A DNA stretch of 64,000 nucleotides from Bacteroidales bacterium (GTDB lineage: Bacteria > Bacteroidota > Bacteroidia > Bacteroidales > UBA3824). Location: the NCBI GenBank assembly GCA_017412115.1, contig JAFPYR010000117.1:1-64000 (forward strand), written 5' to 3'. Shown piece after piece: positions 1 to 64,000 of this stretch (within the stretch, counting starts at the first letter, position 1; every line of letters begins with the position of its first letter). A program made the translations under genes and the position numbers. The notes beneath the pieces were generated by a model. That model was not told the DNA's origin, did no database searches, and saw only the letters and a program-made list of their open reading frames with translations.

Positions 1-35
1 TAATAATTAACTTTTTTTAAGGAGTCATAGTTTTT

Positions 36-998
36 TCATAATTTTTCTTTCCACCTTGCAAAAAAGCCTGCCAATATTGTTCCGGAAATGGAATGATAGG
101 CACAAGAAATTGCGCAAGGAAGTACGCAGAGTAGTGAATCGGGGTTAGAATCGCTAATAAAAAATTTCGAGGCCAAAACTGTTGCCATACCGGCGTTTTG
201 CATTCCGACTTCGATAGAAAGAGTCTTTTTCATAGCCAGAGGAAATTTAAACAATCTTCCGACATTGTAACCAAGTACATAACCGATTCCGTTGTGCAGA
301 AAAACCACCGTCAAAACCCAAAAGAACAGCTCAATACCGTTAGAGACTAACTGAGGCTGCACTTGACTTACCACACCACCGACAATTAGTGCCAATCCGA
401 TAACGCTGCATCCCGGCATCACAGATTGCAACGTCTTGAAATTCTGCGATTTACCAGCAATATAATTCAACAGACAACCCAACGAAACCGGCAAAATAGT
501 TACCAACAAAATATTTAAAAACATTCCGATAGTATCCACATTGATTGTAGTATCAGCCAACACCCACACCAAAAACGGAGTCATAAGCGGTGCGAGGAGT
601 GTTGAAACCGTTGTCATACCCACAGAATACGCCACGTCGCCCTTGCAAAGAAACGACATTATATTGCTCGAAACACCTCCCGGACAACAGCCGACCAATA
701 TGATTCCGACTGCAAGATAAGGGTTAAGACCGAAGATTTTTGTAAGAGAGAACGCCAAAAAGGGCATCACCGTAAACTGCGCCACTGCTCCGATAGCAAT
801 ATCCTGAGGCCGTTTCAACAAAACCTTGAAATCATCAGCGGAGAGTGTCAGCCCCATTGTCAGCATTATAAAACCTAAAATTACCGACGAGACGTTGCCC
901 CTTACCCAAGAAAACACCGTCGGCGACAAAAATGACAAGACCGCCGTCGCAATCACAATAACAGATGCGTGGCGGCTGATAAAAGCAAGCAGTTTCAT
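36..998 (-). CDS. BASS-family (bile acid:sodium symporter-like) transporter
   Basis: Predicted inner-membrane Na+-coupled organic anion transporter of the bile acid:sodium symporter superfamily. The protein is almost wholly hydrophobic, with about nine to ten membrane segments. It carries the family's central Gly/Pro-rich motif (CCPGGVSSN, about residues 104-112) and the second conserved stretch EVGMQNAGMA near residue 265, which in structures forms part of the substrate and Na+ site. Length (about 320 residues) fits the family. I chose the ATG at 998; a GTG at 1007 would add three residues. No Shine-Dalgarno is seen for either, which is normal for Bacteroidota. The gene stands alone and diverges from the phosphatase gene that follows. 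The substrate cannot be told from sequence; bile acids, pantoate or other organic acids are all possible. Confidence 0.9.
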   Translation of the reverse strand: MKLLAFISRHASVIVIATAVLSFLSPTVFSWVRGNVSSVILGFIMLTMGLTLSADDFKVLLKRPQDIAIGAVAQFTVMPFLAFSLTKIFGLNPYLAVGIILVGCCPGGVSSNIMSFLCKGDVAYSVGMTTVSTLLAPLMTPFLVWVLADTTINVDTIGMFLNILLVTILPVSLGCLLNYIAGKSQNFKTLQSVMPGCSVIGLALIVGGVVSQVQPQLVSNGIELFFWVLTVVFLHNGIGYVLGYNVGRLFKFPLAMKKTLSIEVGMQNAGMATVLASKFFISDSNPDSLLCVLPCAISCAYHSISGTILAGFFARWKEKL

Positions 999-1098
999 TT
1001 GATTCACTTAAATTTTAAACGTCGGCAAAATTAAAGATTTTTTTGGGCATTTTGCAGAAAAAAGTTAGTTTTTGAGGATTAAGAAAAATTTTTTTTTA

Positions 1099-1106
1099 TA
1101 TATTTG
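1099..1106 (+). promoter_or_regulatory. Candidate -7 element (TATATTTG) for the PP2C phosphatase gene
   Basis: TATATTTG matches the Bacteroides -7 consensus TAnnTTTG and lies 38 bases before the start codon. The nearest TTTG (1071-1074) is 24 bases upstream, longer than the usual 19-21, so the -33 part is uncertain. Confidence 0.4.
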
Positions 1107-1143
1107 TAAAAAAAATCAAATTATTATACTTTAAAAAAGAATT

Positions 1144-2982
1144 ATGAAAAAATTTTATCCGCTCTTAAACCACGCCCTCAAAGTATTGGTGCTATCGTCT
1201 ATGATACTGATTGTAAGTATCATAAGTTATATAACTTGGCAAAGTCACCAGCACAAAATTATCTCCAAAATTGCTAAGGAGGAACGAAAAAATATGACTG
1301 AAAGAATTTGGAAAGCAAAAACCGAAAACTATCAGTACGCCGTCAGATACAATTCGGCATGGGACGACCTTGTGGACTTTTGTAACGGGACATCGCACCC
1401 CGATTCAGCATGGCTCGAAGACAATATCGGCTATATGTTGGATGCGTATTCGGCGGCGATGGTGGCGATTTTTGACAAAGACGGTAAGAATTTATACTCC
1501 CAAATTGCCGACGAGTACAAAAATTTGGATTTTTTTTCACTTAACTTTCTAATCCTTTATGACAAGTTTTCACAAAACGGCACAAAAGATTTTTTTCTAT
1601 TAAGAGACAGCGTATTGCTTGAATATTTCGGCGGTGCGATAACAACCTCCGCTGACAACAACCACAAACTTCCGCCACAGGGCTGTCTGATGTTAGTCAG
1701 GGCAATTACGCCGGAGGTTTTGGATGATTTCAGAATGTCGCTCGGTGCGCTTTACACCGGTCTTGACTGCAACGGATCTTTTGTTCCAAAAGATGATAAT
1801 AACATTGTAATTTCCCAACAATTAGACAGTTACACAAACCACCATGAGGCTTATATGTGTTCGGTTTTTGAAAATGAGGTGGAAAATTTCTTCGACAAAT
1901 TGATTCCTGTTTTCGGAATTTTTGTGTTGATGTGTCTATTTTCAGCGGGCGGAATCCTATTGTTTATGCAAAAGAAAATTATGAACCCGCTGTCAAAAAT
2001 TTCAAAATCATTAAATAATAACAATCACGCTGAAATTCAGGAACTTAAAAACGAGCCAAACGAATTTGGGCAAATTTCTGAAATGCTTGACAAGTTTTAC
2101 CTTCAACAAGAGGAAGTTGTTATGCAAAACGAAAGGTTGAAGCAGCAGAGCGAGGAAATTATTTCAATCAACAATGACCTCAACAAGCAAAGAAACCGTC
2201 TTGCTGAAACCAATAATACTCTCACAGAATCAATTAGTTATGCGAGCAGAATACAACGTGCGGCGGTAAGTTTGGAAGATGATTTGGAAAAACTTTTCCC
2301 TGATAGTTTTGTGATTTACATTCCACGAGACATCGTTTCGGGCGATTGGTATAGGGTTGCTAACATTAGGGGGCAACGGATAATTGTGGAGGCCGATTGT
2401 ACGGGACACGGTGTTCCGGGAGCGTTGCTTAGTATGCTTGGTATCAGCGCGTTAAAAGATATTTTAGGCATGATGGATGCAGCCGGTGAAGAATTTTTAC
2501 CGGGTGTAATTTTGGACAGAATGCGTCATACGGTTAAAACCACTTTGATTAAGAGCGTTGACGATTCAATGGAGATGAGCGACGGAATGGACATGACGAT
2601 TACGGTTTTTAATCCTGACTGTACGGCGATGAAATATGCGGCGGCAAACCAGTCGTTGCTTGTTTTGCGCGGCGGCAAAATCACAAGGCTCAAAGGCGAC
2701 CGTATGCCGGTGGGCAACTATTCGACGGAAGACAGTTTTCAAACCTTTGATTTTGAGTTGGTTAAAGGCGACAAACTTTTCTTTATGAGCGACGGTTACA
2801 AAGACCAGACGAACCCTGACGCCGAGAAATTCAAGGGCAAGCGTCTTGAAAAATGCCTTATTGAAAACGACACACTTTCAATGCCACGTCTCGGCAAACG
2901 TTTGATTGAAATCATAACCGAATGGCGCGGAAATTCGTTCCAATTAGACGATATTACGATGATTGGGGTAAAGGTGGAATAA
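1144..2982 (+). CDS. Membrane sensor with CHASE4-like domain and SpoIIE/PP2C-type phosphatase
   Basis: Predicted membrane-bound serine/threonine phosphatase. A first membrane helix (about residues 10-32) is followed by a periplasmic sensor of about 215 residues that resembles CHASE4 (motif RYNSAWDD). A second helix lies at about 252-274, then a HAMP-like linker, a coiled coil (about 320-375) and a SpoIIE-type PP2C domain from about 380 to the end. Metal-binding acidic motifs are visible: SGDWY, ADCTGHGVPGA, SDGYKDQ and the terminal DDITM. This architecture is common in Bacteroidota, where such proteins are thought to act in partner-switching or other phospho-signalling, but no anti-sigma kinase or antagonist is encoded nearby, so the target is unknown. 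The gene is monocistronic and is followed by the MntA/HepT operon with its own promoter. Confidence 0.88.
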   Translation: MKKFYPLLNHALKVLVLSSMILIVSIISYITWQSHQHKIISKIAKEERKNMTERIWKAKTENYQYAVRYNSAWDDLVDFCNGTSHPDSAWLEDNIGYMLDAYSAAMVAIFDKDGKNLYSQIADEYKNLDFFSLNFLILYDKFSQNGTKDFFLLRDSVLLEYFGGAITTSADNNHKLPPQGCLMLVRAITPEVLDDFRMSLGALYTGLDCNGSFVPKDDNNIVISQQLDSYTNHHEAYMCSVFENEVENFFDKLIPVFGIFVLMCLFSAGGILLFMQKKIMNPLSKISKSLNNNNHAEIQELKNEPNEFGQISEMLDKFYLQQEEVVMQNERLKQQSEEIISINNDLNKQRNRLAETNNTLTESISYASRIQRAAVSLEDDLEKLFPDSFVIYIPRDIVSGDWYRVANIRGQRIIVEADCTGHGVPGALLSMLGISALKDILGMMDAAGEEFLPGVILDRMRHTVKTTLIKSVDDSMEMSDGMDMTITVFNPDCTAMKYAAANQSLLVLRGGKITRLKGDRMPVGNYSTEDSFQTFDFELVKGDKLFFMSDGYKDQTNPDAEKFKGKRLEKCLIENDTLSMPRLGKRLIEIITEWRGNSFQLDDITMIGVKVE

Positions 2983-2991
2983 AAAAAATGA

Positions 2992-3023
2992 TTTGTGTAT
3001 TCTGAATTTTTGTCTTACATTTA
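2992..3023 (+). promoter_or_regulatory. Promoter of mntA-hepT
   Basis: TTTG at 2992-2995, a 20-base spacer, then TACATTTA at 3016-3023 (7 of 8 matches to TAnnTTTG). The start codon of mntA is 20 bases downstream, leaving a very short leader. Confidence 0.65.
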
Positions 3024-3043
3024 CGGCATAAAAAATTACCCGT

Positions 3044-3370
3044 ATGGCAACCAACACTAAAAATAGGAAAAAACGTTCGGTGAATACGATTTCAAAACTG
3101 ATTGCCGAATATTTTAAACAGCAACCGGTTTTGAAGGCATGGCTTTTCGGAAGTTTTGCTCGGGGTGAGCAGACTTCTGAAAGCGATGTGGATATCCTTG
3201 TCGTATTGGACGATAAAGAACCGGTAGGTTTGAAATTTTTCGGCATGTACGAGGATTTGAAAGAAATTTTGGGACGGAATGTCGATTTGGTGACTGACAA
3301 TTCTTTGGCTGCCTTTGCGCGTCAGAGTGTTGAAAGGGATAAAAAACTGATTTATGAGAGAGCCAGTTAG
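3044..3370 (+). CDS. mntA: MntA-type nucleotidyltransferase antitoxin
   Basis: Minimal nucleotidyltransferase of the DNA polymerase beta fold, the antitoxin half of a HEPN/MNT pair. The motif GSFARG followed by SDVDILV (about residues 36-53) supplies the Gly-Ser pair and the two metal-binding aspartates; a third acidic residue, as in NVDLV near residue 82, completes the active site. In characterised MntA-HepT systems MntA inactivates HepT by adding AMP groups to a tyrosine of the toxin. Here all catalytic residues look intact. The gene overlaps hepT by 17 bases, so the two are translated together. The basic N-terminus (TKNRKKR) is typical. Function is assigned by family and by partner; it has not been shown here. 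Confidence 0.9.
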   Translation: MATNTKNRKKRSVNTISKLIAEYFKQQPVLKAWLFGSFARGEQTSESDVDILVVLDDKEPVGLKFFGMYEDLKEILGRNVDLVTDNSLAAFARQSVERDKKLIYERAS

Positions 3371-3698
3371 AGATAAAGAGCGGTTGGAGCATATAATTCA
3401 GGCTGTTGAACGCATAAAACGCTATACAAAAGGCATTTCGTATGAAAGTTTTATTGCGGACGATATGATTTATTATGCTGTTGTGAAAAATATTGAAATT
3501 ATAGGTGAAGCGGCTAATATGCTGACATCTGATTTTCAGGCGGCACATCCGGAAACACCATGGAAAATGATAAAAGGTATGCGGAATTATATTGTTCATG
3601 AGTATTTTCAAATTGACAACAATGTCGTTTGGAGTGTTGTTACTAAAAATTTATCCGAATTGGAAACACAAATATCTAAATATTTAGCGGAATTATAA
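3354..3698 (+). CDS. hepT: HepT-type HEPN ribonuclease toxin (DUF86)
   Basis: HEPN-domain toxin of the DUF86/HepT family, 114 residues, the usual length. The catalytic RX4-6H motif is present as R77-N-Y-I-V-H82, followed by Glu and Y84. This exactly fits the R-X4-H-X-Y pattern in which the tyrosine is the AMPylation target of the partner MntA. The predicted activity is cleavage of RNA or tRNA, restrained by MntA. The start ATG lies inside the 3' end of mntA, and a strong hairpin terminator follows 22 bases after the stop. The pair sits at the outer edge of the island that carries copies of the nqrF 3' end. Both the toxin's catalytic residues and its modification site are intact, so the module is probably functional. 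Confidence 0.92.
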   Translation: MREPVRDKERLEHIIQAVERIKRYTKGISYESFIADDMIYYAVVKNIEIIGEAANMLTSDFQAAHPETPWKMIKGMRNYIVHEYFQIDNNVVWSVVTKNLSELETQISKYLAEL

Positions 3699-3720
3699 CA
3701 GTTTGATTATCAACAAAAAA

Positions 3721-3749
3721 GGATTGCAAAACTCTTGCAATCCTTTTTT
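3721..3749 (+). terminator. Rho-independent terminator after hepT
   Basis: Perfect 9-bp stem (GGATTGCAA at 3721-3729 with TTGCAATCC at 3735-3743), 5-base loop, followed by a run of six T. It is flanked by A residues on the left, so it may work in both directions. Confidence 0.85.
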
Positions 3750-3772
3750 ATATTCATTCGTGAAAACTACTG

Positions 3773-3859
3773 TTATCCGCCGAAATTATCGAATCTGATC
3801 ATCTCGTCTTCAACGCCTAAACTGTGAAGAAGGTCGAGAACGGTTTTTGCCATCATAGG
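3773..3859 (-). repeat. Displaced copy of the nqrF 3' end (copy A)
   Basis: These 87 bases, read on the minus strand, match the last 29 codons of nqrF including its stop (5487-5573). I count 4 differences in 87 bases, and all four are third-position changes that keep the amino acid (GGT/GGC, ATT/ATC, GAC/GAT, GGA/GGC). Similarity stops sharply at the stop codon on one side and at a Pro codon on the other. The fragment has no start and is not expressed as a protein. It looks like the tail of a different, once functional nqrF allele left at the far side of the island. Confidence 0.93.
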
Positions 3860-3912
3860 TAGACTGAAATTATAAAAAAATTGCACTTGTAAGTTGAATC
3901 TGCGAATTATTT

Positions 3913-3944
3913 TTTGTAGACTGTTAAAATATTTCTTACCTTTG
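3913..3944 (+). promoter_or_regulatory. Promoter of the DUF4160-DUF2442 cassette
   Basis: TTTG at 3913-3916, 20-base spacer, TACCTTTG at 3937-3944: a full match to the Bacteroides primary-sigma consensus. The DUF4160 start codon follows 28 bases later. Confidence 0.75.
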
Positions 3945-3972
3945 AACCGTTATCAATTAAAAATAAATCAAT

Positions 3973-4212
3973 ATGCCAGAAATTTTTAGGTTTTTCTGAT
4001 TTTCGTTCTTCTTTTATAGTAAGGAGCATGAGCCGTTACACATACATGTAGAGGGTAATGGCGGCATGGCTAAGTTTGAATGGGACGGCAAAAGTTTTGT
4101 TCTTGTAGAAAAACAAAACATCAAAGCGGGCGACTTCAAAAAAATCAAAGCAGCAATAGAAGAAAACACTGATATAATCATCAACCGATGGAATGAGTAT
4201 TTCAACAATTAA
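3973..4212 (+). pseudogene. DUF4160 protein gene interrupted by an in-frame TGA
   Basis: The frame starting at ATG 3973 reads 79 codons to TAA 4210 and encodes a DUF4160-like protein (MPEIFRFF, then FFFYS, EHEPLHIHVEGNG, AKFEW, and a C-terminal INRWNEYFN). Codon 9 (3997-3999) is TGA. Relatives have Gly at this place, so one GGA-to-TGA change explains it. The reading frame is otherwise clean, which suggests a recent nonsense mutation, a base error, or readthrough. DUF4160 and DUF2442 genes are commonly found side by side and are suspected toxin-antitoxin-like pairs; the partner follows 11 bases downstream. No good internal start would restore the conserved N-terminus. Confidence 0.82.
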
Positions 4213-4223
4213 TAATTATTGCC

Positions 4224-4607
4224 ATGAAAATCAACACTATATGGTTTGACGGTGACCAAATATATGGACGGGATGAAAATGGCAACGAATACAAACAATC
4301 GTTGCTATGGTATCCTAAATTATATGCCGCCGACAATGAACAACGAAACCGTTATACATTTGGATTTGACGGAATCCATTGGCGAAATCTTGACGAGGAT
4401 ATCAGTTTTGAAAGTTTTACATACGAAGACAGCGAACCATCCTTGTTGCAACGATTTTTCTTGACACACAGAGGTATAAATATTGACAAAATTGCACAAG
4501 CAGTTGGCATTAAAGTGAATACACTTAGGAAATACATCAATGGTTTCCAAAAGCCGTCCCCCGAAAACGAAAATGCACTACTCGCATACATTAACACATT
4601 AAACTAA
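4224..4607 (+). CDS. DUF2442 protein with C-terminal helix-turn-helix
   Basis: The first 70 or so residues match DUF2442: an opening KINTIWFDGDQIY, then YPKLYAADNEQRNRY and the typical HWRNLDEDISFESF. The remaining part (about residues 78-125) looks like a small helix-turn-helix domain (INIDKIAQAVGIKVNTLRKYI followed by a second helical stretch), which most short DUF2442 proteins lack. The domain suggests that this protein binds DNA, perhaps its own promoter at 3913-3944, as antitoxins often do. It is co-transcribed with the broken DUF4160 gene. A terminator within a duplicated nqr segment begins 5 bases after the stop. No biochemical role is established for the family; a regulator or antitoxin role is inference. 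Confidence 0.78.
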   Translation: MKINTIWFDGDQIYGRDENGNEYKQSLLWYPKLYAADNEQRNRYTFGFDGIHWRNLDEDISFESFTYEDSEPSLLQRFFLTHRGINIDKIAQAVGIKVNTLRKYINGFQKPSPENENALLAYINTLN

Positions 4608-4612
4608 CAAAT

Positions 4613-4701
4613 AAAAAAATCCGCCGATTGTTTTTTTTACCGACGGATTTTTTATTTTAACTTAGGATAAAAATTTTATCCTCCGAAATTATCGAATCTA
4701 A
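4613..4701. repeat. Copy B of the nqr terminator plus the nqrF 3' end
   Basis: An 89-base direct repeat of 5424-5512, offset by 811 bases, with 3 mismatches by my count. It contains the hairpin terminator, the spacer, the nqrF stop codon (TAA, 4676-4678 on the minus strand) and its last seven codons plus two bases. The single difference in the coding part is again synonymous (Asp GAC/GAT). Identity ends at 4701, 11 bases before the PIN toxin's stop codon. The repeat now separates the convergent DUF2442 and PIN genes. Confidence 0.93.
4615..4653. terminator. Bidirectional terminator between DUF2442 and PIN genes
   Basis: Near-complementary arms AAAAATCCGCCGATTG and the CGACGGATTTTTT side around a T loop. 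A run on one side and T run on the other allow action on both strands, for DUF2442 (plus) and the PIN gene (minus). It is the duplicated nqr terminator. Confidence 0.8.
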
Positions 4702-4712
4702 GATAACTGTCG

Positions 4713-5138
4713 TCAAATATCACCATTTTGCAATTTTTCTAAAAATTCTTTCAGTTTCAGCACTAACAATACGGGAAAATCAATAGTCCGTAAAACATCA
4801 TAATGCGAATCATTAGAAACAATGTATGTTGCATTTGCTGCGAACGCACAATCAACGAATTTGTTGTCATCAGGGTCTGCGGTTATTAAACCAAGCCTAA
4901 AATTCGGATGAATTAATTCTACATTTTCGCTTTTTAGTAGCAAGTTTGCAACATTGTCAGCAATTTCGGGTGTCATTAATTGACCTATAATTTCAATATA
5001 CTCTTCAAGAATTTCATTTGAAATACACAATGTATATTTACCTTCTAAAAATCCCTTCCAAACTGAATAATATTGCCCTCGCTTAGATAATGAAGAAATC
5101 AAAACGTTGGTATCAAGTACAATTCTTTTATTTTGCAT
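4713..5138 (-). CDS. PIN-domain ribonuclease toxin (COG1569-like)
   Basis: A 141-residue PIN-domain protein of the 'putative toxin, PIN family' group. The acidic active-site residues are visible: D9 in VLDTN, a Glu in NEILEEY (42-48), D90/D91 in DPDDNKF and D110 in VSND. PIN toxins are Mg2+-dependent RNases that cut tRNA, rRNA or mRNA and are held by a cognate antitoxin. The start codon lies inside the upstream gene (11-base overlap), so the pair is translationally coupled in the order antitoxin then toxin. The active site looks intact. The cassette sits exactly between two copies of the nqr terminator/nqrF-tail repeat. Confidence 0.9.
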   Translation of the reverse strand: MQNKRIVLDTNVLISSLSKRGQYYSVWKGFLEGKYTLCISNEILEEYIEIIGQLMTPEIADNVANLLLKSENVELIHPNFRLGLITADPDDNKFVDCAFAANATYIVSNDSHYDVLRTIDFPVLLVLKLKEFLEKLQNGDI

Positions 5139-5358
5139 ATACGTATGGCGTTCTTAAATGTTGGTTCAGAATTGCTTCGTTTTTTTCGTTATTCCATTTG
5201 TCCTCGTCCCAAAGTTTATTGATTGCCTCGTCCACTTTGCGGGCATAATAATCACATACAACTTGCCGCAATTCTGTAACTTGTTCCACCGTTGTAAAAT
5301 GTCCTAAAAGCCGCAAAAAATCCATTTGCGCCATATTTAACCCTACTGATGTTTCCAT
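5128..5358 (-). CDS. Putative antitoxin of the PIN toxin
   Basis: A 76-residue protein beginning METSVGLNMAQMDFLRLLGHF. It has a predicted mostly helical N-terminal part, a helix with YYARKVDEAINKLW and a polar tail. Such short proteins upstream of COG1569 PIN genes are frequent in Bacteroidota and have no clear DNA-binding domain name that I can assign. Its role as antitoxin is inferred from size, order and the 11-base overlap with the toxin. It has its own well-formed promoter immediately upstream. No toxin-binding residues can be pointed out from sequence alone. Confidence 0.75.
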   Translation of the reverse strand: METSVGLNMAQMDFLRLLGHFTTVEQVTELRQVVCDYYARKVDEAINKLWDEDKWNNEKNEAILNQHLRTPYVYAK

Positions 5359-5393
5359 ATAATGAACAATTTTTATTGGTTAATCTTTGAATA

Positions 5394-5424
5394 CAAAAGT
5401 AAATATTTTTTGGAAACACACAAA
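5394..5424 (-). promoter_or_regulatory. Promoter of the PIN antitoxin-toxin operon
   Basis: On the minus strand, TTTG (5424-5421), 19-base spacer, TACTTTTG (5401-5394): a full consensus match. The -33 element touches the end of the nqr terminator repeat (copy C), so the cassette's promoter abuts the repeat boundary. Confidence 0.75.
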
Positions 5425-5512
5425 AAAAAATCCGCCGATTGTTTTTTCAACCGACGGATTTTTTATTTTAACTTAGGATAAAAATTTTATCCTCCGAAAT
5501 TGTCGAATCTAA
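5424..5512. repeat. Resident copy (copy C) of the nqr terminator/nqrF tail repeat
   Basis: Counterpart of 4613-4701 (86 of 89 bases identical by my count). It includes the terminator and the true end of nqrF. The overlapping stretch 5487-5573 is the counterpart of copy A at 3773-3859. Confidence 0.92.
5426..5465 (-). terminator. Terminator of the nqrABCDEF operon
   Basis: Hairpin of about 16 bp with two non-Watson-Crick positions: AAAAATCCGTCGGTTG, a loop of six A, then CAATCGGCGG running into T9 on the minus strand. It lies 22 bases after the nqrF stop. Confidence 0.85.
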
Positions 5513-6761
5513 TCATCTCGTCTTCAACACCTAAACTGTGAAGAAGGTCGAGAACGGTTTTTGCCATCATAGGCGGACCGCAAAGGTAATATTCTATATC
5601 TTCGGGAGCCTCGTGAGCCTTCAAATAGGTGTCGCCCATTACAGGTGCAATAAAGCCCGCTGTATATTTAACGCCTAATGAATCGGCTTTCGGGTCAGGA
5701 CGGTCAAGTGCCAAGTGGAAGTGGAAGTTAGGATATTCTTTTTCCAAAGCCAAGAAATCGTCCATGAAGAATACCTCGTCGATTGCTCTCGCACCGTAGA
5801 AATAGTGCATTTCACGGTCGCGGGTATGACGCGTTTTCAACATGTGCATAATCTGAGCACGAAGAGGAGCCATACCGGCACCACCGCCGACCCAAATCAT
5901 TTCACGTTTAGAATCGTAAACGGGACGGAACTCTCCGTAAGGTCCTGACATCGTTACTTTGTCGCCCGGTTTCAACGAGAAAATATACGTTGAAGCGATA
6001 CCGCACGGAACGTCTTGAAATCCTACCTGAGGTTTCGGTTTGAACGGAGGCGTTGCAATTCTGACTGTCAAAGTGATAATATCACCTTCGTCAGGATAGT
6101 TAGCCATTGAATATGCACGGATTGTCTCTTCGGTGTTTTTCTGTTTCAAACCGAACAAGCCGAATTTCTGCCATGCCGGAAGATACAAATCACCGATTAA
6201 ACCTTTGTCCATATCCTTGTCGTAGTCAATGTCGTATTTCGGAATACGGATTTGAGCGTATGAACCCGGTTCAAAGTGCATGTGCTCGCCCGGAGGCAAC
6301 TGAACTTTGAACTCTTTGATGAAAGTTGCAACGTTTTTGTTGCTGATAACGGTACATTCCCACTCTTTAACGCCGAGAACTGACTCGTCCATTTTCATCG
6401 TCATATCGCCTTTGACCTTAGCCTGACAGCCTAAACGCCAGTGATCTTTAATCTGTTTGCGAGTAAAATGCGGAACTTCCGAGGGAAGAATATCTCCGCC
6501 GCCGTCAAGAATCTGACATTTGCACTGTCCGCATGAACCTTTACCACCGCAAGCCGAAGGTAAATGGATTTTCTCGTTTGCTAACGTCTGCAATACGGAA
6601 CTACCTTGTTCCACTTCTACAACTTTATCGCCGTTAATCGTGATTTTAACTTTTCCCGAAGGAAGAAGTTTTGCTTTGGCTACAAGCAGCAACGCTACAA
6701 GCAGCAAAACCACTATGAAAAATATTATAACGGCAGGTCCTAATGTTGACATTATTTCCAT
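5487..6761 (-). CDS. nqrF: Na+-translocating NADH:quinone reductase subunit F
   Basis: NADH-oxidising subunit of Na+-NQR. An N-terminal membrane helix (about 9-28) anchors a ferredoxin domain whose 2Fe-2S ligands are C71, C77, C80 and C112. It is followed by a ferredoxin-NADP+-reductase-like module: the FAD-binding RAYSMANYP motif and the nucleotide-binding GGGAGMAPLR motif, ending in the conserved RFDNFGG. Electrons pass from NADH to FAD, to the Fe-S centre and on to the FMNs of NqrC and NqrB. Length (424) is normal. It is the last gene of the operon, 18 bases after nqrE. Copies of its 3' end are found at 3773-3859 and 4676-4701, which makes its tail a site of past insertion or recombination. 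Confidence 0.98.
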   Translation of the reverse strand: MEIMSTLGPAVIIFFIVVLLLVALLLVAKAKLLPSGKVKITINGDKVVEVEQGSSVLQTLANEKIHLPSACGGKGSCGQCKCQILDGGGDILPSEVPHFTRKQIKDHWRLGCQAKVKGDMTMKMDESVLGVKEWECTVISNKNVATFIKEFKVQLPPGEHMHFEPGSYAQIRIPKYDIDYDKDMDKGLIGDLYLPAWQKFGLFGLKQKNTEETIRAYSMANYPDEGDIITLTVRIATPPFKPKPQVGFQDVPCGIASTYIFSLKPGDKVTMSGPYGEFRPVYDSKREMIWVGGGAGMAPLRAQIMHMLKTRHTRDREMHYFYGARAIDEVFFMDDFLALEKEYPNFHFHLALDRPDPKADSLGVKYTAGFIAPVMGDTYLKAHEAPEDIEYYLCGPPMMAKTVLDLLHSLGVEDEMIRFDNFGG

Positions 6762-6779
6762 TTTCTGCTTACTAATTTT

Positions 6780-7394
6780 TTAAAGTTTAATACCCATAAA
6801 CGACATAAACGCAATAGCCATAAGACCGCAAACGATAAACGCTATGCCGACACCTTTGAGCGGTGCGGGAACGTTTGAGTAAGAAATCTTTTCACGGATT
6901 GCAGCCATCAAAACGATAGCAATAAACCAACCTATGCCGGCTCCTAATGCGTAAACGGTTGCCGTTCCGATTGACGGAAAATTCTTTTGCTGCATAAAAA
7001 GCGAAGCACCCATGATTGCACAGTTTACGGCAATAAGCGGCAAGAAAATACCGAGTTGTCCGTAAAGTGCGGGGGCAAATTTTTCAACAATCATCTCAAC
7101 CAACTGAACTATCGCCGCAATTACGGCAATAAACATAATGAAAGAGAGAAAACTAAGGTCTACGTCCTTATATCCGTCGCCGAGCCAACTGAGTGCACCA
7201 GGTTTGAGGATAAAATTCTCCAAAAGGTAGTTCACGGGAACGGTTACCAAAAGAACGAAAATAACTGCCGCACCTAATCCTACCGATGTTTTAACGGTTT
7301 TAGAGACAGCAAGATACGAACACATTCCGAGGAATGAGGCAAATATCATGTTGTCAATAAAAATCGACTTTATAAATAAATTTAATGCATCCAT
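6780..7394 (-). CDS. nqrE: Na+-translocating NADH:quinone reductase subunit E
   Basis: Integral membrane subunit of Na+-NQR, 204 residues, with about six membrane helices. It is homologous to NqrD and to RnfA. The half-channel motif with a conserved cysteine is visible near the N-terminus ([13 protein letters not shown]) and again as [12 protein letters not shown] in the middle; in known structures these cysteines of NqrD and NqrE hold an intramembrane iron centre. Position between nqrD (28-base gap) and nqrF (18-base gap) is canonical. Confidence 0.97.
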
Positions 7395-7422
7395 TTTTCT
7401 TGAAACTGTTAAGGTTTAACAA

Positions 7423-8046
7423 TTATTTTTCTTGAAGTTCTTTAACTTTCGCTCTTTGAATCCAAATAACGATACCGATAAGAATCAATGCCATCGGAGG
7501 ATTCAACATAAAACCGCAGTTAGAGTAACCGAGTTCGTAGCAAGCATCAGGAATAACTTGAACTCCGAACAATGTTCCCGAACCAAAAAGTTCTCTTACA
7601 AAAGCCACAATTACCAAAATTGCACCGTATCCGAAACCGTTTCCGATACCGTCAAGAAGTGCGGGAAGTGGTTTGTTACCAAGAGCAAAAGCCTCCAAAC
7701 GTCCCATAACGATACAGTTTGTAATAATAAGTCCGACATAAACCGAAAGGGCTTTGTCGAGTTCGTACATAAACGCTTTAAGTACCTGATCCACAAGAAT
7801 TACGAGGAACGATACAACTACCAACTGCACGATAATTCTAATACGTGAAGGAATTGTGTTCCTTATCAAAGAGATAATCAGGTTTGCAAGAGCCGTAACC
7901 ACCGTTACCGAAATGGCCATCACGATTGCAGGCTCCAATTTTACCGTTACGGCAAGTGCCGAACAAATACCCAAAACCTGAACGGTAATAGGGTTGTTTA
8001 AGTTCAGCGGGTTTTTCAAAAGTTCTGAATTTTTTGTCTGTGCCAT
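7423..8046 (-). CDS. nqrD: Na+-translocating NADH:quinone reductase subunit D
   Basis: Integral membrane subunit of Na+-NQR, 207 residues, about six membrane helices, related to RnfE. The paired half-channel motifs LGICSALAVT and ITNCIVMGRLEAFA each contain the conserved Cys that, with those of NqrE, ligates the membrane iron centre. The polar N-terminal stretch and the IQRAKVKELQEK tail fit the family. It follows nqrC by 5 bases, so the two are probably translated together. Confidence 0.97.
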   Translation of the reverse strand: MAQTKNSELLKNPLNLNNPITVQVLGICSALAVTVKLEPAIVMAISVTVVTALANLIISLIRNTIPSRIRIIVQLVVVSFLVILVDQVLKAFMYELDKALSVYVGLIITNCIVMGRLEAFALGNKPLPALLDGIGNGFGYGAILVIVAFVRELFGSGTLFGVQVIPDACYELGYSNCGFMLNPPMALILIGIVIWIQRAKVKELQEK

Positions 8047-8051
8047 AATTT

Positions 8052-8807
8052 TTATTCGTTAACGTTAGTTAATTTTGACTCGGGAGCATCGGGAATTTCG
8101 TCGATTGATGCTTGCGGTTTGCCGCCGCTGATTGTAGCCTTGAAACTTCCGTATGCTTTAAGACAGTCGTTTACCATAGCCTGAACGCCGTTTGTGGTCA
8201 TTGTAGAACCGGAAATAGCGTCGATTCCGTGCTTAGGATCCTCGCCGTCACCTTTTACTTTCGGATTGTTTTTGGTAACGCTCGAAATTCCTACAAACGT
8301 CTGACCGTCAAAGAGTTCTTTTTCTGAAAACTGATCGCAGAAATATTGTTGTGTCATTTCTGCACCAAGACCCGGAGTTTCGCTTGCGTGGTCGAAAACA
8401 ACGCCGTTGATGGTATTGAAATCGGCTTTCAAAGAGGCAAAGCCCCAAATTGCGCCCCAAAGTCCGTTGCCTTTCAAAGGAACAACGTAGAGTTTTTCAC
8501 CGTTTTTGTCGATTTCATAAACGGGAAGTTCCTCTTTTGAAAGTTCCGTTTTGAAAGCGTCGTCTTTAATCACTTTGCCCGAGGGGTCAACAACGTATGA
8601 CTTTTTAACGTACTTGTTATAAGAGTCCTCGACAGAGCCTTCGATGGCGATGCCTGCCGATTTTAAAATATTCTGACGTTTTTCGTTATCGATGTTAGCC
8701 TGTTGAAAAGGTTTCAAGCCGACAGCGATAAGCGTTAATGCAGCAGCCACAACTACAACCATTATTGCAGAATAGACTACCGTGTAACCGTTACTTTGTG
8801 TATTCAT
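8052..8807 (-). CDS. nqrC: Na+-translocating NADH:quinone reductase subunit C
   Basis: Subunit with a single N-terminal membrane helix (about 10-31) and an FMN-binding domain facing the periplasm. The flavin-attachment motif is D196-A-I-S-G-S-T202, where FMN is joined to the threonine by ApbE through a phosphoester bond. Length (251) is typical for Bacteroidota. ApbE is not encoded in this window. The gene is 26 bases downstream of the nqrB stop. Confidence 0.97.
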   Translation of the reverse strand: MNTQSNGYTVVYSAIMVVVVAAALTLIAVGLKPFQQANIDNEKRQNILKSAGIAIEGSVEDSYNKYVKKSYVVDPSGKVIKDDAFKTELSKEELPVYEIDKNGEKLYVVPLKGNGLWGAIWGFASLKADFNTINGVVFDHASETPGLGAEMTQQYFCDQFSEKELFDGQTFVGISSVTKNNPKVKGDGEDPKHGIDAISGSTMTTNGVQAMVNDCLKAYGSFKATISGGKPQASIDEIPDAPESKLTNVNE

Positions 8808-8833
8808 CTTAATTCTATTTTAATGGTTAGTGA

Positions 8834-10014
8834 TTATTTATTTTTAACGCGGCTTAATCTGCGTTTAACATTCTGACGGATAACGATATGGTCGATAAGC
8901 GGAGCGCAAACGTTCATAAGAAGGATTGCGAGCATTACGCCTTCGGGGAATGCGGGGTTAACCACACGAACCAAAATTGCGACAACACCGATTAAAAATC
9001 CGTAAATCCACTTGCCGGTTTCGGTTTGAGCCGCCGTAACGGGGTCTGTCGCCATAAATACGATACCGAAAGCAAAACCGCCGAGCAAAAGGTGAGACCA
9101 GAAAGGAATCTGCGTGTAAGCGGCCTCTCCGAAAGTGTTGAGCAACAAGCCCATACAAAGAACGCCGAGAACGCCTGAACACATAATCTTCCAAGAAGCA
9201 ACACCCGTCCAAATCAAAATTACCGCACCTATTAATATACAAAGTGTAGAAGTCTCGCCGATTGAACCGGGAATGTATCCCATGAACATATCGCAAATTG
9301 AATATTGCGAGGTGAGTTGGTCAAAAGTTGTACCGTGAGCGAGTTCTCCGAGGGGAGTTGCACCTGAAAAACCGTCAATTTTGGTTACATCTTTGTCGCC
9401 GAAACCTGCAACCCAAACTTGATCGCCTGACATTTGGCAGGATAAGCGAAAAACAAGAATGCACGTGCAAGAAGTGCGGGGTTAACGATATTCATACCCG
9501 TACCGCCGAAAACCTCTTTACCGATTAAAACGGCAAACATTGTAGCAACGGCAACCATCCAAAGCGGACAATCAACGGGAACAATCATCGGGATTAAAAG
9601 ACCTGTTGCAAGGAAACCTTCATTAACCTGCTCCTTACGGATTTGGGCAAACAAAAATTCCAAAAACAGACCTGAAATATAACTTACGGCAATAATCGGA
9701 AGCACTTGTCCCAAACCGTAAAAGAAATTGCCGAAAAGACCTGCTTCTTCGCCGGTCATTTTGTGGTGGAAATATCCCACGTTCCACATTCCGAAAAGCA
9801 GAGCGGGAATCAGTGCGATAATGACCATCGTGATAGTACGTTTGAGGTCTACGCTGTCGCGTATGTGCGCTCCTTTTGCGGCTGTTGTGCCGTTTGGAAC
9901 GAAAAGAAACGATTCAAACGCCTCGAAAGTCGATTTCAGACCGGGATGTTTGCCGCCTTCTTCAAAATTCGGCTTTATTTTGTCTAAATACTTTCTTAAT
10001 GCTTTCATTTTCAA
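8834..10014 (-). CDS. nqrB: Na+-translocating NADH:quinone reductase subunit B, frameshifted
   Basis: NqrB is the large membrane subunit carrying covalent FMN and riboflavin. Here it lies in two frames. The first frame (start 10014) matches NqrB to AFLFFAYPAK and then runs into unrelated sequence to 9385. The second frame resumes at MSGDQVWVAGF (ATG at 9433) and contains the FMN motif GFSGATPLGELAHGTT. The minus strand reads GCCAAATGTCAGG; one more A (GCCAAAATGTC) would give continuous PAKMSGDQVW and a normal protein of about 393 residues. So a single A is missing in the T run 9433-9435. All other nqr genes are intact, which favours a base-call error, but a real mutation or reinitiation at the ATG cannot be excluded. 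Confidence 0.93.
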
Positions 10015-10018
10015 TTAA

Positions 10019-11380
10019 TTAACGAGTTTCACTAACCATTAAATCAAGACCTTTGCGGATAATTGCCTGAATGTCGGTTTTAGACGTGTCGGCAAATTCG
10101 CAGAGTGCGAAATCCTCTTCGGCAACCTCGTAAATACCGAGTTCTTCCATAAGTTCAATGTTTTGAGCAAGAATTGCTTTAATAAGTTGAAGTGGAAGAA
10201 TGTCCATCGGCACGAGTTTTTCAAACGTACCCGTAACCACGTATGCGCGTTTTTCGCCGTGCATATTTGTATCGAGTTCGTATTGTTTTTTGGGACAAAG
10301 CCAAGAGAAAAACGTGTGCGAGAAACTATATTTTTTCAGTCCGGGTAATGCCCAGCCGAAGAAATCGTAATATTTACCTTCGGGGATAATCGTGATTTCG
10401 TTGTCGTAAAATCCTAAGAATCCGTCTTTTGAAAGTTTAGTACCTGTCAAAACGTTGCCGCCGATAATTCTTACAGCCTCGCCTTCAACGCCTTCCAAAG
10501 GAGTTTCGTCGATTTTTCCTTCCAAAACGCTGTCGATGTTGCTGTTAGCGACAACCGAAACGTAAGCGGGGTTTTTAACTTTTGAACCGGCGAGTGCGAT
10601 AGTTTTTTTTGCGTCGTAAATTCCGTTTTTAACAAGTCTGCCGATGATAACGACATCTTGCGGATTAACAACGATAACGCTTTCGCCTTTGTTGACGGGG
10701 CAAACGTAAGAGATTTGCACGCCTGCGTTTCCGGCAGGGTGCGGACCTTCAAACGTGTAACTTTCAGCGTTTTTAACGTTAGCGAAAATGTTTGAAGAAA
10801 CTTTTCCGTCGAGACCGATATAAACTTTTGCGAGTTTTGACAAAGCGTCAACACCTGCTTGGAAAGTGTCTAATTGGTCTTTTAAAACGAACTGGTAATC
10901 TGCTGCGAGCGGTGCGGAGTCGAAAGTCGAGATGTAAACGGCTTTTGTCTCCTGCTGCGGGTCAGCGATGATGTTGAACGGTCTTTGGCGCAAATAAGGC
11001 CAAACGCCGCTTTTAAGGAAGAGTTCCTTGACCGCGTCTTTTGAGTTGAGGTCTTTGACCTCAAACTTAGAGTATTCGGTCTGAGAGTCGGCTTTGACGA
11101 TAACGTCGGTGATTCTTCTGCGTTCAGCGCGGCGGATTTCCGCCACTTCGCCGCTAACGGGCGAGCAGAAACGGATTTCAGGCCTGAACTTGTCGGTAAA
11201 AAGCACATCACCGGCTTTAACCTTATCACCTTGTCTAACTTCAAGATGCGGTTTAACGCACGGAAAATCAGACGGTTTGATTGATATAAAAGTAGGGCTG
11301 ACGGTTTTTTCGACCGTTTTTTCAGCCTGACCTTTAAGGTTAATGTCCAAGCCTTTTTTAAGTTTTATGACTTTTGACAT
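10019..11380 (-). CDS. nqrA: Na+-translocating NADH:quinone reductase subunit A
   Basis: First gene of the operon, 453 residues, soluble subunit on the cytoplasmic side. It begins with the family's KGLDINLKG motif and has the region EVRQGDKVKAGDVLF typical of the biotinyl/lipoyl-like N-terminal fold shared with RnfC. The ending ALCEFADTSKTDIQAI is strongly conserved in NqrA. It carries no cofactor motif, as expected. A candidate -7 element lies about 35 bases upstream. The nqrB start follows 4 bases after its stop. Confidence 0.97.
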   Translation of the reverse strand: MSKVIKLKKGLDINLKGQAEKTVEKTVSPTFISIKPSDFPCVKPHLEVRQGDKVKAGDVLFTDKFRPEIRFCSPVSGEVAEIRRAERRRITDVIVKADSQTEYSKFEVKDLNSKDAVKELFLKSGVWPYLRQRPFNIIADPQQETKAVYISTFDSAPLAADYQFVLKDQLDTFQAGVDALSKLAKVYIGLDGKVSSNIFANVKNAESYTFEGPHPAGNAGVQISYVCPVNKGESVIVVNPQDVVIIGRLVKNGIYDAKKTIALAGSKVKNPAYVSVVANSNIDSVLEGKIDETPLEGVEGEAVRIIGGNVLTGTKLSKDGFLGFYDNEITIIPEGKYYDFFGWALPGLKKYSFSHTFFSWLCPKKQYELDTNMHGEKRAYVVTGTFEKLVPMDILPLQLIKAILAQNIELMEELGIYEVAEEDFALCEFADTSKTDIQAIIRKGLDLMVSETR

Positions 11381-11672
11381 AATTTATTATAAATAATGTT
11401 GAATTTTCTAAGGTGCAAAAGTAGTAAATTTTTTATATTTTTTTAATGAATATGTGTGAATTTTTTGAGAATTTTTTTCAAACATAAAACTTCTTTCCTT
11501 TCCCCTATCGCCTGATAATCTATCATTACCGTTTGGCGAAGTTTTTTAGGCAATACGTCCCATCATCTGGTCACAATTTTTGTTTATTAATTAAAATAAG
11601 TTTTTTAGAAAATTTAAATTTTTTCTGCATATTTATTACCTTTGCACAGAAAAAAAATTAAAACATTATATT
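11381..11672. promoter_or_regulatory. Divergent intergenic region between nqrA and the esterase gene
   Basis: On the minus strand TACTTTTG (11423-11416) is a -7 candidate for the nqr operon. On the plus strand TACCTTTG (11637-11644) is one for the esterase gene. Neither has a clear TTTG at the usual distance. The middle part (about 11443-11565) is richer in G and C than its surroundings and contains a 39-codon open stretch on the minus strand that I do not recognise. Nothing else is seen. Confidence 0.5.
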
Positions 11673-13151
11673 ATGAAAAAAATACTTTTGCTTGCAGCCG
11701 GAATCATGCTGCTGATGTCTTGTTCCAGAGAGACAACTACACAAAACACAATTCAAGAAAATCCCGTTCTGACAATAGAAGGCGGTCAGATTCAGGGTGT
11801 TAATACTGAAATTCCGGGAGTTCTCGTTTATAAAGGTATCCCTTACGCTGCGCCGCCGATTAGAGAAAACCGTTGGAAAGCACCACAACCCGTTATTCCG
11901 TGGAAAGGCGTAAAAAAATGCGACAGTTTCGGTCATCCTGCCTTTCAAGCCGCTCACTACGAAGGCGGTTACACTACAGAATGGGGTTACGGCAACGAAA
12001 AAACTTACAGCGAAGATTGCCTTTATTTAAACGTTTACACCAAAGCCTCGGCTCAACCCGAAAAAAAACTTCCCGTTGCAATTTGGATTTTTGGCGGCGG
12101 ATTGCGTGAAGGCTGGGGTTCAGAACCAGAATTTGACGGTCAAGAATGGGCTGCAAAAGATGTTGTTCTCGTAACTTTTAATTATCGTGTAGGACCATTC
12201 GGATTTTTTGCTCACCCCGAAATCTCTGCCGAAGACCCCGAACACGCAACCGGAAATTTCGGAACCCTTGACCAAATCGAAGTTATGAAATGGGTTAAGA
12301 AAAATATTTCACAATTTGGCGGCGATCCCGACAACGTTATGATTTTCGGACAAAGTGCCGGCGGGCGCAGCACTAAATTTTTAGCTGCCTCTCCGCTGAC
12401 AAAAGGTCTTTTCAACAAAGCCGTTGTTATGAGCGCAAGCGGACTTTTAAAACCTGAAAACACGGAAGTTCCGGCATTTTTCCGTCAATCACATTTAACA
12501 CTCAAAGAAGCCGAACAACAAATCAAAGAAGTTACCGATTGGGCTAACCTCAAAACGCTCAAAGACTTACGCTCGGCATCAACAGAAATGATTTTTGCAA
12601 TGGGAGCACTTTACACCAACGTTACCGGCAAACGCACTTGTTTGAACGCAGGACCTATCGCACCGTTTATTGACGGTTATGTATTAACAAAATCCTTTGA
12701 TGATGCGTGTTTAGCCAACGAAATTGCTAACGTACCTTATCTGATTGGTTGTACGCTCAATGACCCGGGCAGTATGGTGAGTCAGGTTGCGGATTTTTGT
12801 CTTAACAGAGAAGAAAACGGCAACAAAGCATGGGCCTATCAATTTGCACGTCCCTTACCTGATGACGGCAGCCACCCCGAAGACAATTTGAAAGGCGCAT
12901 TTCATTCTTCGGATTTGTGGTACGTTTTCAAATCGCTGAAACATTGCTGGCGTCCGTGGTGTCAGGGCGATTGGGATTTGTCAGAAAAAATGCTTTCAGT
13001 ATGGTCTAACTTTGCAAAATTCAGCGATCCTAACGGCGAAAACGGCGGCAAATGGAAACCCTACACAAAAGAAAATCAACAGTTTATGCGCTTTAAACTC
13101 AACGACAAAAATCTTGAAGATTCATCGTTAGGCGAGCCGTTAGAACCATAA
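11673..13151 (+). CDS. Carboxylesterase type B lipoprotein
   Basis: Exported alpha/beta-hydrolase of the type B carboxylesterase family. A lipoprotein signal ends in the lipobox LLMSC, so the mature N-terminus is Cys17 or so. Family marks are GGQIQGV and YKGIPYAAPP near the start, SEDCLYLNVYT, the oxyanion-hole IFGGGL and the nucleophile elbow GQSAGG with S228. The catalytic His is probably H411 in GAFHSSDLWY, and the acid lies in the region GCTLNDPGSM. The usual elbow is GESAGG, so Gln in place of Glu is a small variation also known in relatives. Substrates may be acylated or feruloylated glycans, but this is a guess. The convergent AraC gene downstream shares a terminator. Confidence 0.9.
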   Translation: MKKILLLAAGIMLLMSCSRETTTQNTIQENPVLTIEGGQIQGVNTEIPGVLVYKGIPYAAPPIRENRWKAPQPVIPWKGVKKCDSFGHPAFQAAHYEGGYTTEWGYGNEKTYSEDCLYLNVYTKASAQPEKKLPVAIWIFGGGLREGWGSEPEFDGQEWAAKDVVLVTFNYRVGPFGFFAHPEISAEDPEHATGNFGTLDQIEVMKWVKKNISQFGGDPDNVMIFGQSAGGRSTKFLAASPLTKGLFNKAVVMSASGLLKPENTEVPAFFRQSHLTLKEAEQQIKEVTDWANLKTLKDLRSASTEMIFAMGALYTNVTGKRTCLNAGPIAPFIDGYVLTKSFDDACLANEIANVPYLIGCTLNDPGSMVSQVADFCLNREENGNKAWAYQFARPLPDDGSHPEDNLKGAFHSSDLWYVFKSLKHCWRPWCQGDWDLSEKMLSVWSNFAKFSDPNGENGGKWKPYTKENQQFMRFKLNDKNLEDSSLGEPLEP

Positions 13152-13161
13152 AAAAAACAAA

Positions 13162-13200
13162 AAAATGTATCAAAAAGCGTTAAGTTTTTTGATACATTTT
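13162..13200. terminator. Bidirectional terminator between esterase and AraC genes
   Basis: Perfect 15-bp inverted repeat (13162-13176 with 13186-13200), A run before and T run after. The AraC stop codon (13180-13182) lies in the loop, so it ends both convergent genes. Confidence 0.8.
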
Positions 13201-13998
13201 ATTCATTCTGTTTCTGAAAGCAAGTGGTCTTTCGCCGGTGTGCTTAAAGAAAAACCGTGAAAAATACGACACTTCGTTGAAACCGAGCATATAACAAATT
13301 TCAGAAATACTTAGCGGTGAATCCAAAAGGTTCCGTTTGATTTCCAAAATAATACGCCCCGTGATAAGGTCTAACGCTGATACGCCGAGATGTTTTTTGG
13401 TTAGGACGTTAAGATAGTTTGCTCCTATACCGAGCATTTGAGCATAATCGCTGACAAGATGTTTTTCTTTGAAATTTTCATCAATAAGTTTTTGGTATTT
13501 TTCGATAATTTCAGGATGCTTTGGTAAACCCTTATTCTGAATTTTCGATACTCTCAACAATCTAAACAACAACAAATATATTTGTCCTTGTAAAACATTG
13601 AATTTAAACGGATTATCATTAGAAATTTCGTTTCTTATATCGAAAAAAAGTTTTCTGAAAAGATGTTTGTCGTCATTGTTTGTAATGTCGGTAAAAACCG
13701 GCAATTCGGCATCAGAATTTTTAGCAAAAAGCAAATAATAATCTTCGGAAAACTGAACCGTAGAATATTTAATTTTCTGATTATCAACTCTCATAAGATG
13801 CACTTGCTCAGGGCTTAAAAAGAAAATTCTATCGGGTGCAATGTCATACTCCATAAAGTCGATAAGGTGCGTTCCTATGCCTTCATGAATCCAAAAAACT
13901 ACGAAAAGAGAATGTTTATGCGACGAAGTAATTTCGTGTTTTTCCTCGTCAGGCGAATCAATTTCCGCAAAAATATCCGAAAAATCGTGTGAAGTCAT
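13180..13998 (-). CDS. AraC-family transcriptional regulator
   Basis: About 272 residues. The N-terminal half has a cupin-like sensing region (YDIAPDRIFFLSPEQVH) and the C-terminal hundred residues hold the two helix-turn-helix motifs of AraC/XylS proteins (HLVSDYAQMLGIGANYLN, then LSISEICYMLGFNEVSYFSRFF followed by GERPLAFR). I start at the ATG at 13998; a longer frame to a TTG at 14058 would run across the promoter at 14022-14052. The gene converges on the esterase. It may control a neighbour such as the esterase or act elsewhere; the sequence does not say. Confidence 0.88.
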   Translation of the reverse strand: MTSHDFSDIFAEIDSPDEEKHEITSSHKHSLFVVFWIHEGIGTHLIDFMEYDIAPDRIFFLSPEQVHLMRVDNQKIKYSTVQFSEDYYLLFAKNSDAELPVFTDITNNDDKHLFRKLFFDIRNEISNDNPFKFNVLQGQIYLLLFRLLRVSKIQNKGLPKHPEIIEKYQKLIDENFKEKHLVSDYAQMLGIGANYLNVLTKKHLGVSALDLITGRIILEIKRNLLDSPLSISEICYMLGFNEVSYFSRFFFKHTGERPLAFRNRMNKMYQKT

Positions 13999-14021
13999 AT
14001 CAAAAAAAATAAAGTTTTGCA

Positions 14022-14052
14022 CAAAAATAAACAAAAAATTGCCTCCTCCCAA
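14022..14052 (-). promoter_or_regulatory. Promoter of the AraC gene
   Basis: Minus strand: TTG at 14052-14050, 20-base spacer, TATTTTTG at 14029-14022. It supports the start codon at 13998, 23 bases downstream. Confidence 0.5.
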
Positions 14053-14114
14053 GGTCAATTTTTAATTTAAAAAAAATTGTATTTCGGAAAAGGCAATTAA
14101 TCCAAGTTTTTTTT

Positions 14115-15956
14115 TCAAATCTTTCTGTCATAAAGTAATGCTGCATTGAGTACCACTATAATCGAACCCGCATTATGAACCAACGCACCCAAAACAGGAT
14201 TCAAAAGTCCTAAAACAGAGAGTGTTACGGCGATAAAGTTTATCGTCATCGAAAGCGAAATATTAAACCTGATGCTGCGAACAACTGCCCGTGAAAGCCT
14301 TTTTAAATACGGCAGTTTTGAAATGTCATCGCCCATAAGCGCAATATCAGCACTTTCGATTGCAACGTCGCTGCCGATTGCACCCATTGCAACGCTAACG
14401 TCAGAGGTTTTGAGCGCAGGAGCGTCATTAACACCGTCACCAATCATACAGACAACACCTTTGCCGCTTTGAATCTCCTGAATTTTAGAGACTTTTCCCT
14501 CCGGCAACAAGCCCGCATAAACTTTTTTTACACCAACTTTTAAAGCCATATATTCTGCTGCTTGCTGATTGTCGCCGGTTAGAATCATAGGTTCAACGCC
14601 AAAAGTTTTTAATTCTGAGATAACAGTTTGAGCCTGAGGACGTAAGGTGTCAGAAAGAGAAATTATTCCGGCGGCTTTTCCTGAAATTGAAGTCAAAATA
14701 ACGGCTTTTCCCTGCATAGAATAAGCATTAACTTTATCAATTTGATTTTCAGTTAATTGTACAGAATTTTCCATTAAAAAATCCATCGTGCCGCAAAGTA
14801 TTTTTTTGCCGTCCACAACAGCCGAAACACCTTTTCCCGATACTGACAAAAAGGTTTCAGCATGAAGTAATTCTGCCTTGCAAGCCTTCACAACAGCTTT
14901 TGCCAAAGGATGTTGCGAAAAATTTTCAACGCTTGCCGTTATTTGTAAAACCTCGTCAGAAGAAAAACCTTCAAAACCTATAACATCGCTGACCGAGGGT
15001 TTACCTAAAGTTATCGTTCCCGTCTTATCAAAAGTCATAAAAGAAACCTCTGAGAGCGTTTCCAATGCTTGTCCGGACTTGATTAAAACGCCTTTTTTAG
15101 CTGCCTGACCGATGCCCGCAATTATGCTCACAGGCGTTGCCAAAACTAATGAACACGGACAGAAAACCACCAAAACGGTTACGCCGCGTTGTAAATCGCC
15201 GGTAATAAGCCACGTTATAACAGCCGTTAAAAGTGCAGCCGGAACAAGCCATGAAGCCCATTTGTCAGCAATTCTTTGCGAAGGTGCTTTCTTATTTTCC
15301 GCCTCGCTGACAAGTTTTATCATTTTTTCGATTGAAGTGTCTTTGCCGGATTTTTCGGCGCGGACATCAACTGAGCCGTTACAATTAATAGTGCCGCAAA
15401 ATACTTTGTCGCCTAAGGTTTTATCCCTCGGCAAAGATTCTCCCGTGATAACGCTTTCATCAACACTTGTTGAACCCGAAATTATAACGCCATCAACGGT
15501 GATTTTTTCACCCGGAAGAACTCTTACGATATCGCCTTCAACAATTTCTTTTGCAGGAATTTCTTCTAAATTTTGATTGTTAATGCGGCGGGCTTTGTCA
15601 GGAGCAAGGCTTATAAGTTTTGAAATTCCCCGTCTTGAACGATTAACCGCAAAGTCCTCCAACATCTCGCCTATCGCCATTATGAAAGCAACTTCGCCGG
15701 CGGCAAAAACCTCGCCAATAAAAATGCACGCCGTCATCGCAATCGAAATTAAAAGCGGTGAAGATATTTTTTTGCCGATAAAAAGTTTTTTCAGTGCTGA
15801 AAAATAAATCGGCAAACCGCAAATTACAATCGCTATCCAAGCGGGGTCAAAGGCCGTTTGAATTTCTTTTAAGACAAGAATAAAACTTGAGGCTAATGCT
15901 ACGCCACCAATTACTACCATCAGAGGCGACTCCAAAAATTCGATGATTCTTTTCAT
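14115..15956 (-). CDS. P1B-type heavy-metal-translocating ATPase
   Basis: Metal-exporting P-type ATPase, 613 residues. In order: two N-terminal helices, helices before the actuator, the TGES motif of the actuator domain, the membrane metal site C266-P-C268 (FCPCSLVLATP), the phosphorylated D310 in DKTGT, the P1B-specific SQHPLA, then GDGVNDAPAL, and last helices with NPVLGALVHNAGSI. There is no N-terminal CxxC or His-rich metal-binding domain, so it is a short form. The CPC motif with an asparagine/histidine in the last helix fits Zn/Cd/Pb or a mixed group better than the Cu group, but the metal is uncertain. It is monocistronic; no metalloregulator is adjacent. Confidence 0.92.
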   Translation of the reverse strand: MKRIIEFLESPLMVVIGGVALASSFILVLKEIQTAFDPAWIAIVICGLPIYFSALKKLFIGKKISSPLLISIAMTACIFIGEVFAAGEVAFIMAIGEMLEDFAVNRSRRGISKLISLAPDKARRINNQNLEEIPAKEIVEGDIVRVLPGEKITVDGVIISGSTSVDESVITGESLPRDKTLGDKVFCGTINCNGSVDVRAEKSGKDTSIEKMIKLVSEAENKKAPSQRIADKWASWLVPAALLTAVITWLITGDLQRGVTVLVVFCPCSLVLATPVSIIAGIGQAAKKGVLIKSGQALETLSEVSFMTFDKTGTITLGKPSVSDVIGFEGFSSDEVLQITASVENFSQHPLAKAVVKACKAELLHAETFLSVSGKGVSAVVDGKKILCGTMDFLMENSVQLTENQIDKVNAYSMQGKAVILTSISGKAAGIISLSDTLRPQAQTVISELKTFGVEPMILTGDNQQAAEYMALKVGVKKVYAGLLPEGKVSKIQEIQSGKGVVCMIGDGVNDAPALKTSDVSVAMGAIGSDVAIESADIALMGDDISKLPYLKRLSRAVVRSIRFNISLSMTINFIAVTLSVLGLLNPVLGALVHNAGSIIVVLNAALLYDRKI

Positions 15957-16054
15957 GATTTTATCCGTTTATTAATTACACGGCAAAAGTATGGCGAATT
16001 TCTAAGGAGGGCGTTATACATTTAAATAGAAAAATGGTAAATTTTAGTAAAATA

Positions 16055-16657
16055 TCAAAAATTATCGGGTGAAAAGAACCTTTCGTTAATTTCGCTACGT
16101 ATCAATTCAAAAAACTGAGTAAACTCGCTGTCAAAAGCATCATAATTTTTTATAACAATTTCAATGGCTTTGTCGCCGTAACAAGGCAGCGAAGTTTTAA
16201 AAGACATTGTTCTTAATGCCGCTTTTATACCGTCCAAGGTTTCATAACTTTTCAGACGGTCGGTTAAAATAAGGTGCGGAACAGTTTCTTTTGCCGAAGT
16301 GGGAAAATAACCAATATTTTTTACGCACAAAGAATAAAACGAATTGCAAAAATTCTCCAAAGGAATTTGAGAATAACGTTTCCAATTTTTAGCGAGATAA
16401 TAATCATAAATAACATCAATCACAACGCCCGAATAAAGTCCGAACCAAGGCCTCATCCTCATTATCGAACGCTGAACAATCGAATTAGTATCGGTAAAAC
16501 TATCAATAAATCTGTGCATTAAAACACCTTTTACAATATCAGGCGGAAATTTTGACGAAAAACTCCCGACGGTTCCTTTTACCCAATCCCCGATAAAATT
16601 ACCGATTTTAACAAGCGGTTTTTCCCCCGCCAAATATATGTGAGCTAAATAGTTCAT
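16055..16657 (-). CDS. acpH: Acyl carrier protein phosphodiesterase
   Basis: About 200 residues, family DUF479/AcpH, which removes 4'-phosphopantetheine from holo-ACP. The start NYLAHIYLA and the motif VLMHRFIDSFTD carry the His and Asp residues proposed to bind Mn2+; GNFIGDWVKG and VIDVIYDYYLAKNW match other conserved blocks. Its ATG overlaps the stop of the true frame of the ABC permease gene (ATGA, 16654-16657), so it is the last gene of that operon and translationally coupled. The functional link between ACP recycling and the exporter is unknown. Confidence 0.87.
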   Translation of the reverse strand: MNYLAHIYLAGEKPLVKIGNFIGDWVKGTVGSFSSKFPPDIVKGVLMHRFIDSFTDTNSIVQRSIMRMRPWFGLYSGVVIDVIYDYYLAKNWKRYSQIPLENFCNSFYSLCVKNIGYFPTSAKETVPHLILTDRLKSYETLDGIKAALRTMSFKTSLPCYGDKAIEIVIKNYDAFDSEFTQFFELIRSEINERFFSPDNF

Positions 16658-18032
16658 TCTCTCCTCAAAGCGTTCAAAGGGTCGATTTTGGAGGCTTTAC
16701 CCGCCGGATATATCGAAGCCGCAATGCTGACAACAACCGAAAACAAAACGGACAACAATACAATTTCCCAAGAATACGTAAAATATTCGATATTACTGTC
16801 AATAAAATTTTCGAGTTGGGAATTTGCAATCTGCTTGAGGCGGCCGAAGCTATTTTTCCGCACAAAACACCAATCAAACCGCCTGCAAATCCTATCATGG
16901 CAGCCTCAAAATAAAAAATCAATTTCACCTGAGAACTTGTTGCACCCAAAGATTTCATAATTCCGATTTCTTTGCGACGTTCATAAATTGCCATTAAAAG
17001 CGTATTAACAATACCGAAAACAGAAAGCACCAAAGCAATGATTCCAACCGCAGCCAAAATCGAATCCAACATAAAAAACACTCTCTCAAAATCGTCCAAT
17101 TTGTCGCCGATACTGAAAACTTGAAAACCGTCAGCCTCTGCCTCGTTTTTCACTTTTCGTAGCATAGAATGTTCTTTTACTCTGACGTGCAAGGAATTAT
17201 ATTTTCCGTATTTTCCGGCATTTCCGTTAATAATATCATAAACGTTTTGCAAATCAATGCAAGGAATATATTCACAGGTTTTTGTCGGCAAGAAAATTCC
17301 GTCGCTGAAAATTCCAGCCGAAAAAGAATTAGTCTCCACAATGCCTTTGACCCTCAAAATTGTAGTATCGTTTTTTAGCGGCAATTGTTTTTTTGAAGAG
17401 GTGATAAGGTCGATTTTTTCAATATCGAAAATCTTCGTAATGATTTCAATATCAGCACCGATAATAGAATCTGCCGGCATCAGGACAGAAGAAGGACTCT
17501 CCGAAGAAATTTTGTCGGTATAAATGCCCATACGGTTCAAAACGTTTTTCGACAAAACCACGCACGGCTCACTTTCCGAACTATAAAATTCTCCGAGTTT
17601 AATATTGTCAAAAGGATAAAAACCGCCCATTTTCACGGGTACGGCCTTGATGTTAGCATTAACGGAACGCCCCTTAAAAACTATTACGGCAGGTTTTATT
17701 AATTCGGGAAAAACAACCGCCACTTCGTCCTTTTGTTCCAAATCATAAATCGTGGAATCAGTCAAAGGAACAACCTGACGCTCTGTTGTAAGCAAACGGG
17801 AACTTTGAGGCGAACTGTCAAAACCGAAATCCCTGCTACTGATTGTTAAACCCGTAAAAAGGTCGTTCCTTGACATTTGCGAAGATATATTTTGCGAGAC
17901 GCCTCTGCCCAACGAAACCATAGAGCTCAAAGTGCCGATACCAACCGCAACGCCCAACATCGTCAGAACCGTTCTTAAAGTATTGCGTTTTAAGTTATTA
18001 AAAGCTAATAATATAATGTCGGAAATTTTCAT
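16654..18032 (-). CDS. MacB-family ABC exporter permease, frameshifted near its 3' end
   Basis: Permease of the MacB/LolC type: one N-terminal helix after KISDIILLAFNNLKRNTLRT, a large periplasmic domain (about 45-315), then three helices with the conserved YERRKEIGIMKSLGATSSQV. The first frame loses similarity after GGLIGVLCGK. A second frame supplies the expected end (NSFGRLKQI, a helix with SVLFSVVVSIAASIYPAGKAS and the closing DPLNALRRE), whose stop overlaps the acpH start. Restoring one base in the A5 run (T run 16853-16857 on the plus strand) gives an intact protein of about 459 residues. It is probably an error or a recent mutation. It works with the ATPase just upstream (4-base overlap) to export or extract an unknown substrate, perhaps a lipoprotein or peptide. 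Confidence 0.9.
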
Positions 18033-18724
18033 TTTTTTTGATTAACGGTTGTTTTAATAATTTCGCCGTCGGAAAGCAAAACCGTCTTGTCGGAAACACG
18101 GTTTGCTGTTTCCTTGTCGTGAGTTACCATTATAACCGTAATGTTATGTTTTTTATTGAACATCTGCAAAAGGCTGATAATTTCACCGGAGGTCGCCGTA
18201 TCAAGATTTCCCGTCGGCTCGTCAGCCAAAATAACTTTAGGCTTGTTTGCAAGCGCCCTTGCTATTGCAACCCTTTGAGCCTCTCCGCCCGAAAGCTCTG
18301 ACGGATAATGCAATGCCCTATTATAAAGCCCCATATTGTAAAGCAGTTCGCACGCCCTTGTCTCCCGCAATCTTACTGGATAATTGCTGAAAATAAGCGG
18401 AAGTTTTACATTGTCAATAGCCGTGCGGGTCGGTATCAGATTGAACGACTGAAAAATCATGCCGACGGTAAATTTTCTGTGATAAGAAAGTTCCTTTTCG
18501 GTCATTTCCAAAAGATTTTTGCCGTTATAATACACGCCACCCGTAGCGGAAGTATCCATACCGCCCAAAAGATTGAGCAACGTGGATTTTCCCGAACCGC
18601 TTTTGCCTACTATCGAAACGTATTCGCCTTCCTGAATGTCAAAATTTATATTCCGTAAAGCATAAATTACGTTATCGCCTTTTTTGTAGGTTTTCGATAA
18701 ATTATTAACTTCAATTAAAGCCAA
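18029..18724 (-). CDS. ABC transporter ATPase (MacB/LolD type)
   Basis: Nucleotide-binding subunit, 231 residues. Walker A is GKSGSGKST (40-48), the signature motif is LSGGEAQR, Walker B with the catalytic Glu is VILADEPTG, and the switch His is in VTHDKE. The insertion MIFQSFNLIPTRTA around the Q-loop is typical of the MacB/LolD/FtsE group. The stop overlaps the start of the permease gene by 4 bases. Together with permease and acpH it forms a three-gene operon. Confidence 0.95.
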   Translation of the reverse strand: MALIEVNNLSKTYKKGDNVIYALRNINFDIQEGEYVSIVGKSGSGKSTLLNLLGGMDTSATGGVYYNGKNLLEMTEKELSYHRKFTVGMIFQSFNLIPTRTAIDNVKLPLIFSNYPVRLRETRACELLYNMGLYNRALHYPSELSGGEAQRVAIARALANKPKVILADEPTGNLDTATSGEIISLLQMFNKKHNITVIMVTHDKETANRVSDKTVLLSDGEIIKTTVNQKK

Positions 18725-18792
18725 TTTTCTAAATATTGTTTACAGGGCAAATTTAAATCAAATTTTCGGTTTATGCAACGAAAACATTTTTT

Positions 18793-19305
18793 TTAACGCG
18801 CATTTTGAATAATATCCTCGCCTGAGCCTTTTATAAGCGTTATGCGGAATTTTTCCGAATTGCCGTTTTCCAAATCAACAACGGAATATTCCATTTCTAT
18901 TTTGCCGAAACTTTTGTCGATAACACCTAAGCCGCCTTCTACAGAATAATCGCTACTCAAAGTCCCAGAAAACTCAACCGTAGTGCCCGAAACCGTTGCA
19001 ATGATGTCTTTGCCCAAATTATGAAAATTTGAAATACAGATTTGATTATCAGCTTTTTGCGAAATTTTAACTTCAAAATATTCTGTCAAATCACCTTCCA
19101 CGGCATTACAAACCCAATCGCCACACAAATCCTTAACCGTATAATTGTAATTTATCGGTGAAAGAGATTTTCCGCCGCCTATTTTTCCCATTGATTTTTC
19201 CATTAAATCATCAAACGAGCTGCTCTGATTATCTAACGAGCATTTGCAAGCATAAATCATGGTAAAAATCAAAAACAAAACCGGTAATAATTTTTTCGTT
19301 TTCAT
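18793..19305 (-). CDS. Predicted lipoprotein of unknown function
   Basis: A 170-residue protein with a lipoprotein signal peptide (MKTKKLLPVLF, hydrophobic core, Cys near residue 20 in MIYACKC). The rest is predicted to be mainly beta strands, with a lipocalin-like look (LCGDWVCNAVEG as a possible first strand, then EYFEVKI and VEFSGTL), but I do not recognise a family. It lies between the helicase gene and the ABC operon on the same strand. It has an unusually strong Shine-Dalgarno for this genome, suggesting good expression. Confidence 0.7.
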   Translation of the reverse strand: MKTKKLLPVLFLIFTMIYACKCSLDNQSSSFDDLMEKSMGKIGGGKSLSPINYNYTVKDLCGDWVCNAVEGDLTEYFEVKISQKADNQICISNFHNLGKDIIATVSGTTVEFSGTLSSDYSVEGGLGVIDKSFGKIEMEYSVVDLENGNSEKFRITLIKGSGEDIIQNAR

Positions 19306-19310
19306 ACCAA

Positions 19311-19318
19311 CCTCCTTT
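19311..19318 (-). promoter_or_regulatory. Strong Shine-Dalgarno (AAAGGAGG) of the lipoprotein gene
   Basis: AAAGGAGG is five bases before the ATG at 19305. Most genes here lack such a site, as is common in Bacteroidota. Confidence 0.7.
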
Positions 19319-19340
19319 CTTTTTTTTAAAAAAGATAACT

Positions 19341-22300
19341 TTATTGAGAAAATTCCACAATTTTGGACTGTTCAACGTAATAAAGATAAGATTTTACGTT
19401 AGGAAAGCCCATTTGTTTGAGCAAAGCGGCATATTCCAAAATCTGGTCTTTGTATTGTTCGTGTTCGCTTCCGAATTTAAAATCTATCACAACCGTCTGA
19501 TTTTCATTTGACAAAACTCTGTCAGGAATCCTAATTGCGCCCTCCAAGGTAAGAAGTGCGCTTTCGGTATAAACTTTCGTCCAATCTCTTGAAAACCAAC
19601 CTTTTACTTGAGGATTTTTGAAAGCCTCTTCCAATTTTAAAGACAATTCCTTTTGTTGAGCCTCCGTTATTCTGCCTTGAAATTTCATCTCCGACAAAAC
19701 CTCAGGATAATCCTCCTGATATTCAATCCGCGAAAAAACATCGTGCATAAAAAGTCCGTAATTGATTTTTTCCTGCAAAAACGGATTTTGTTTTATGAAG
19801 AAATCCGCAAAATTAGATTTAACGGCAAGTTTTTCCTCCCACGGCGAATTTTTGAAAGAAGAAAGTTCAAAACCCTTGGATTTTATTTTAAAACCATCAA
19901 GTTCTATTTTGTGATTTTCGTCAATCAAAAGCGTTTTAGACTCCTCGTCGTAATAATCAGAAAGTTTAATAACAGGATTTTTTGTTTCTGCCACATCGTC
20001 TTGATTGATACACATATACAACAAATCTCCGACAGTGGAAATTTTTTGTTTGTCTTGAGAATAAGGCGCGTAAATATGCAACTGATCAACGGCACGGGTT
20101 AAAGCCACGTACAAAAGATTGAGCGAATCAACATACATATTCCGTTTTTCTTCCAAATAATAATCCTTGAAATAAGATTTCAACAAATCTTTTGAATATT
20201 TCACGGGCAAGATTGGCAAAGATTTAAACTTACTCTCTTTAGGACATTTCACCCAAATATAATTTGATCTCAAACCGCTTGTTTCTTCCATATCCCAATC
20301 GCAAAAAGGCACAAACTGTATGCTGAAATCCAAACCTTTGGATTTGTGAACGGTCATAACATTTACAGCGTCTTGACTTTCAGATGGTTGCACGGCGGTT
20401 TTAACGCCTAATTTGTCCCACCAATCAACAAAACGGTTCAAATCCGAGGAATACATCTGCGTAAAACTCAAAATGCAATCCTCAAAAGTTCTTAAATATT
20501 CCGCATCGCCCGAAAATCTTTCAAGCGAATAAAAAGCTATAATTTTTTCTACTAAATCAAAAAGCGGTAAATCCGAATAAGTTTCAGCGATTCTGTCAAA
20601 ACCCTCCGGCATAAAATTTTTGTCCGCATTTACGGCTTTAAAAATCTCATCATCCTGAATATCAAGCGAATTAATAAGACAATAAGTCCTCATCATTTCG
20701 GCTTTTGCAAAACAATCCTCAGGATTGAGAATATATTTCATGGTATTTACAACAAGTTTTACAGGCAAAGAATTAGCGATATAAAGCGAATCGCCGGAGA
20801 TAACGTCATAACCTTCAGCTCCTGAAACTTGCCTCTGATACTGCAAAAGAAATTTTACGATAAGAGCCGCCTCGGTTTTCTTTCTGACCAAAACACAGAT
20901 TTTTTTAGGTTTAACCCCTAACTTCAAAAGCGAATCAATTTCGTTTGCCATTCGGTTAAGAGCCTTTGTCTGAAACTCACTTGCCGGCAAATCGGGAATC
21001 AACAAATTTTCGTTATCTGAGGTGGCCTCTTCCTCGTCTTCTGATTCGGACTTCTTTTTGCCTTTAACAGGAATAAAAACCACTTGAGTTTTTCCACCGC
21101 TACGGTCTTTGTTTTGAGGAAGATTTTGATAAGAATCCGAATAAATATCTTCCAAAAGCGAAAAATCAAGTTCCTCGCCCGAAAAATTTTTAAGCATTCT
21201 GACAGCCTTAGAGAAAACGGCGTCGTTAAAATCAACGATATTTTTTTTAGAACGCCAATTAACGTCAAGAGTTTTAATATTGATGCTCTCTTTTCCTAAT
21301 TGCGACTGAACACCAGAATTCAAAAGCGACCAATCCCCTCCCCTAAAACGGTAAACGGATTGTTTGACATCGCCGACAATCATATTATTAAAACCCTGAG
21401 CTAAAGCGTTTTCAATCAGCGGTTTGAAACAGTTCCACTGAAAAAGCGAGGTATCTTGAAATTCGTCGATAAAAATATGGTCGAACTTGTTTCCGACCCT
21501 TTCAAAAATAAACGGCGCATCGTTTCCGGCGATAACGGAATTCAAAAAAGCCGGTCCGTCCGAAATCATTATCGTGCGGTTTTCTTTTCGGTATTCGGGC
21601 AAAAGTCTTGCAATATCACCGATTAACATAAACGCATAAAAATCTTTTCGGATAATTTTAGCGGTAATAAAATCCAAAGCGGAATTTTCGATAAGTGAAA
21701 CCGCCTCCTCCAAAAGCGGAATAAGTTTTTTTTGCAAAACGGGAACCGCATCTTTTTGTATAAGAGTCGGCTTTTTAGTGAGCCAATTATCGGATTCTAA
21801 CATCTTTTGAACGGTTTTTGAAACTTCGGCACCGTCCAATTTTTTCGTTAAAAAGTTGCAACAAATCTCAACATCACGACCAAATTCCTTCGGAGAATTA
21901 ATACCATAAAGGTTTGAAATATTTTCGATTTCCTCAGCCGCACGTTTTGAAATATCAGAGGTTTTTTCAAGATAATCGCTATAAATCAAATTGACTAATT
22001 CCAAAGATTTTTTGAAATAATCCTTTTTTTCGTCGTCAGGCATTTCCACCTGAATTTTTTCCAAATCCTTGAACCTCTCGGTAAAAATCAATTTCGCTAC
22101 TTCCTCTACCTGAGCCCTAAAATCCCAATTCTGACCGTCCTTAACGTTTTTTTCAGCCATCTGGAGCAGTTGATTTCTAAGGGAAGTATCCTCGTCAGAA
22201 AGTTTAAAAAGCATATCAATCAAATCCGACAAAACCACACTTTCATCAGTCTGCGTCGAAAAGCCGGAATTGATGTTAATATCATAACAAAAAGCTCTTA

Positions 22301-22688
22301 AAATTCTTTGAACAAAAGAATCGATGGTTTTAAGATTGAAATCGGAATAATTATGCAAAACGGCGCTCAAAATTTGCTTTGCCCTCAAAGAAACTTTTTG
22401 AGGCGTAAACTGAGGATATTTTTTGCAAATATCTTCAACATAAACGCTTTGAGAATTTTTAGAAAGGTTTTCCAACTCTCTTAAAATTCTTTCTTTCATT
22501 TCGCCCGCCGCCTTATTCGTAAAAGTTACGGCAAGAATCCTCGAAAATGCAGCCGTATCATTGAAAATTTCAGAAGAATCCGTGCTGATTTTATCAGGAG
22601 CTTGACTCGCAAAAGCCTCAGAAATATATTCTCCTGTCAAAACGTGCGTTTTTCCGCTGCCCGCCGAGGCCTTGTAAATGTTAAGCAT
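19341..22688 (-). CDS. UvrD/RecB-like helicase-nuclease (AddA-like)
   Basis: A 1,115-residue superfamily 1 helicase with a C-terminal nuclease. Walker A is ASAGSGKT (8-15); other helicase motifs are ILAVTFTNKAAGEMKERI, FDHIFIDEFQDTS, GDVKQSVYRFRGGD, NVMTVHKSKGLDF and LLYVALTRA. Near the C-terminus AIRIPDRVL and VVIDFKFG give the PD-(D/E)XK nuclease core. This is the layout of AddA/RecB enzymes that resect double-strand breaks. The normal partner AddB is not adjacent on either side, so it may be elsewhere. I see no four-Cys Fe-S cluster here (AddB carries it). It starts 29 bases after the UbiB-like gene. Confidence 0.88.
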   Translation of the reverse strand: MLNIYKASAGSGKTHVLTGEYISEAFASQAPDKISTDSSEIFNDTAAFSRILAVTFTNKAAGEMKERILRELENLSKNSQSVYVEDICKKYPQFTPQKVSLRAKQILSAVLHNYSDFNLKTIDSFVQRILRAFCYDININSGFSTQTDESVVLSDLIDMLFKLSDEDTSLRNQLLQMAEKNVKDGQNWDFRAQVEEVAKLIFTERFKDLEKIQVEMPDDEKKDYFKKSLELVNLIYSDYLEKTSDISKRAAEEIENISNLYGINSPKEFGRDVEICCNFLTKKLDGAEVSKTVQKMLESDNWLTKKPTLIQKDAVPVLQKKLIPLLEEAVSLIENSALDFITAKIIRKDFYAFMLIGDIARLLPEYRKENRTIMISDGPAFLNSVIAGNDAPFIFERVGNKFDHIFIDEFQDTSLFQWNCFKPLIENALAQGFNNMIVGDVKQSVYRFRGGDWSLLNSGVQSQLGKESINIKTLDVNWRSKKNIVDFNDAVFSKAVRMLKNFSGEELDFSLLEDIYSDSYQNLPQNKDRSGGKTQVVFIPVKGKKKSESEDEEEATSDNENLLIPDLPASEFQTKALNRMANEIDSLLKLGVKPKKICVLVRKKTEAALIVKFLLQYQRQVSGAEGYDVISGDSLYIANSLPVKLVVNTMKYILNPEDCFAKAEMMRTYCLINSLDIQDDEIFKAVNADKNFMPEGFDRIAETYSDLPLFDLVEKIIAFYSLERFSGDAEYLRTFEDCILSFTQMYSSDLNRFVDWWDKLGVKTAVQPSESQDAVNVMTVHKSKGLDFSIQFVPFCDWDMEETSGLRSNYIWVKCPKESKFKSLPILPVKYSKDLLKSYFKDYYLEEKRNMYVDSLNLLYVALTRAVDQLHIYAPYSQDKQKISTVGDLLYMCINQDDVAETKNPVIKLSDYYDEESKTLLIDENHKIELDGFKIKSKGFELSSFKNSPWEEKLAVKSNFADFFIKQNPFLQEKINYGLFMHDVFSRIEYQEDYPEVLSEMKFQGRITEAQQKELSLKLEEAFKNPQVKGWFSRDWTKVYTESALLTLEGAIRIPDRVLSNENQTVVIDFKFGSEHEQYKDQILEYAALLKQMGFPNVKSYLYYVEQSKIVEFSQ

Positions 22689-22717
22689 AGCAAATTTTAC
22701 GTATATTTTTTATCAGA

Positions 22718-24424
22718 TTAATCCTGTTCAGTATCGTTTTTCTCCTCGACCCTGAATCTCGTACCTAAAGCATAAACTATCAGCAAGACTGTTAAAAACG
22801 AAGCTGCGGCAAAACCTATCAAGCTGAAAAGCGGCACTGAAAATACTTTGTACGAATCTCCCGAAAATACCATTATCACCGTTGATGACAAAATCAAAAC
22901 CACGATAAACAACGTGTAAATCAATTTGTTAGCCACAACGTCAATTCTTCTGATAAAATGTCTGAAATCCGTAATATTAAGATTTCCCGAAAGTTCGCCG
23001 CGCCGGATTTTCTTTAAGATAACGGAAAGTTCCAAAGGCGAATTTTCCAAAAAATCCCCCGCTTGTGAAAGATTTTGCGTTAAATGATTTTTGAACCTTT
23101 CAGGCGACATTCTCTCCAACTGAAGTTTTTTGCCGTAAGGTTTGAAAAATTCCGAAATCAAACAAGTCGGTGTAATGCTAAGGGCAATATCTTCGGCATT
23201 TGACAAAGCTGTAAAAGCGGTAAAAACCACGCCCGGGACTGCGATTTTGTGTTTGTAAGCAATCCTCATAATCCCGAACGAAAATTCCCGCATATAATGT
23301 TCTGAAGATTCCATAAAATACAGATTATCAACTAAATACTGTACATCATCCTTAAAAGCGCGATAATCATAAATTTCGGAATCATAAGAGATTTTTCTAA
23401 GACTGTTGGCAAGGACTCTGGAATTTTGAGTCGTAAGAGCGGCAACAATATCGCAAATAAGATTTCTCTGAACCGTTGTTAAAAGCCTTGTAGAGCCAAA
23501 ATCCCAAAACAAAACTCTTCCGTCCGGCATTATTCTAACCGCTCCGTCAGAGAGTTGTCCGACAAAAAGTCCCGTATTAAGCATGCCCGAAATATAAGAT
23601 TTCAAAAACGTGTCCGAAACTTTTCTATAGTCAAGTCCCCATGACAAAAATTCACGGGCATCGGTTATCGAAACGGAATTGTAATAAGTTGTTACTAAAG
23701 TAGATTGCGTAGAATACCTGGAAAAAACCTGAGGCACTACAAAGTCAGAGATTTGTTTATAAGCCTTTGCAAAACGCTTAATCATTTCCGCCTCACGGGT
23801 TAAGTCGAATTTTTTCATAAGCAGTTTTTCAAAAGCATTAATAATTCCTAAAGGATCGTCAATACCTTTGTTTTTAAGATAACCGGAAAAAAGAAAGGCA
23901 AGACGTTTTAGAAGTTTTATATCAGAAACGGCATTATCCAAGGCACCAGGCAAAAGGATTTTGATAGCAACATCCTCACCCGTCAAAAGTTTTGCTCTGA
24001 AAGTTCTCGAATAACCCTCCTGAATAAAACTATAATTATCAAAATACGAAAAAGTTTTTTCAACGCTGAAATTCGTTGATTTCTCAAAAATCTCTACCGC
24101 CGTACTTTTCAAAAAGGCTTCGGTTTTGAATTCCAAATTATAAAATTCCGAAATCAATTCCTGCGGCAAAATATCCGGTCTTGAACACAAAAATTTTGCA
24201 AAATTTACAGCCGTCGGACCGAGCTCCTGAGTTGCTAACCTTACTCTCTGCCAAATATTCAGAGTAGTATCAACCTCAAATCCTAATTTACCGGCTCTGC
24301 CTTTTAGAATTTTATCAAAAGCCTTACCCGAGGCAAGGGGCGCGATTCCGTATTTCAACAATATGGTAAGCGCATTGTTAAGGCTGTCAAGTATTTTAGG
24401 ATTTTTCGGCGATTTTAAAGACAT
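22718..24424 (-). CDS. UbiB/AarF (ABC1) fold protein with degenerate catalytic motifs
   Basis: A 568-residue protein with the ABC1/UbiB kinase-like fold and two C-terminal membrane helices (about 505-550). Several blocks are clear: ELGPTAVNFAKFLCSRPDILP, VAIKILLPG with the ATP-binding Lys, DLTREAEMIKRF and WDFGS. Key motifs are altered. The KxGQ motif is NFAK, the Ala-rich loop is replaced by EGYSRTF, and the catalytic-loop block usually HADPHPGN reads VGQLSDGA, so the catalytic Asp and Asn are missing. It may be a pseudokinase or use a different mechanism. The two phasin-like genes lie directly upstream in the operon; UbiB-like genes next to phasins are seen in other bacteria too. A role in quinone or lipid handling is possible. 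Confidence 0.85.
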   Translation of the reverse strand: MSLKSPKNPKILDSLNNALTILLKYGIAPLASGKAFDKILKGRAGKLGFEVDTTLNIWQRVRLATQELGPTAVNFAKFLCSRPDILPQELISEFYNLEFKTEAFLKSTAVEIFEKSTNFSVEKTFSYFDNYSFIQEGYSRTFRAKLLTGEDVAIKILLPGALDNAVSDIKLLKRLAFLFSGYLKNKGIDDPLGIINAFEKLLMKKFDLTREAEMIKRFAKAYKQISDFVVPQVFSRYSTQSTLVTTYYNSVSITDAREFLSWGLDYRKVSDTFLKSYISGMLNTGLFVGQLSDGAVRIMPDGRVLFWDFGSTRLLTTVQRNLICDIVAALTTQNSRVLANSLRKISYDSEIYDYRAFKDDVQYLVDNLYFMESSEHYMREFSFGIMRIAYKHKIAVPGVVFTAFTALSNAEDIALSITPTCLISEFFKPYGKKLQLERMSPERFKNHLTQNLSQAGDFLENSPLELSVILKKIRRGELSGNLNITDFRHFIRRIDVVANKLIYTLFIVVLILSSTVIMVFSGDSYKVFSVPLFSLIGFAAASFLTVLLIVYALGTRFRVEEKNDTEQD

Positions 24425-24430
24425 CGGATT

Positions 24431-24718
24431 TTATAGTTTTGTAAGTTTTTCCAAAATAGTTACCCTTCTTTTGAGAGCCGATATTTCTTCAGGGGTGGCA
24501 ATATCCATTTTTTCGTACATCTTGCGGATAAGCTCGTAAACGGTTTTTTCAAAATCCTGAGATTTATCGAAAATACCGTTTTTTATGTTTTCAAAAATAG
24601 ACGAACCCCTACTGTCGCTTATTTTGTTGCTTTCAACAAGTTTGTCAAAAGTTTTTTTAACGACAGAAACAGCCTCCTCTGCAAATTTATTGCCGACAGA
24701 TGACAACATATCAACCAT
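24431..24718 (-). CDS. Phasin-like coiled-coil protein 1
   Basis: A 95-residue, charged, mostly helical protein resembling the phasin/PhaF-PhaI group: amphipathic helix (GNKFAEEAVSVVKKTFDKLV), a middle region with alternating charge, and an ending ATPEEISALKRRVTILEKL that looks like a short coiled coil. It ends 6 bases before the UbiB-like gene. It is a shorter paralogue of the next protein and shares the TPEE/TKSE-E-LK-R-LEKL tail. Phasins coat polyester or lipid surfaces, but no PHA synthase gene is seen here. Confidence 0.75.
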   Translation of the reverse strand: MVDMLSSVGNKFAEEAVSVVKKTFDKLVESNKISDSRGSSIFENIKNGIFDKSQDFEKTVYELIRKMYEKMDIATPEEISALKRRVTILEKLTKL

Positions 24719-24756
24719 AATCAGATTTTTTCTCTTTATGTTTTTAGTTTTTCTCC

Positions 24757-25101
24757 TTAATCCAAACCGGCAACTATTTTTTCAAGGGCTTCAATTCTTT
24801 TTTTGAGTTCCTCGACCTCCGATTTAGTAGCAGGACGTATTTTTTGCAAAGCATCGTTAATCGTAGTACGGATTTTTGACTCGATGTCTTTGGTTTTATT
24901 ATCTATGTTTGAAGAAAATTCGTCTACGATTTTTTTGCCTTCCTCTTTAGAAATTTTCTTCTCTCCGATAAGTTCTTTAACGGCGTTTTCTACTCTTTCT
25001 TTAGCATTAACAGCCATTCCTACACCTTGATAAAGGATTTTTTTGAGCAAATCATTAACGGTATCACCGTTTTGTTTGTTATCTTTTTCTTCTTCTGCCA
25101 T
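24757..25101 (-). CDS. Phasin-like coiled-coil protein 2
   Basis: A 115-residue protein of the phasin-like group (COG3937 type): LLKKILYQGVGMAVNAKERVEN, then KKISKEEGKKIVDEF, and a C-terminal coiled coil ATKSEVEELKKRIEALEKIV. It begins the cluster of phasin-like, phasin-like and UbiB-like genes, 38 bases before its paralogue. The two paralogues share the layout and the tail, indicating local duplication. Function here is unknown; membrane or granule surface association is an inference. Confidence 0.8.
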   Translation of the reverse strand: MAEEEKDNKQNGDTVNDLLKKILYQGVGMAVNAKERVENAVKELIGEKKISKEEGKKIVDEFSSNIDNKTKDIESKIRTTINDALQKIRPATKSEVEELKKRIEALEKIVAGLD

Positions 25102-25195
25102 GTTAATTAAAAATTTTAATAGTTTGTATTGACCAAAAGTAATTGTTTTTTTCTATTTCTGCAACTTTTTTTACTAAAAAAACTCTTTTTTTTCG

Positions 25196-25771
25196 TTAAT
25201 TGCAGCCCATCCAACCGTAAAGCGTTGAAATCAAAGAATATACGGTTTTAAAAACCAAATAACCCGTAAAAGAAATCAAAAGAATTCCCACCACGGATTT
25301 TATGGCACTTCGTTTTACCTCGCTGATAATTTCCTTATCGTCTTCCACGTAACCCACTATAAGTCTGTAGTTTTTGGCGTAAGACTTATGAAAAAAGTCC
25401 AACAAATCACCCACGTATGGAATAAGACCTATTAAAGCGTCCAAAAAAGTATTATAAAGTACGGCTAAGGTCAAGGCTAAGGATTTTATCTTGAAAATAG
25501 AAACGTACAAAAAAGGCAAAGTAGCTAGGGAGGTTATCAAATCGCCGATTGCCGGCAAAAAAAATCCCGCAATACCGTCCAAATAATATTTATCAAAAAG
25601 CGTTGAAATGCCTTTGACTAATTTATAAGACGGCTCTTTTTCGAGTTTTTCTCTCGCCTGATTTTTTTTTTGACGACGCAGTTCCTCATTCTGAACCGAC
25701 AAATCTATCTGAGACTTTTCCTCTTCTTTAGCAAGACCTAAATCTCGCCTTACATCATCTCTCCTACCCAT
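25196..25771 (-). CDS. DUF4112 membrane protein
   Basis: About 191 residues. A charged N-terminal region of some 55 residues (MGRRDDVRRDLGLAKEEEK) precedes a DUF4112 domain with its signature LDALIGLIPYVGDLLDFFHKS, and two or three hydrophobic segments, the last near the C-terminus. I start at the ATG at 25771, one base after the stop of the coiled-coil gene; a TTG at 25783 overlaps that gene. No function is known for DUF4112. It belongs to the same strand run as the phasin-like and UbiB-like genes. Confidence 0.82.
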   Translation of the reverse strand: MGRRDDVRRDLGLAKEEEKSQIDLSVQNEELRRQKKNQAREKLEKEPSYKLVKGISTLFDKYYLDGIAGFFLPAIGDLITSLATLPFLYVSIFKIKSLALTLAVLYNTFLDALIGLIPYVGDLLDFFHKSYAKNYRLIVGYVEDDKEIISEVKRSAIKSVVGILLISFTGYLVFKTVYSLISTLYGWMGCN

Positions 25772-25772
25772 T

Positions 25773-27809
25773 CTAAATTTCAATAATTTTTTCTCCGCTC
25801 AAAAAATCGTCCCAATCCTTGGAAGTAAAACCTTCTTTGTCCTTACCCAAAAGCTTAATCAAAGAATTTTTCAAAGCCTCGTTGTCGGGAGCGGTATTAA
25901 TTTTTTTAGCGATTTCCATCAAAGCAAGATGTTGATTATCAATTCCTTTAACATTTTCTTCAAAGGTTGCTTTAATTCTTTGGAATTCATTTTCGTAATA
26001 TTCCTCACTCAAGGCATGATTGATTTTCATAGCCTCTAACTGAGCCAAAGCATTGCAAACCTCAAAACCTTTTTGCAAAACCTCAGCACCTTCCTTGACT
26101 TGAGAAATTCTTGAAGAAATTTCGCCTTTGAACTTATCAAGCGCATCAGAAATATTTTCAGGCAGTTTGTATTCTTTAAATTCCTTAATATCGACCTTGC
26201 GGATAAGTCTGTCTTCAAGGCTTGCCAAAGAAATATCTTTTGCAATTTGAAGCAGTTTTATAATATCATCCAAACGGCTGACAACCTTTGCTTTAACTTT
26301 AGGATCAGCAGAAATCAGAGCTGAAAGTTTTTCGGAAATTTCCTTATGTTGAGCCTTCAAAATATGATAACGCTTAGAACTTTCCTCAAATTCGCGACGT
26401 TGACTCTCGAGCTCGTCAGTATCGATTTTAATATCGACCATCAAATCCTCGTATTTGGAAATTACGGGTTCGCAATTTTTTACCCAATCGTAAATATCAC
26501 GTTCGTATTGTTTCTTTTTGGAGCCGAAACTAAATGCGTTTTGAAGTCCCGATGGTGCTTCGGGTTTTGATTTTTTAGCCTCATCGTATTGTTTTTCAAG
26601 GCTTTTCAGAGTTTCTTTCACAGTGTTGATATGACCCGAATAATAATTGACGTTCATCTGCGCATCGGAGATTTTTCTCTCCAAGGAATGTAGTTCGTCA
26701 AGAATTTCATCACGTTGATTTTTAAGTTCTTGAGCCTCTTTAGTGGAATAAATGTCATTGATAAGCTGTTTCAATTCGCTGTCAAAAACCTTAGGCGAGG
26801 CTTTTGCAAAAATTTCGGATTTCGGAATATAAACATCGTTTAAGATTTTATAAATTTCAAAAAGCCTTACTTCATCGGTTTTAATCGTTGCAGCATCTTT
26901 GCTGACAGCCATTTTCAACTCCTGAACCTCTTTTCTTAAAGCGGTGGTCTGTCCTGAAAGTTTTACGTAATGCGAAAGCATATTAACACCGGCAATAATA
27001 AGTCCGACTCTTTTGTCTTGTTGTTTTCCGAATTGTGTTGCAGATAGTTTCAAAGCCGAAGAAAAATTATCGGAAACCTCGCCAGCCAAAACAGAACATT
27101 TGCCAAAAATAGAATTATAACACAATTCGATATTCTTTAGCATCTTATCCGTATCCAAAAATTCAATAGAATCAAAATCAAACATTTCGGGCATTGAGGC
27201 TTTAATCTTCTCGCCGAAAATATCCGTTAAAGCCGAGGCATAACGGCGGTACATATCCAAAGCGTGTCCTCTTAACTGCACAAAATCTTTAGTCAAATTT
27301 ACAACAGCAGATTTTGCATTAGAATAATTTTCCGTTAAAAGCGAATATTTTTTGAAAATTTGTCCCGCCTCACTTTGAATTTTAGAAACCGCAGCAGAGC
27401 CTGAAACCGTATTCAAAAGGTCTGAAACTTGTTGAACCAATTCCAATTTTGTCTTTTCGGTATCAAAATTTTCCACGCCGCCGAATTTATCGGAGGTGTT
27501 TTCAAGACGTTCTTTCAAAACCGAAAAAACATCATCGGTTTTGCCGTTTTCTATCAAAGAGGGGATTTTGTACTCATCAATAAGAGTGGCAGTTTTGTCG
27601 TTATTGACAAAAGTTTTGAAGATTTCTTTATCGGAGGATTTTTGAAAACATTCCCACACGAACTTTGAAATTTCGGGAGAATCGTTTTCAACCCCCATTT
27701 TTTTTAATTCGTAAGCCAAATCAGAACGTGTCAAAACTGTATTTTCTGCCGCGTTCTGAACGGCTAATTCGTTGATTTTATTAAATATTTCCTGAATATT
27801 CATAGCCAT
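25773..27809 (-). CDS. Large coiled-coil protein of unknown function
   Basis: A 678-residue soluble protein without signal peptide or membrane helix. Long heptad-rich stretches lie at about 280-310, 350-410 (NQRDEILDELHSLERKISDA) and 430-500, and the C-terminal part is also helical. I do not recognise a domain. A short start begins with MAMNIQEIFNKINELA; a second ATG two codons later is equally possible. It opens the operon that continues with DUF4112, the phasin-like pair and the UbiB-like protein. A scaffold or structural role near a membrane is an inference from its partners only. Confidence 0.72.
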   Translation of the reverse strand: MAMNIQEIFNKINELAVQNAAENTVLTRSDLAYELKKMGVENDSPEISKFVWECFQKSSDKEIFKTFVNNDKTATLIDEYKIPSLIENGKTDDVFSVLKERLENTSDKFGGVENFDTEKTKLELVQQVSDLLNTVSGSAAVSKIQSEAGQIFKKYSLLTENYSNAKSAVVNLTKDFVQLRGHALDMYRRYASALTDIFGEKIKASMPEMFDFDSIEFLDTDKMLKNIELCYNSIFGKCSVLAGEVSDNFSSALKLSATQFGKQQDKRVGLIIAGVNMLSHYVKLSGQTTALRKEVQELKMAVSKDAATIKTDEVRLFEIYKILNDVYIPKSEIFAKASPKVFDSELKQLINDIYSTKEAQELKNQRDEILDELHSLERKISDAQMNVNYYSGHINTVKETLKSLEKQYDEAKKSKPEAPSGLQNAFSFGSKKKQYERDIYDWVKNCEPVISKYEDLMVDIKIDTDELESQRREFEESSKRYHILKAQHKEISEKLSALISADPKVKAKVVSRLDDIIKLLQIAKDISLASLEDRLIRKVDIKEFKEYKLPENISDALDKFKGEISSRISQVKEGAEVLQKGFEVCNALAQLEAMKINHALSEEYYENEFQRIKATFEENVKGIDNQHLALMEIAKKINTAPDNEALKNSLIKLLGKDKEGFTSKDWDDFLSGEKIIEI

Positions 27810-27867
27810 AAAATTTTAGGATTGAATAGCCAAATATCGGAAATAAAAACCAAACGACAAATTTTTT

Positions 27868-28767
27868 TTAAGATTTTTTCAAATTTTCAAGACATTTTTT
27901 AAGACTGTCCGTCCAGTACGGAATCGTAATTCCGCCGAGAGCGTTTTTGATTTTGGTTTTGTCAAGAACCGAATACGCAGGACGTTTTACGGGCGAAGGA
28001 AATTCGTCAGAATGACACGGCTGAACATTGCATTTTGTTAAACCGGAATATTCCGCAATCATTTTCGTAAAATCAAACCACGAACAAACGCCTTCGTTTG
28101 AAAAATGATAAATTCCGCAGTTTTTGTTTCCGCTTAACTTGTAATCGTCTATAAATTTGATAATTACAGAGGCCAAATCAAGAGCGTAAGTCGGCGTTCC
28201 AACTTGGTCGAAAACCACTTTCAACTGCTCTTTTGTTGCCAAAAGTGTCAGCATTGTTTTGCAGAAATTTTTGCCAAATTCCGAATAAAGCCAAGCCGTG
28301 CGGATAATGATAAAATCACCGCCGACAGCCTTTATTTTTTCTTCGCCGTGAAGTTTGGTTAAGCCGTAAACGCCTGTCGGAGTGCCTTTTTGCTCTTCCT
28401 TGCAAGGCGTGTTGTAAGGCTCTTTTCCGAAAACGTAATCAGTAGAAATATGAATCAGCAAACCGCCTTTTTCTTTGATTGCAACGGCTAAATTTTCAGG
28501 GGCATCGGCGTTGAGTTTTTCCGCTAACGCCTCGTTGGTTTCAGCAGCGTCAACATTGGTATAAGCCGCACAATTTACGATAACTTTTACGTTATTTTCT
28601 TTAACGGTTTTTCTTACCGCTGCCAAATCGGTGATGTCAAGTTTTACGGTTTCAAGTCCCTCAGCCTCAACAACATCGGTAAAAATATAGTTAAATGCCG
28701 AACCTTTTGAGAGAATCCGCATTTCTCTGCCTAACTGACCGTTGGCTCCCGTTACTAAAATGTTCAT
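27868..28767 (-). CDS. rmlD: dTDP-4-dehydrorhamnose reductase
   Basis: Short-chain reductase that makes dTDP-L-rhamnose from dTDP-4-dehydro-L-rhamnose. It has the NAD(P) motif GANGQLG, the block STDYVFGKEPYNTP and the catalytic Tyr-Lys pair in YGLTKLHGE, 299 residues. It follows rmlB with a 3-base gap. The other rhamnose genes (rmlA, rmlC) are not in the window. The product would feed cell-surface polysaccharide. Confidence 0.95.
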   Translation of the reverse strand: MNILVTGANGQLGREMRILSKGSAFNYIFTDVVEAEGLETVKLDITDLAAVRKTVKENNVKVIVNCAAYTNVDAAETNEALAEKLNADAPENLAVAIKEKGGLLIHISTDYVFGKEPYNTPCKEEQKGTPTGVYGLTKLHGEEKIKAVGGDFIIIRTAWLYSEFGKNFCKTMLTLLATKEQLKVVFDQVGTPTYALDLASVIIKFIDDYKLSGNKNCGIYHFSNEGVCSWFDFTKMIAEYSGLTKCNVQPCHSDEFPSPVKRPAYSVLDKTKIKNALGGITIPYWTDSLKKCLENLKKS

Positions 28768-28770
28768 TTT

Positions 28771-29916
28771 CTATCTGTTAGCGTACATTGATTCGTAATA
28801 TTTCTCATATTCGCCGCTTGTGATGTTGTCCATCCAAGCCTGATTTTCAAGATACCATTTAACTGTTTTTTCGATTCCTTCTTCAAACTGCAAACTTGGC
28901 TCCCAACCGAGTTCTTTTTGAAGTTTGGTTGAATCAATAGCGTATCTCATATCGTGTCCGGCTCTGTCAGTTACGAAAGTGATAAGATTCAAATCTTCGT
29001 CTTCTTTTCTGCCCAAAAGACGGTCAACTGTCTTGATAACCACCTTTATAATATCAATATTTTTCCACTCGTTGAAACCGCCGATGTTGTAAGTTTCAGC
29101 AATTTTTCCCTCGTGAAAAATAAGGTCAATGGCTCTTGCATGGTCTTCAACGAAAAGCCAATCCCTTACGTTTTCGCCTTTGCCGTAAACAGGTAAAGGT
29201 TTTTTATGACGTATATTATTGATAAACAGCGGAATAAGTTTTTCAGGGAATTGATACGGACCATAATTATTGCTACAATTAGTAACAATAGTCGGCATTC
29301 CGTAAGTGTCATGAAAAGCCCTTACAAAATGGTCGCTTGAAGCCTTTGACGCACTATACGGTGAGTGCGGATTATATTTTGTGGTCTCCAAGAAGAAATC
29401 TTTACCGTATGCCTCATGATGAGTTTTTGAGGACGCTTTTGTTGAAAACGGCGGCTCAATGCCCTCAGGATTAGTCATTTTCAATGCACCATAAACCTCG
29501 TCCGTCGAAATATGATAAAAACGTTTTCCTTCGTATTTTTCGGGCAGTGATTCCCAATAAAGTTTTGCGGCTTGCAACAAAGAAAGCGTTCCCATAACGT
29601 TAGTTTTAGCAAACGTGAACGGGTCTTTGATTGAGCGGTCAACGTGAGATTCTGCGGCAAGGTGAATGATACCGTCGATTTTTTCGTCTTGCATCAACTT
29701 ATAAAAACCATCAAAATCGCAAATATCCATTTTTACGAATTTGTAGTTTGGCTTGTCCTCAACGTCTTTGAGGTTTGCAAGATTGCCGGCGTATGTCAAT
29801 TTATCAAGGTTAATGATATTGTAGTCAGGGTATTTGTTCACAAACAACCTTACAACATGGCTGCCGATAAATCCAGCCCCACCGGTAATTACAATGTTTC
29901 TTTTTCTGTTAGTCAT
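28771..29916 (-). CDS. rmlB: dTDP-glucose 4,6-dehydratase
   Basis: Extended short-chain dehydrogenase, 381 residues. The Rossmann motif is GGAGFIGSHV, followed by HLAAESHVDRS, the catalytic STDEVYG (Thr/Asp/Glu) and YSASKASSD (Tyr, Lys). It converts dTDP-glucose to dTDP-4-keto-6-deoxyglucose. A -7 element TAATTTTG lies 30 bases upstream on the minus strand, in the gap after the YibE/F gene, so rmlBD probably forms its own operon. Confidence 0.97.
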   Translation of the reverse strand: MTNRKRNIVITGGAGFIGSHVVRLFVNKYPDYNIINLDKLTYAGNLANLKDVEDKPNYKFVKMDICDFDGFYKLMQDEKIDGIIHLAAESHVDRSIKDPFTFAKTNVMGTLSLLQAAKLYWESLPEKYEGKRFYHISTDEVYGALKMTNPEGIEPPFSTKASSKTHHEAYGKDFFLETTKYNPHSPYSASKASSDHFVRAFHDTYGMPTIVTNCSNNYGPYQFPEKLIPLFINNIRHKKPLPVYGKGENVRDWLFVEDHARAIDLIFHEGKIAETYNIGGFNEWKNIDIIKVVIKTVDRLLGRKEDEDLNLITFVTDRAGHDMRYAIDSTKLQKELGWEPSLQFEEGIEKTVKWYLENQAWMDNITSGEYEKYYESMYANR

Positions 29917-29945
29917 ATTTGTATATGTTTTTTTCTTTAACTGCG

Positions 29946-29953
29946 CAAAATTA
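29946..29953 (-). promoter_or_regulatory. Candidate -7 element (TAATTTTG) of rmlBD
   Basis: Minus-strand TAATTTTG, full match to TAnnTTTG, 30 bases before the rmlB start. No TTTG at the usual distance upstream. Confidence 0.4.
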
Positions 29954-29972
29954 CTAAAAAAAGTTATAACTG

Positions 29973-31100
29973 CTATTTTTTGTCAAGGTGTTTTTTCTTT
30001 CCGTACAACACACCCCCGACAACAGCCGTCAGCGGTGCCGTTAAGACAAGCCCTAAACTTCCCGTTACGGTATGAAAAATTTCCGCCGAAATAAAATTTG
30101 AATTTACGATACAGACAAACGGCATACCTTTAGCCATAAAAGCCATAAAGGCAAACGTAAAACCGCCGGAATAAGCAAAAAGCAAAGTCGTTGTTGTTGA
30201 GCCGATTACAGGTCTTGCTATCTTAAAACCCGATTTTATTAACTCCTTAGAATCAAGTTCAGGCAAACGGTCGTGAATCTCATCAATAGAGGCGGCAATA
30301 TCGGTGCTGACATCCATCAACGCTCCGGCAGCCGAAATAAAAACCGTTGCCAAAAAAATTCCAGACAAATCCAAATCAAAACCGCTGTAAATCAACGCCT
30401 CGGAATAGTCCTGAACGGTAGCCGGAATTTTAAACCAAGCCCCTGACCAAAGAGCCGTTAAAGCTGTAAAACCTATTCCGCAAAAACAACCGCACATAGC
30501 CGTCAAACCTTTTTTGCCAACGCCTGAAACCAAAAGTATGACCGCAGCCGCCGTTAAAAAAGTTATTAAAATACCCGTAAGAAGAGGATTTGTCCCGTTT
30601 AAAAACATCGGTAACAACAGTTTCCAAAAGCACAAGGCGGTAAAAACAAAACTCAAAACAGCTTTCACGCCCGTAAAACCCGCAAAAGCAAGCAGCGCAA
30701 CAACGAAAACTATCATCAAAACCAATTCAACATCGCCACGATAAAAATCCTGCGCTTTAACCGACAAAACTTTGCCGCTAATTTTATCCGTCGAAATTAC
30801 TGTCAAAGCTTTATCACCCTGAGCAAAAATTTTGTCAATGCTTTTCTGACCGTTTAAAACGTTTTCTGCATAAAAAATGCTGTCTTTGTAACCGCCTGAA
30901 AGTATTTTGATTTTTAAGTTTTGCCTGCCTATTGTTACAACAGAAATTGCTTGGAGAGAAGAATTATCAACCTCCAAAATTTCTCCTTTTTCATAAAGAA
31001 GATTTTCCGTTAAAGTAGGATTTTCAAATCCCGTCGGTATCAGTGTCAAAACAACACACAATACACTCACTAAGATTACAAAAACAACATTTTTATTCAT
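29973..31100 (-). CDS. YibE/F-like membrane protein
   Basis: A 375-residue protein of the YibE/F family. One N-terminal helix, then a small exported or periplasmic part (about 30-120), then seven or so helices with the conserved SAAGALMDVSTDIAASIDEI and GSTTTTLLFAYSGG motifs. Its function is not known; the family is sometimes proposed to be a transporter. Its ATG overlaps the stop of the alkaline phosphatase gene (TAATG, 31098-31102), so translation is coupled, suggesting a role connected to phosphate or the phosphatase product. Confidence 0.88.
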   Translation of the reverse strand: MNKNVVFVILVSVLCVVLTLIPTGFENPTLTENLLYEKGEILEVDNSSLQAISVVTIGRQNLKIKILSGGYKDSIFYAENVLNGQKSIDKIFAQGDKALTVISTDKISGKVLSVKAQDFYRGDVELVLMIVFVVALLAFAGFTGVKAVLSFVFTALCFWKLLLPMFLNGTNPLLTGILITFLTAAAVILLVSGVGKKGLTAMCGCFCGIGFTALTALWSGAWFKIPATVQDYSEALIYSGFDLDLSGIFLATVFISAAGALMDVSTDIAASIDEIHDRLPELDSKELIKSGFKIARPVIGSTTTTLLFAYSGGFTFAFMAFMAKGMPFVCIVNSNFISAEIFHTVTGSLGLVLTAPLTAVVGGVLYGKKKHLDKK

Positions 31101-32650
31101 TACTTCAAATTAGCAACTTTCATAATCGTATTAGGAATATCGGTGTTGTCGAAATATCCTTTCAAAAGTTCTGAGCCTACACCGATTGAATATACCGGCA
31201 CCGGAAGAGCTGTATGCGAATAACTTGCCCAATCAACGCCCGCTTTGTTGTCAAGAATATGAGTTGCAGTTACGCAAATATAATCGTAATTGCCGTAATA
31301 CAAATATCTCTCTTCCTTCGACAACGATGATTCTTTTTTGTCAAGATATTTCAAAACCTCGTCGTAAGCAACTTTCAGGCGTTTAACCTCGTAATCGCTC
31401 AATCCCAAACCTTTTGAAGTATCGCCAAGACCGAAATTCTCTTTAACACGCTCTAAGGTCTGTTGAAAAGTCGGACGTTTTTTGTCCATAAAAAATTTAC
31501 GGTTCTGATCCGAAAATTCCTGATAAGAAATATGCTGGTTTTTCATCAAATTGAATGCTGATTCATAATGCGTTCCGGCAAAACCTAAAGTCAAACCGCC
31601 GCATTCATGGTCGCCGGTAAAAACGATTAAAGTTTCTTTAGGGTGTTTTTCATAAAAATCCAAGGCAACACCGATTGCCGCATCCAAAGCGATTGTTTCG
31701 TAAACGTTTGAAACTGCGTCGTTTGCATGGTCTGTCCAGTCGATTTTGCCGCCCTCTGTCATAAGGAAAAAGCCTTTGTCTTCGTTGTAAAGAACCTCAA
31801 CGGCTTTTCTGACAAAATCTCTTAAAACGATTCTGTCATCGTCCGATTTTTGAATGTCAAGGTCAATGTTATAAGGCAAAGTAGAGGCATCAATTACAGT
31901 GTCAATATTTTTTGAAATAGTGGCAAAAATTTTTCCCGTATTTTTGTTAAGGGATTTAAATGTCTGTAAATCAGTCGAAACTGTATAACCTTTTTGTTTC
32001 AAAGAATCATAAAACTGTTTGTTAGTCATTTCCTTGTAATCGTGCCAACGGACGTTTCCACCGCCGAAAAAATCATAACCCGATTTCAAAAGCCAATGAC
32101 CGATATTTTCATAATTGTTTCTATCGTCCTCGTGAGCGTAAAAACAAGCAGGCGTAGCATGGTCGATACTTACGGAGCTAATAACGCCGACCTTCATGCC
32201 GCAATCTCTTGCCATTTCAGCTATGGTTTTAAGGTTTTCGGTACGTTCTCCGTTTTTAGAAATGGTGTTAATAGTAGTTTTGTGTCCCGTAGCCAAAGCC
32301 GTTGCAGCTGCCGCAGAACACGTTATAAAACGGTTTTCAGCATTAGTGGTGGCCATACCCGTATTGAGAAAACGTTTCAAATTGAGTTTTCCCCCTTGTT
32401 TGTAATCCGAATAAATTCCACAAGTCTGCTCCTGAAAAACCGAATAAAACTCCGGTTCGTTGAGAGCTTTTTCTGCCATCGTGATTTGCGGCTGACTCAT
32501 ACCGTCACCGATAAAATAAAAAATATATTTCGGCTGTTTGCCATTATAACCGTCATTGGTGTTTTGGTCCATATTAACACTCTGACTACAAGATGATAAC
32601 GCAGAAACAGCAGTTATCACAGCAATAGTTTTTAAGAATCTGAATTTCAT
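31100..32650 (-). CDS. Alkaline phosphatase (lipoprotein)
   Basis: PhoA-family phosphomonoesterase, about 516 residues, exported by a lipoprotein signal (SALSSC). Metal and catalytic motifs are FIGDGMSQPQ (Asp ligand), the nucleophile in TCSAAAATALATG, DHATPACFYAHEDDR (with the phosphate-binding Arg), EGGKIDWTDHAND and FTGDHECGGL, with a last His in YSHTALPVP. The residue before the nucleophile Ser is Cys, where E. coli PhoA has Asp. I start at the ATG at 32650; a GTG at 32677 lies within the -7 element 32677-32684 and would add an odd N-terminus. Coupled to the YibE/F gene. Probably cell-surface or periplasmic phosphate scavenging. Confidence 0.92.
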   Translation of the reverse strand: MKFRFLKTIAVITAVSALSSCSQSVNMDQNTNDGYNGKQPKYIFYFIGDGMSQPQITMAEKALNEPEFYSVFQEQTCGIYSDYKQGGKLNLKRFLNTGMATTNAENRFITCSAAAATALATGHKTTINTISKNGERTENLKTIAEMARDCGMKVGVISSVSIDHATPACFYAHEDDRNNYENIGHWLLKSGYDFFGGGNVRWHDYKEMTNKQFYDSLKQKGYTVSTDLQTFKSLNKNTGKIFATISKNIDTVIDASTLPYNIDLDIQKSDDDRIVLRDFVRKAVEVLYNEDKGFFLMTEGGKIDWTDHANDAVSNVYETIALDAAIGVALDFYEKHPKETLIVFTGDHECGGLTLGFAGTHYESAFNLMKNQHISYQEFSDQNRKFFMDKKRPTFQQTLERVKENFGLGDTSKGLGLSDYEVKRLKVAYDEVLKYLDKKESSLSKEERYLYYGNYDYICVTATHILDNKAGVDWASYSHTALPVPVYSIGVGSELLKGYFDNTDIPNTIMKVANLK

Positions 32651-32676
32651 GGTATTTTTTTTGTTAATTAACATCA

Positions 32677-32708
32677 CAAAATTACATTTTTTTTTGAATT
32701 AACACAAA
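32677..32708 (-). promoter_or_regulatory. Promoter of the alkaline phosphatase-yibE/F operon
   Basis: Minus strand: TTTG (32708-32705), 20-base spacer, TAATTTTG (32684-32677). It overlaps the promoter on the other strand (32693-32723) by 16 bases. Confidence 0.7.
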
Positions 32709-32723
32709 AAGGTTTTAAATTTG
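32693..32723 (+). promoter_or_regulatory. Promoter of the sugar permease gene
   Basis: Plus strand: TTTG (32693-32696), 19-base spacer, TAAATTTG (32716-32723). It supports the ATG at 32747 over an upstream TTG at 32726. Confidence 0.75.
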
Positions 32724-32746
32724 CATTGATTATTTCAAAAAAAGTT

Positions 32747-34045
32747 ATGGCTCAAAACGGCAAAAATAACAAAAAAATATTGTTCGGTATTATAACGATG
32801 CTTTTCGTTTTTTGGGGACTTGCCAACAACATGACCGGCGCATTGCTCTCGGCATTTGACAGAGTTCTCCAAATGACTGAAATTCAGCAGTATTTTATCG
32901 AATACGCATTTTACGTTGCGTATTTTTGTTTTGCTGTTCCCTCAGCTTTGTTTATTATAAAACGCTCTTACAAAAGCGGAATCATACTCGGTTTGGTACT
33001 TTATGCGACGGGGGCGATAATGTTTTTCCCGGCGGCAGGTATTTCAAATTACACATTCTATTTGGTAGCCGTTTACATAATGGCGGGCGGTTGCAGTCTG
33101 CTCGAAACTGTGGCAAATCCATACATTCTCGTTATGCAGGACAGCCACGAAGAGGGCGTTAAAAAACTAAATTTAGCACAAGCGTTCAATCCGTTAGGAA
33201 TTATAACGGGTATTTTGATGAGCCGTTTTTTGGTAACGCAAAATATGCCGGAGGTTAATCCCGAAATCATAGAAGAAGAACTTGATGCCGTAACGCTCGT
33301 CTATGCCATTGTGGGACAAGCACTTTTGGTTTTCATGGTGATTTTGATTTTTATGAATGTACCATCCTTCGGTACTGAAAAATTAGAAAAAATTTCGTTC
33401 GGAAAAGCTGTTAAAAAATTAGCAAAAAACAAAGTTTTTGTTTTCGGTCTTGTTGCTGAGTTTTTTTATTTAGGAGCGCAAGTCGGCTCGTGGGGATTTT
33501 CAATTTCAGCCACAGAATCAGCAATTAAAGATACCGATATTTCTTTGCCCGACATTACTTTTTGGACAATAGCTGCTTTTGCAATAGCGAGATTTGCATT
33601 TACGTTTTTGATGAATTATTTTCAGCCGGAAAAACTGCTGTTTTTTGCCTCTATTGCCTCATTGCTATTTTCGTTAATAGTGATGTTTGGAAGCGGATAC
33701 ATCGTAATTATCGCTATTTTAGGCATTTCGGTTTGTATGTCGCTGATGTTTTCCACCATTTTTGCCAATGCCTTGGAAGGTACAACAACAGAAAAACTTT
33801 GGGGTGCGTCCTTTTTGGTAATGTCGATTTCGGGCGGTGCAGTTTTTCCACCGTTACAAGACCATATTTCGGCTAATTACGGAGCGCAAGCAGCCTTTGC
33901 TATTCCAGCAGTATGTTTCATTGTAGTAATGAGTTACGCTCTTTATTTGCTCTCCAACAAACAGCAAGTAACATTCAAATTAGACATCGGATTAGGACTT
34001 GAGGAGAATGACGAGGAAGAAGAAATAGAAAAAAAATTAATTTAA
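32747..34045 (+). CDS. MFS sugar permease of the FucP/FHS family
   Basis: A 432-residue, 12-helix major facilitator of the fucose/glucose-galactose H+ symporter family. Family blocks are FFVFWGLANNMTG-like start (LFVFWGLANNMTGALL), QYFIEYAFYVAYF, GGCSLLETVANPY and LAQAFNPLG, which are strongly conserved in FucP. It likely takes up L-fucose or another monosaccharide by H+ symport. It diverges from the alkaline phosphatase gene and overlaps the DUF4340 gene by 9 bases at convergent stops. No sugar kinase or isomerase is next to it. Confidence 0.9.
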   Translation: MAQNGKNNKKILFGIITMLFVFWGLANNMTGALLSAFDRVLQMTEIQQYFIEYAFYVAYFCFAVPSALFIIKRSYKSGIILGLVLYATGAIMFFPAAGISNYTFYLVAVYIMAGGCSLLETVANPYILVMQDSHEEGVKKLNLAQAFNPLGIITGILMSRFLVTQNMPEVNPEIIEEELDAVTLVYAIVGQALLVFMVILIFMNVPSFGTEKLEKISFGKAVKKLAKNKVFVFGLVAEFFYLGAQVGSWGFSISATESAIKDTDISLPDITFWTIAAFAIARFAFTFLMNYFQPEKLLFFASIASLLFSLIVMFGSGYIVIIAILGISVCMSLMFSTIFANALEGTTTEKLWGASFLVMSISGGAVFPPLQDHISANYGAQAAFAIPAVCFIVVMSYALYLLSNKQQVTFKLDIGLGLEENDEEEEIEKKLI

Positions 34046-34948
34046 TTTTTCTTCGGTTTCCGTCAATAAATTCAGTTCAATAAAAAATCTTTCAAAATCG
34101 TAATACGTAACCGTTGCGTAAGACTCTTTCGTCTTTAAATACATCAAATTGAAATCTGGTTTTCCCTCTGAATATTTTTTATAAAAATCAAATTCGATGT
34201 TCTCTGAAGGCGAAAAAGTTTCAATTGACAAAGAGAAAATTTTGTCTTTTTCATCCAAGTCCAACTTTTCAAAGTATTCTTTAGCACGGTAAACACCTGA
34301 AAGCGAACCTAAAAAAGCTCTTACTCTCATTTGCGAGGCATCAACCTCCTTGCCCAAAAAATTCTGAACTAAAAACGCATTGTCATTAACTTTAATAGAA
34401 AATGACTGCAAAGTATCAATATAATTGACAACTTTAAGAAAAGAAATATTTTCGGCGATTAAATCCAAAAGTGAAAGATTTTTCCAATAACCGGGATCAG
34501 TGGAAAAATTACACGATGGATTCTCCTTTAACCCCGGAATTGCAACAATATAACATTTTCCGCCGTTACAACTTCCAATCAACTGCGGAGAATTTGGTAC
34601 GGGATTAAAACCCAAGGTTTTAACAACTTTTCCGTTTTTCTTTTTAATACGAATCTCAAATTCAAATCCTAATTTTTCGTCATAATTGCTCAATCCTTGC
34701 AACTGCAAGTCCCTCAAGACGTTAAAAAAAGTCGTGATTTTATGTTTATCGCAATAAAACTGCGGTTTATTATCTAAAGAAACATACCAAGCCGTATCCT
34801 TTTGTATCGTCAGGGTCTTAGACTTATCAATTATTTCAACAATTTGACAATCAGACTCTAAAGTCGAAAAATCCGTATCAGTATTGCATGAAAGAATCAG
34901 GCAAAAAAATGCTAAAAATATCGGAAAAAAAATCTTAGTTTTCATCAT
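34037..34948 (-). CDS. DUF4340-like lipoprotein of the gld ABC cluster
   Basis: A 303-residue lipoprotein (signal ending LILSC). The layout, with a beta-rich N-terminal region (TLTIQKDTAWYVS), resembles DUF4340 proteins, which are commonly encoded next to GldF/GldG-like ABC genes. Its ATG overlaps the gldG stop (TAATG), showing translational coupling. A role in the same exporter or in cell-surface assembly is likely but not known. Assignment to DUF4340 is moderate. Confidence 0.7.
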   Translation of the reverse strand: MMKTKIFFPIFLAFFCLILSCNTDTDFSTLESDCQIVEIIDKSKTLTIQKDTAWYVSLDNKPQFYCDKHKITTFFNVLRDLQLQGLSNYDEKLGFEFEIRIKKKNGKVVKTLGFNPVPNSPQLIGSCNGGKCYIVAIPGLKENPSCNFSTDPGYWKNLSLLDLIAENISFLKVVNYIDTLQSFSIKVNDNAFLVQNFLGKEVDASQMRVRAFLGSLSGVYRAKEYFEKLDLDEKDKIFSLSIETFSPSENIEFDFYKKYSEGKPDFNLMYLKTKESYATVTYYDFERFFIELNLLTETEEKLN

Positions 34949-36693
34949 TATTTAGAATATTTCCTTTTTCTAATAACAAACAAAACAAATCCCAAAACTG
35001 AAACCACAATCAGCGGCATTACAACATTCAAGAAAGAATAAAAACCTCTCTCCTTTTGTGCTAATTGTTTGTCCAAAATCCTGACTTTCATCTCTTTAAG
35101 CCTAATCGTAAGCAAATCCTCATTGCCGGTTAAATAGTTAAGCGAATTTATCAAAAACTCTTTGTTGCCTTTAAAAGTATTTTGAGAATTTCTATCAAAA
35201 CCAAGCGGATAAGGCTCACCCTTAGGAGAAATATCGTTGATAATAATATCACCGTCAGAAACGGCGATTTGTTTTGAAGGTTTTTCAGAACTCATTGTTT
35301 CATAATACTTTCCGTCGATAGTTTTGCCTCTGCGCTCCGAAAAAGCCGATTCAAAATTACCCTCCAACAATACACCGATAGTCTTGTAAGATTTATTGAA
35401 ATCGTTAGGGTCTTCCTTTCGGCTAATCTGCTCAAACGAAACGGTAAAAGGTGCATTAGTAACTTTGCTGTATTTTCCGGATTGTAAAAGCACGGTTTTC
35501 TTTATCGGTACATTTGTCCCAACCGTGTCAATCGTTCCCGCAAAATGGCAAATTAAATAGTTCAAATGCTTGGTAATCGGATTTTTAACAGTACTCAAAA
35601 GTACGGGGAAATAATCCCACGGAAAAAGTTTTATTTGCGGCTGACCCGCATAACCGTTAACAGTAAGACCTATCGGGGCACATTGCAAATCCCTCAAAAT
35701 ATCGGCATTGAATCTCACACCATAAGTAAAAAGCATATCCTCAAGATTTGTCTGCAAAGGCAAAACCGCAGAAACTCCCTGACCTTGAAGACTATCCATT
35801 GAGGCTGTTGTAGCATCAAGCAACCAAAGCACATTGCCACCTTTCATAATGTATTGATCCAAAACAAATTTATCGTCCTCAGAAAAAGGTTTGGTCGGTT
35901 TTGCAACTACAACGGCTGCAAAATTATCCAAAACACCCGGCTTTCCGTCAATTTTTCCGCGCCTTACATCGTAATAATCAGAAAGTTCCGTACAAATATC
36001 ACCAAGATTTTCTTCCGGGACTTCGCCGTGTCCCTCCAAAAATGCTATTTTCGGTTTTTCGATTTGTGAAAGTCTGTAAATAGCGTTAATAACCTCATAT
36101 TCAAGCGTTTCAACCGAATTAAAAATATTTTGCTCATCGCCCGGCTCAAGCCTCGGATCGGCTTTCAAAAGGTTAAGACCGATTTCCCTGACCAAAGTCG
36201 TATCATGATTGTCTTCTCCCGTTTTTCCCTCAAGCGTATAACAAACCACTGCACAGGGAAAAATCATCGTTTTAGTAGTCTGCTCTTGTGTTTGATTGTC
36301 AATTTCCACGGGTTTTAATCCGAGGTCGTAAAGCTGTTTGAAAATGCCGTAACGCACTTCCTTCTTATCGCTTTGCGTCGGATTGATAAACATATAATCA
36401 ATTTTGGAGCCACCGTAAATCTTAAATTCATCAAGTTTACTTTTGATTTCGTCTTTCATCCTCTTGAAAGAAACCGGCAACTCATCACCGTCAAGATAGA
36501 CTCTGAGCATAACCGAACCTTGCAATCCTCTAAGATAACTTTTGGTAAAATCCGTCAACGAAAAATGTTTGTCCGCCGTTAAATCCAAACGGAAAAATAC
36601 TTTGGACGAAATAATATTAATTGCAAAAATCGCAGCTAAAGCAATCAAAAGCAATTTTAAACTCTTTTTTCTGATTTGTTTTTTCTGATTCAT
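34948..36693 (-). CDS. gldG: Gliding-type ABC transporter auxiliary protein GldG
   Basis: A 581-residue protein of the GldG/DUF4350-like family, with an N-terminal membrane helix (about 12-35), the conserved FRLDLTADKHFSLTDFT, a long exported region (KIAFLEGHGEVPEENL) and a C-terminal helix (about 550-570). In gliding Bacteroidota GldA, GldF and GldG form an ABC system needed for motility or surface-protein assembly. It starts 2 bases after gldF. GldA itself is not in the window. Confidence 0.9.
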   Translation of the reverse strand: MNQKKQIRKKSLKLLLIALAAIFAINIISSKVFFRLDLTADKHFSLTDFTKSYLRGLQGSVMLRVYLDGDELPVSFKRMKDEIKSKLDEFKIYGGSKIDYMFINPTQSDKKEVRYGIFKQLYDLGLKPVEIDNQTQEQTTKTMIFPCAVVCYTLEGKTGEDNHDTTLVREIGLNLLKADPRLEPGDEQNIFNSVETLEYEVINAIYRLSQIEKPKIAFLEGHGEVPEENLGDICTELSDYYDVRRGKIDGKPGVLDNFAAVVVAKPTKPFSEDDKFVLDQYIMKGGNVLWLLDATTASMDSLQGQGVSAVLPLQTNLEDMLFTYGVRFNADILRDLQCAPIGLTVNGYAGQPQIKLFPWDYFPVLLSTVKNPITKHLNYLICHFAGTIDTVGTNVPIKKTVLLQSGKYSKVTNAPFTVSFEQISRKEDPNDFNKSYKTIGVLLEGNFESAFSERRGKTIDGKYYETMSSEKPSKQIAVSDGDIIINDISPKGEPYPLGFDRNSQNTFKGNKEFLINSLNYLTGNEDLLTIRLKEMKVRILDKQLAQKERGFYSFLNVVMPLIVVSVLGFVLFVIRKRKYSK

Positions 36694-36695
36694 AA

Positions 36696-37451
36696 TTATT
36701 TCCAGTTACGGGATTGAAGTTTATGTTTTGCCAATAACAGAAATACCGTTACCGCCGATAAAAAATAAATTATGTCGCGGCTGTCGATTACACCTCTTGA
36801 AATAGATTTGTAATGAGCATCGATTCCCAGATTTGAAATAAAAAGTCCGAAACTTCCCAAAAATCCGCTCAAAGCATCAAATCCCAAATACATAAAAAAG
36901 CATAATCCTACCGAAAGTAAAAATGCAACTATCTGATTTTCAGTTAAAGACGAAGCCCAAATACCGACCGCACAATATACTGCAGCAAGCATTATAAGAC
37001 CTAAATAAGCTCCGAGAGTTTCACCGAAATCCAATCCCGCAATCTCTGCCCCTGAGGCCGTCTGCTGCCCCTGAGCCGACAAACTGCATATCGACCAAAC
37101 ATAAATCAATGTCGGAATCACTGAAATTATAATCAAAATCAAACCGGCAAAATATTTAGCGGCAACAATTTGAAAATCAGTTAAAGGCTGAGTATACAAA
37201 ACGTCAATCGTACCCGACTTCTTTTCTTCGGAAATCATTCGCATCGTAATTGCCGGGACAAGAAACAAAAAGACCCATGGAGAAATTTCAAACAGCGGGT
37301 CAAGATATGCAAAACCGCTGTCAATAATATTAAGGCTGTTATGGAAAACCCATAATATCAGTCCGTTAATCAACAAGAAAACAAAAATTACAATGTATCC
37401 CGTTATAGAACTGAAAAAAGCCGAAAGTTCTTTTTTTAATAGCGATAACAT
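36696..37451 (-). CDS. gldF: Gliding-type ABC transporter permease GldF
   Basis: ABC-2 type permease, 251 residues, about six helices (VIFVFLLINGLILWVF, VFLFLVPAITMRMISEEKKSGT, and others). The block TMRMISEEKKSGTIDVLYTQP is the hallmark of GldF. It is first in the gldF-gldG-DUF4340 operon. The upstream gap (37452-37551) holds divergent -7 elements. The ATPase GldA is presumably encoded elsewhere. Confidence 0.92.
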   Translation of the reverse strand: MLSLLKKELSAFFSSITGYIVIFVFLLINGLILWVFHNSLNIIDSGFAYLDPLFEISPWVFLFLVPAITMRMISEEKKSGTIDVLYTQPLTDFQIVAAKYFAGLILIIISVIPTLIYVWSICSLSAQGQQTASGAEIAGLDFGETLGAYLGLIMLAAVYCAVGIWASSLTENQIVAFLLSVGLCFFMYLGFDALSGFLGSFGLFISNLGIDAHYKSISRGVIDSRDIIYFLSAVTVFLLLAKHKLQSRNWK

Positions 37452-37496
37452 AAGTTTTTTTTATTAAAAAACGTATTTTTACAATAAAACAATATG

Positions 37497-37524
37497 CAAA
37501 TGTACTAAAAAAAACGTATATTTG
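37497..37524. promoter_or_regulatory. Divergent -7 elements for gldF and the outer-membrane protein
   Basis: Minus strand TACATTTG (37504-37497) for gldF, with a TTTG 22 bases upstream. Plus strand TATATTTG (37517-37524) for the outer-membrane protein gene. Both match TAnnTTTG. Confidence 0.55.
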
Positions 37525-37551
37525 CGCAAACAATTTTTTAAAAAAAAAGAT

Positions 37552-38154
37552 ATGAAATTCAACAAATTTTTATTTGCAGTAGCCGTAATGCTTTTTGCAT
37601 TTGTGTCAGAGGTTGCGGCTCAATACGAAAGGCTTGAAGGTGACAACAATAACGGAAACCAAAACAGACACACTCAAGACAGACGGGAATGGTTTCTAAC
37701 ACATTTTTCGTTCGGCGGAAACATAGGTTTTGGTATAGGAAACTGTACATATTTTACCGCTAATCCTTGCATAGGATACCGTTTCAATAATTACGTAACT
37801 GCCGGTATAATAGGAACATACGAATATTACAAATACAATTATACTTACGGACCGACGTTTTCGACTAATATTTACGGAGGCGGTGTTTATGCAGAGGCCT
37901 TTCCGCTTGACTTTTTAACAATTCACGCCGAAGCCCAGTATTTGAATTTCGATAACAGTTTCGATGCCAGCAGTTACAATCCTAACTCCGAAAGGATATG
38001 GGATATTCCGATTTTGGTCGGAGCCGGTTACCGCCGTCAAATCAGCGACATAATTTCCGTAAATCTGATGTTACTTTTCAACATCAACAATACCAAAGAA
38101 TTGCGATATAATGTTTACGAAAATCCGATAATAAGAGTAAACATTATGTTCTAA
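37552..38154 (+). CDS. Outer-membrane beta-barrel protein
   Basis: A 200-residue secreted protein: signal peptide cleaved after EVAAQ (about residue 24), then a polar Asn/Gln-rich linker and alternating strand-like segments typical of a small outer-membrane barrel (FSFGGNIGFGIG, YVTAGIIGTYEYY, FLTIHAEAQYLNF, IPILVGAGYRR). It ends in a Phe (VNIMF), the usual outer-membrane terminal residue. The ATG at 37552 is chosen; a TTG at 37522 falls in the -7 element. Function not known. A terminator follows. Confidence 0.82.
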   Translation: MKFNKFLFAVAVMLFAFVSEVAAQYERLEGDNNNGNQNRHTQDRREWFLTHFSFGGNIGFGIGNCTYFTANPCIGYRFNNYVTAGIIGTYEYYKYNYTYGPTFSTNIYGGGVYAEAFPLDFLTIHAEAQYLNFDNSFDASSYNPNSERIWDIPILVGAGYRRQISDIISVNLMLLFNINNTKELRYNVYENPIIRVNIMF

Positions 38155-38169
38155 AAAAACTTTTTTTTT

Positions 38170-38207
38170 AAAAGCCGCAATCTTTTAATACTTTGCGGCT
38201 TTTTTAT
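38170..38207. terminator. Terminator between the outer-membrane protein and zinc-ribbon genes
   Basis: AAGCCGCAA pairs with TTGCGGCTT, about 12-base loop, then a T run on the plus strand. It is close enough to the convergent zinc-ribbon stop (38204-38206) to serve both strands. Confidence 0.8.
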
Positions 38208-38383
38208 TTTTTGTTTTTCCGCTTAAAAACATCAAAAATACTTGGAAACTCATTGATACTCTTAACATTAAAACTTCCACAATAAGGGCATTTTAGAAAG
38301 CCGGTATGCAGAGAATCAAAAACTTTTTTTTCAAAAGTTTTACCGCAGTTGCAGCATTTGAGTTTTACTTTCTCCTCCAACAT
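38204..38383 (-). CDS. Small zinc-ribbon protein (59 residues)
   Basis: A short open frame starting at ATG 38383 with TAA at 38204. It has CCNCG near residue 10 and CPYCG near residue 32, a CxxC...CxxC zinc-ribbon layout, with an ending rich in Lys. The start is 6 bases after the stop of the BNR gene, in the same direction, so it is likely in that operon. The codons use the same A/T-ending bias as neighbours. Its function is unknown; small zinc ribbons often help nucleic-acid or protein binding. Confidence 0.65.
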   Translation of the reverse strand: MLEEKVKLKCCNCGKTFEKKVFDSLHTGFLKCPYCGSFNVKSINEFPSIFDVFKRKNKK

Positions 38384-38389
38384 GATTTT

Positions 38390-39700
38390 TTATTTTTTTA
38401 ATGTTAAAACTTTGACCATCGTAGGTTTCTCGTCAGAAATTTTCTCATTAGAAATTTGATAAGTTTTTTGCAAAAAAATATCCAACCGCTCTGAAGATTT
38501 CCAAAGGTCAATATCCACAGCGGGCTCCCAAGCCTGATAACTATCCTTAGTTAAATTCACAAGTTTAAAATTAAGCGGCTTGTCAGCCTCAAGTTTTGAA
38601 TAATACAAAGAAACCTTTGAGCCTAAATCCTCATCTCTAAAAAGAAAATAAATCATCTTTTTACCAACGAGAATCTTCGGACGCGAAATCGGAATGTAAA
38701 GCGTTCCCATGCCCGACAACGAAAAATCCTCCTTACGGTTTCCCAAGGTTATATCACGAAATTTTTCACCGTCGTAATAGATTATGTGATAATTAGTTAT
38801 AGAATCTTTCCTAAAATAAGTCGCAATATAAGGCCGTCCGTTAATGTCCGAGGCCATAGAAGTCTGATTGATAAAATTGGAATTCCTTTCAATTTCCATA
38901 ATAGGCTTTGTATCAACACGTCTGAAATAATTTCCTAACGTATCGCCGCGCTCATTAAGCCAAGTTTTTCCGTAATCTTTGGAACAAATATAATACAAAT
39001 TTTTATTGGTTTGAGGATCGTAAGCATTCTCCCGCCAAAGCCATGAAACATGAATTATATCACGGTTATCAACATAAATCTGCCAATAAGGCCGCAAAAA
39101 AATCTGATTTTCAAATATATTATTCCAAACTCTAATCCATTTTCCCTCTTCAACCAAATAACGGTTCATAACAATATTATTGTTGCAACGGTAAACGAAA
39201 AACAAATCCCCGTTCTTAAAGCTATAAAATTCGGGATATGTTACTTTTTTTTCCGTCTCAAAAATATCATCGGGAATCATACTCTGTAATTTTCCCAATT
39301 CAAGACTAAAAGGAGCAACTGATTTACAGTATTTTAAAGGCGAATTATGATGATCGAACGCCACGTGTAAATATCCTTTGCCGTCCAAAACAATGCTTAT
39401 AACATTGTGAGCATCAGTTTTGTTAAAAATCCTATATCTGCTTCTTTTTAAGACAAAACGTTCCTGTTTCTTGTTTTTCGGTTTCAAACAACGTTTGCCC
39501 AAAACCAAATAACCTTCAGGATCGTAAAACGCAATAAACTGAGTATCACCGAGTGAGGTTAAAGCGTTGCAACGGAAAATCGTTGTATTAACCGAAGTTT
39601 TGCTAAAAGCCGAATCCACTTCCACAATTTCCGTCTTAAACTGCGCTTTGGCTGTCAATGAAAACCAAAAGAAAAAAAACAAAAATAAACCAAATCTCAT
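38390..39700 (-). CDS. Secreted BNR-repeat protein (BNR-4 type)
   Basis: A 436-residue exported protein (signal ending LTAKAQ). It resembles the BNR-4 family, which contains polysaccharide lyases and hydrolases with a seven-bladed propeller: the blocks FIAFYDPEGYLVLGKR, DAHNVISIVLDGKGYLHVAFDHHNSPLKY and IIHVSWLWRENAYD are typical. Candidate catalytic His and Tyr residues lie in the second block, but I cannot say whether it is a lyase. Its ATG overlaps the stop of the T9SS protease gene (ATGA), so both are made together and probably both go to the cell surface. Confidence 0.78.
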   Translation of the reverse strand: MRFGLFLFFFFWFSLTAKAQFKTEIVEVDSAFSKTSVNTTIFRCNALTSLGDTQFIAFYDPEGYLVLGKRCLKPKNKKQERFVLKRSRYRIFNKTDAHNVISIVLDGKGYLHVAFDHHNSPLKYCKSVAPFSLELGKLQSMIPDDIFETEKKVTYPEFYSFKNGDLFFVYRCNNNIVMNRYLVEEGKWIRVWNNIFENQIFLRPYWQIYVDNRDIIHVSWLWRENAYDPQTNKNLYYICSKDYGKTWLNERGDTLGNYFRRVDTKPIMEIERNSNFINQTSMASDINGRPYIATYFRKDSITNYHIIYYDGEKFRDITLGNRKEDFSLSGMGTLYIPISRPKILVGKKMIYFLFRDEDLGSKVSLYYSKLEADKPLNFKLVNLTKDSYQAWEPAVDIDLWKSSERLDIFLQKTYQISNEKISDEKPTMVKVLTLKK

Positions 39701-42171
39701 TTAACGATGAATTTTTTAATTTCTGTTTTGTCAGAATCACTGATTTTAAAAAGATAAATTCCTGATTTTAAACCTGTTATTAAAAATTCATTAGCAATTC
39801 CGGGATTAATTTCGGGAATTTTAACCATCAAAAGCCTTTTGCCCGAAATATCAAAAATCTCTACAAAAGCATTTTTGAATTTTTCAGAAGCTTTGTAATA
39901 AATTTTTTCAGCAGTAGGATTAGGATAAAGCACTGAAATATAATTAGTTTCAGGCTTTAAATCGCTAACGGGAGTTTTCTTTACGAAATCAAAGGTTACG
40001 GCTTTGCCTGCACTAGAAACGCCGCCGTCAGCATAAACGTTTTTAACATAAAAAGTATACGAAAGCCCGTTTTGAACCTGATACGTAAAAGTTTTGATTT
40101 GCGCATCAGAAATTTCCTCAACCAATTCCGAATTGCAATAAACCATATAACCCGAAACCTCAACATCCTCATACGAACTTTGGTCTTTGTCGATTTTAAT
40201 ATTATCCAAAAGCAAAGCCGAAGCCTCACCAAAAGGAGTTATATTGTTGAAATTAAAATACAAAACATTTCCTGACAATTCTTTCAAACTGAAATTGTAT
40301 TGAGTCCATTCTTGAGGAACAGAAATTTCTTCAAAAACTTGATAATTAGATGGTTTCGTATTTTTAGAGATTTTCAGAACAGAATTTCCGCCTACGGATT
40401 TCGCATAAAAACTCAAAATATCGGAAGAAGAAACAGCAACTTTAGGCAAGGTTAAATAATCGTTTGTTGAATTTTTCACCGCTGTAAAACTTGCCGCACA
40501 TTTCTCGCCGTCAAAAGCCTTAAAATCACCGTCTTGAGAATCCAATAAAACCCAAGCCGAAGGACTGCCTTTTTCTGCGTAACTGATTGGAACATCAACA
40601 GTCTGATAATTATCCATATCAACATTTGCCAAAAATAAATGCTCAATTGAATCCGTATTTTCAAAACCCTCAAAATCGCTTTCAAAAGTACTCGTATTAG
40701 CGGTCTTCCAAGTAAGCGTTACGGCTGTGGTATCTTCATTAACAATGCCAAAAACATCTGATTTTCTATAATTTGCGCTCAAATTATAAGGGTCGTAAAA
40801 ATCCAATTCCGTCAAATTGGTTTCTCCGACGAGCCAATATTTCAACTGATTTTCCTTCTCCGCTCCACACTCCCAAGCCTTTGAAAACATTTGGAAATAA
40901 TCGTCAGCAGGTTTTGTACACGAAGCATAACCACCTGACAAATCACCGATTAACTGCTTTTGGGAATTGAAAAGTCCTGAACCCGAAGAACCCGTTTCGG
41001 TTGTTCCTATTTTCCACAACGCAATATGCCAATGACAATTTTTATCATAATTAACCTCCTCATCATCTTCGTTAGGATAAGAATCCTTGTAAGGCTCTGA
41101 TTTTGAAATAGATATTTTTTTATAAGAGCCTTGCGGATGATGAATACAAAACACATTATCCAAATTATCGGTTTCATTATTCGTAAAACCGGCATAAAAA
41201 GGTTCATAACTTTTAGGAGGAATTTCGCTGAGTTTCATCAACGTAAAATCCATAGAAGGAACCTCTAAAGTTTCTAATTTCGTTTTGTATTCGTTTTTGG
41301 TTGCCGTTGCGCACAAAGTAGCTCCCTCAATTGTCTGAGGTTTAACCGTTTCGTTGCCGCCGCAGACTTTTTTCTCATAATTAAAATATGCAGTCACAGT
41401 TTTAGCCGCCTCTTCGTCGCACAAACAATGCGCCGCCGTCAAAACAAAAGGCGTTCCGTCGTTTTTATAATTGTTGATAAGTGTTCCGCTACAAAGATAT
41501 AAATCATTACCTTCTTCAAAAGTATATTTTATAACAGCGTGTTTAATATCTTGATAATCAGCACCTTCATCACAAATTATATCGACTTCGTTGTCGCAAG
41601 TAGAGGCTCCTAACTTGAGCAAAGTTTTAATACCGCCGTTTAAATCGGAAAATCCGTAATAAACTTTTGAAATCTTAAAACTTTTCTGATTAACGCCTTT
41701 TGGAACAAAAAGTTCGATTATAACCTCGGAATTTTCTATCTGACGCGTTCTTAAATCATTGGTACTCTTGTTGTTATAAGATGTTATAGCTCCCAAAACG
41801 TCTAAAGAATCAGCACCGTAAAAATACAATTCCGCATTTTCCTCCAAATGAAAATCCTCCAAATAAAATCCCAATGAAACAGAATTTTCCGAAGTTATTT
41901 TCAAGGAATAAATCTCGCCAAAGGAAACGGAATATTTTGTTGCCTTTTCAAAAAAATCAATATCCGTTTTTATAATTTTAGCAAAATAAAGACGGTTGTT
42001 ATCCTTCAAACTGCTTTTTTTGGAAATTGCCGGAGCAGGAATATTCTCAGAAGAAATTTCCATAGAATTTCCCTTCAACGAAAAACTTTTCGGAAGTTTT
42101 TCGTCGGTAATTTGCGCTTTCAGCATACCGACACTAAAAAGCATAATCAATGTGTATATTATTCTTTTCAT
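39697..42171 (-). CDS. Secreted trypsin-like serine protease with T9SS sorting domain
   Basis: An 824-residue protein with a Sec signal (MLKAQ), an N-terminal propeptide-like region, a trypsin-fold domain similar to lysyl endopeptidase (His in LTAAHC, Asp in MDFTLMKL, nucleophile Ser in TGSSGSGLF), then adhesin-like or fibronectin-like domains (about 480-730) and a C-terminal type IX secretion sorting domain (LYPNPTAEK ... FDISGKRLLMVKI ... LKSGIYLFKI). It is predicted to be exported through T9SS and attached to or released from the surface. The following BNR gene overlaps by 4 bases. Sequence shows no inactivation. Confidence 0.87.
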   Translation of the reverse strand: MKRIIYTLIMLFSVGMLKAQITDEKLPKSFSLKGNSMEISSENIPAPAISKKSSLKDNNRLYFAKIIKTDIDFFEKATKYSVSFGEIYSLKITSENSVSLGFYLEDFHLEENAELYFYGADSLDVLGAITSYNNKSTNDLRTRQIENSEVIIELFVPKGVNQKSFKISKVYYGFSDLNGGIKTLLKLGASTCDNEVDIICDEGADYQDIKHAVIKYTFEEGNDLYLCSGTLINNYKNDGTPFVLTAAHCLCDEEAAKTVTAYFNYEKKVCGGNETVKPQTIEGATLCATATKNEYKTKLETLEVPSMDFTLMKLSEIPPKSYEPFYAGFTNNETDNLDNVFCIHHPQGSYKKISISKSEPYKDSYPNEDDEEVNYDKNCHWHIALWKIGTTETGSSGSGLFNSQKQLIGDLSGGYASCTKPADDYFQMFSKAWECGAEKENQLKYWLVGETNLTELDFYDPYNLSANYRKSDVFGIVNEDTTAVTLTWKTANTSTFESDFEGFENTDSIEHLFLANVDMDNYQTVDVPISYAEKGSPSAWVLLDSQDGDFKAFDGEKCAASFTAVKNSTNDYLTLPKVAVSSSDILSFYAKSVGGNSVLKISKNTKPSNYQVFEEISVPQEWTQYNFSLKELSGNVLYFNFNNITPFGEASALLLDNIKIDKDQSSYEDVEVSGYMVYCNSELVEEISDAQIKTFTYQVQNGLSYTFYVKNVYADGGVSSAGKAVTFDFVKKTPVSDLKPETNYISVLYPNPTAEKIYYKASEKFKNAFVEIFDISGKRLLMVKIPEINPGIANEFLITGLKSGIYLFKISDSDKTEIKKFIVK

Positions 42172-42207
42172 TATTAATTATATTTTCGTCTTATTGTCAT
42201 TTTTTTG

Positions 42208-44121
42208 TTAAATCTCACCGGCGTACATCAAACCGTCATCTTTTAGGATTAAAACCGAATCGTCAATCATTTTTTTCAAAATGTCTTGTACGAAATCCGT
42301 TTTGTAATCGCCTATTTTCGCTAAAATATCCTCCTTAGACATAGGATTATTTTTAACGGTTTGATAAATTAAATCAAAAATCCTATCAAAATTTTCCGCA
42401 TCAGAGAATTTCTCTTTTTTTGAGCGGCAAACATCGCACTCTCCGCAATCACAAACATCCGTTTGCCCAAAATACGAAATCAATTGTTTAGAACGGCAAA
42501 CCTCACCGTTAAGACAATATTTTATCATCGCATTGATTCTCGCCTCGTATTTTTCTTTCAGAAGTTCGTAAGTTTCGGGTTTAATAACAAGATTTCTCTC
42601 GTCAATCCGCCCTAATGTATATATTAAATAAGGTGTGGAATTTTTCGGAATGTATGAAATTATTTTTTGCGAGGCAAGTTTGTTAAGATAACTGTAAATC
42701 ACCTCAACCTTGCATCTTTCGCTGCGTGCCAACAAATCTTCGTCAATTTCAACATAGTTGTTAATAATGCCTTCGCCGTGACGGAGCAAAAGTTTTATAA
42801 AATAATCGTATCCCGAATTTGCGACTTGAAATTTATACAAATCCATTCTCGAAATCAAAAACATAACTTTTGCTTTTGAGGAGACCTCGTCAGTGGTTTC
42901 GATATAACCGTTGCGCTGAAGAATTTTCATTGCGCTCAAAAGTTGCGCCTGATTAAAATTGTATTTCATCGCAAAATCATACATTCTAAAAGGAAACATT
43001 GCGCCTTGAGAACTGCCGATAGGAATTTGTAAATAATTTCCTAACGCATTGTAAACCTGACGAATATATTTTTTTTCGGGGAACGAATTAGTAAGATTTC
43101 TTTTCAAAGATGCAATATCGTCCTGATTATAAAGCAAAACGGCGTATGCTTTTTTTTCGTCCCTTCCTGCCCGTCCCGCTTCTTGAAAATATGCCTCGGC
43201 AGAATCCGGTAAATCCAAATGAATCACACATCTGACATCGGGTTTGTCAATTCCCATTCCAAAAGCATTCGTAGAACAAATAACCCTTGTTTTTCCGCTT
43301 TTCCATTGCGTTTGACGGTAATCCTTCCATTCCTGAGTAAGTCCCGCATGAAAATAATCCGCCGTAATGCCTTGAGATTGCAAAAATTCAGCCGCCTCTT
43401 TCGTTCTTTTACGGTTTCTGACGTAAACAATTCCCGTTCCCGGCTGCGCATTAAGAATCTTTAACATATAATTTTCCTTATCTTGAACGTTACGGACGAT
43501 ATAAATCAAATTTTTACGCTCAAAACTTTTTTGAAAAAGATTTTTTTCCTTAAACCTCAATTTTTCCTGAATATCTTCAGCGACTTCTTTAGTAGCGGTT
43601 GCCGTCAAAGCAAGAACCGGAACTTTAGGAAGTAAGTCTCTGATTTCTGCGATTTTAAGATAAGAGGGACGGAAATCGTATCCCCATTGCGAAATACAAT
43701 GCGCCTCATCAACGGCTAAAATACTGACTTTTATCCGTTGAAGTTTTTCCAAAAAAAGCGGCGTAGAAAGTCTTTCGGGCGAGATATAAAGAAATTTTGT
43801 TTCACCGAAAATACAGGAATCAAAAGCACTGAGAATTTCCATTTGTGTCATTCCCGAAAAAACAGCTACTGCACTGATATTCTTACGTTTAAGATTTTCG
43901 ACTTGGTCTTTCATCAAGGCGATAAGCGGAGTTATAACAATGCACACGCCTTCTTTTGCCATTGCGGGAACTTGAAAAATAATACTTTTTCCCCCGCCCG
44001 TGGGCAAAAGTCCGAGCGTATCTTTTCCCTCGTCGGCTACCGAGCGGATAATATCCTCCTGCAACGGTCTGAACGAGTCATAACCCCAGTATTTTTTTAA
44101 TATGTCGGAGTAAATGCTCAT
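42208..44121 (-). CDS. recQ: ATP-dependent DNA helicase RecQ
   Basis: A 637-residue RecQ-family helicase. Walker [15 protein letters not shown] box ([19 protein letters not shown]), motif VI with [12 protein letters not shown], and the RecQ-C-terminal zinc site ([14 protein letters not shown] and CDCGECDVC). A winged-helix region follows, but no HRDC domain is seen, so this is a short form. RecQ works in recombination and fork repair. Its promoter region faces the folding operon. Confidence 0.95.
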
Positions 44122-44161
44122 ATCCTGATTTTGGAGCGGGGCGTCTTCCCCGTATAATATT

Positions 44162-44193
44162 TTTGCAAAGATAATATTTTTTTAATAATTTTG
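44162..44193 (+). promoter_or_regulatory. Promoter of the periplasmic folding operon
   Basis: TTTG (44162-44165), 20-base spacer, TAATTTTG (44186-44193), 18 bases before the start codon. A minus-strand -7 candidate for recQ, TATCTTTG (44173-44166), overlaps it. Confidence 0.75.
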
Positions 44194-44210
44194 CCCAAAA
44201 TTTTTTAAGA

Positions 44211-46133
44211 ATGTACAGAATTGTTTTAGTTATATTTTTTACAGCACTTTTCTCCCTTTTGAAAGCGCAACAAACTCAAGTGATTTTCACTATTGACGGC
44301 AAAAACATTACAGCCGGAGAGTTTATCTCTGACAGTCACGGACTTATAAAGACTTTAGAGAATTGGGATTTTTCACAATTAATAGAAAAATATGCTGATT
44401 ACAGACTGCAAATTTACGATGCAAAAAAGAAGAAATTGGACACTCTAACGAGTTTTCACCAAGCAGACGAATATTTTGAAAACTGCTTGATGATTCAACA
44501 CGTTTTTGAGGGCAAAACAGCTCAAAAATATTTCAAAGAAGAGGTTGCACGCTCTGAATATCAATATCTTGTAAGTTATATCAAAATTAGCATTTCGGCT
44601 AATTCCAAAACCGACACTTCGGTTGCTTACAAAAAAATAATGTCTATAAGAAACCGATTATCAAACGGTTATAGTTTTTCAAAACTTGCACGTCAACTCT
44701 CTGACGATTTCAATGCTAATTTTACCGGCGGCGACCTCGGTTGGGTTTCGCCCGTGGATTTTTTTGCCGGAGGCGAAGCAGAAAATTACATAATTAACCA
44801 TTATGACAACGACGAACTTTCTGCTCCGATAAGAAGCGGTGATTATTATTATCTGATAAAAACCGGCGGAAGAAGAAAAGCCGTATCCACGGTTACAATA
44901 AGTGCAATCGTTAAACCCAAAAGATATTCTTGGCAATACAACGACTCTATCAGAAAACTTTTCCTCGATATAAAAGAAGAAATTAAAAACGGAAAATCAT
45001 TTTCTCAACTTCAAAGCCAATATTCTGATTATCCGTTCAAAGAAGAAACGATTTCTCTGGACGAGGCTTACAAAAAGTTTTCGACCAAAATCTATATCAA
45101 AAACAATACAAGCGGTGTAAGCAACGTTATCGAAACGCCTAACTTCTTTTGTATCACCAAGATAATAAAAGAATCTAACGGTAAAAGAGACGTTGATTAC
45201 ATAAAAGAAAAATTCATTGGCTCGGAAAAATTCAAAGAATGTTACAATGCTTTTATGGATTCGCTCAAAGACAAAGCGGGTTATAAAAAACTTTCGGATT
45301 ATAAGGCACTTTACAAATTGTTTCCCGATTCAGCGATTTATTTCGGGAAATGGGAGCCCGAAAGACTTGACCGTTACAGCGAAAATCTTTTTGAATTCAA
45401 CGGCAAAACTTATTCTGTAAGCGATTTTGCAGAATACGTTTATAAAACTCAAGGTCAGGACAATTATGACAGAATCGAAAACTATTTGAGAGGCAAATAC
45501 AATGAAATGACAAATTCATTGGTTTTTCAAATCGCTGACAAAGTCTTGAAACAAAATCCGGATTTCAATCCTAAAATGCAAAGTTTTAGAAATGAAGAAC
45601 TTTTTAGGATTTATAAGGAAAAACAAAATCTTCAAAAAATCGCACGCGATACTCAAAAAGTTTACGCCTATTACAAAACTTTGAATATCAAACTCAAAAC
45701 AAGTCATGTTTTAAAAATAAGTTTTTATGATTATTTAACAGACAAAAACCGCAAAAAAGCAATTAAATTTGCTGCCGAAATATACAAGGACAGCAATTAT
45801 GTTTTCAACCCTGAGGTGATGAAACATATTAAAACGGGAATTTACAAATTAGGAGAAAATTCCGATGTTGATGATATTATAAAAAACTTTGATTCAGGAA
45901 ATTACACTCAAGAAAATAACGGTGTAACCGATATACAAAAAAATCATACGGTTGCCGTCATAAAAGTACAAACTTTTCCCGTGGAATATTCCGCAAAAGA
46001 GGTTTTCCCGATAATATCGCCCCTGTATTACAGACATTTGGAAGAGGAAAATATAGAGCAATTAAGGAAAAAATATAATTTAGAAATTCAAGAAAACGCT
46101 TTAGAGAATATAAAGAAATTATTTGAAAAATAA
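44211..46133 (+). CDS. Periplasmic peptidyl-prolyl isomerase (PpiC/SurA-like)
   Basis: A 640-residue protein with a signal peptide (SLLKAQ) and a parvulin-type rotamase domain at about 110-230 (KISISANSK, FSKLARQLSDDFNANFTGGDLGWV). A second, weaker parvulin-like region may lie at about 240-330. The remainder is helical and unassigned. First gene of the folding operon; the next starts immediately after its stop (TAAATG). It probably helps outer-membrane protein assembly. Confidence 0.85.
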   Translation: MYRIVLVIFFTALFSLLKAQQTQVIFTIDGKNITAGEFISDSHGLIKTLENWDFSQLIEKYADYRLQIYDAKKKKLDTLTSFHQADEYFENCLMIQHVFEGKTAQKYFKEEVARSEYQYLVSYIKISISANSKTDTSVAYKKIMSIRNRLSNGYSFSKLARQLSDDFNANFTGGDLGWVSPVDFFAGGEAENYIINHYDNDELSAPIRSGDYYYLIKTGGRRKAVSTVTISAIVKPKRYSWQYNDSIRKLFLDIKEEIKNGKSFSQLQSQYSDYPFKEETISLDEAYKKFSTKIYIKNNTSGVSNVIETPNFFCITKIIKESNGKRDVDYIKEKFIGSEKFKECYNAFMDSLKDKAGYKKLSDYKALYKLFPDSAIYFGKWEPERLDRYSENLFEFNGKTYSVSDFAEYVYKTQGQDNYDRIENYLRGKYNEMTNSLVFQIADKVLKQNPDFNPKMQSFRNEELFRIYKEKQNLQKIARDTQKVYAYYKTLNIKLKTSHVLKISFYDYLTDKNRKKAIKFAAEIYKDSNYVFNPEVMKHIKTGIYKLGENSDVDDIIKNFDSGNYTQENNGVTDIQKNHTVAVIKVQTFPVEYSAKEVFPIISPLYYRHLEEENIEQLRKKYNLEIQENALENIKKLFEK

Positions 46134-47021
46134 ATGAAAAATTTCGTTATAAAAAATATATGTACCTTTGCAATGCCGGCTTTGATTTCTTCGGCATTGT
46201 TTTCGTGTTCACAGCCTGAAAATTTTCAAGGCAAAACGCCTTTGGCGAAGGTTTATGACAATTACCTTTATTACGAAGACCTCGGCGATTTGGTCCCTAA
46301 AGGCTCTTCAGCTCAAGATAGTGCAGCAAAGGTAAAAAGTTACATTGATGTCTGGGCAAAACAACAACTGATGATAAAAAAAGCAGAAATCAACCTCTCG
46401 CCCGAACAAAAAGATGTTCAGAAACAGTTGGAGGAATATCGCAACAATTTGTTGATTTACAAATACAAAGACGAATATATCGCTCAAAATTTAGACACAA
46501 GCGTAACTAAAGCCCAAACCAAAGAATATTACGATACCCATCAAGACGACATGATTTTAAACAGTGCCGTCGTAAAAGCGATTTTTCTACAAATTCCTGA
46601 CAATCAGGATATTATTAAAACTGCTAAAAAACTTTTGGAATACCGCAACGATGAAGATTCGCTCGCATTAACGGAGTTTTGCAAAACAAAAGCCGTTAAA
46701 ACCGAAAATTTCAATTTAAAATGGGTAACCCTGACTCAAGCCTGCAAATTTATGCCGGAAATGATCAGCGAAAAAAACGATATACTGAAAACTCACGGCA
46801 TTATCACCGGCAAAGACGATGATTTTGTATATCTTTTGAAAATCAAGGATTTCATACCCGCAGGCGGAATAACACCGTATGATTTAGAGGAAAAAACCAT
46901 TTCAAGAATACTGATTAACAAACGCAAAACTAAATTAATAACTGACTTGGAGTCAAATATTTTCACGGATGCCGTTTCAAGAGGCAACCTTGAATATTTC
47001 AATCCCAAAACAACAAAATAA
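46134..47021 (+). CDS. SurA-N-like chaperone lipoprotein
   Basis: A 295-residue lipoprotein (signal ending ALFSC). It resembles the PPIC/SurA chaperone set but I see no clear parvulin active-site block; the N-terminal part is similar to SurA N-domains (LVPKGSSAQDSAAKVKSYIDVW). The C-terminal KRKTKLITDLESN is typical of such proteins. Start is directly after the preceding stop. It may be a chaperone rather than an isomerase. Confidence 0.75.
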   Translation: MKNFVIKNICTFAMPALISSALFSCSQPENFQGKTPLAKVYDNYLYYEDLGDLVPKGSSAQDSAAKVKSYIDVWAKQQLMIKKAEINLSPEQKDVQKQLEEYRNNLLIYKYKDEYIAQNLDTSVTKAQTKEYYDTHQDDMILNSAVVKAIFLQIPDNQDIIKTAKKLLEYRNDEDSLALTEFCKTKAVKTENFNLKWVTLTQACKFMPEMISEKNDILKTHGIITGKDDDFVYLLKIKDFIPAGGITPYDLEEKTISRILINKRKTKLITDLESNIFTDAVSRGNLEYFNPKTTK

Positions 47022-47034
47022 ACACAAAGAAAAA

Positions 47035-48411
47035 ATGATTAACAAAATAAAAAGTACGGTATTTTTGCTGATTGTTTTAAGCGCATTTTTCGGCTCTCAA
47101 ACAATGGCTCAAAACGCAAAAGACACCGTTGTAGTGGACAAAGTAGTCGGAATCGTCGGCAACAAAATCATACTCGAATCCGCTATTCAGGCTCAATATT
47201 TTCAGGCCAAAGCCAGAAACAGAACAATTGAAAAATGTAAGATTTTTGAAGACTTACTTTATCAACAACTGCTTGTGGCTCAGTCTGAAATCGACTCTTT
47301 GGAGGTTTCGGATAAAGAAGTTGAAGCCGAAATTCAACAAAGACTTCAAGGTTTTATCGATCAACTCGGCGGCGTTGAAAAAGTGGAAGAATATTTCAAC
47401 AAACCCTTAGGAGAAATCAAAGAAGATTTGAGAGATGTTACCGAGGACCAATTATTAGCACAAAGAGAAAGAGGCGAAATTACAAAAGATATAAAAATTA
47501 CGCCCTCCGAGGTTAATAAATTTTATAAAACGCTTTCAAAAGACTCTTTGCCGCTGATAGATTTGACATTGGAGATGAATCAAATAGTAATTTATCCCGA
47601 AATTTCCAAGAAAGACATTGAAGCGGTAAAAAAACGTTTGAACGACATCAGAGAAGAGGTTTTGAAAGGCGGAGCACTTTTTGAAACCAAAGCAATACTT
47701 TATTCCGAAGACCCCGGCTCCTCTGCAAAAGGCGGCGAACTCGGAATGATGTCAAGGGGCGAACTCGTACCGGAATTTTCTTCGGCGGCTTTCGCTTTGA
47801 AAAAAGATTCGATTTCCGATATTATAAAATCAGATTTCGGTTATCACATCATACAAATGATAGACCGCAAGGGCGAGAGAATCAACGTCCGTCATATCCT
47901 AATGAAACCAAAATTCACTCAAGAGTCAAAATATAAAGCAAAACAAAAAATCGACAGCATCTACACCGCATTAACTGAAAAAAAATACAGTTTTGAAGAT
48001 GCTGCAAAATTGTTTTCAGAGGATACCAAAACCTCTAAAAACGGCGGTTTGATGATAAATCCTTACACGGGAACCTCAAAATTTACCGAAGACCAAATTT
48101 ATCCCACAAACTATTATAACATAAAAAATCTCAAGGAAGGTGAGTTTTCAAAACCGTTTGAAACTTTTGACGACAAAGGAAACATCGTTTACAAAATCAT
48201 ATTCATCAAGAGTAAAGTAATGCCGCATCAAGCAACGATAGAGACTGATTATCAAGAAATTCAAGACATGGCGATGGAGAAAAAATACAAAAAGGCATAC
48301 GACAAATGGATTGCCGAAAAATCACAGTCTACGTACATAAAAATCGACAAAAGTTACAAAACCTGTCCCTTTGAATACGAAGGCTGGCTTCATTCAGAAA
48401 TAAAAAAATAA
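47035..48411 (+). CDS. surA: SurA-type peptidyl-prolyl isomerase
   Basis: A 458-residue periplasmic chaperone: signal ending TMAQ, SurA N-domain (DKVVGIVGNKIILESAI), and two parvulin domains (about 170-275 with SEDPGSSAKGGELGMMSRGELVPEF, and about 280-390 with NVRHILMKPK and SEDTKTSKNGGLM). I use the ATG at 47035; the frame extends upstream but lacks a start near a signal peptide. Outer-membrane protein biogenesis factor in the same operon as the two previous genes. Confidence 0.9.
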   Translation: MINKIKSTVFLLIVLSAFFGSQTMAQNAKDTVVVDKVVGIVGNKIILESAIQAQYFQAKARNRTIEKCKIFEDLLYQQLLVAQSEIDSLEVSDKEVEAEIQQRLQGFIDQLGGVEKVEEYFNKPLGEIKEDLRDVTEDQLLAQRERGEITKDIKITPSEVNKFYKTLSKDSLPLIDLTLEMNQIVIYPEISKKDIEAVKKRLNDIREEVLKGGALFETKAILYSEDPGSSAKGGELGMMSRGELVPEFSSAAFALKKDSISDIIKSDFGYHIIQMIDRKGERINVRHILMKPKFTQESKYKAKQKIDSIYTALTEKKYSFEDAAKLFSEDTKTSKNGGLMINPYTGTSKFTEDQIYPTNYYNIKNLKEGEFSKPFETFDDKGNIVYKIIFIKSKVMPHQATIETDYQEIQDMAMEKKYKKAYDKWIAEKSQSTYIKIDKSYKTCPFEYEGWLHSEIKK

Positions 48412-48424
48412 AAACTCTAAAACC

Positions 48425-49390
48425 ATGATACAATACAAAAGCGACGTAGAAGCCTCTGACAGTCTGAAACTTAAACACGATGCTCTTTTAACAGAAATAG
48501 AGAAAGTAGTTTTCGGACAAAGAGAAATTATAGAACAAGTTTTAACAGTGATGTTTGCCGGCGGACATTGCCTTTTGGTAGGTGTTCCGGGACTTGCTAA
48601 AACATTACTTGTCAATACGATAGCAAAAGCGTTGGATTTAAAATACAAACGTATACAATTCACGCCTGACTTAATGCCGTCCGACATTACGGGTTCGGAA
48701 ATTTTGGACGAAAACAAGCAGTTCAAATTTGTTAAAGGACCTGTTTTTGCTAACATTATTTTGGCTGACGAAATCAACCGTACTCCGCCTAAAACACAAT
48801 CCGCACTTCTTGAAGCGATGCAAGAGCATACCGTAACGGTCTCTGGCAACAATTACAAATTGGAAGAACCGTTTTTTGTTTTGGCAACACAAAACCCGGT
48901 TGAACAAGAAGGAACATATCCTTTGCCGGAGGCGCAATTAGACAGGTTTATGTTCAACGTAATTTTGGATTATCCGTCTTTGGAAGATGAAATTACGATT
49001 GTTAAAAACACGACAAAAGATATCATTGTTGAAACTCAAAAAGTGGTTTCGGCAGAAGAAATTCTTTATTTCCGCGAACTGATAAAACGTGCACCCGTTG
49101 CGGACAACGTTATAAAATATGCGGTTTCGTTAGTAGCAAAAACCCGTCCGAAAACTCAAAATTCCGATGCTTTAGCCGATAAATATCTCAACTGGGGAGC
49201 CGGTCCGAGAGCCTCTCAATATTTGATAACGGGAGCTAAAACTTACGCCCTTCTTCACGGCAAATATTCGCCTGATATTGACGATGTTAAAGCCGTTGCA
49301 TTACCGGTTTTAAGACACAGAATCATACGCAATTACCAAGCCGAAGCAGAAGGTCTTACAGAGGATGATTTAATAAAAAAAATGTTATAA
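48425..49390 (+). CDS. MoxR-family AAA+ ATPase
   Basis: A 321-residue AAA+ protein of the MoxR group. Walker A is GVPGLAKT (about 54-61), Walker B IILADEINR, sensor 1 region LATQNPVEQEGTYPLPEAQLDRF, and the Arg-finger/sensor 2 part is present toward the C-terminus. MoxR proteins are thought to help maturation of complexes, often with von Willebrand or DUF58 partners; none is in this window. It lies 13 bases after surA on the same strand, ending the operon before a terminator. Confidence 0.93.
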   Translation: MIQYKSDVEASDSLKLKHDALLTEIEKVVFGQREIIEQVLTVMFAGGHCLLVGVPGLAKTLLVNTIAKALDLKYKRIQFTPDLMPSDITGSEILDENKQFKFVKGPVFANIILADEINRTPPKTQSALLEAMQEHTVTVSGNNYKLEEPFFVLATQNPVEQEGTYPLPEAQLDRFMFNVILDYPSLEDEITIVKNTTKDIIVETQKVVSAEEILYFRELIKRAPVADNVIKYAVSLVAKTRPKTQNSDALADKYLNWGAGPRASQYLITGAKTYALLHGKYSPDIDDVKAVALPVLRHRIIRNYQAEAEGLTEDDLIKKML

Positions 49391-49393
49391 AGA

Positions 49394-52535
<3,142 letters not shown>

Positions 52536-52596
52536 TTAAATAAGTTTTTCAGCGCAAGGTATGAATTTTTTTTGAATTTTTCAGAACTCCAAAAAC

Positions 52597-52636
52597 AAAA
52601 AAAACGGAACAGAAAAACTCCGCTCCGTTTTTTTTA
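52597..52636 (-). terminator. Terminator of the outer-membrane barrel gene
   Basis: AAAAACGGA and its complement pair around a 15-base region; T run on the minus strand follows. It lies after the stop of the barrel gene (52662) and before lacZ. Confidence 0.7.
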
Positions 52637-52661
52637 TTATAATTATGGAATATTTTTTTCT

Positions 52662-53462
52662 CTAAAATCCGAGTTGAAATCCAGCAAATGCCGCTACGTC
52701 ATCTAACTGAGGATTATAACCGAAAGTCGCATAAACCGGTAATTTGAATTTATCCGTTATAGGTATATCTTTTGAAACTTGAAGTCCTATATTCACTACA
52801 TTAAACCCATCATGCGTACCCGTACCGTCACCGTACCACGTTGAAGGATTGAAAACCATACCAACACAAGGACGAATGTTTACATTACTTATAATATCCT
52901 CTAAATTATATCCAAGTTCAAAATATGTTCCGTAAGCGTTTTTCTCAGCCTCGTCAGGGTCTTCTAATTCCAACCAATATTTTTTGTCAGCACCGTAAAA
53001 AAGAACGTTCATCGATGCGTCCAAACCGAAATTACTTTCCCAATCCACAGAAAACTCAAACGTATGAGCCGTTTCGTCAGCTTTGTATTTTCCATATTTC
53101 GGCACATTAGGAACGTTAGTATCCTCTTGCGTAAAATAATCCGTTACGGTAAATGTCAGCTGATCGGCAATCGTATAAGAGGCAAAAATATCAAACTCTT
53201 TCATATTACCGTTAAAATCGGTACAATTCCAAAGTCCAAGAGTGAAATTTCCCGCATAAAAATCTATGTAAGGTTGAAAATTAGCACCCTTGAGCAACAA
53301 ATTCCCTCGCCAAAGATATGCACTTGTCATATCAAAACCGCCGTCAAAAGCTATGCCGGAGGATTTCTCCTGTATTTCCAAATCCTCATCGTCGTCTTCT
53401 TGAGCCAAAGCACCGAATGAAATCAATGTTGCACACGCAAATGTTAAAATTATTTTTTTCAT
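52662..53462 (-). CDS. Outer-membrane beta-barrel of the TorF/Gcw_chp type
   Basis: A 266-residue secreted barrel protein with a signal ending ALAQ. An acidic linker (EDDDEDLEIQEK) follows, then the hallmark DMTSAYLWRGNLLLKGANFQPYIDF, paired strands such as EFDIFASYTIADQLTFTVTDYF, and a terminal Phe (AGFQLGF). This fits porin-like proteins of the TorF/Gcw_chp group. The substrate is not known. It stands alone on the minus strand. Confidence 0.8.
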   Translation of the reverse strand: MKKIILTFACATLISFGALAQEDDDEDLEIQEKSSGIAFDGGFDMTSAYLWRGNLLLKGANFQPYIDFYAGNFTLGLWNCTDFNGNMKEFDIFASYTIADQLTFTVTDYFTQEDTNVPNVPKYGKYKADETAHTFEFSVDWESNFGLDASMNVLFYGADKKYWLELEDPDEAEKNAYGTYFELGYNLEDIISNVNIRPCVGMVFNPSTWYGDGTGTHDGFNVVNIGLQVSKDIPITDKFKLPVYATFGYNPQLDDVAAFAGFQLGF

Positions 53463-53500
53463 AATTTAATTCTTTTTAAATTGTTATACTCTAAAAAAAA

Positions 53501-55285
53501 CTATTCCGTTTTAAAGAATTTCATTAATTCTGTCAAATTTTCTGAAAGTTCAGAAAGGATATCGCTGTTGTCCGACATTTTTTTAGATAATTGGGCAAAC
53601 TGCTGAGTTGTCAGATTGAAACGCTGAACGGCTGTGTTAATCTGATTGCTGCCCAAAGCCTGCTCCGAACAAGAGGCGGCAATTTCTTTTACCAAAACGG
53701 CAGTTCTTTCAATATCCGGCAAAACAGCCGCAAAGGCATCGCCCGTATCTTTTGCAATAGACTGACCGTCTTTGCTGACAACATCAATCTCTTTTGCAGC
53801 TAATGCACTGCGCTCGGCAAGTTTTCTGACCTCGGCTGCAACTACGGCAAAACCTTTTCCGTGTTCGCCCGCTCTTGCCGCCTCAACAGCCGCATTAAGA
53901 GCAAGAAGATTGGTCTGAAAGGCAATTTCGTCAATGATTGAAATTTTTTCGGCAATAAGGTTCATCGCTTTAACGGAATTTTCAGCAGTACGGCTGCAAT
54001 CCTTAATCGTTCGAGAAGTTTTAAAGGCAATTCTCTCAGTTTCTTTTGCGTTTTCGTCGCTCTGACCGATTGAGGCTGCAATCTCTTCCATCGAAGATGA
54101 AACTTCCTCTGCCGAAGAGGCTTGGTCATCTGCCGCTTCACTCATCTGACGACTCGCCGAATTAAGCTCAAAACTTGACGAAGAAATTTTTTGTGAACAC
54201 TCTGAAATCGACCTTATTATATGATTAATATTGTCAGACAAATTAGCCATAGAATTTTGCAACATTCCGATTTCGTCTTCTCTGTCAGTATTTTCGACCT
54301 TAATACTAAGATTACCGTTTGAAATTTCCTTTGCATAGTCAATACTCTTTTTAAGAGGTAGTATAAGCGTTCTGATTAAAACAGAAATTGTCAATATAAT
54401 TACTACAAACGAAATTATAAGACCGATAATTATAAAAATTCTCGTCGAAAAAAGTTCCTCGTCAATAACCGAAGCTGTTTTGTTAACAAGTCCTGAAGTA
54501 TAAGCCTGCATTTTTCTGCAAATATCATAATTTTCAATACACCTGTTGTCGATAATCCACATATTGTCAAAAGCCTCTTTAGAAATTTCTGAATACGAGG
54601 CTGCCAAAGAAGTATATTGTTTGAAAAGTGAATTGATTTCCCTGTTAGAAAGTTGTTTTAATTCTTTTTCGGTTTGGGCATTCCACTCCAAGAATTTCTC
54701 CGGTTCGTCAAGATTGTCCATCACAGAGGCGCAATAAATAATTTTAGCAGCTCTCTCCGCCAAAACACCCTGAGCCGGCGGTGCTGTCTGCCCTATCTCG
54801 GAAAGTTTTTCAATAATTTGGTCTCTAACCTCAATAAAACTATTCCATAATTCGAGCCTTTTGTCGTTAGCCTTCCAAGACTTATCAAAAATAGGAACAT
54901 AATCGTCCCAAATATCCGCAAGTTGATTATACCAAACAAGAAGACTATCTTTACGCTCAGAGCCAAGGAGGATTTTTAAGGTGTCCATACTCGCCAAAGA
55001 TTCTCTAATGAACTCATGACTTTCCTCAATATCGTGCTCGGTCAGATCCTTTACATACTCCTCAAGCGCAAGGACTGCATTATATGAAATCTCATCAACG
55101 TCCTCACTCATTTTCACGATACGCAAATACTCGTGAGCCAAATCATCGGCTTTCGTATTAACGGTTGCCGTTCTGAAAATCATAAAAAAAGCCATAATGA
55201 TTAAAGGCAGAGCCGCAGCACACAACCCCTTAATTAATTTACCTTTAATACTTCCACCTGAAAGAAATGATAATTTATTTGACAT
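53501..55285 (-). CDS. Methyl-accepting chemotaxis protein
   Basis: A 594-residue membrane chemoreceptor. One membrane helix near the N-terminus (about 20-37), a periplasmic helical sensor (about 40-285), a second helix (about 287-310), a HAMP domain and a C-terminal signalling domain with the hairpin tip [27 protein letters not shown]. No NWETF-type C-terminal pentapeptide. No che genes are in this window, and many gut Bacteroidales lack chemotaxis, so it is notable. Confidence 0.92.
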
Positions 55286-55385
55286 AATAATTTAAGTTTG
55301 TTATTTGATAAAAAATAAATGCAAATATTTTGCCGAAAAGGTATAAAAAATATCACATAAAAACAAAGAAATTAGACAATTTTTG

Positions 55386-57467
55386 TTAATAAAAACAAAT
55401 AAAATCAAGATAAGCACCGTCTTTTTTAACGTCATGCACCAAAACGCCCGAAGATAGAAAAAAGTCTTTAATTTTTTCGATATTCATCCCCCGGCGTGAA
55501 GAATCAAAAATAACTTCTTTTGGAGAAAAAACTTTAAGGACCTCAGAGTTAGAAAAATCAAAACCGCCCGAAATTATCAGACAATCAACTTTAAATTCTT
55601 GATTTTTAAAGACTTCCAACTGAAAACGATTTGACAAAACGAAATATTTTTTGCCGTTTAAGACATAATAAAAATCTCTCAAATTATCCAAAGTATCAAG
55701 TCTTAAAATTCTCAAAGCCTTAATATCTCTGATTCCGGAAATTTTGTTTGCTATCTCAAGAAAACTTTTGTCAGGATTTTTTCTTGTTGTTAAAACCGTA
55801 CAAGTATCAGCCTTAAAAATATTAATACAACTATAACCCGCTTTGTTACAAACAATTATATTTTCGCCTAAAGGATTTTTAACAGTATTTGAAACGCCGT
55901 TAAATCCGCAAAAAACAGCAAATATAAAAAGTGAAAATTTCAAAACCGCAACTTTTTTATTTGTTAAATAAACGACAAATGCCGCAATAAAAACGTAAAG
56001 CAAAATTGCCGAAATTTTTGACATAAAAATATTTTCAACGCAAGAATACGGCAAAGTCTCTATCCACGAAACTGAATTTATCATCATTTTCAACAAGAAA
56101 TCCAAAACAGAGGCAATCATTCCCGAAAAAACCGTAAAATAGCTGAAAATAAGCATTATAACTGCTGAAATCATAATAAAAAACGACAGAGGAATCACAA
56201 TAATATTTGTCAGCATAAAATACATAGGAAACTGATTGAAAGTACTGATACTCAAAACCGCAGTCCCGACTTGAGCGGCAAGAGAAACCGATAAAATCCC
56301 GATAAAATAATTAGCCAAATATTTCAAATGAATCTTTAAAGTACTGTCATTCACGAAATTATGTTTTAACTCCAAAGGTTTCATAAGCGGCATAACAGCA
56401 AGAATAGATGCCACTGCCGAATAACTCAACAAAAACCCGACGTTAAAAATCAATAACGGATTGATTATCAGCAATACAAAGCATGAAAAGGCAAGTGTCG
56501 GAAAACCCGCCTGAGGCCGTCTTAAAACATTAGAAAACGCCATCAATGAAAACATCAAAGCCGACCTGCAAACACTCGGCGAAAAACCCGTTACCGCCGC
56601 AAAAAGCCACAAAAGCGTTACGATTATCAAAAATTTCAAAATACGTCCCTTTTCAGTATAATTCAAAAATTTTAGCAAAAAATTGATAATCAGCAAAATA
56701 ATACCCGTATGAAGCCCCGAAACCGCTAAAATGTGCATCGAACCGCTCTTTTGAAATGCAGTTATCGTCTCCTCGTCTAAATCCGTTTTGTAACCAAGAG
56801 TAAGTGCCTCCAAAACTGACAATTCTCTTTCCCCGAAATCATAACTGCGATAAATTTTAAGAAGTTTTTCCCTTAATTTTGAACCCCAATATCTAAAACC
56901 ACGGTCATAACCTTTTGAAATAATTTTGAAATCGGTTTTCTTCAGAGCCGTTTCACAATAAACGCCTTGCCTCGACATATATTCTGCATAATCAAATTCA
57001 AACGGATTATTTTCGCTTTCTAACAGCTCAATATCGGAAAAAAATCCTATTAAATCACCACATTCCGGAATCGCAGAATTTTTGTCAAAATAAGCCAAAA
57101 CATTATAATCAAAATTTTTAACAGAATCTCTGACTTTTAATATCGTTTTGAAAGTTTTTGTTTTTTCTTCTAACGGCATTTTAACGATAGCGTATTTCAT
57201 GCCCAAAGAAATATTTTCCGGCTTTTCAGGGCGTTGAAAATTAACAGTAAAAATTCCGAAAGAAACCCATAACAAACAATACAGAAGAAAATTAAGAAAA
57301 ACAAAAGAACGCTTATAACGGATTTTTTTGTTGAAATACAATATCGTCAAACCTATCAGACACACTCCGAGAGCGACAATTCCGAAATACATTCCAATTC
57401 CCAAACAGTATCCCAAAATTATCCCCGATATTGTCCCCGCAAGTATTTTGTAAATAGGAAAATTCAC
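55386..57467 (-). CDS. comEC: ComEC/Rec2-type DNA uptake protein
   Basis: A 693-residue multi-helix protein: DUF4131-like N-terminal part (about 30-200), then the ComEC channel core with ALTLGYKTDLDEETITAFQKSGSMHILAVSGLHTG and many helices (about 250-500). The C-terminal region (about 540-693) is where other ComEC proteins carry a metallo-beta-lactamase domain; here I see no HxHxDH motif, so it is degenerate. ComEC moves single-stranded DNA across the inner membrane in natural transformation. Confidence 0.88.
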   Translation of the reverse strand: MNFPIYKILAGTISGIILGYCLGIGMYFGIVALGVCLIGLTILYFNKKIRYKRSFVFLNFLLYCLLWVSFGIFTVNFQRPEKPENISLGMKYAIVKMPLEEKTKTFKTILKVRDSVKNFDYNVLAYFDKNSAIPECGDLIGFFSDIELLESENNPFEFDYAEYMSRQGVYCETALKKTDFKIISKGYDRGFRYWGSKLREKLLKIYRSYDFGERELSVLEALTLGYKTDLDEETITAFQKSGSMHILAVSGLHTGIILLIINFLLKFLNYTEKGRILKFLIIVTLLWLFAAVTGFSPSVCRSALMFSLMAFSNVLRRPQAGFPTLAFSCFVLLIINPLLIFNVGFLLSYSAVASILAVMPLMKPLELKHNFVNDSTLKIHLKYLANYFIGILSVSLAAQVGTAVLSISTFNQFPMYFMLTNIIVIPLSFFIMISAVIMLIFSYFTVFSGMIASVLDFLLKMMINSVSWIETLPYSCVENIFMSKISAILLYVFIAAFVVYLTNKKVAVLKFSLFIFAVFCGFNGVSNTVKNPLGENIIVCNKAGYSCINIFKADTCTVLTTRKNPDKSFLEIANKISGIRDIKALRILRLDTLDNLRDFYYVLNGKKYFVLSNRFQLEVFKNQEFKVDCLIISGGFDFSNSEVLKVFSPKEVIFDSSRRGMNIEKIKDFFLSSGVLVHDVKKDGAYLDFICFY

Positions 57468-57550
57468 GGTCGCAAACCGTTTTTTTCAAAGAAAAAAAGA
57501 AATGCGCCTTCGACTAACACCGAAAGCGCAAATTTATAATATATTTTTTT

Positions 57551-59047
57551 TTAAGCTTTCTGCTCTTTGAGTACAACGTCATGTGCACCACCTTCAACGA
57601 TTGATGTTGAAGATACGAGAGTTATCTTCGCATTTTTCTGCAAATCAGGAATAGAAGTAACACCGCATGAACACATCGTCGATTTTATTTTATCAATCGT
57701 AATATTGATATTATCTTTGAGTTTTCCGGCATACGGCACGTATGAATCAACACCTTCTTCAAATTTCATGGTTGCTTCACCGCCCATATCATAACGCTGC
57801 CAATTGCGGGCACGGTTTGAACCCTCACCCCAATATTCTTTCATGTACGAGCCGTTAATCATAATCTTCTTGGTAGGACTTTCGTCAAAACGGGCAAAAT
57901 AACGTCCCATCATCAAAAAGTCAGCACCCATTGCAAGAGCCAAAACCATGTGATAATCCTGAACCAAACCGCCGTCAGAACAAATCGGAATATAAACGCC
58001 AGTCTTTTGGAAATATTCGTCACGCGCTTTTGCAACGTCAATTATCGCAGTAGCCTGACCGCGTCCGATACCTTTTTGCTCACGTGTGATACAAATCGAA
58101 CCGCCGCCGATTCCTACTTTTATAAAGTCGGCTCCGGCCTCTGCCAAATAGTTAAAACCCTCAGCATCAACAACATTACCGGCACCAATCTTGAGTGTAT
58201 CACCGTAATTTTCCCTAACCCATTGCAAGGTTTCTTTTTGCCACTCAGAAAAACCGTCAGAGGAGTCCATACAAACCACATCAACTCCTGCCTCTACCAA
58301 TTTCGGGATTCTCTCCTTGTAATCACGGGTGTTGATACCGGCACCGACAAGCAATGATTTGTCTTTGTCCAAAAGCTCTCTCGGATTGGTTTTGTGTGAA
58401 TCGTAATCTTTGCGGAAAACAAAAAATTTAAGGTTTTGATTATCGTCAATAACGGGAAGTGCGTTAATTTTGTTTGACCAAATGATGTCATTAGCCTCAT
58501 TCAAATCGAGCGGATATTTTGCAACGACAAGTTTCTCAAAAGGAGTCATAAAATCTTTGACCTTTTTCTCAAGCGAATCTTTGCTCGGACGATAGTCCCT
58601 TGATGTTACAATTCCCAACAATTTACCGTTTGAAGTACCGTCAGCAGTGATTCCGATTGTGCTGTAACCTGTTTGCTGTTTTAGAGCGATAACATCTTTC
58701 AGCGTGTTTTCGGGAGTCAGATTAGCATTGCTGACAACAAATCCGGCTTTGTATTTTTTCACTTTTCTGACCATTTCCGCCTGCGACTCGATGGATTGCG
58801 AACCGAAAATAAACGAAATGCCACCATTTTTAGCCAATGCAATCGCCATGTTGGAATCCGAAACGGATTGCATTATCGCCGAAGTAAAAGGCGCATTAAG
58901 AGTAATGGACGGTTGAGCGTCTTTTTTGAATTTTACAAGCGGAGTTTTCAACGTTACGTTGTCGGGAGTACAATCCTTAGTCGTTAAGCCCGGAATTAAA
59001 AGGTATTCGTTAAAAGTCCTTGAAATTTCGTTAATTATATGTGCCAT
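57551..59047 (-). CDS. guaB: IMP dehydrogenase
   Basis: A 498-residue enzyme that oxidises IMP to XMP. Two CBS domains (about 95-210) interrupt the barrel, the catalytic Cys is in [15 protein letters not shown] (about residue 319), the mobile flap carries the Arg-Tyr pair in NWQRYD, and the end holds the monovalent-cation site. The protein begins with a slightly extended, distinctive N-terminal sequence. Guanine nucleotide synthesis, cytoplasm. Confidence 0.95.
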
Positions 59048-59132
59048 GATTATATCATTAGGGATTTAAAAAAATTTTGCAATTTTAATAAAAAAATCCG
59101 TTGCAAAGAAATTTTTTTCATGTTTTTTTGTT

Positions 59133-59140
59133 TAATTTTG
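59133..59140 (+). promoter_or_regulatory. Candidate -7 element (TAATTTTG) of the propeller gene
   Basis: TAATTTTG lies 45 bases before the start codon and matches TAnnTTTG. No TTTG at 19-21 bases upstream, so it is a partial match. Confidence 0.4.
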
Positions 59141-59184
59141 CGCCATATCAAATTTAATATTTTTAACTTAAAAAAAATTAAAAT

Positions 59185-60771
59185 ATGAGAAACCTATTGT
59201 TTTGTGCGCTTTTGGTTTCAGGCTGCGCAAATGCTCAAACTAACAACCAATCTGCAGAATGCGATTCTACAGCCCTACCTACTGACAGTATTAAAACCGA
59301 AATAGTCGAAAAATACCAAAAATTACCTGACACTCAATTTGTTTCGGTAGAGAATTTTGAATACGAAATTAAAATTTTTGATACTGTTCACAACGGGGAA
59401 ATTGATAATTTAAAACCACGTTACGACAACACTTCCAATATTTTAACCTTCAGAAAAAATAGTTTTAGGAATGCTGATTTCGGCGGAAAGGTTACCGGAA
59501 CACCAAAAAACATTACCGTAGAATGGACTTTTGAAACTGACATGGACAATACGGATACAAAATACGGACGTTGGGGCGGCGGCACAGGTTGGACGGGACA
59601 GCCTTTGTATGTAAATTGGAGCGATTCGTTAAAAGAAAAATTCAAGTCCACTCCTTCGGCTAACGTTACACAAAACTTTAATAATCAAGAAATTATGATA
59701 GGTTCGTTGGCCTCAAAAGTATATTTCATAGATTATGAAACGGGCAAAAAATCACGCACACCTTTAGAGGTAAACAATCCGATAAAAGGAACGATTTCGC
59801 TTGACCCGGATTTAAACGGCAAACTCTATGTAGGTCAAGGAGTTCCGGCACGTTTACCATACGGACAACTTACTGCGGATTTGTTTACGCAAACTGTTAA
59901 AAATACCAATATGGCTGATGGCACGGCATGGCGAGGCTGGCACGCTTCAGACTCCTCACCGCTTAGAATCGGACAGTTTGTTTTTCGTCCGAGCGAAAAC
60001 GGAACGCTTTATAAATTCTACGTTACCGACAGCCTCGAAATACTTCATTCTCAAATGAAATACCGCAAAAAAGGTTCTTCGGGTCCGGGCATGGAATCAT
60101 CAATGTCGATTTATATGAACTACGGTTTTATCGCTGATAATCACGGATATATAGTTTGTGTTAATCTCGATTGTCTAAAACCTGTTTGGATTTATAACAA
60201 TCATGACGATACGGACGCTACTCCCGTAATAGAAGTTGAAGATGGCACACCTTATATTTATATCGGCTGCGAAATGGACCGTCAAGGCGATTTAGGGCAA
60301 TCGCATTTCGCAAAAATCAACGCTCTGACCGGTGAAAAAATTTGGGATTATACGGAAAGTGCCAAAAAAGTAAAAACAGGCAGCAAACATTTTGACGGCG
60401 GCTATTATGCTACTGCACTACTTGGACACGGGGATTGCGACAGTTTGGTTTTCGTAAATTATGTTGCAAACGACAACGGTCAAAACGGATATTTTTACGC
60501 TTTCAGCAAAAAAGACGGCACACTGAAATACAAAACGAAACTCAATTGTTATTCATGGTCATCGCCGGTCGGCTTTTTGAACGAAACGGGCGAAATGTTT
60601 GTTTTTAGCGGTGATACTCACGGATATGTTTATCTCTTCAAAGGACAAACGGGCGAGATATTATGTTCCAAACTTTTAGGAATCAATTTTGAATCGTCCC
60701 CGGCAGTAATTGACAATCATGTAGTTATAGGTTCAAGAGGAAATAAAATCTACAAACTGAAAATTGAATAA
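59185..60771 (+). CDS. Exported PQQ-like beta-propeller protein
   Basis: A 528-residue protein with an N-terminal signal that may be a lipoprotein signal (LLVSGC). The rest is built of repeats that resemble quinoprotein/PQQ-like propeller blades (GTISLDPDLNGKLYVGQG, GFIADNHGYIVCVNL, YVYLFKGQTGEILC, SSPAVIDNHVVIGS). No enzyme motif is seen. Function is not known; the family may be a structural or binding protein. It is followed by a long AT-rich hairpin. Confidence 0.78.
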   Translation: MRNLLFCALLVSGCANAQTNNQSAECDSTALPTDSIKTEIVEKYQKLPDTQFVSVENFEYEIKIFDTVHNGEIDNLKPRYDNTSNILTFRKNSFRNADFGGKVTGTPKNITVEWTFETDMDNTDTKYGRWGGGTGWTGQPLYVNWSDSLKEKFKSTPSANVTQNFNNQEIMIGSLASKVYFIDYETGKKSRTPLEVNNPIKGTISLDPDLNGKLYVGQGVPARLPYGQLTADLFTQTVKNTNMADGTAWRGWHASDSSPLRIGQFVFRPSENGTLYKFYVTDSLEILHSQMKYRKKGSSGPGMESSMSIYMNYGFIADNHGYIVCVNLDCLKPVWIYNNHDDTDATPVIEVEDGTPYIYIGCEMDRQGDLGQSHFAKINALTGEKIWDYTESAKKVKTGSKHFDGGYYATALLGHGDCDSLVFVNYVANDNGQNGYFYAFSKKDGTLKYKTKLNCYSWSSPVGFLNETGEMFVFSGDTHGYVYLFKGQTGEILCSKLLGINFESSPAVIDNHVVIGSRGNKIYKLKIE

Positions 60772-60780
60772 CCGCTAAAT

Positions 60781-60837
60781 AAATTTCATAAAATTATCCA
60801 AAAAAAAAATTTTTTTTCGCATAATTTTATGAAATTT
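60781..60837. repeat. Perfect 17-bp AT-rich inverted repeat
   Basis: Arms at 60781-60797 and 60821-60837 are perfect reverse complements; the spacer of 23 bases itself contains an A run facing a T run. It may be a terminator of the propeller gene (stop at 60771), a processing site or a leader structure for the thioredoxin gene. It lacks a clear T tract on its downstream side. Confidence 0.7.
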
Positions 60838-60907
60838 TAATCCATTTACTATCATATTTTAAAAAAAAGAAAGGTCAATAATAATTTTTTAAACAATAAA
60901 AACGATT

Positions 60908-61528
60908 ATGAACAAAGTAATAGTAGTTTTATTATCACTAATCTTATTAGCGTTAATATTCATAGGAGGAGTTTTGTTAATCTCTGACGATAGCCCAAAC
61001 GAAACACAATCGACAGAAAAAGTTGATGACAAAACCTCGTCTGAAAAACCCTCAAAACCGGAAAAGCCGTCTAAACCTGAAAAACCATCGAAACCCGAAA
61101 AACCGTCAAAACCGGAAGATGATGAAGATTATTACGGCGACGAAGAGGACGATTTTGACGGAAATGTCTCTGTTATAGAATGTACTGACGCAACATTTGC
61201 AAAACAAGTTTTTGACGTGGATAATGAGAAAATTATTTGCAAAAAACCGTTTATCATTGATTTCAACGCTACATGGTGCGGACCATGCCAACAATTAAGA
61301 CCCGTTTTGGAAAGAATTCAAAAACAATACGGTTCCAAAATTCAGATTTATAGCGTTGATGTTGATAAATGCAGTAAAACCGCCGATGCAATAGGCATTG
61401 AAAGTTTACCGACTTTGCTTTATTTTAATCCCAAAATTGAAAAGAACGATGCCGTTCATTATACGGAAGGCGGATTATCAGAAAGCCAGCTCAAGCAAAT
61501 CATTTCATCGAAAATGAAAGTTAACTAA
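60908..61528 (+). CDS. Membrane-anchored thioredoxin-like protein with Lys-Pro repeats
   Basis: A 206-residue protein with an uncleaved membrane helix (about 4-27), then a linker containing four EKPSKP repeats (46-69), an acidic patch (DDEDYYGDEEDDFDG) and a thioredoxin domain with the active site WCGPC. The domain continues with the cis-Pro region ESLPTLLYF. It is likely periplasmic or external, tethered to the membrane. Oxidising or reducing role cannot be judged; no DsbD/CcdA-like partner is near. Confidence 0.85.
   Translation: MNKVIVVLLSLILLALIFIGGVLLISDDSPNETQSTEKVDDKTSSEKPSKPEKPSKPEKPSKPEKPSKPEDDEDYYGDEEDDFDGNVSVIECTDATFAKQVFDVDNEKIICKKPFIIDFNATWCGPCQQLRPVLERIQKQYGSKIQIYSVDVDKCSKTADAIGIESLPTLLYFNPKIEKNDAVHYTEGGLSESQLKQIISSKMKVN
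61043..61114 (+). repeat. Four 18-bp EKPSKP-coding repeats
   Basis: Four in-frame 18-base units encode EKPSKP. Their codons differ between units (for example CCC/CCG/CCA for Pro and TCA/TCT/TCG for Ser), so the peptide repeats are preserved while the DNA is not identical. Confidence 0.9.
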
Positions 61529-61533
61529 AAACA

Positions 61534-61571
61534 AAAATCCCCGTACTAAAATTAGCACTGGGATTTTCTTC
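61534..61571. terminator. Terminator after the thioredoxin gene
   Basis: AAAATCCC pairs with GGGATTTT; inner pairs are interrupted by two mismatches. It is in the gap between convergent genes (thioredoxin stop 61528, amylase stop 61594) and may serve both. Confidence 0.65.
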
Positions 61572-61593
61572 TTAACTTTAAAACTTAATTTAG

Positions 61594-62862
61594 TTATGCA
61601 ACAAAAATCTTAAACTCTTTCGGTCCGAAAGAGAATTTCTCCCTTGACCTGAAAGTATATTCTTTATTTTCAAAAACGCTTTTGAATTTTCCTTTCAACA
61701 ATTCGCTCTCCGCTGTAAAATCTATTCTGTCAGAATGGAAATTAAAAATACCGATTACTTTATTTTTACCTTTCACTCTAACAAAAGCATAAATATTACA
61801 ATTGTCGGTAGTCATAATTTTCGTAAAACTTCCGCCGTAAAGACCGTTCCAAAGAGCCTCGTTTTCGGTTTTCAAATTGTTTAAAGTCTTGTAAAAATCT
61901 CCCAAAGAACAATTCGTCCAATCGATTTCCTGCTTTTCAAAAAGATGAAGAGTTTTGTTGTTAGCAGCCTCTTGTCCGCTGTAAATCAACGGCATAGCAG
62001 GCAAAAGATACGTTAATGCAGCAAAGGTTTTAACACCGTCGGAAAATCTGTCATATTCCGTACCGTTCCAAGCACTCTCGTCATGATTGGTCGTAAACGT
62101 CATTCTGTAATTCTCCGGTCTGAATTTATCCAATTCATAATTACGGTAATGGTCAAAATCATAAACGTTTTTCTGTCTGTGGGCAATCTGTTTCATCAAA
62201 TTGTGAAGCTCCCAACAATATGTCATATCAAAAGCCTCATGAATTTGCGGGTCTTCCCACTCCGCCAACCAAAAACATGGTTTAATTTTATCAACCTCCT
62301 TACGCGCTTTCACCCAAAACCATGTCGGTACCAAACCCGCCATATCACAACGGTAACCGTCAATGTCAAACTCCTTGACCCAATAACTCAAAGAGTCAAT
62401 CATCGCATTTACGGTGTCAGGATTTTCATAATTAAGGTGTGCAACATCAGTCCAATCCTCGTTAGGAGCAAGAATATTACCGCAACCATCCTGATAATAT
62501 CTGTCAGGATTAGAGGTTATCCAAGGATTGTCCCACGAAGTATGGTTTGCAACCCAATCAAGGATAACGTGCATTCCTTTCTTGTGAATCGTTTCAACCA
62601 ATTTCCTAAAATCATCTTTGGTTCCGAAATCAGGATTTATTTCTTTATAATTTTTAACGCTGTAAGCGCTTCCGAGCGTTCCTTTGCGGTTCTTCTCCCC
62701 TACCGGAAATACGGGCATAAGCCATAAAATATCAACGCCCATATCTTTCAATCTGTCAAGATGTGATGAAAATCCCGCAATATTGCCTTTTGGGCTGAAC
62801 TGTCGGATGTTAACCTCATAAATATTTGAATTCTTCGTCCATTCAGGTGTCTTAAATGCCAT
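61594..62862 (-). CDS. Cytoplasmic glycoside hydrolase family 13 alpha-amylase-like enzyme
   Basis: A 422-residue GH13 enzyme. Conserved regions I-IV are seen as DWVANHTS, GYRCDMAG (nucleophile Asp), WLAEWED (acid/base Glu) and TTNHDES (transition-state Asp). There is no signal peptide, so it is probably cytoplasmic. It follows the GH77 gene in the same direction (35-base gap) and is thus likely for breakdown or rearrangement of maltodextrins or glycogen. Confidence 0.93.
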   Translation of the reverse strand: MAFKTPEWTKNSNIYEVNIRQFSPKGNIAGFSSHLDRLKDMGVDILWLMPVFPVGEKNRKGTLGSAYSVKNYKEINPDFGTKDDFRKLVETIHKKGMHVILDWVANHTSWDNPWITSNPDRYYQDGCGNILAPNEDWTDVAHLNYENPDTVNAMIDSLSYWVKEFDIDGYRCDMAGLVPTWFWVKARKEVDKIKPCFWLAEWEDPQIHEAFDMTYCWELHNLMKQIAHRQKNVYDFDHYRNYELDKFRPENYRMTFTTNHDESAWNGTEYDRFSDGVKTFAALTYLLPAMPLIYSGQEAANNKTLHLFEKQEIDWTNCSLGDFYKTLNNLKTENEALWNGLYGGSFTKIMTTDNCNIYAFVRVKGKNKVIGIFNFHSDRIDFTAESELLKGKFKSVFENKEYTFRSREKFSFGPKEFKIFVA

Positions 62863-62897
62863 GATTATCTTTTTATTTATTAGTTTTAAGTTTTGTT

Positions 62898-64000
62898 TTA
62901 ATATGCTATATCCCTGCCTGAAAAATGCAGCATTTCTTTCAACGTGTTGTTAAGAGGAGTTGCATTTTGAAGCTGTTGCAAACTGATATGACAACGGTAA
63001 CGCCAATAATAATTTGCAACTGAAGGAACATTAATTCTCTCTTTTGAGGGGTCTTTGAGTCGTAAGTTTTCGTCCAAACCGAGTATATCCTGCAATTGGA
63101 AAATAGCCCACATTGCCGGAGAATAAAGATGTTGATACATAATATCTTTTACAACCCACGTTTCGCAATAGAAGGGAGCCTGACCGCTTTTGGAAAGTCC
63201 GTTATTATAAAAACGCTGCGACCTTGCGTGGTCCTCGTCCCACCAGCCGCGGATTGAAGAGGTATCGTGTGTACTCGGTGTTGCAACCGACAAAAACGGA
63301 TAACCAGAAGGTCTGCCGAACTCGCCGGAAGTATCTTTTGGCATACGTTGAATTTCAAGGCTTAAAATATTAAGTTTTTTCATAACCTCTGGTACGCACG
63401 CCGGAATCATACCTAAATCTTCACCGCAAACCATCATATCTGTTGCTTTTGTAAGACCGGGAAGTTTTATCTCCGCTTGATTCTTCCAAAGTTCCTCGTT
63501 ACGGCGATAAAAATAATCGTTGTAAATATCACCGATAACTTGCTTTGCCTGATTATCAAGCTCTTTATAAGAATTAGTCTTAAAAAGCGAATGTCTTGGG
63601 TGATAACAGTTTTCTTTGTGTTTATCCTTGAAGAAAAGCACCTCTGAAACAAGATAAATCAAACCTTGTTTTATTTTTTGCATGTGTACTAATTCTTCAG
63701 GCGAAGGACTTGAAATCGTGTTGAAAGCCTCCTCGATTTTGCTTTGAGTATCGTATTCGGCTTTGAGTCTGTATTCACCTTCCTTACCTTCAACCTCGTC
63801 CAAAAACGAATGTTTCACGTAACCCGCTCTATCCTGAAATATCTGATTGATAATATGTTTACGGATATAGGGTTTACAAAATCTTTCTTCGTCAAAATGA
63901 AGACCTCTTGCCTCAACTTCCGCTTTTGTAATAGGAATTGCGGGATCAAAAACACCCATCAAACCTCTTGTCTGCTCCAAAGGTATCGACCAAATTCTGA
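62898..64000 (-). CDS. malQ: 4-alpha-glucanotransferase (GH77), 3' part, cut by the window edge
   Basis: C-terminal part of a GH77 amylomaltase; the frame continues beyond 64000 (RIWSIPLEQTRGLMG at the edge). Catalytic acid/base Glu is in CGEDLGMIP, and the conserved Asp is in STHDTSSIRGWW. It moves glucan units between alpha-1,4-glucans. Upstream of the GH13 gene in the same operon. Visible region is 367 codons including the stop. The large insertion before GEDLG (about 100 residues, helical) is typical for Bacteroidota and related enzymes. The 5' part is outside the window. Confidence 0.93.
   Translation of the reverse strand, partial: RIWSIPLEQTRGLMGVFDPAIPITKAEVEARGLHFDEERFCKPYIRKHIINQIFQDRAGYVKHSFLDEVEGKEGEYRLKAEYDTQSKIEEAFNTISSPSPEELVHMQKIKQGLIYLVSEVLFFKDKHKENCYHPRHSLFKTNSYKELDNQAKQVIGDIYNDYFYRRNEELWKNQAEIKLPGLTKATDMMVCGEDLGMIPACVPEVMKKLNILSLEIQRMPKDTSGEFGRPSGYPFLSVATPSTHDTSSIRGWWDEDHARSQRFYNNGLSKSGQAPFYCETWVVKDIMYQHLYSPAMWAIFQLQDILGLDENLRLKDPSKERINVPSVANYYWRYRCHISLQQLQNATPLNNTLKEMLHFSGRDIAY

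Follow-up and report, generated by a model that had tools for sequence, protein, structure and literature searches.

Two small phasin-like helical proteins and a UbiB-like protein are encoded together as a conserved unit, in the order phasin A – phasin B – UbiB-like, in a genus of Bacteroidales MAGs, almost all of them recovered, as the records state, from samples of the rumen or of other herbivore guts. The unit is part of a wider Bacteroidota arrangement, where a long-form UbiB that carries two membrane helices at its C terminus is immediately preceded by one or two helical proteins of phasin type, and this pairing is old and widespread. In the window (the whole 64,000-nucleotide stretch of DNA analysed here, from one member of the genus) the UbiB-like protein is, judged by its sequence, an ABC1 homologue by descent and a pseudokinase rather than an active member of the family. 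No link between phasins and UbiB was reported in the literature searched, where the phasin–UbiB core is apparently undescribed.

The preliminary description of this DNA had read five same-strand genes with short gaps, and so they are: all five reading frames are open and lie on the minus strand (Table 1), with intergenic gaps, 5' to 3' from the coiled-coil gene to the UbiB-like gene, of −11 (or +1), 94, 38 and 6 bp. The listed start of the DUF4112 gene is a TTG, an in-frame ATG at 25771 being the likelier start. The ratio dN/dS is far below 1 for each of the five, indicating that they are more than chance open reading frames.

Table 1. Genes and intergenic features of the locus (window coordinates)
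Feature	Position	Strand	Match or remark
UbiB/ABC1-family pseudokinase, 568 aa (assigned from sequence)	22718..24424	−	ABC1 PF03109, E 1.5e-34
Phasin B, phasin-like helical protein, 95 aa	24431..24718	−	PF05597, E 1.8e-4
Phasin A, phasin-like helical protein, 114 aa	24757..25101	−	PF05597, E 1e-6
A+T-rich gap, 94 bp, with Bacteroidota-type promoter match	25102..25195	−	Putative own promoter of the phasin–UbiB unit
DUF4112 membrane protein	25196..25783	−	PF13430, E 1e-13
678-aa soluble coiled-coil protein	25773..27809	−	Outside the conserved phasin–UbiB unit
RecB/AddA-like helicase-nuclease	19341..22688	−	29 bp after the UbiB-like gene

Two gene modules in the window's genus

The UbiB-like gene was found in 17 of the 18 genomes of the genus, and both phasins in the same 17 (two phasin matches each). 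Phasin B adjoins the UbiB-like gene in every genus genome that has phasin B, and the full order is kept on one strand on every contig long enough to hold it; in G013, phasin A is cut off by a contig break. The 678-aa coiled-coil gene is present in 11 of the 18 genomes and absent from seven, six genomes without a match being ones that do carry the UbiB-like gene. Where it is present it is always followed by DUF4112 (11/11). These two genes and the UbiB-like gene lie on different contigs in nine of the 11 genomes that have both, and in G009 the coiled-coil and UbiB-like genes sit on separate contigs, each tens of kilobases from the contig ends. Only in the window and in RGIG6989, a sibling genome 97% identical to it, do the two modules stand side by side. 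Because the order of all five is kept in these two genomes alone, their close spacing does not amount to a single conserved operon, and the split contigs rule out a five-gene operon as the conserved unit. The coiled-coil and DUF4112 genes are a separate module, to be dropped from the proposed complex. The expectation that the gene order would be conserved thus fails for the five genes together and holds, across the genus, for phasin A – phasin B – UbiB-like.

The 94-bp gap between the modules contains a promoter-like match, GTTG-N20-TACTTTTG, agreeing with the Bacteroidota-type consensus at nine of 10 positions, a score reached by 35 of 1000 dinucleotide shuffles. A match of the same type lies 5' of the 678-aa gene in all four genomes tested, one of them perfect (1/1000 shuffles). 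Since the match upstream of phasin A varies among other members of the genus, these sites hint only weakly at separate transcripts for the two modules. Even so, a promoter-like site between the halves adds to the split contigs, and to the six UbiB-like genomes in which the coiled-coil gene is unmatched, in making a complex of all five proteins very improbable, despite the single strand and short gaps seen in the window and its sibling; as a conserved arrangement, the five-protein complex of the preliminary description does not stand. The 678-aa protein itself gave no real family match in the profile search, and its AlphaFold2 model is poor (mean pLDDT 64), with no PDB structure match. Half of the genus (one subclade only) has the RecB/AddA-like helicase gene 3' of the UbiB-like gene; the helicase is probably unrelated to the unit.

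The UbiB-like protein and its phasin-like neighbours

The UbiB-like protein scores well over the curated cut-off for ABC1 (PF03109; 119.7 versus 22.9 bits) and far under that for the ubiquinone UbiB equivalog (TIGR01982; 183.3 versus 487.6 bits), and two C-terminal membrane helices are predicted at approximately residues 493–525 and 526–557 (TM-like windows). Its genome has no other full-length ABC1 match; two further matches are partial. Of the motifs invariant in active members (KxGQ, Ala-rich loop, HADPHPGN and DFG), the window protein has lost KxGQ, the Ala-rich loop, the HAD Asp and the PGN Asn and keeps the DFG Asp. The loss of catalytic motifs that the preliminary description had recognized is general in the genus: none of 16 sequences has the HAD Asp, the PGN Asn or the Ala-loop Ala, and one has the KxGQ Lys, whereas the VAIK Lys, EA-motif Glu and DFG Asp are each kept in all 16. 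All 33 other Bacteroidota UbiBs compared retain every catalytic residue. In a tree, the 16 genus sequences group as a single clade, which has a long stem (∼1.0–1.3 changes per site) and is nested within a clade of phasin-linked active UbiBs.

Missing motifs and a long stem might suggest a decaying remnant without function, as might the genome in which the gene lies in two overlapping frames (G007). However, the gene is retained in 17 of 18 genomes, three pocket residues are invariant, and dN/dS is 0.08 against the sibling genome and 0.05–0.14 in close pairs, similar to that of the neighbouring helicase. The protein is therefore constrained, under purifying selection; these values rule out pseudogene decay, and we give the remnant reading practically no credence.

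Phasins A and B are paralogues, as had been proposed, with 26% identity. Phasin A falls just over the Pfam cut-off for PF05597 (29.3 versus 28.8 bits) and phasin B under it (22.0 bits); against UbiK/BMFP (PF04380) both stay under the cut-off of 37.2, at 15.7 and 14.0 bits. Phasin A ends in a C-terminal coiled-coil-like segment (VEELKKRIEALEKIVAGL), and its AlphaFold2 model has three helices (mean pLDDT 76) and no PDB structure match at E 0.001. Matches of the phasins to PDB sequences were set aside as coiled-coil noise.

The family name of PF05597 would suggest a coat of poly(hydroxyalkanoate) (PHA) granules. The PHA synthase domain PhaC_N (PF07167), however, was found in none of the 39 genomes searched, including 18 of the genus, the Caulobacter control giving a match. 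The absence of a PHA synthase remarked on in the preliminary description thus extends to all 18 genus genomes; because no synthase was found, PHA granules are unlikely, and a granule-coat role, disfavoured by the lack of PhaC, is scarcely credible.

Pairing of phasin-like proteins with UbiB across Bacteroidota

The first phasin matches were obtained with PF05597 and with a search that used a single protein. In G033, a genome from a different family within the order, two phasins immediately precede a UbiB that is intact. One or more phasins likewise stand right before UbiB in three genomes that belong to a single family of this class, and in two more distant members of the phylum. The profile used for wider searches was built from UbiB-linked members and favours such members, so that the following rates apply to this subfamily. 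Among 395 phylum-wide genomes, all six strong matches (E <1e-15) have UbiB next downstream, five of these loci being outside the genus. Of 393 Bacteroidales genomes, a phasin match at E <1e-10 is found in 39, of which we examined 38 (32 by newly inspected loci, six earlier); in 26 of the 38, a same-strand UbiB follows downstream, once with an intervening gene. The UbiBs of the newly inspected loci, where long enough across the motifs, all have the canonical residues. Because 12 of the 38 phasin loci have no adjoining UbiB, and many long UbiBs in Bacteroidota occur without a phasin, the link is common and not obligatory. The conservation of order found within the genus therefore holds, for phasin(s) and UbiB, in Bacteroidales and other Bacteroidota as well. 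A phasin search of plasmids gave no match.

Genes of lipid metabolism type recur at these loci. In seven genomes, an HSL-type alpha/beta hydrolase gene (PF07859, E ∼1e-50 to 1e-58) lies directly upstream on the same strand (G665, G493, G571, G466, G662, G033 and, from another family of the class, G425); in the window's genus it is not adjacent to the phasin–UbiB unit, where the flanking genes vary. A phasin pair without UbiB (G471) is followed by an AMP-binding, acyl-CoA-ligase-type gene, and G574 has, in the corresponding place, a 602-aa gene that equals it in length. Near the pair in G108 are a LolA-like protein and, as we interpret their sequences, a large MMPL/RND-type exporter-like protein and an acyltransferase-like protein. 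A membrane or lipid-surface role would fit these recurring neighbours. The membrane or granule surface complex first suggested is partly supported.

Candidate functions and known systems

In the reading we favour, with slightly less than even confidence, phasin-like coiled coils would partner UbiB at a membrane or lipid surface, the UbiB protein being ATP-driven in the relatives and a scaffold or sensor in the window's genus. The phasin-like proteins would form coiled-coil oligomers that rest on either the inner membrane or small neutral- or prenyl-lipid bodies, and would bring the membrane-anchored UbiB protein to these sites or regulate it there. In the relatives, an ATP-hydrolysing UbiB could make hydrophobic lipids at this surface accessible or move them, the candidates being acyl or isoprenoid lipids, perhaps menaquinone; in the window's genus, the UbiB-like protein may serve in the same complex as a scaffold, either sensing nucleotides or purely structural. 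The constancy of the gene pairing, the lipid-enzyme neighbours, the purifying selection, the nesting of the pseudokinases among active phasin-linked UbiBs and the presence of MqnC and UbiA count for this reading; the 12 phasin loci and many UbiBs that lack the partner, the hydrolase's non-adjacency in the window's genus, the weak phasin family matches and the bias of the search profile count against it. We infer the membrane or lipid-body surface because of three analogies: the COQ8 ATPase is stimulated by quinone intermediates and phospholipids (PMC7263595), UbiJ–UbiK is a helical membrane-binding interface of Escherichia coli quinone synthesis (PMC9499169), and ABC1 kinases occur on plant lipid droplets (plastoglobules) with fibrillin coats (PMC12587418).

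Two other readings deserve weighing. The lipid may specifically be menaquinone, with the phasin-like proteins as the counterpart of UbiJ–UbiK and the UbiB-like protein aiding quinone synthesis or delivery, which we think unlikely, if still plausible. The UbiB family is quinone-linked, and the phasins give weak matches to BMFP (UbiK-type; E 0.009–0.07). Menaquinone itself is likely made by the futalosine route in the genus, because the route marker MqnC is at or near its curated cut-off in most members and UbiA-family prenyltransferases are present; MenD of the classical pathway was over cut-off in none of the genus genomes. Against this reading, four members of the order that carry MqnC (G021, G027, G029 and G034) have no UbiB-like match, and the recurring neighbours are of hydrolase and acyl-CoA-ligase type, not quinone genes. 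Some phasins are known to show chaperone-like action, and the unit might instead be a stress or envelope-integrity module acting on no specific lipid, with the phasin-like proteins as chaperone-like amphipathic coats. The varying flanks within the genus would suit such a module, whereas the recurrence of lipid-enzyme neighbours in the relatives speaks against it, and we rate it less likely again.

The function of UbiB/COQ8 proteins is a long-standing open question. The compact module of two to four genes, in which UbiB is joined by phasin-like genes and in some genomes by a lipase-type hydrolase, points to candidate UbiB partners, and the phasin–UbiB arrangement offers a simple bacterial system for studying the family. 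The natural pseudokinase branch, which selection has maintained alongside these partners, could allow non-catalytic roles to be told apart from catalytic ones.

The window's UbiB-like protein shares with long-form UbiB/ABC1/COQ8 proteins (PF03109, TIGR01982) its fold family, length, two C-terminal membrane helices, VAIK Lys and DFG Asp, but the genus lacks the KxGQ motif, Ala-rich loop, HAD Asp and PGN Asn and scores far under the TIGR01982 cut-off. Its neighbours resemble the phasin family (PF05597/TIGR01837) in being small and helical with a coiled-coil-like C-terminal end, and match the profile weakly; they differ in scoring at or below the cut-offs, in being encoded with UbiB, and in belonging to a genome without a PHA synthase. 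UbiJ–UbiK of E. coli are likewise small, helical, coiled-coil, membrane-associated proteins tied to UbiB function, although no SCP2 domain is seen in the window phasins and their BMFP similarity is sub-threshold. In plant plastoglobules, ABC1K proteins and fibrillins likewise bring ABC1 kinases together with lipid-droplet coat proteins, as an analogy only.

A further parallel comes from Alphaproteobacteria, where a helical protein also lies directly upstream of a long-form UbiB: on plasmids of Microvirga, Roseibium, Shinella and Rhodobacter, the helical-looking DUF6781 directly precedes a long UbiB, and eight other records inspected lack it. DUF6781 and the window-type phasins have no detectable homology (hhalign probability 0.6%), so that any shared theme would be convergent. 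We suggest, with low confidence, that helical proteins may be dedicated partners of long-form UbiBs (phasins in Bacteroidota, DUF6781 in Alphaproteobacteria, UbiJ–UbiK in Gammaproteobacteria), the complex of one genus working with a pseudokinase UbiB. If so, UbiB would have a non-catalytic, partner-dependent role in lipid handling.

Gene neighbourhoods of UbiB and the phasin-like genes

Long-form UbiB is directly preceded by a DUF6781 (PF20572) gene on four alphaproteobacterial plasmids, a pairing that our literature search did not find in any paper. At two Bacteroidales loci UbiB is absent and a 602-aa gene follows the tandem phasin-like genes; in L210 its product is an AMP-binding, acyl-CoA-ligase-type enzyme. 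Two overlapping frames share the UbiB-like gene in one genus member (G007), a split that may reflect a frameshift or an assembly error.

Coordinates of the features discussed
Feature	Sequence	Position
DUF6781, then long-form UbiB	L169	2336-4671
DUF6781, then long-form UbiB	L171	1070-3429
DUF6781, then long-form UbiB	L173	1794-4159
DUF6781, then long-form UbiB	L175	1830-4159
Tandem phasin-like genes, then 602-aa gene	L210	1413-3221
Tandem phasin-like genes, then 602-aa gene	L212	1298-3106
Split UbiB-like gene	L011 (G007:C57)	7248-8910
678-aa/DUF4112 module	Window	25196-27809
TIGR04183 protein	Window	39697-42171
MenD-like protein	G000:C80	3389-4600

Other genes of the window and its genus

The 678-aa coiled-coil protein, which matches no known family, forms with DUF4112 a separate two-gene module, limited among the genomes searched to part of the window's genus. 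Just four of the 18 genus genomes encode, alongside the futalosine-pathway MqnC, a MenD-like protein, whose score of 175 bits falls short of the 244-bit cut-off for MenD. The window's organism probably has a type IX secretion system, since an 824-aa protein carries its sorting domain (TIGR04183).
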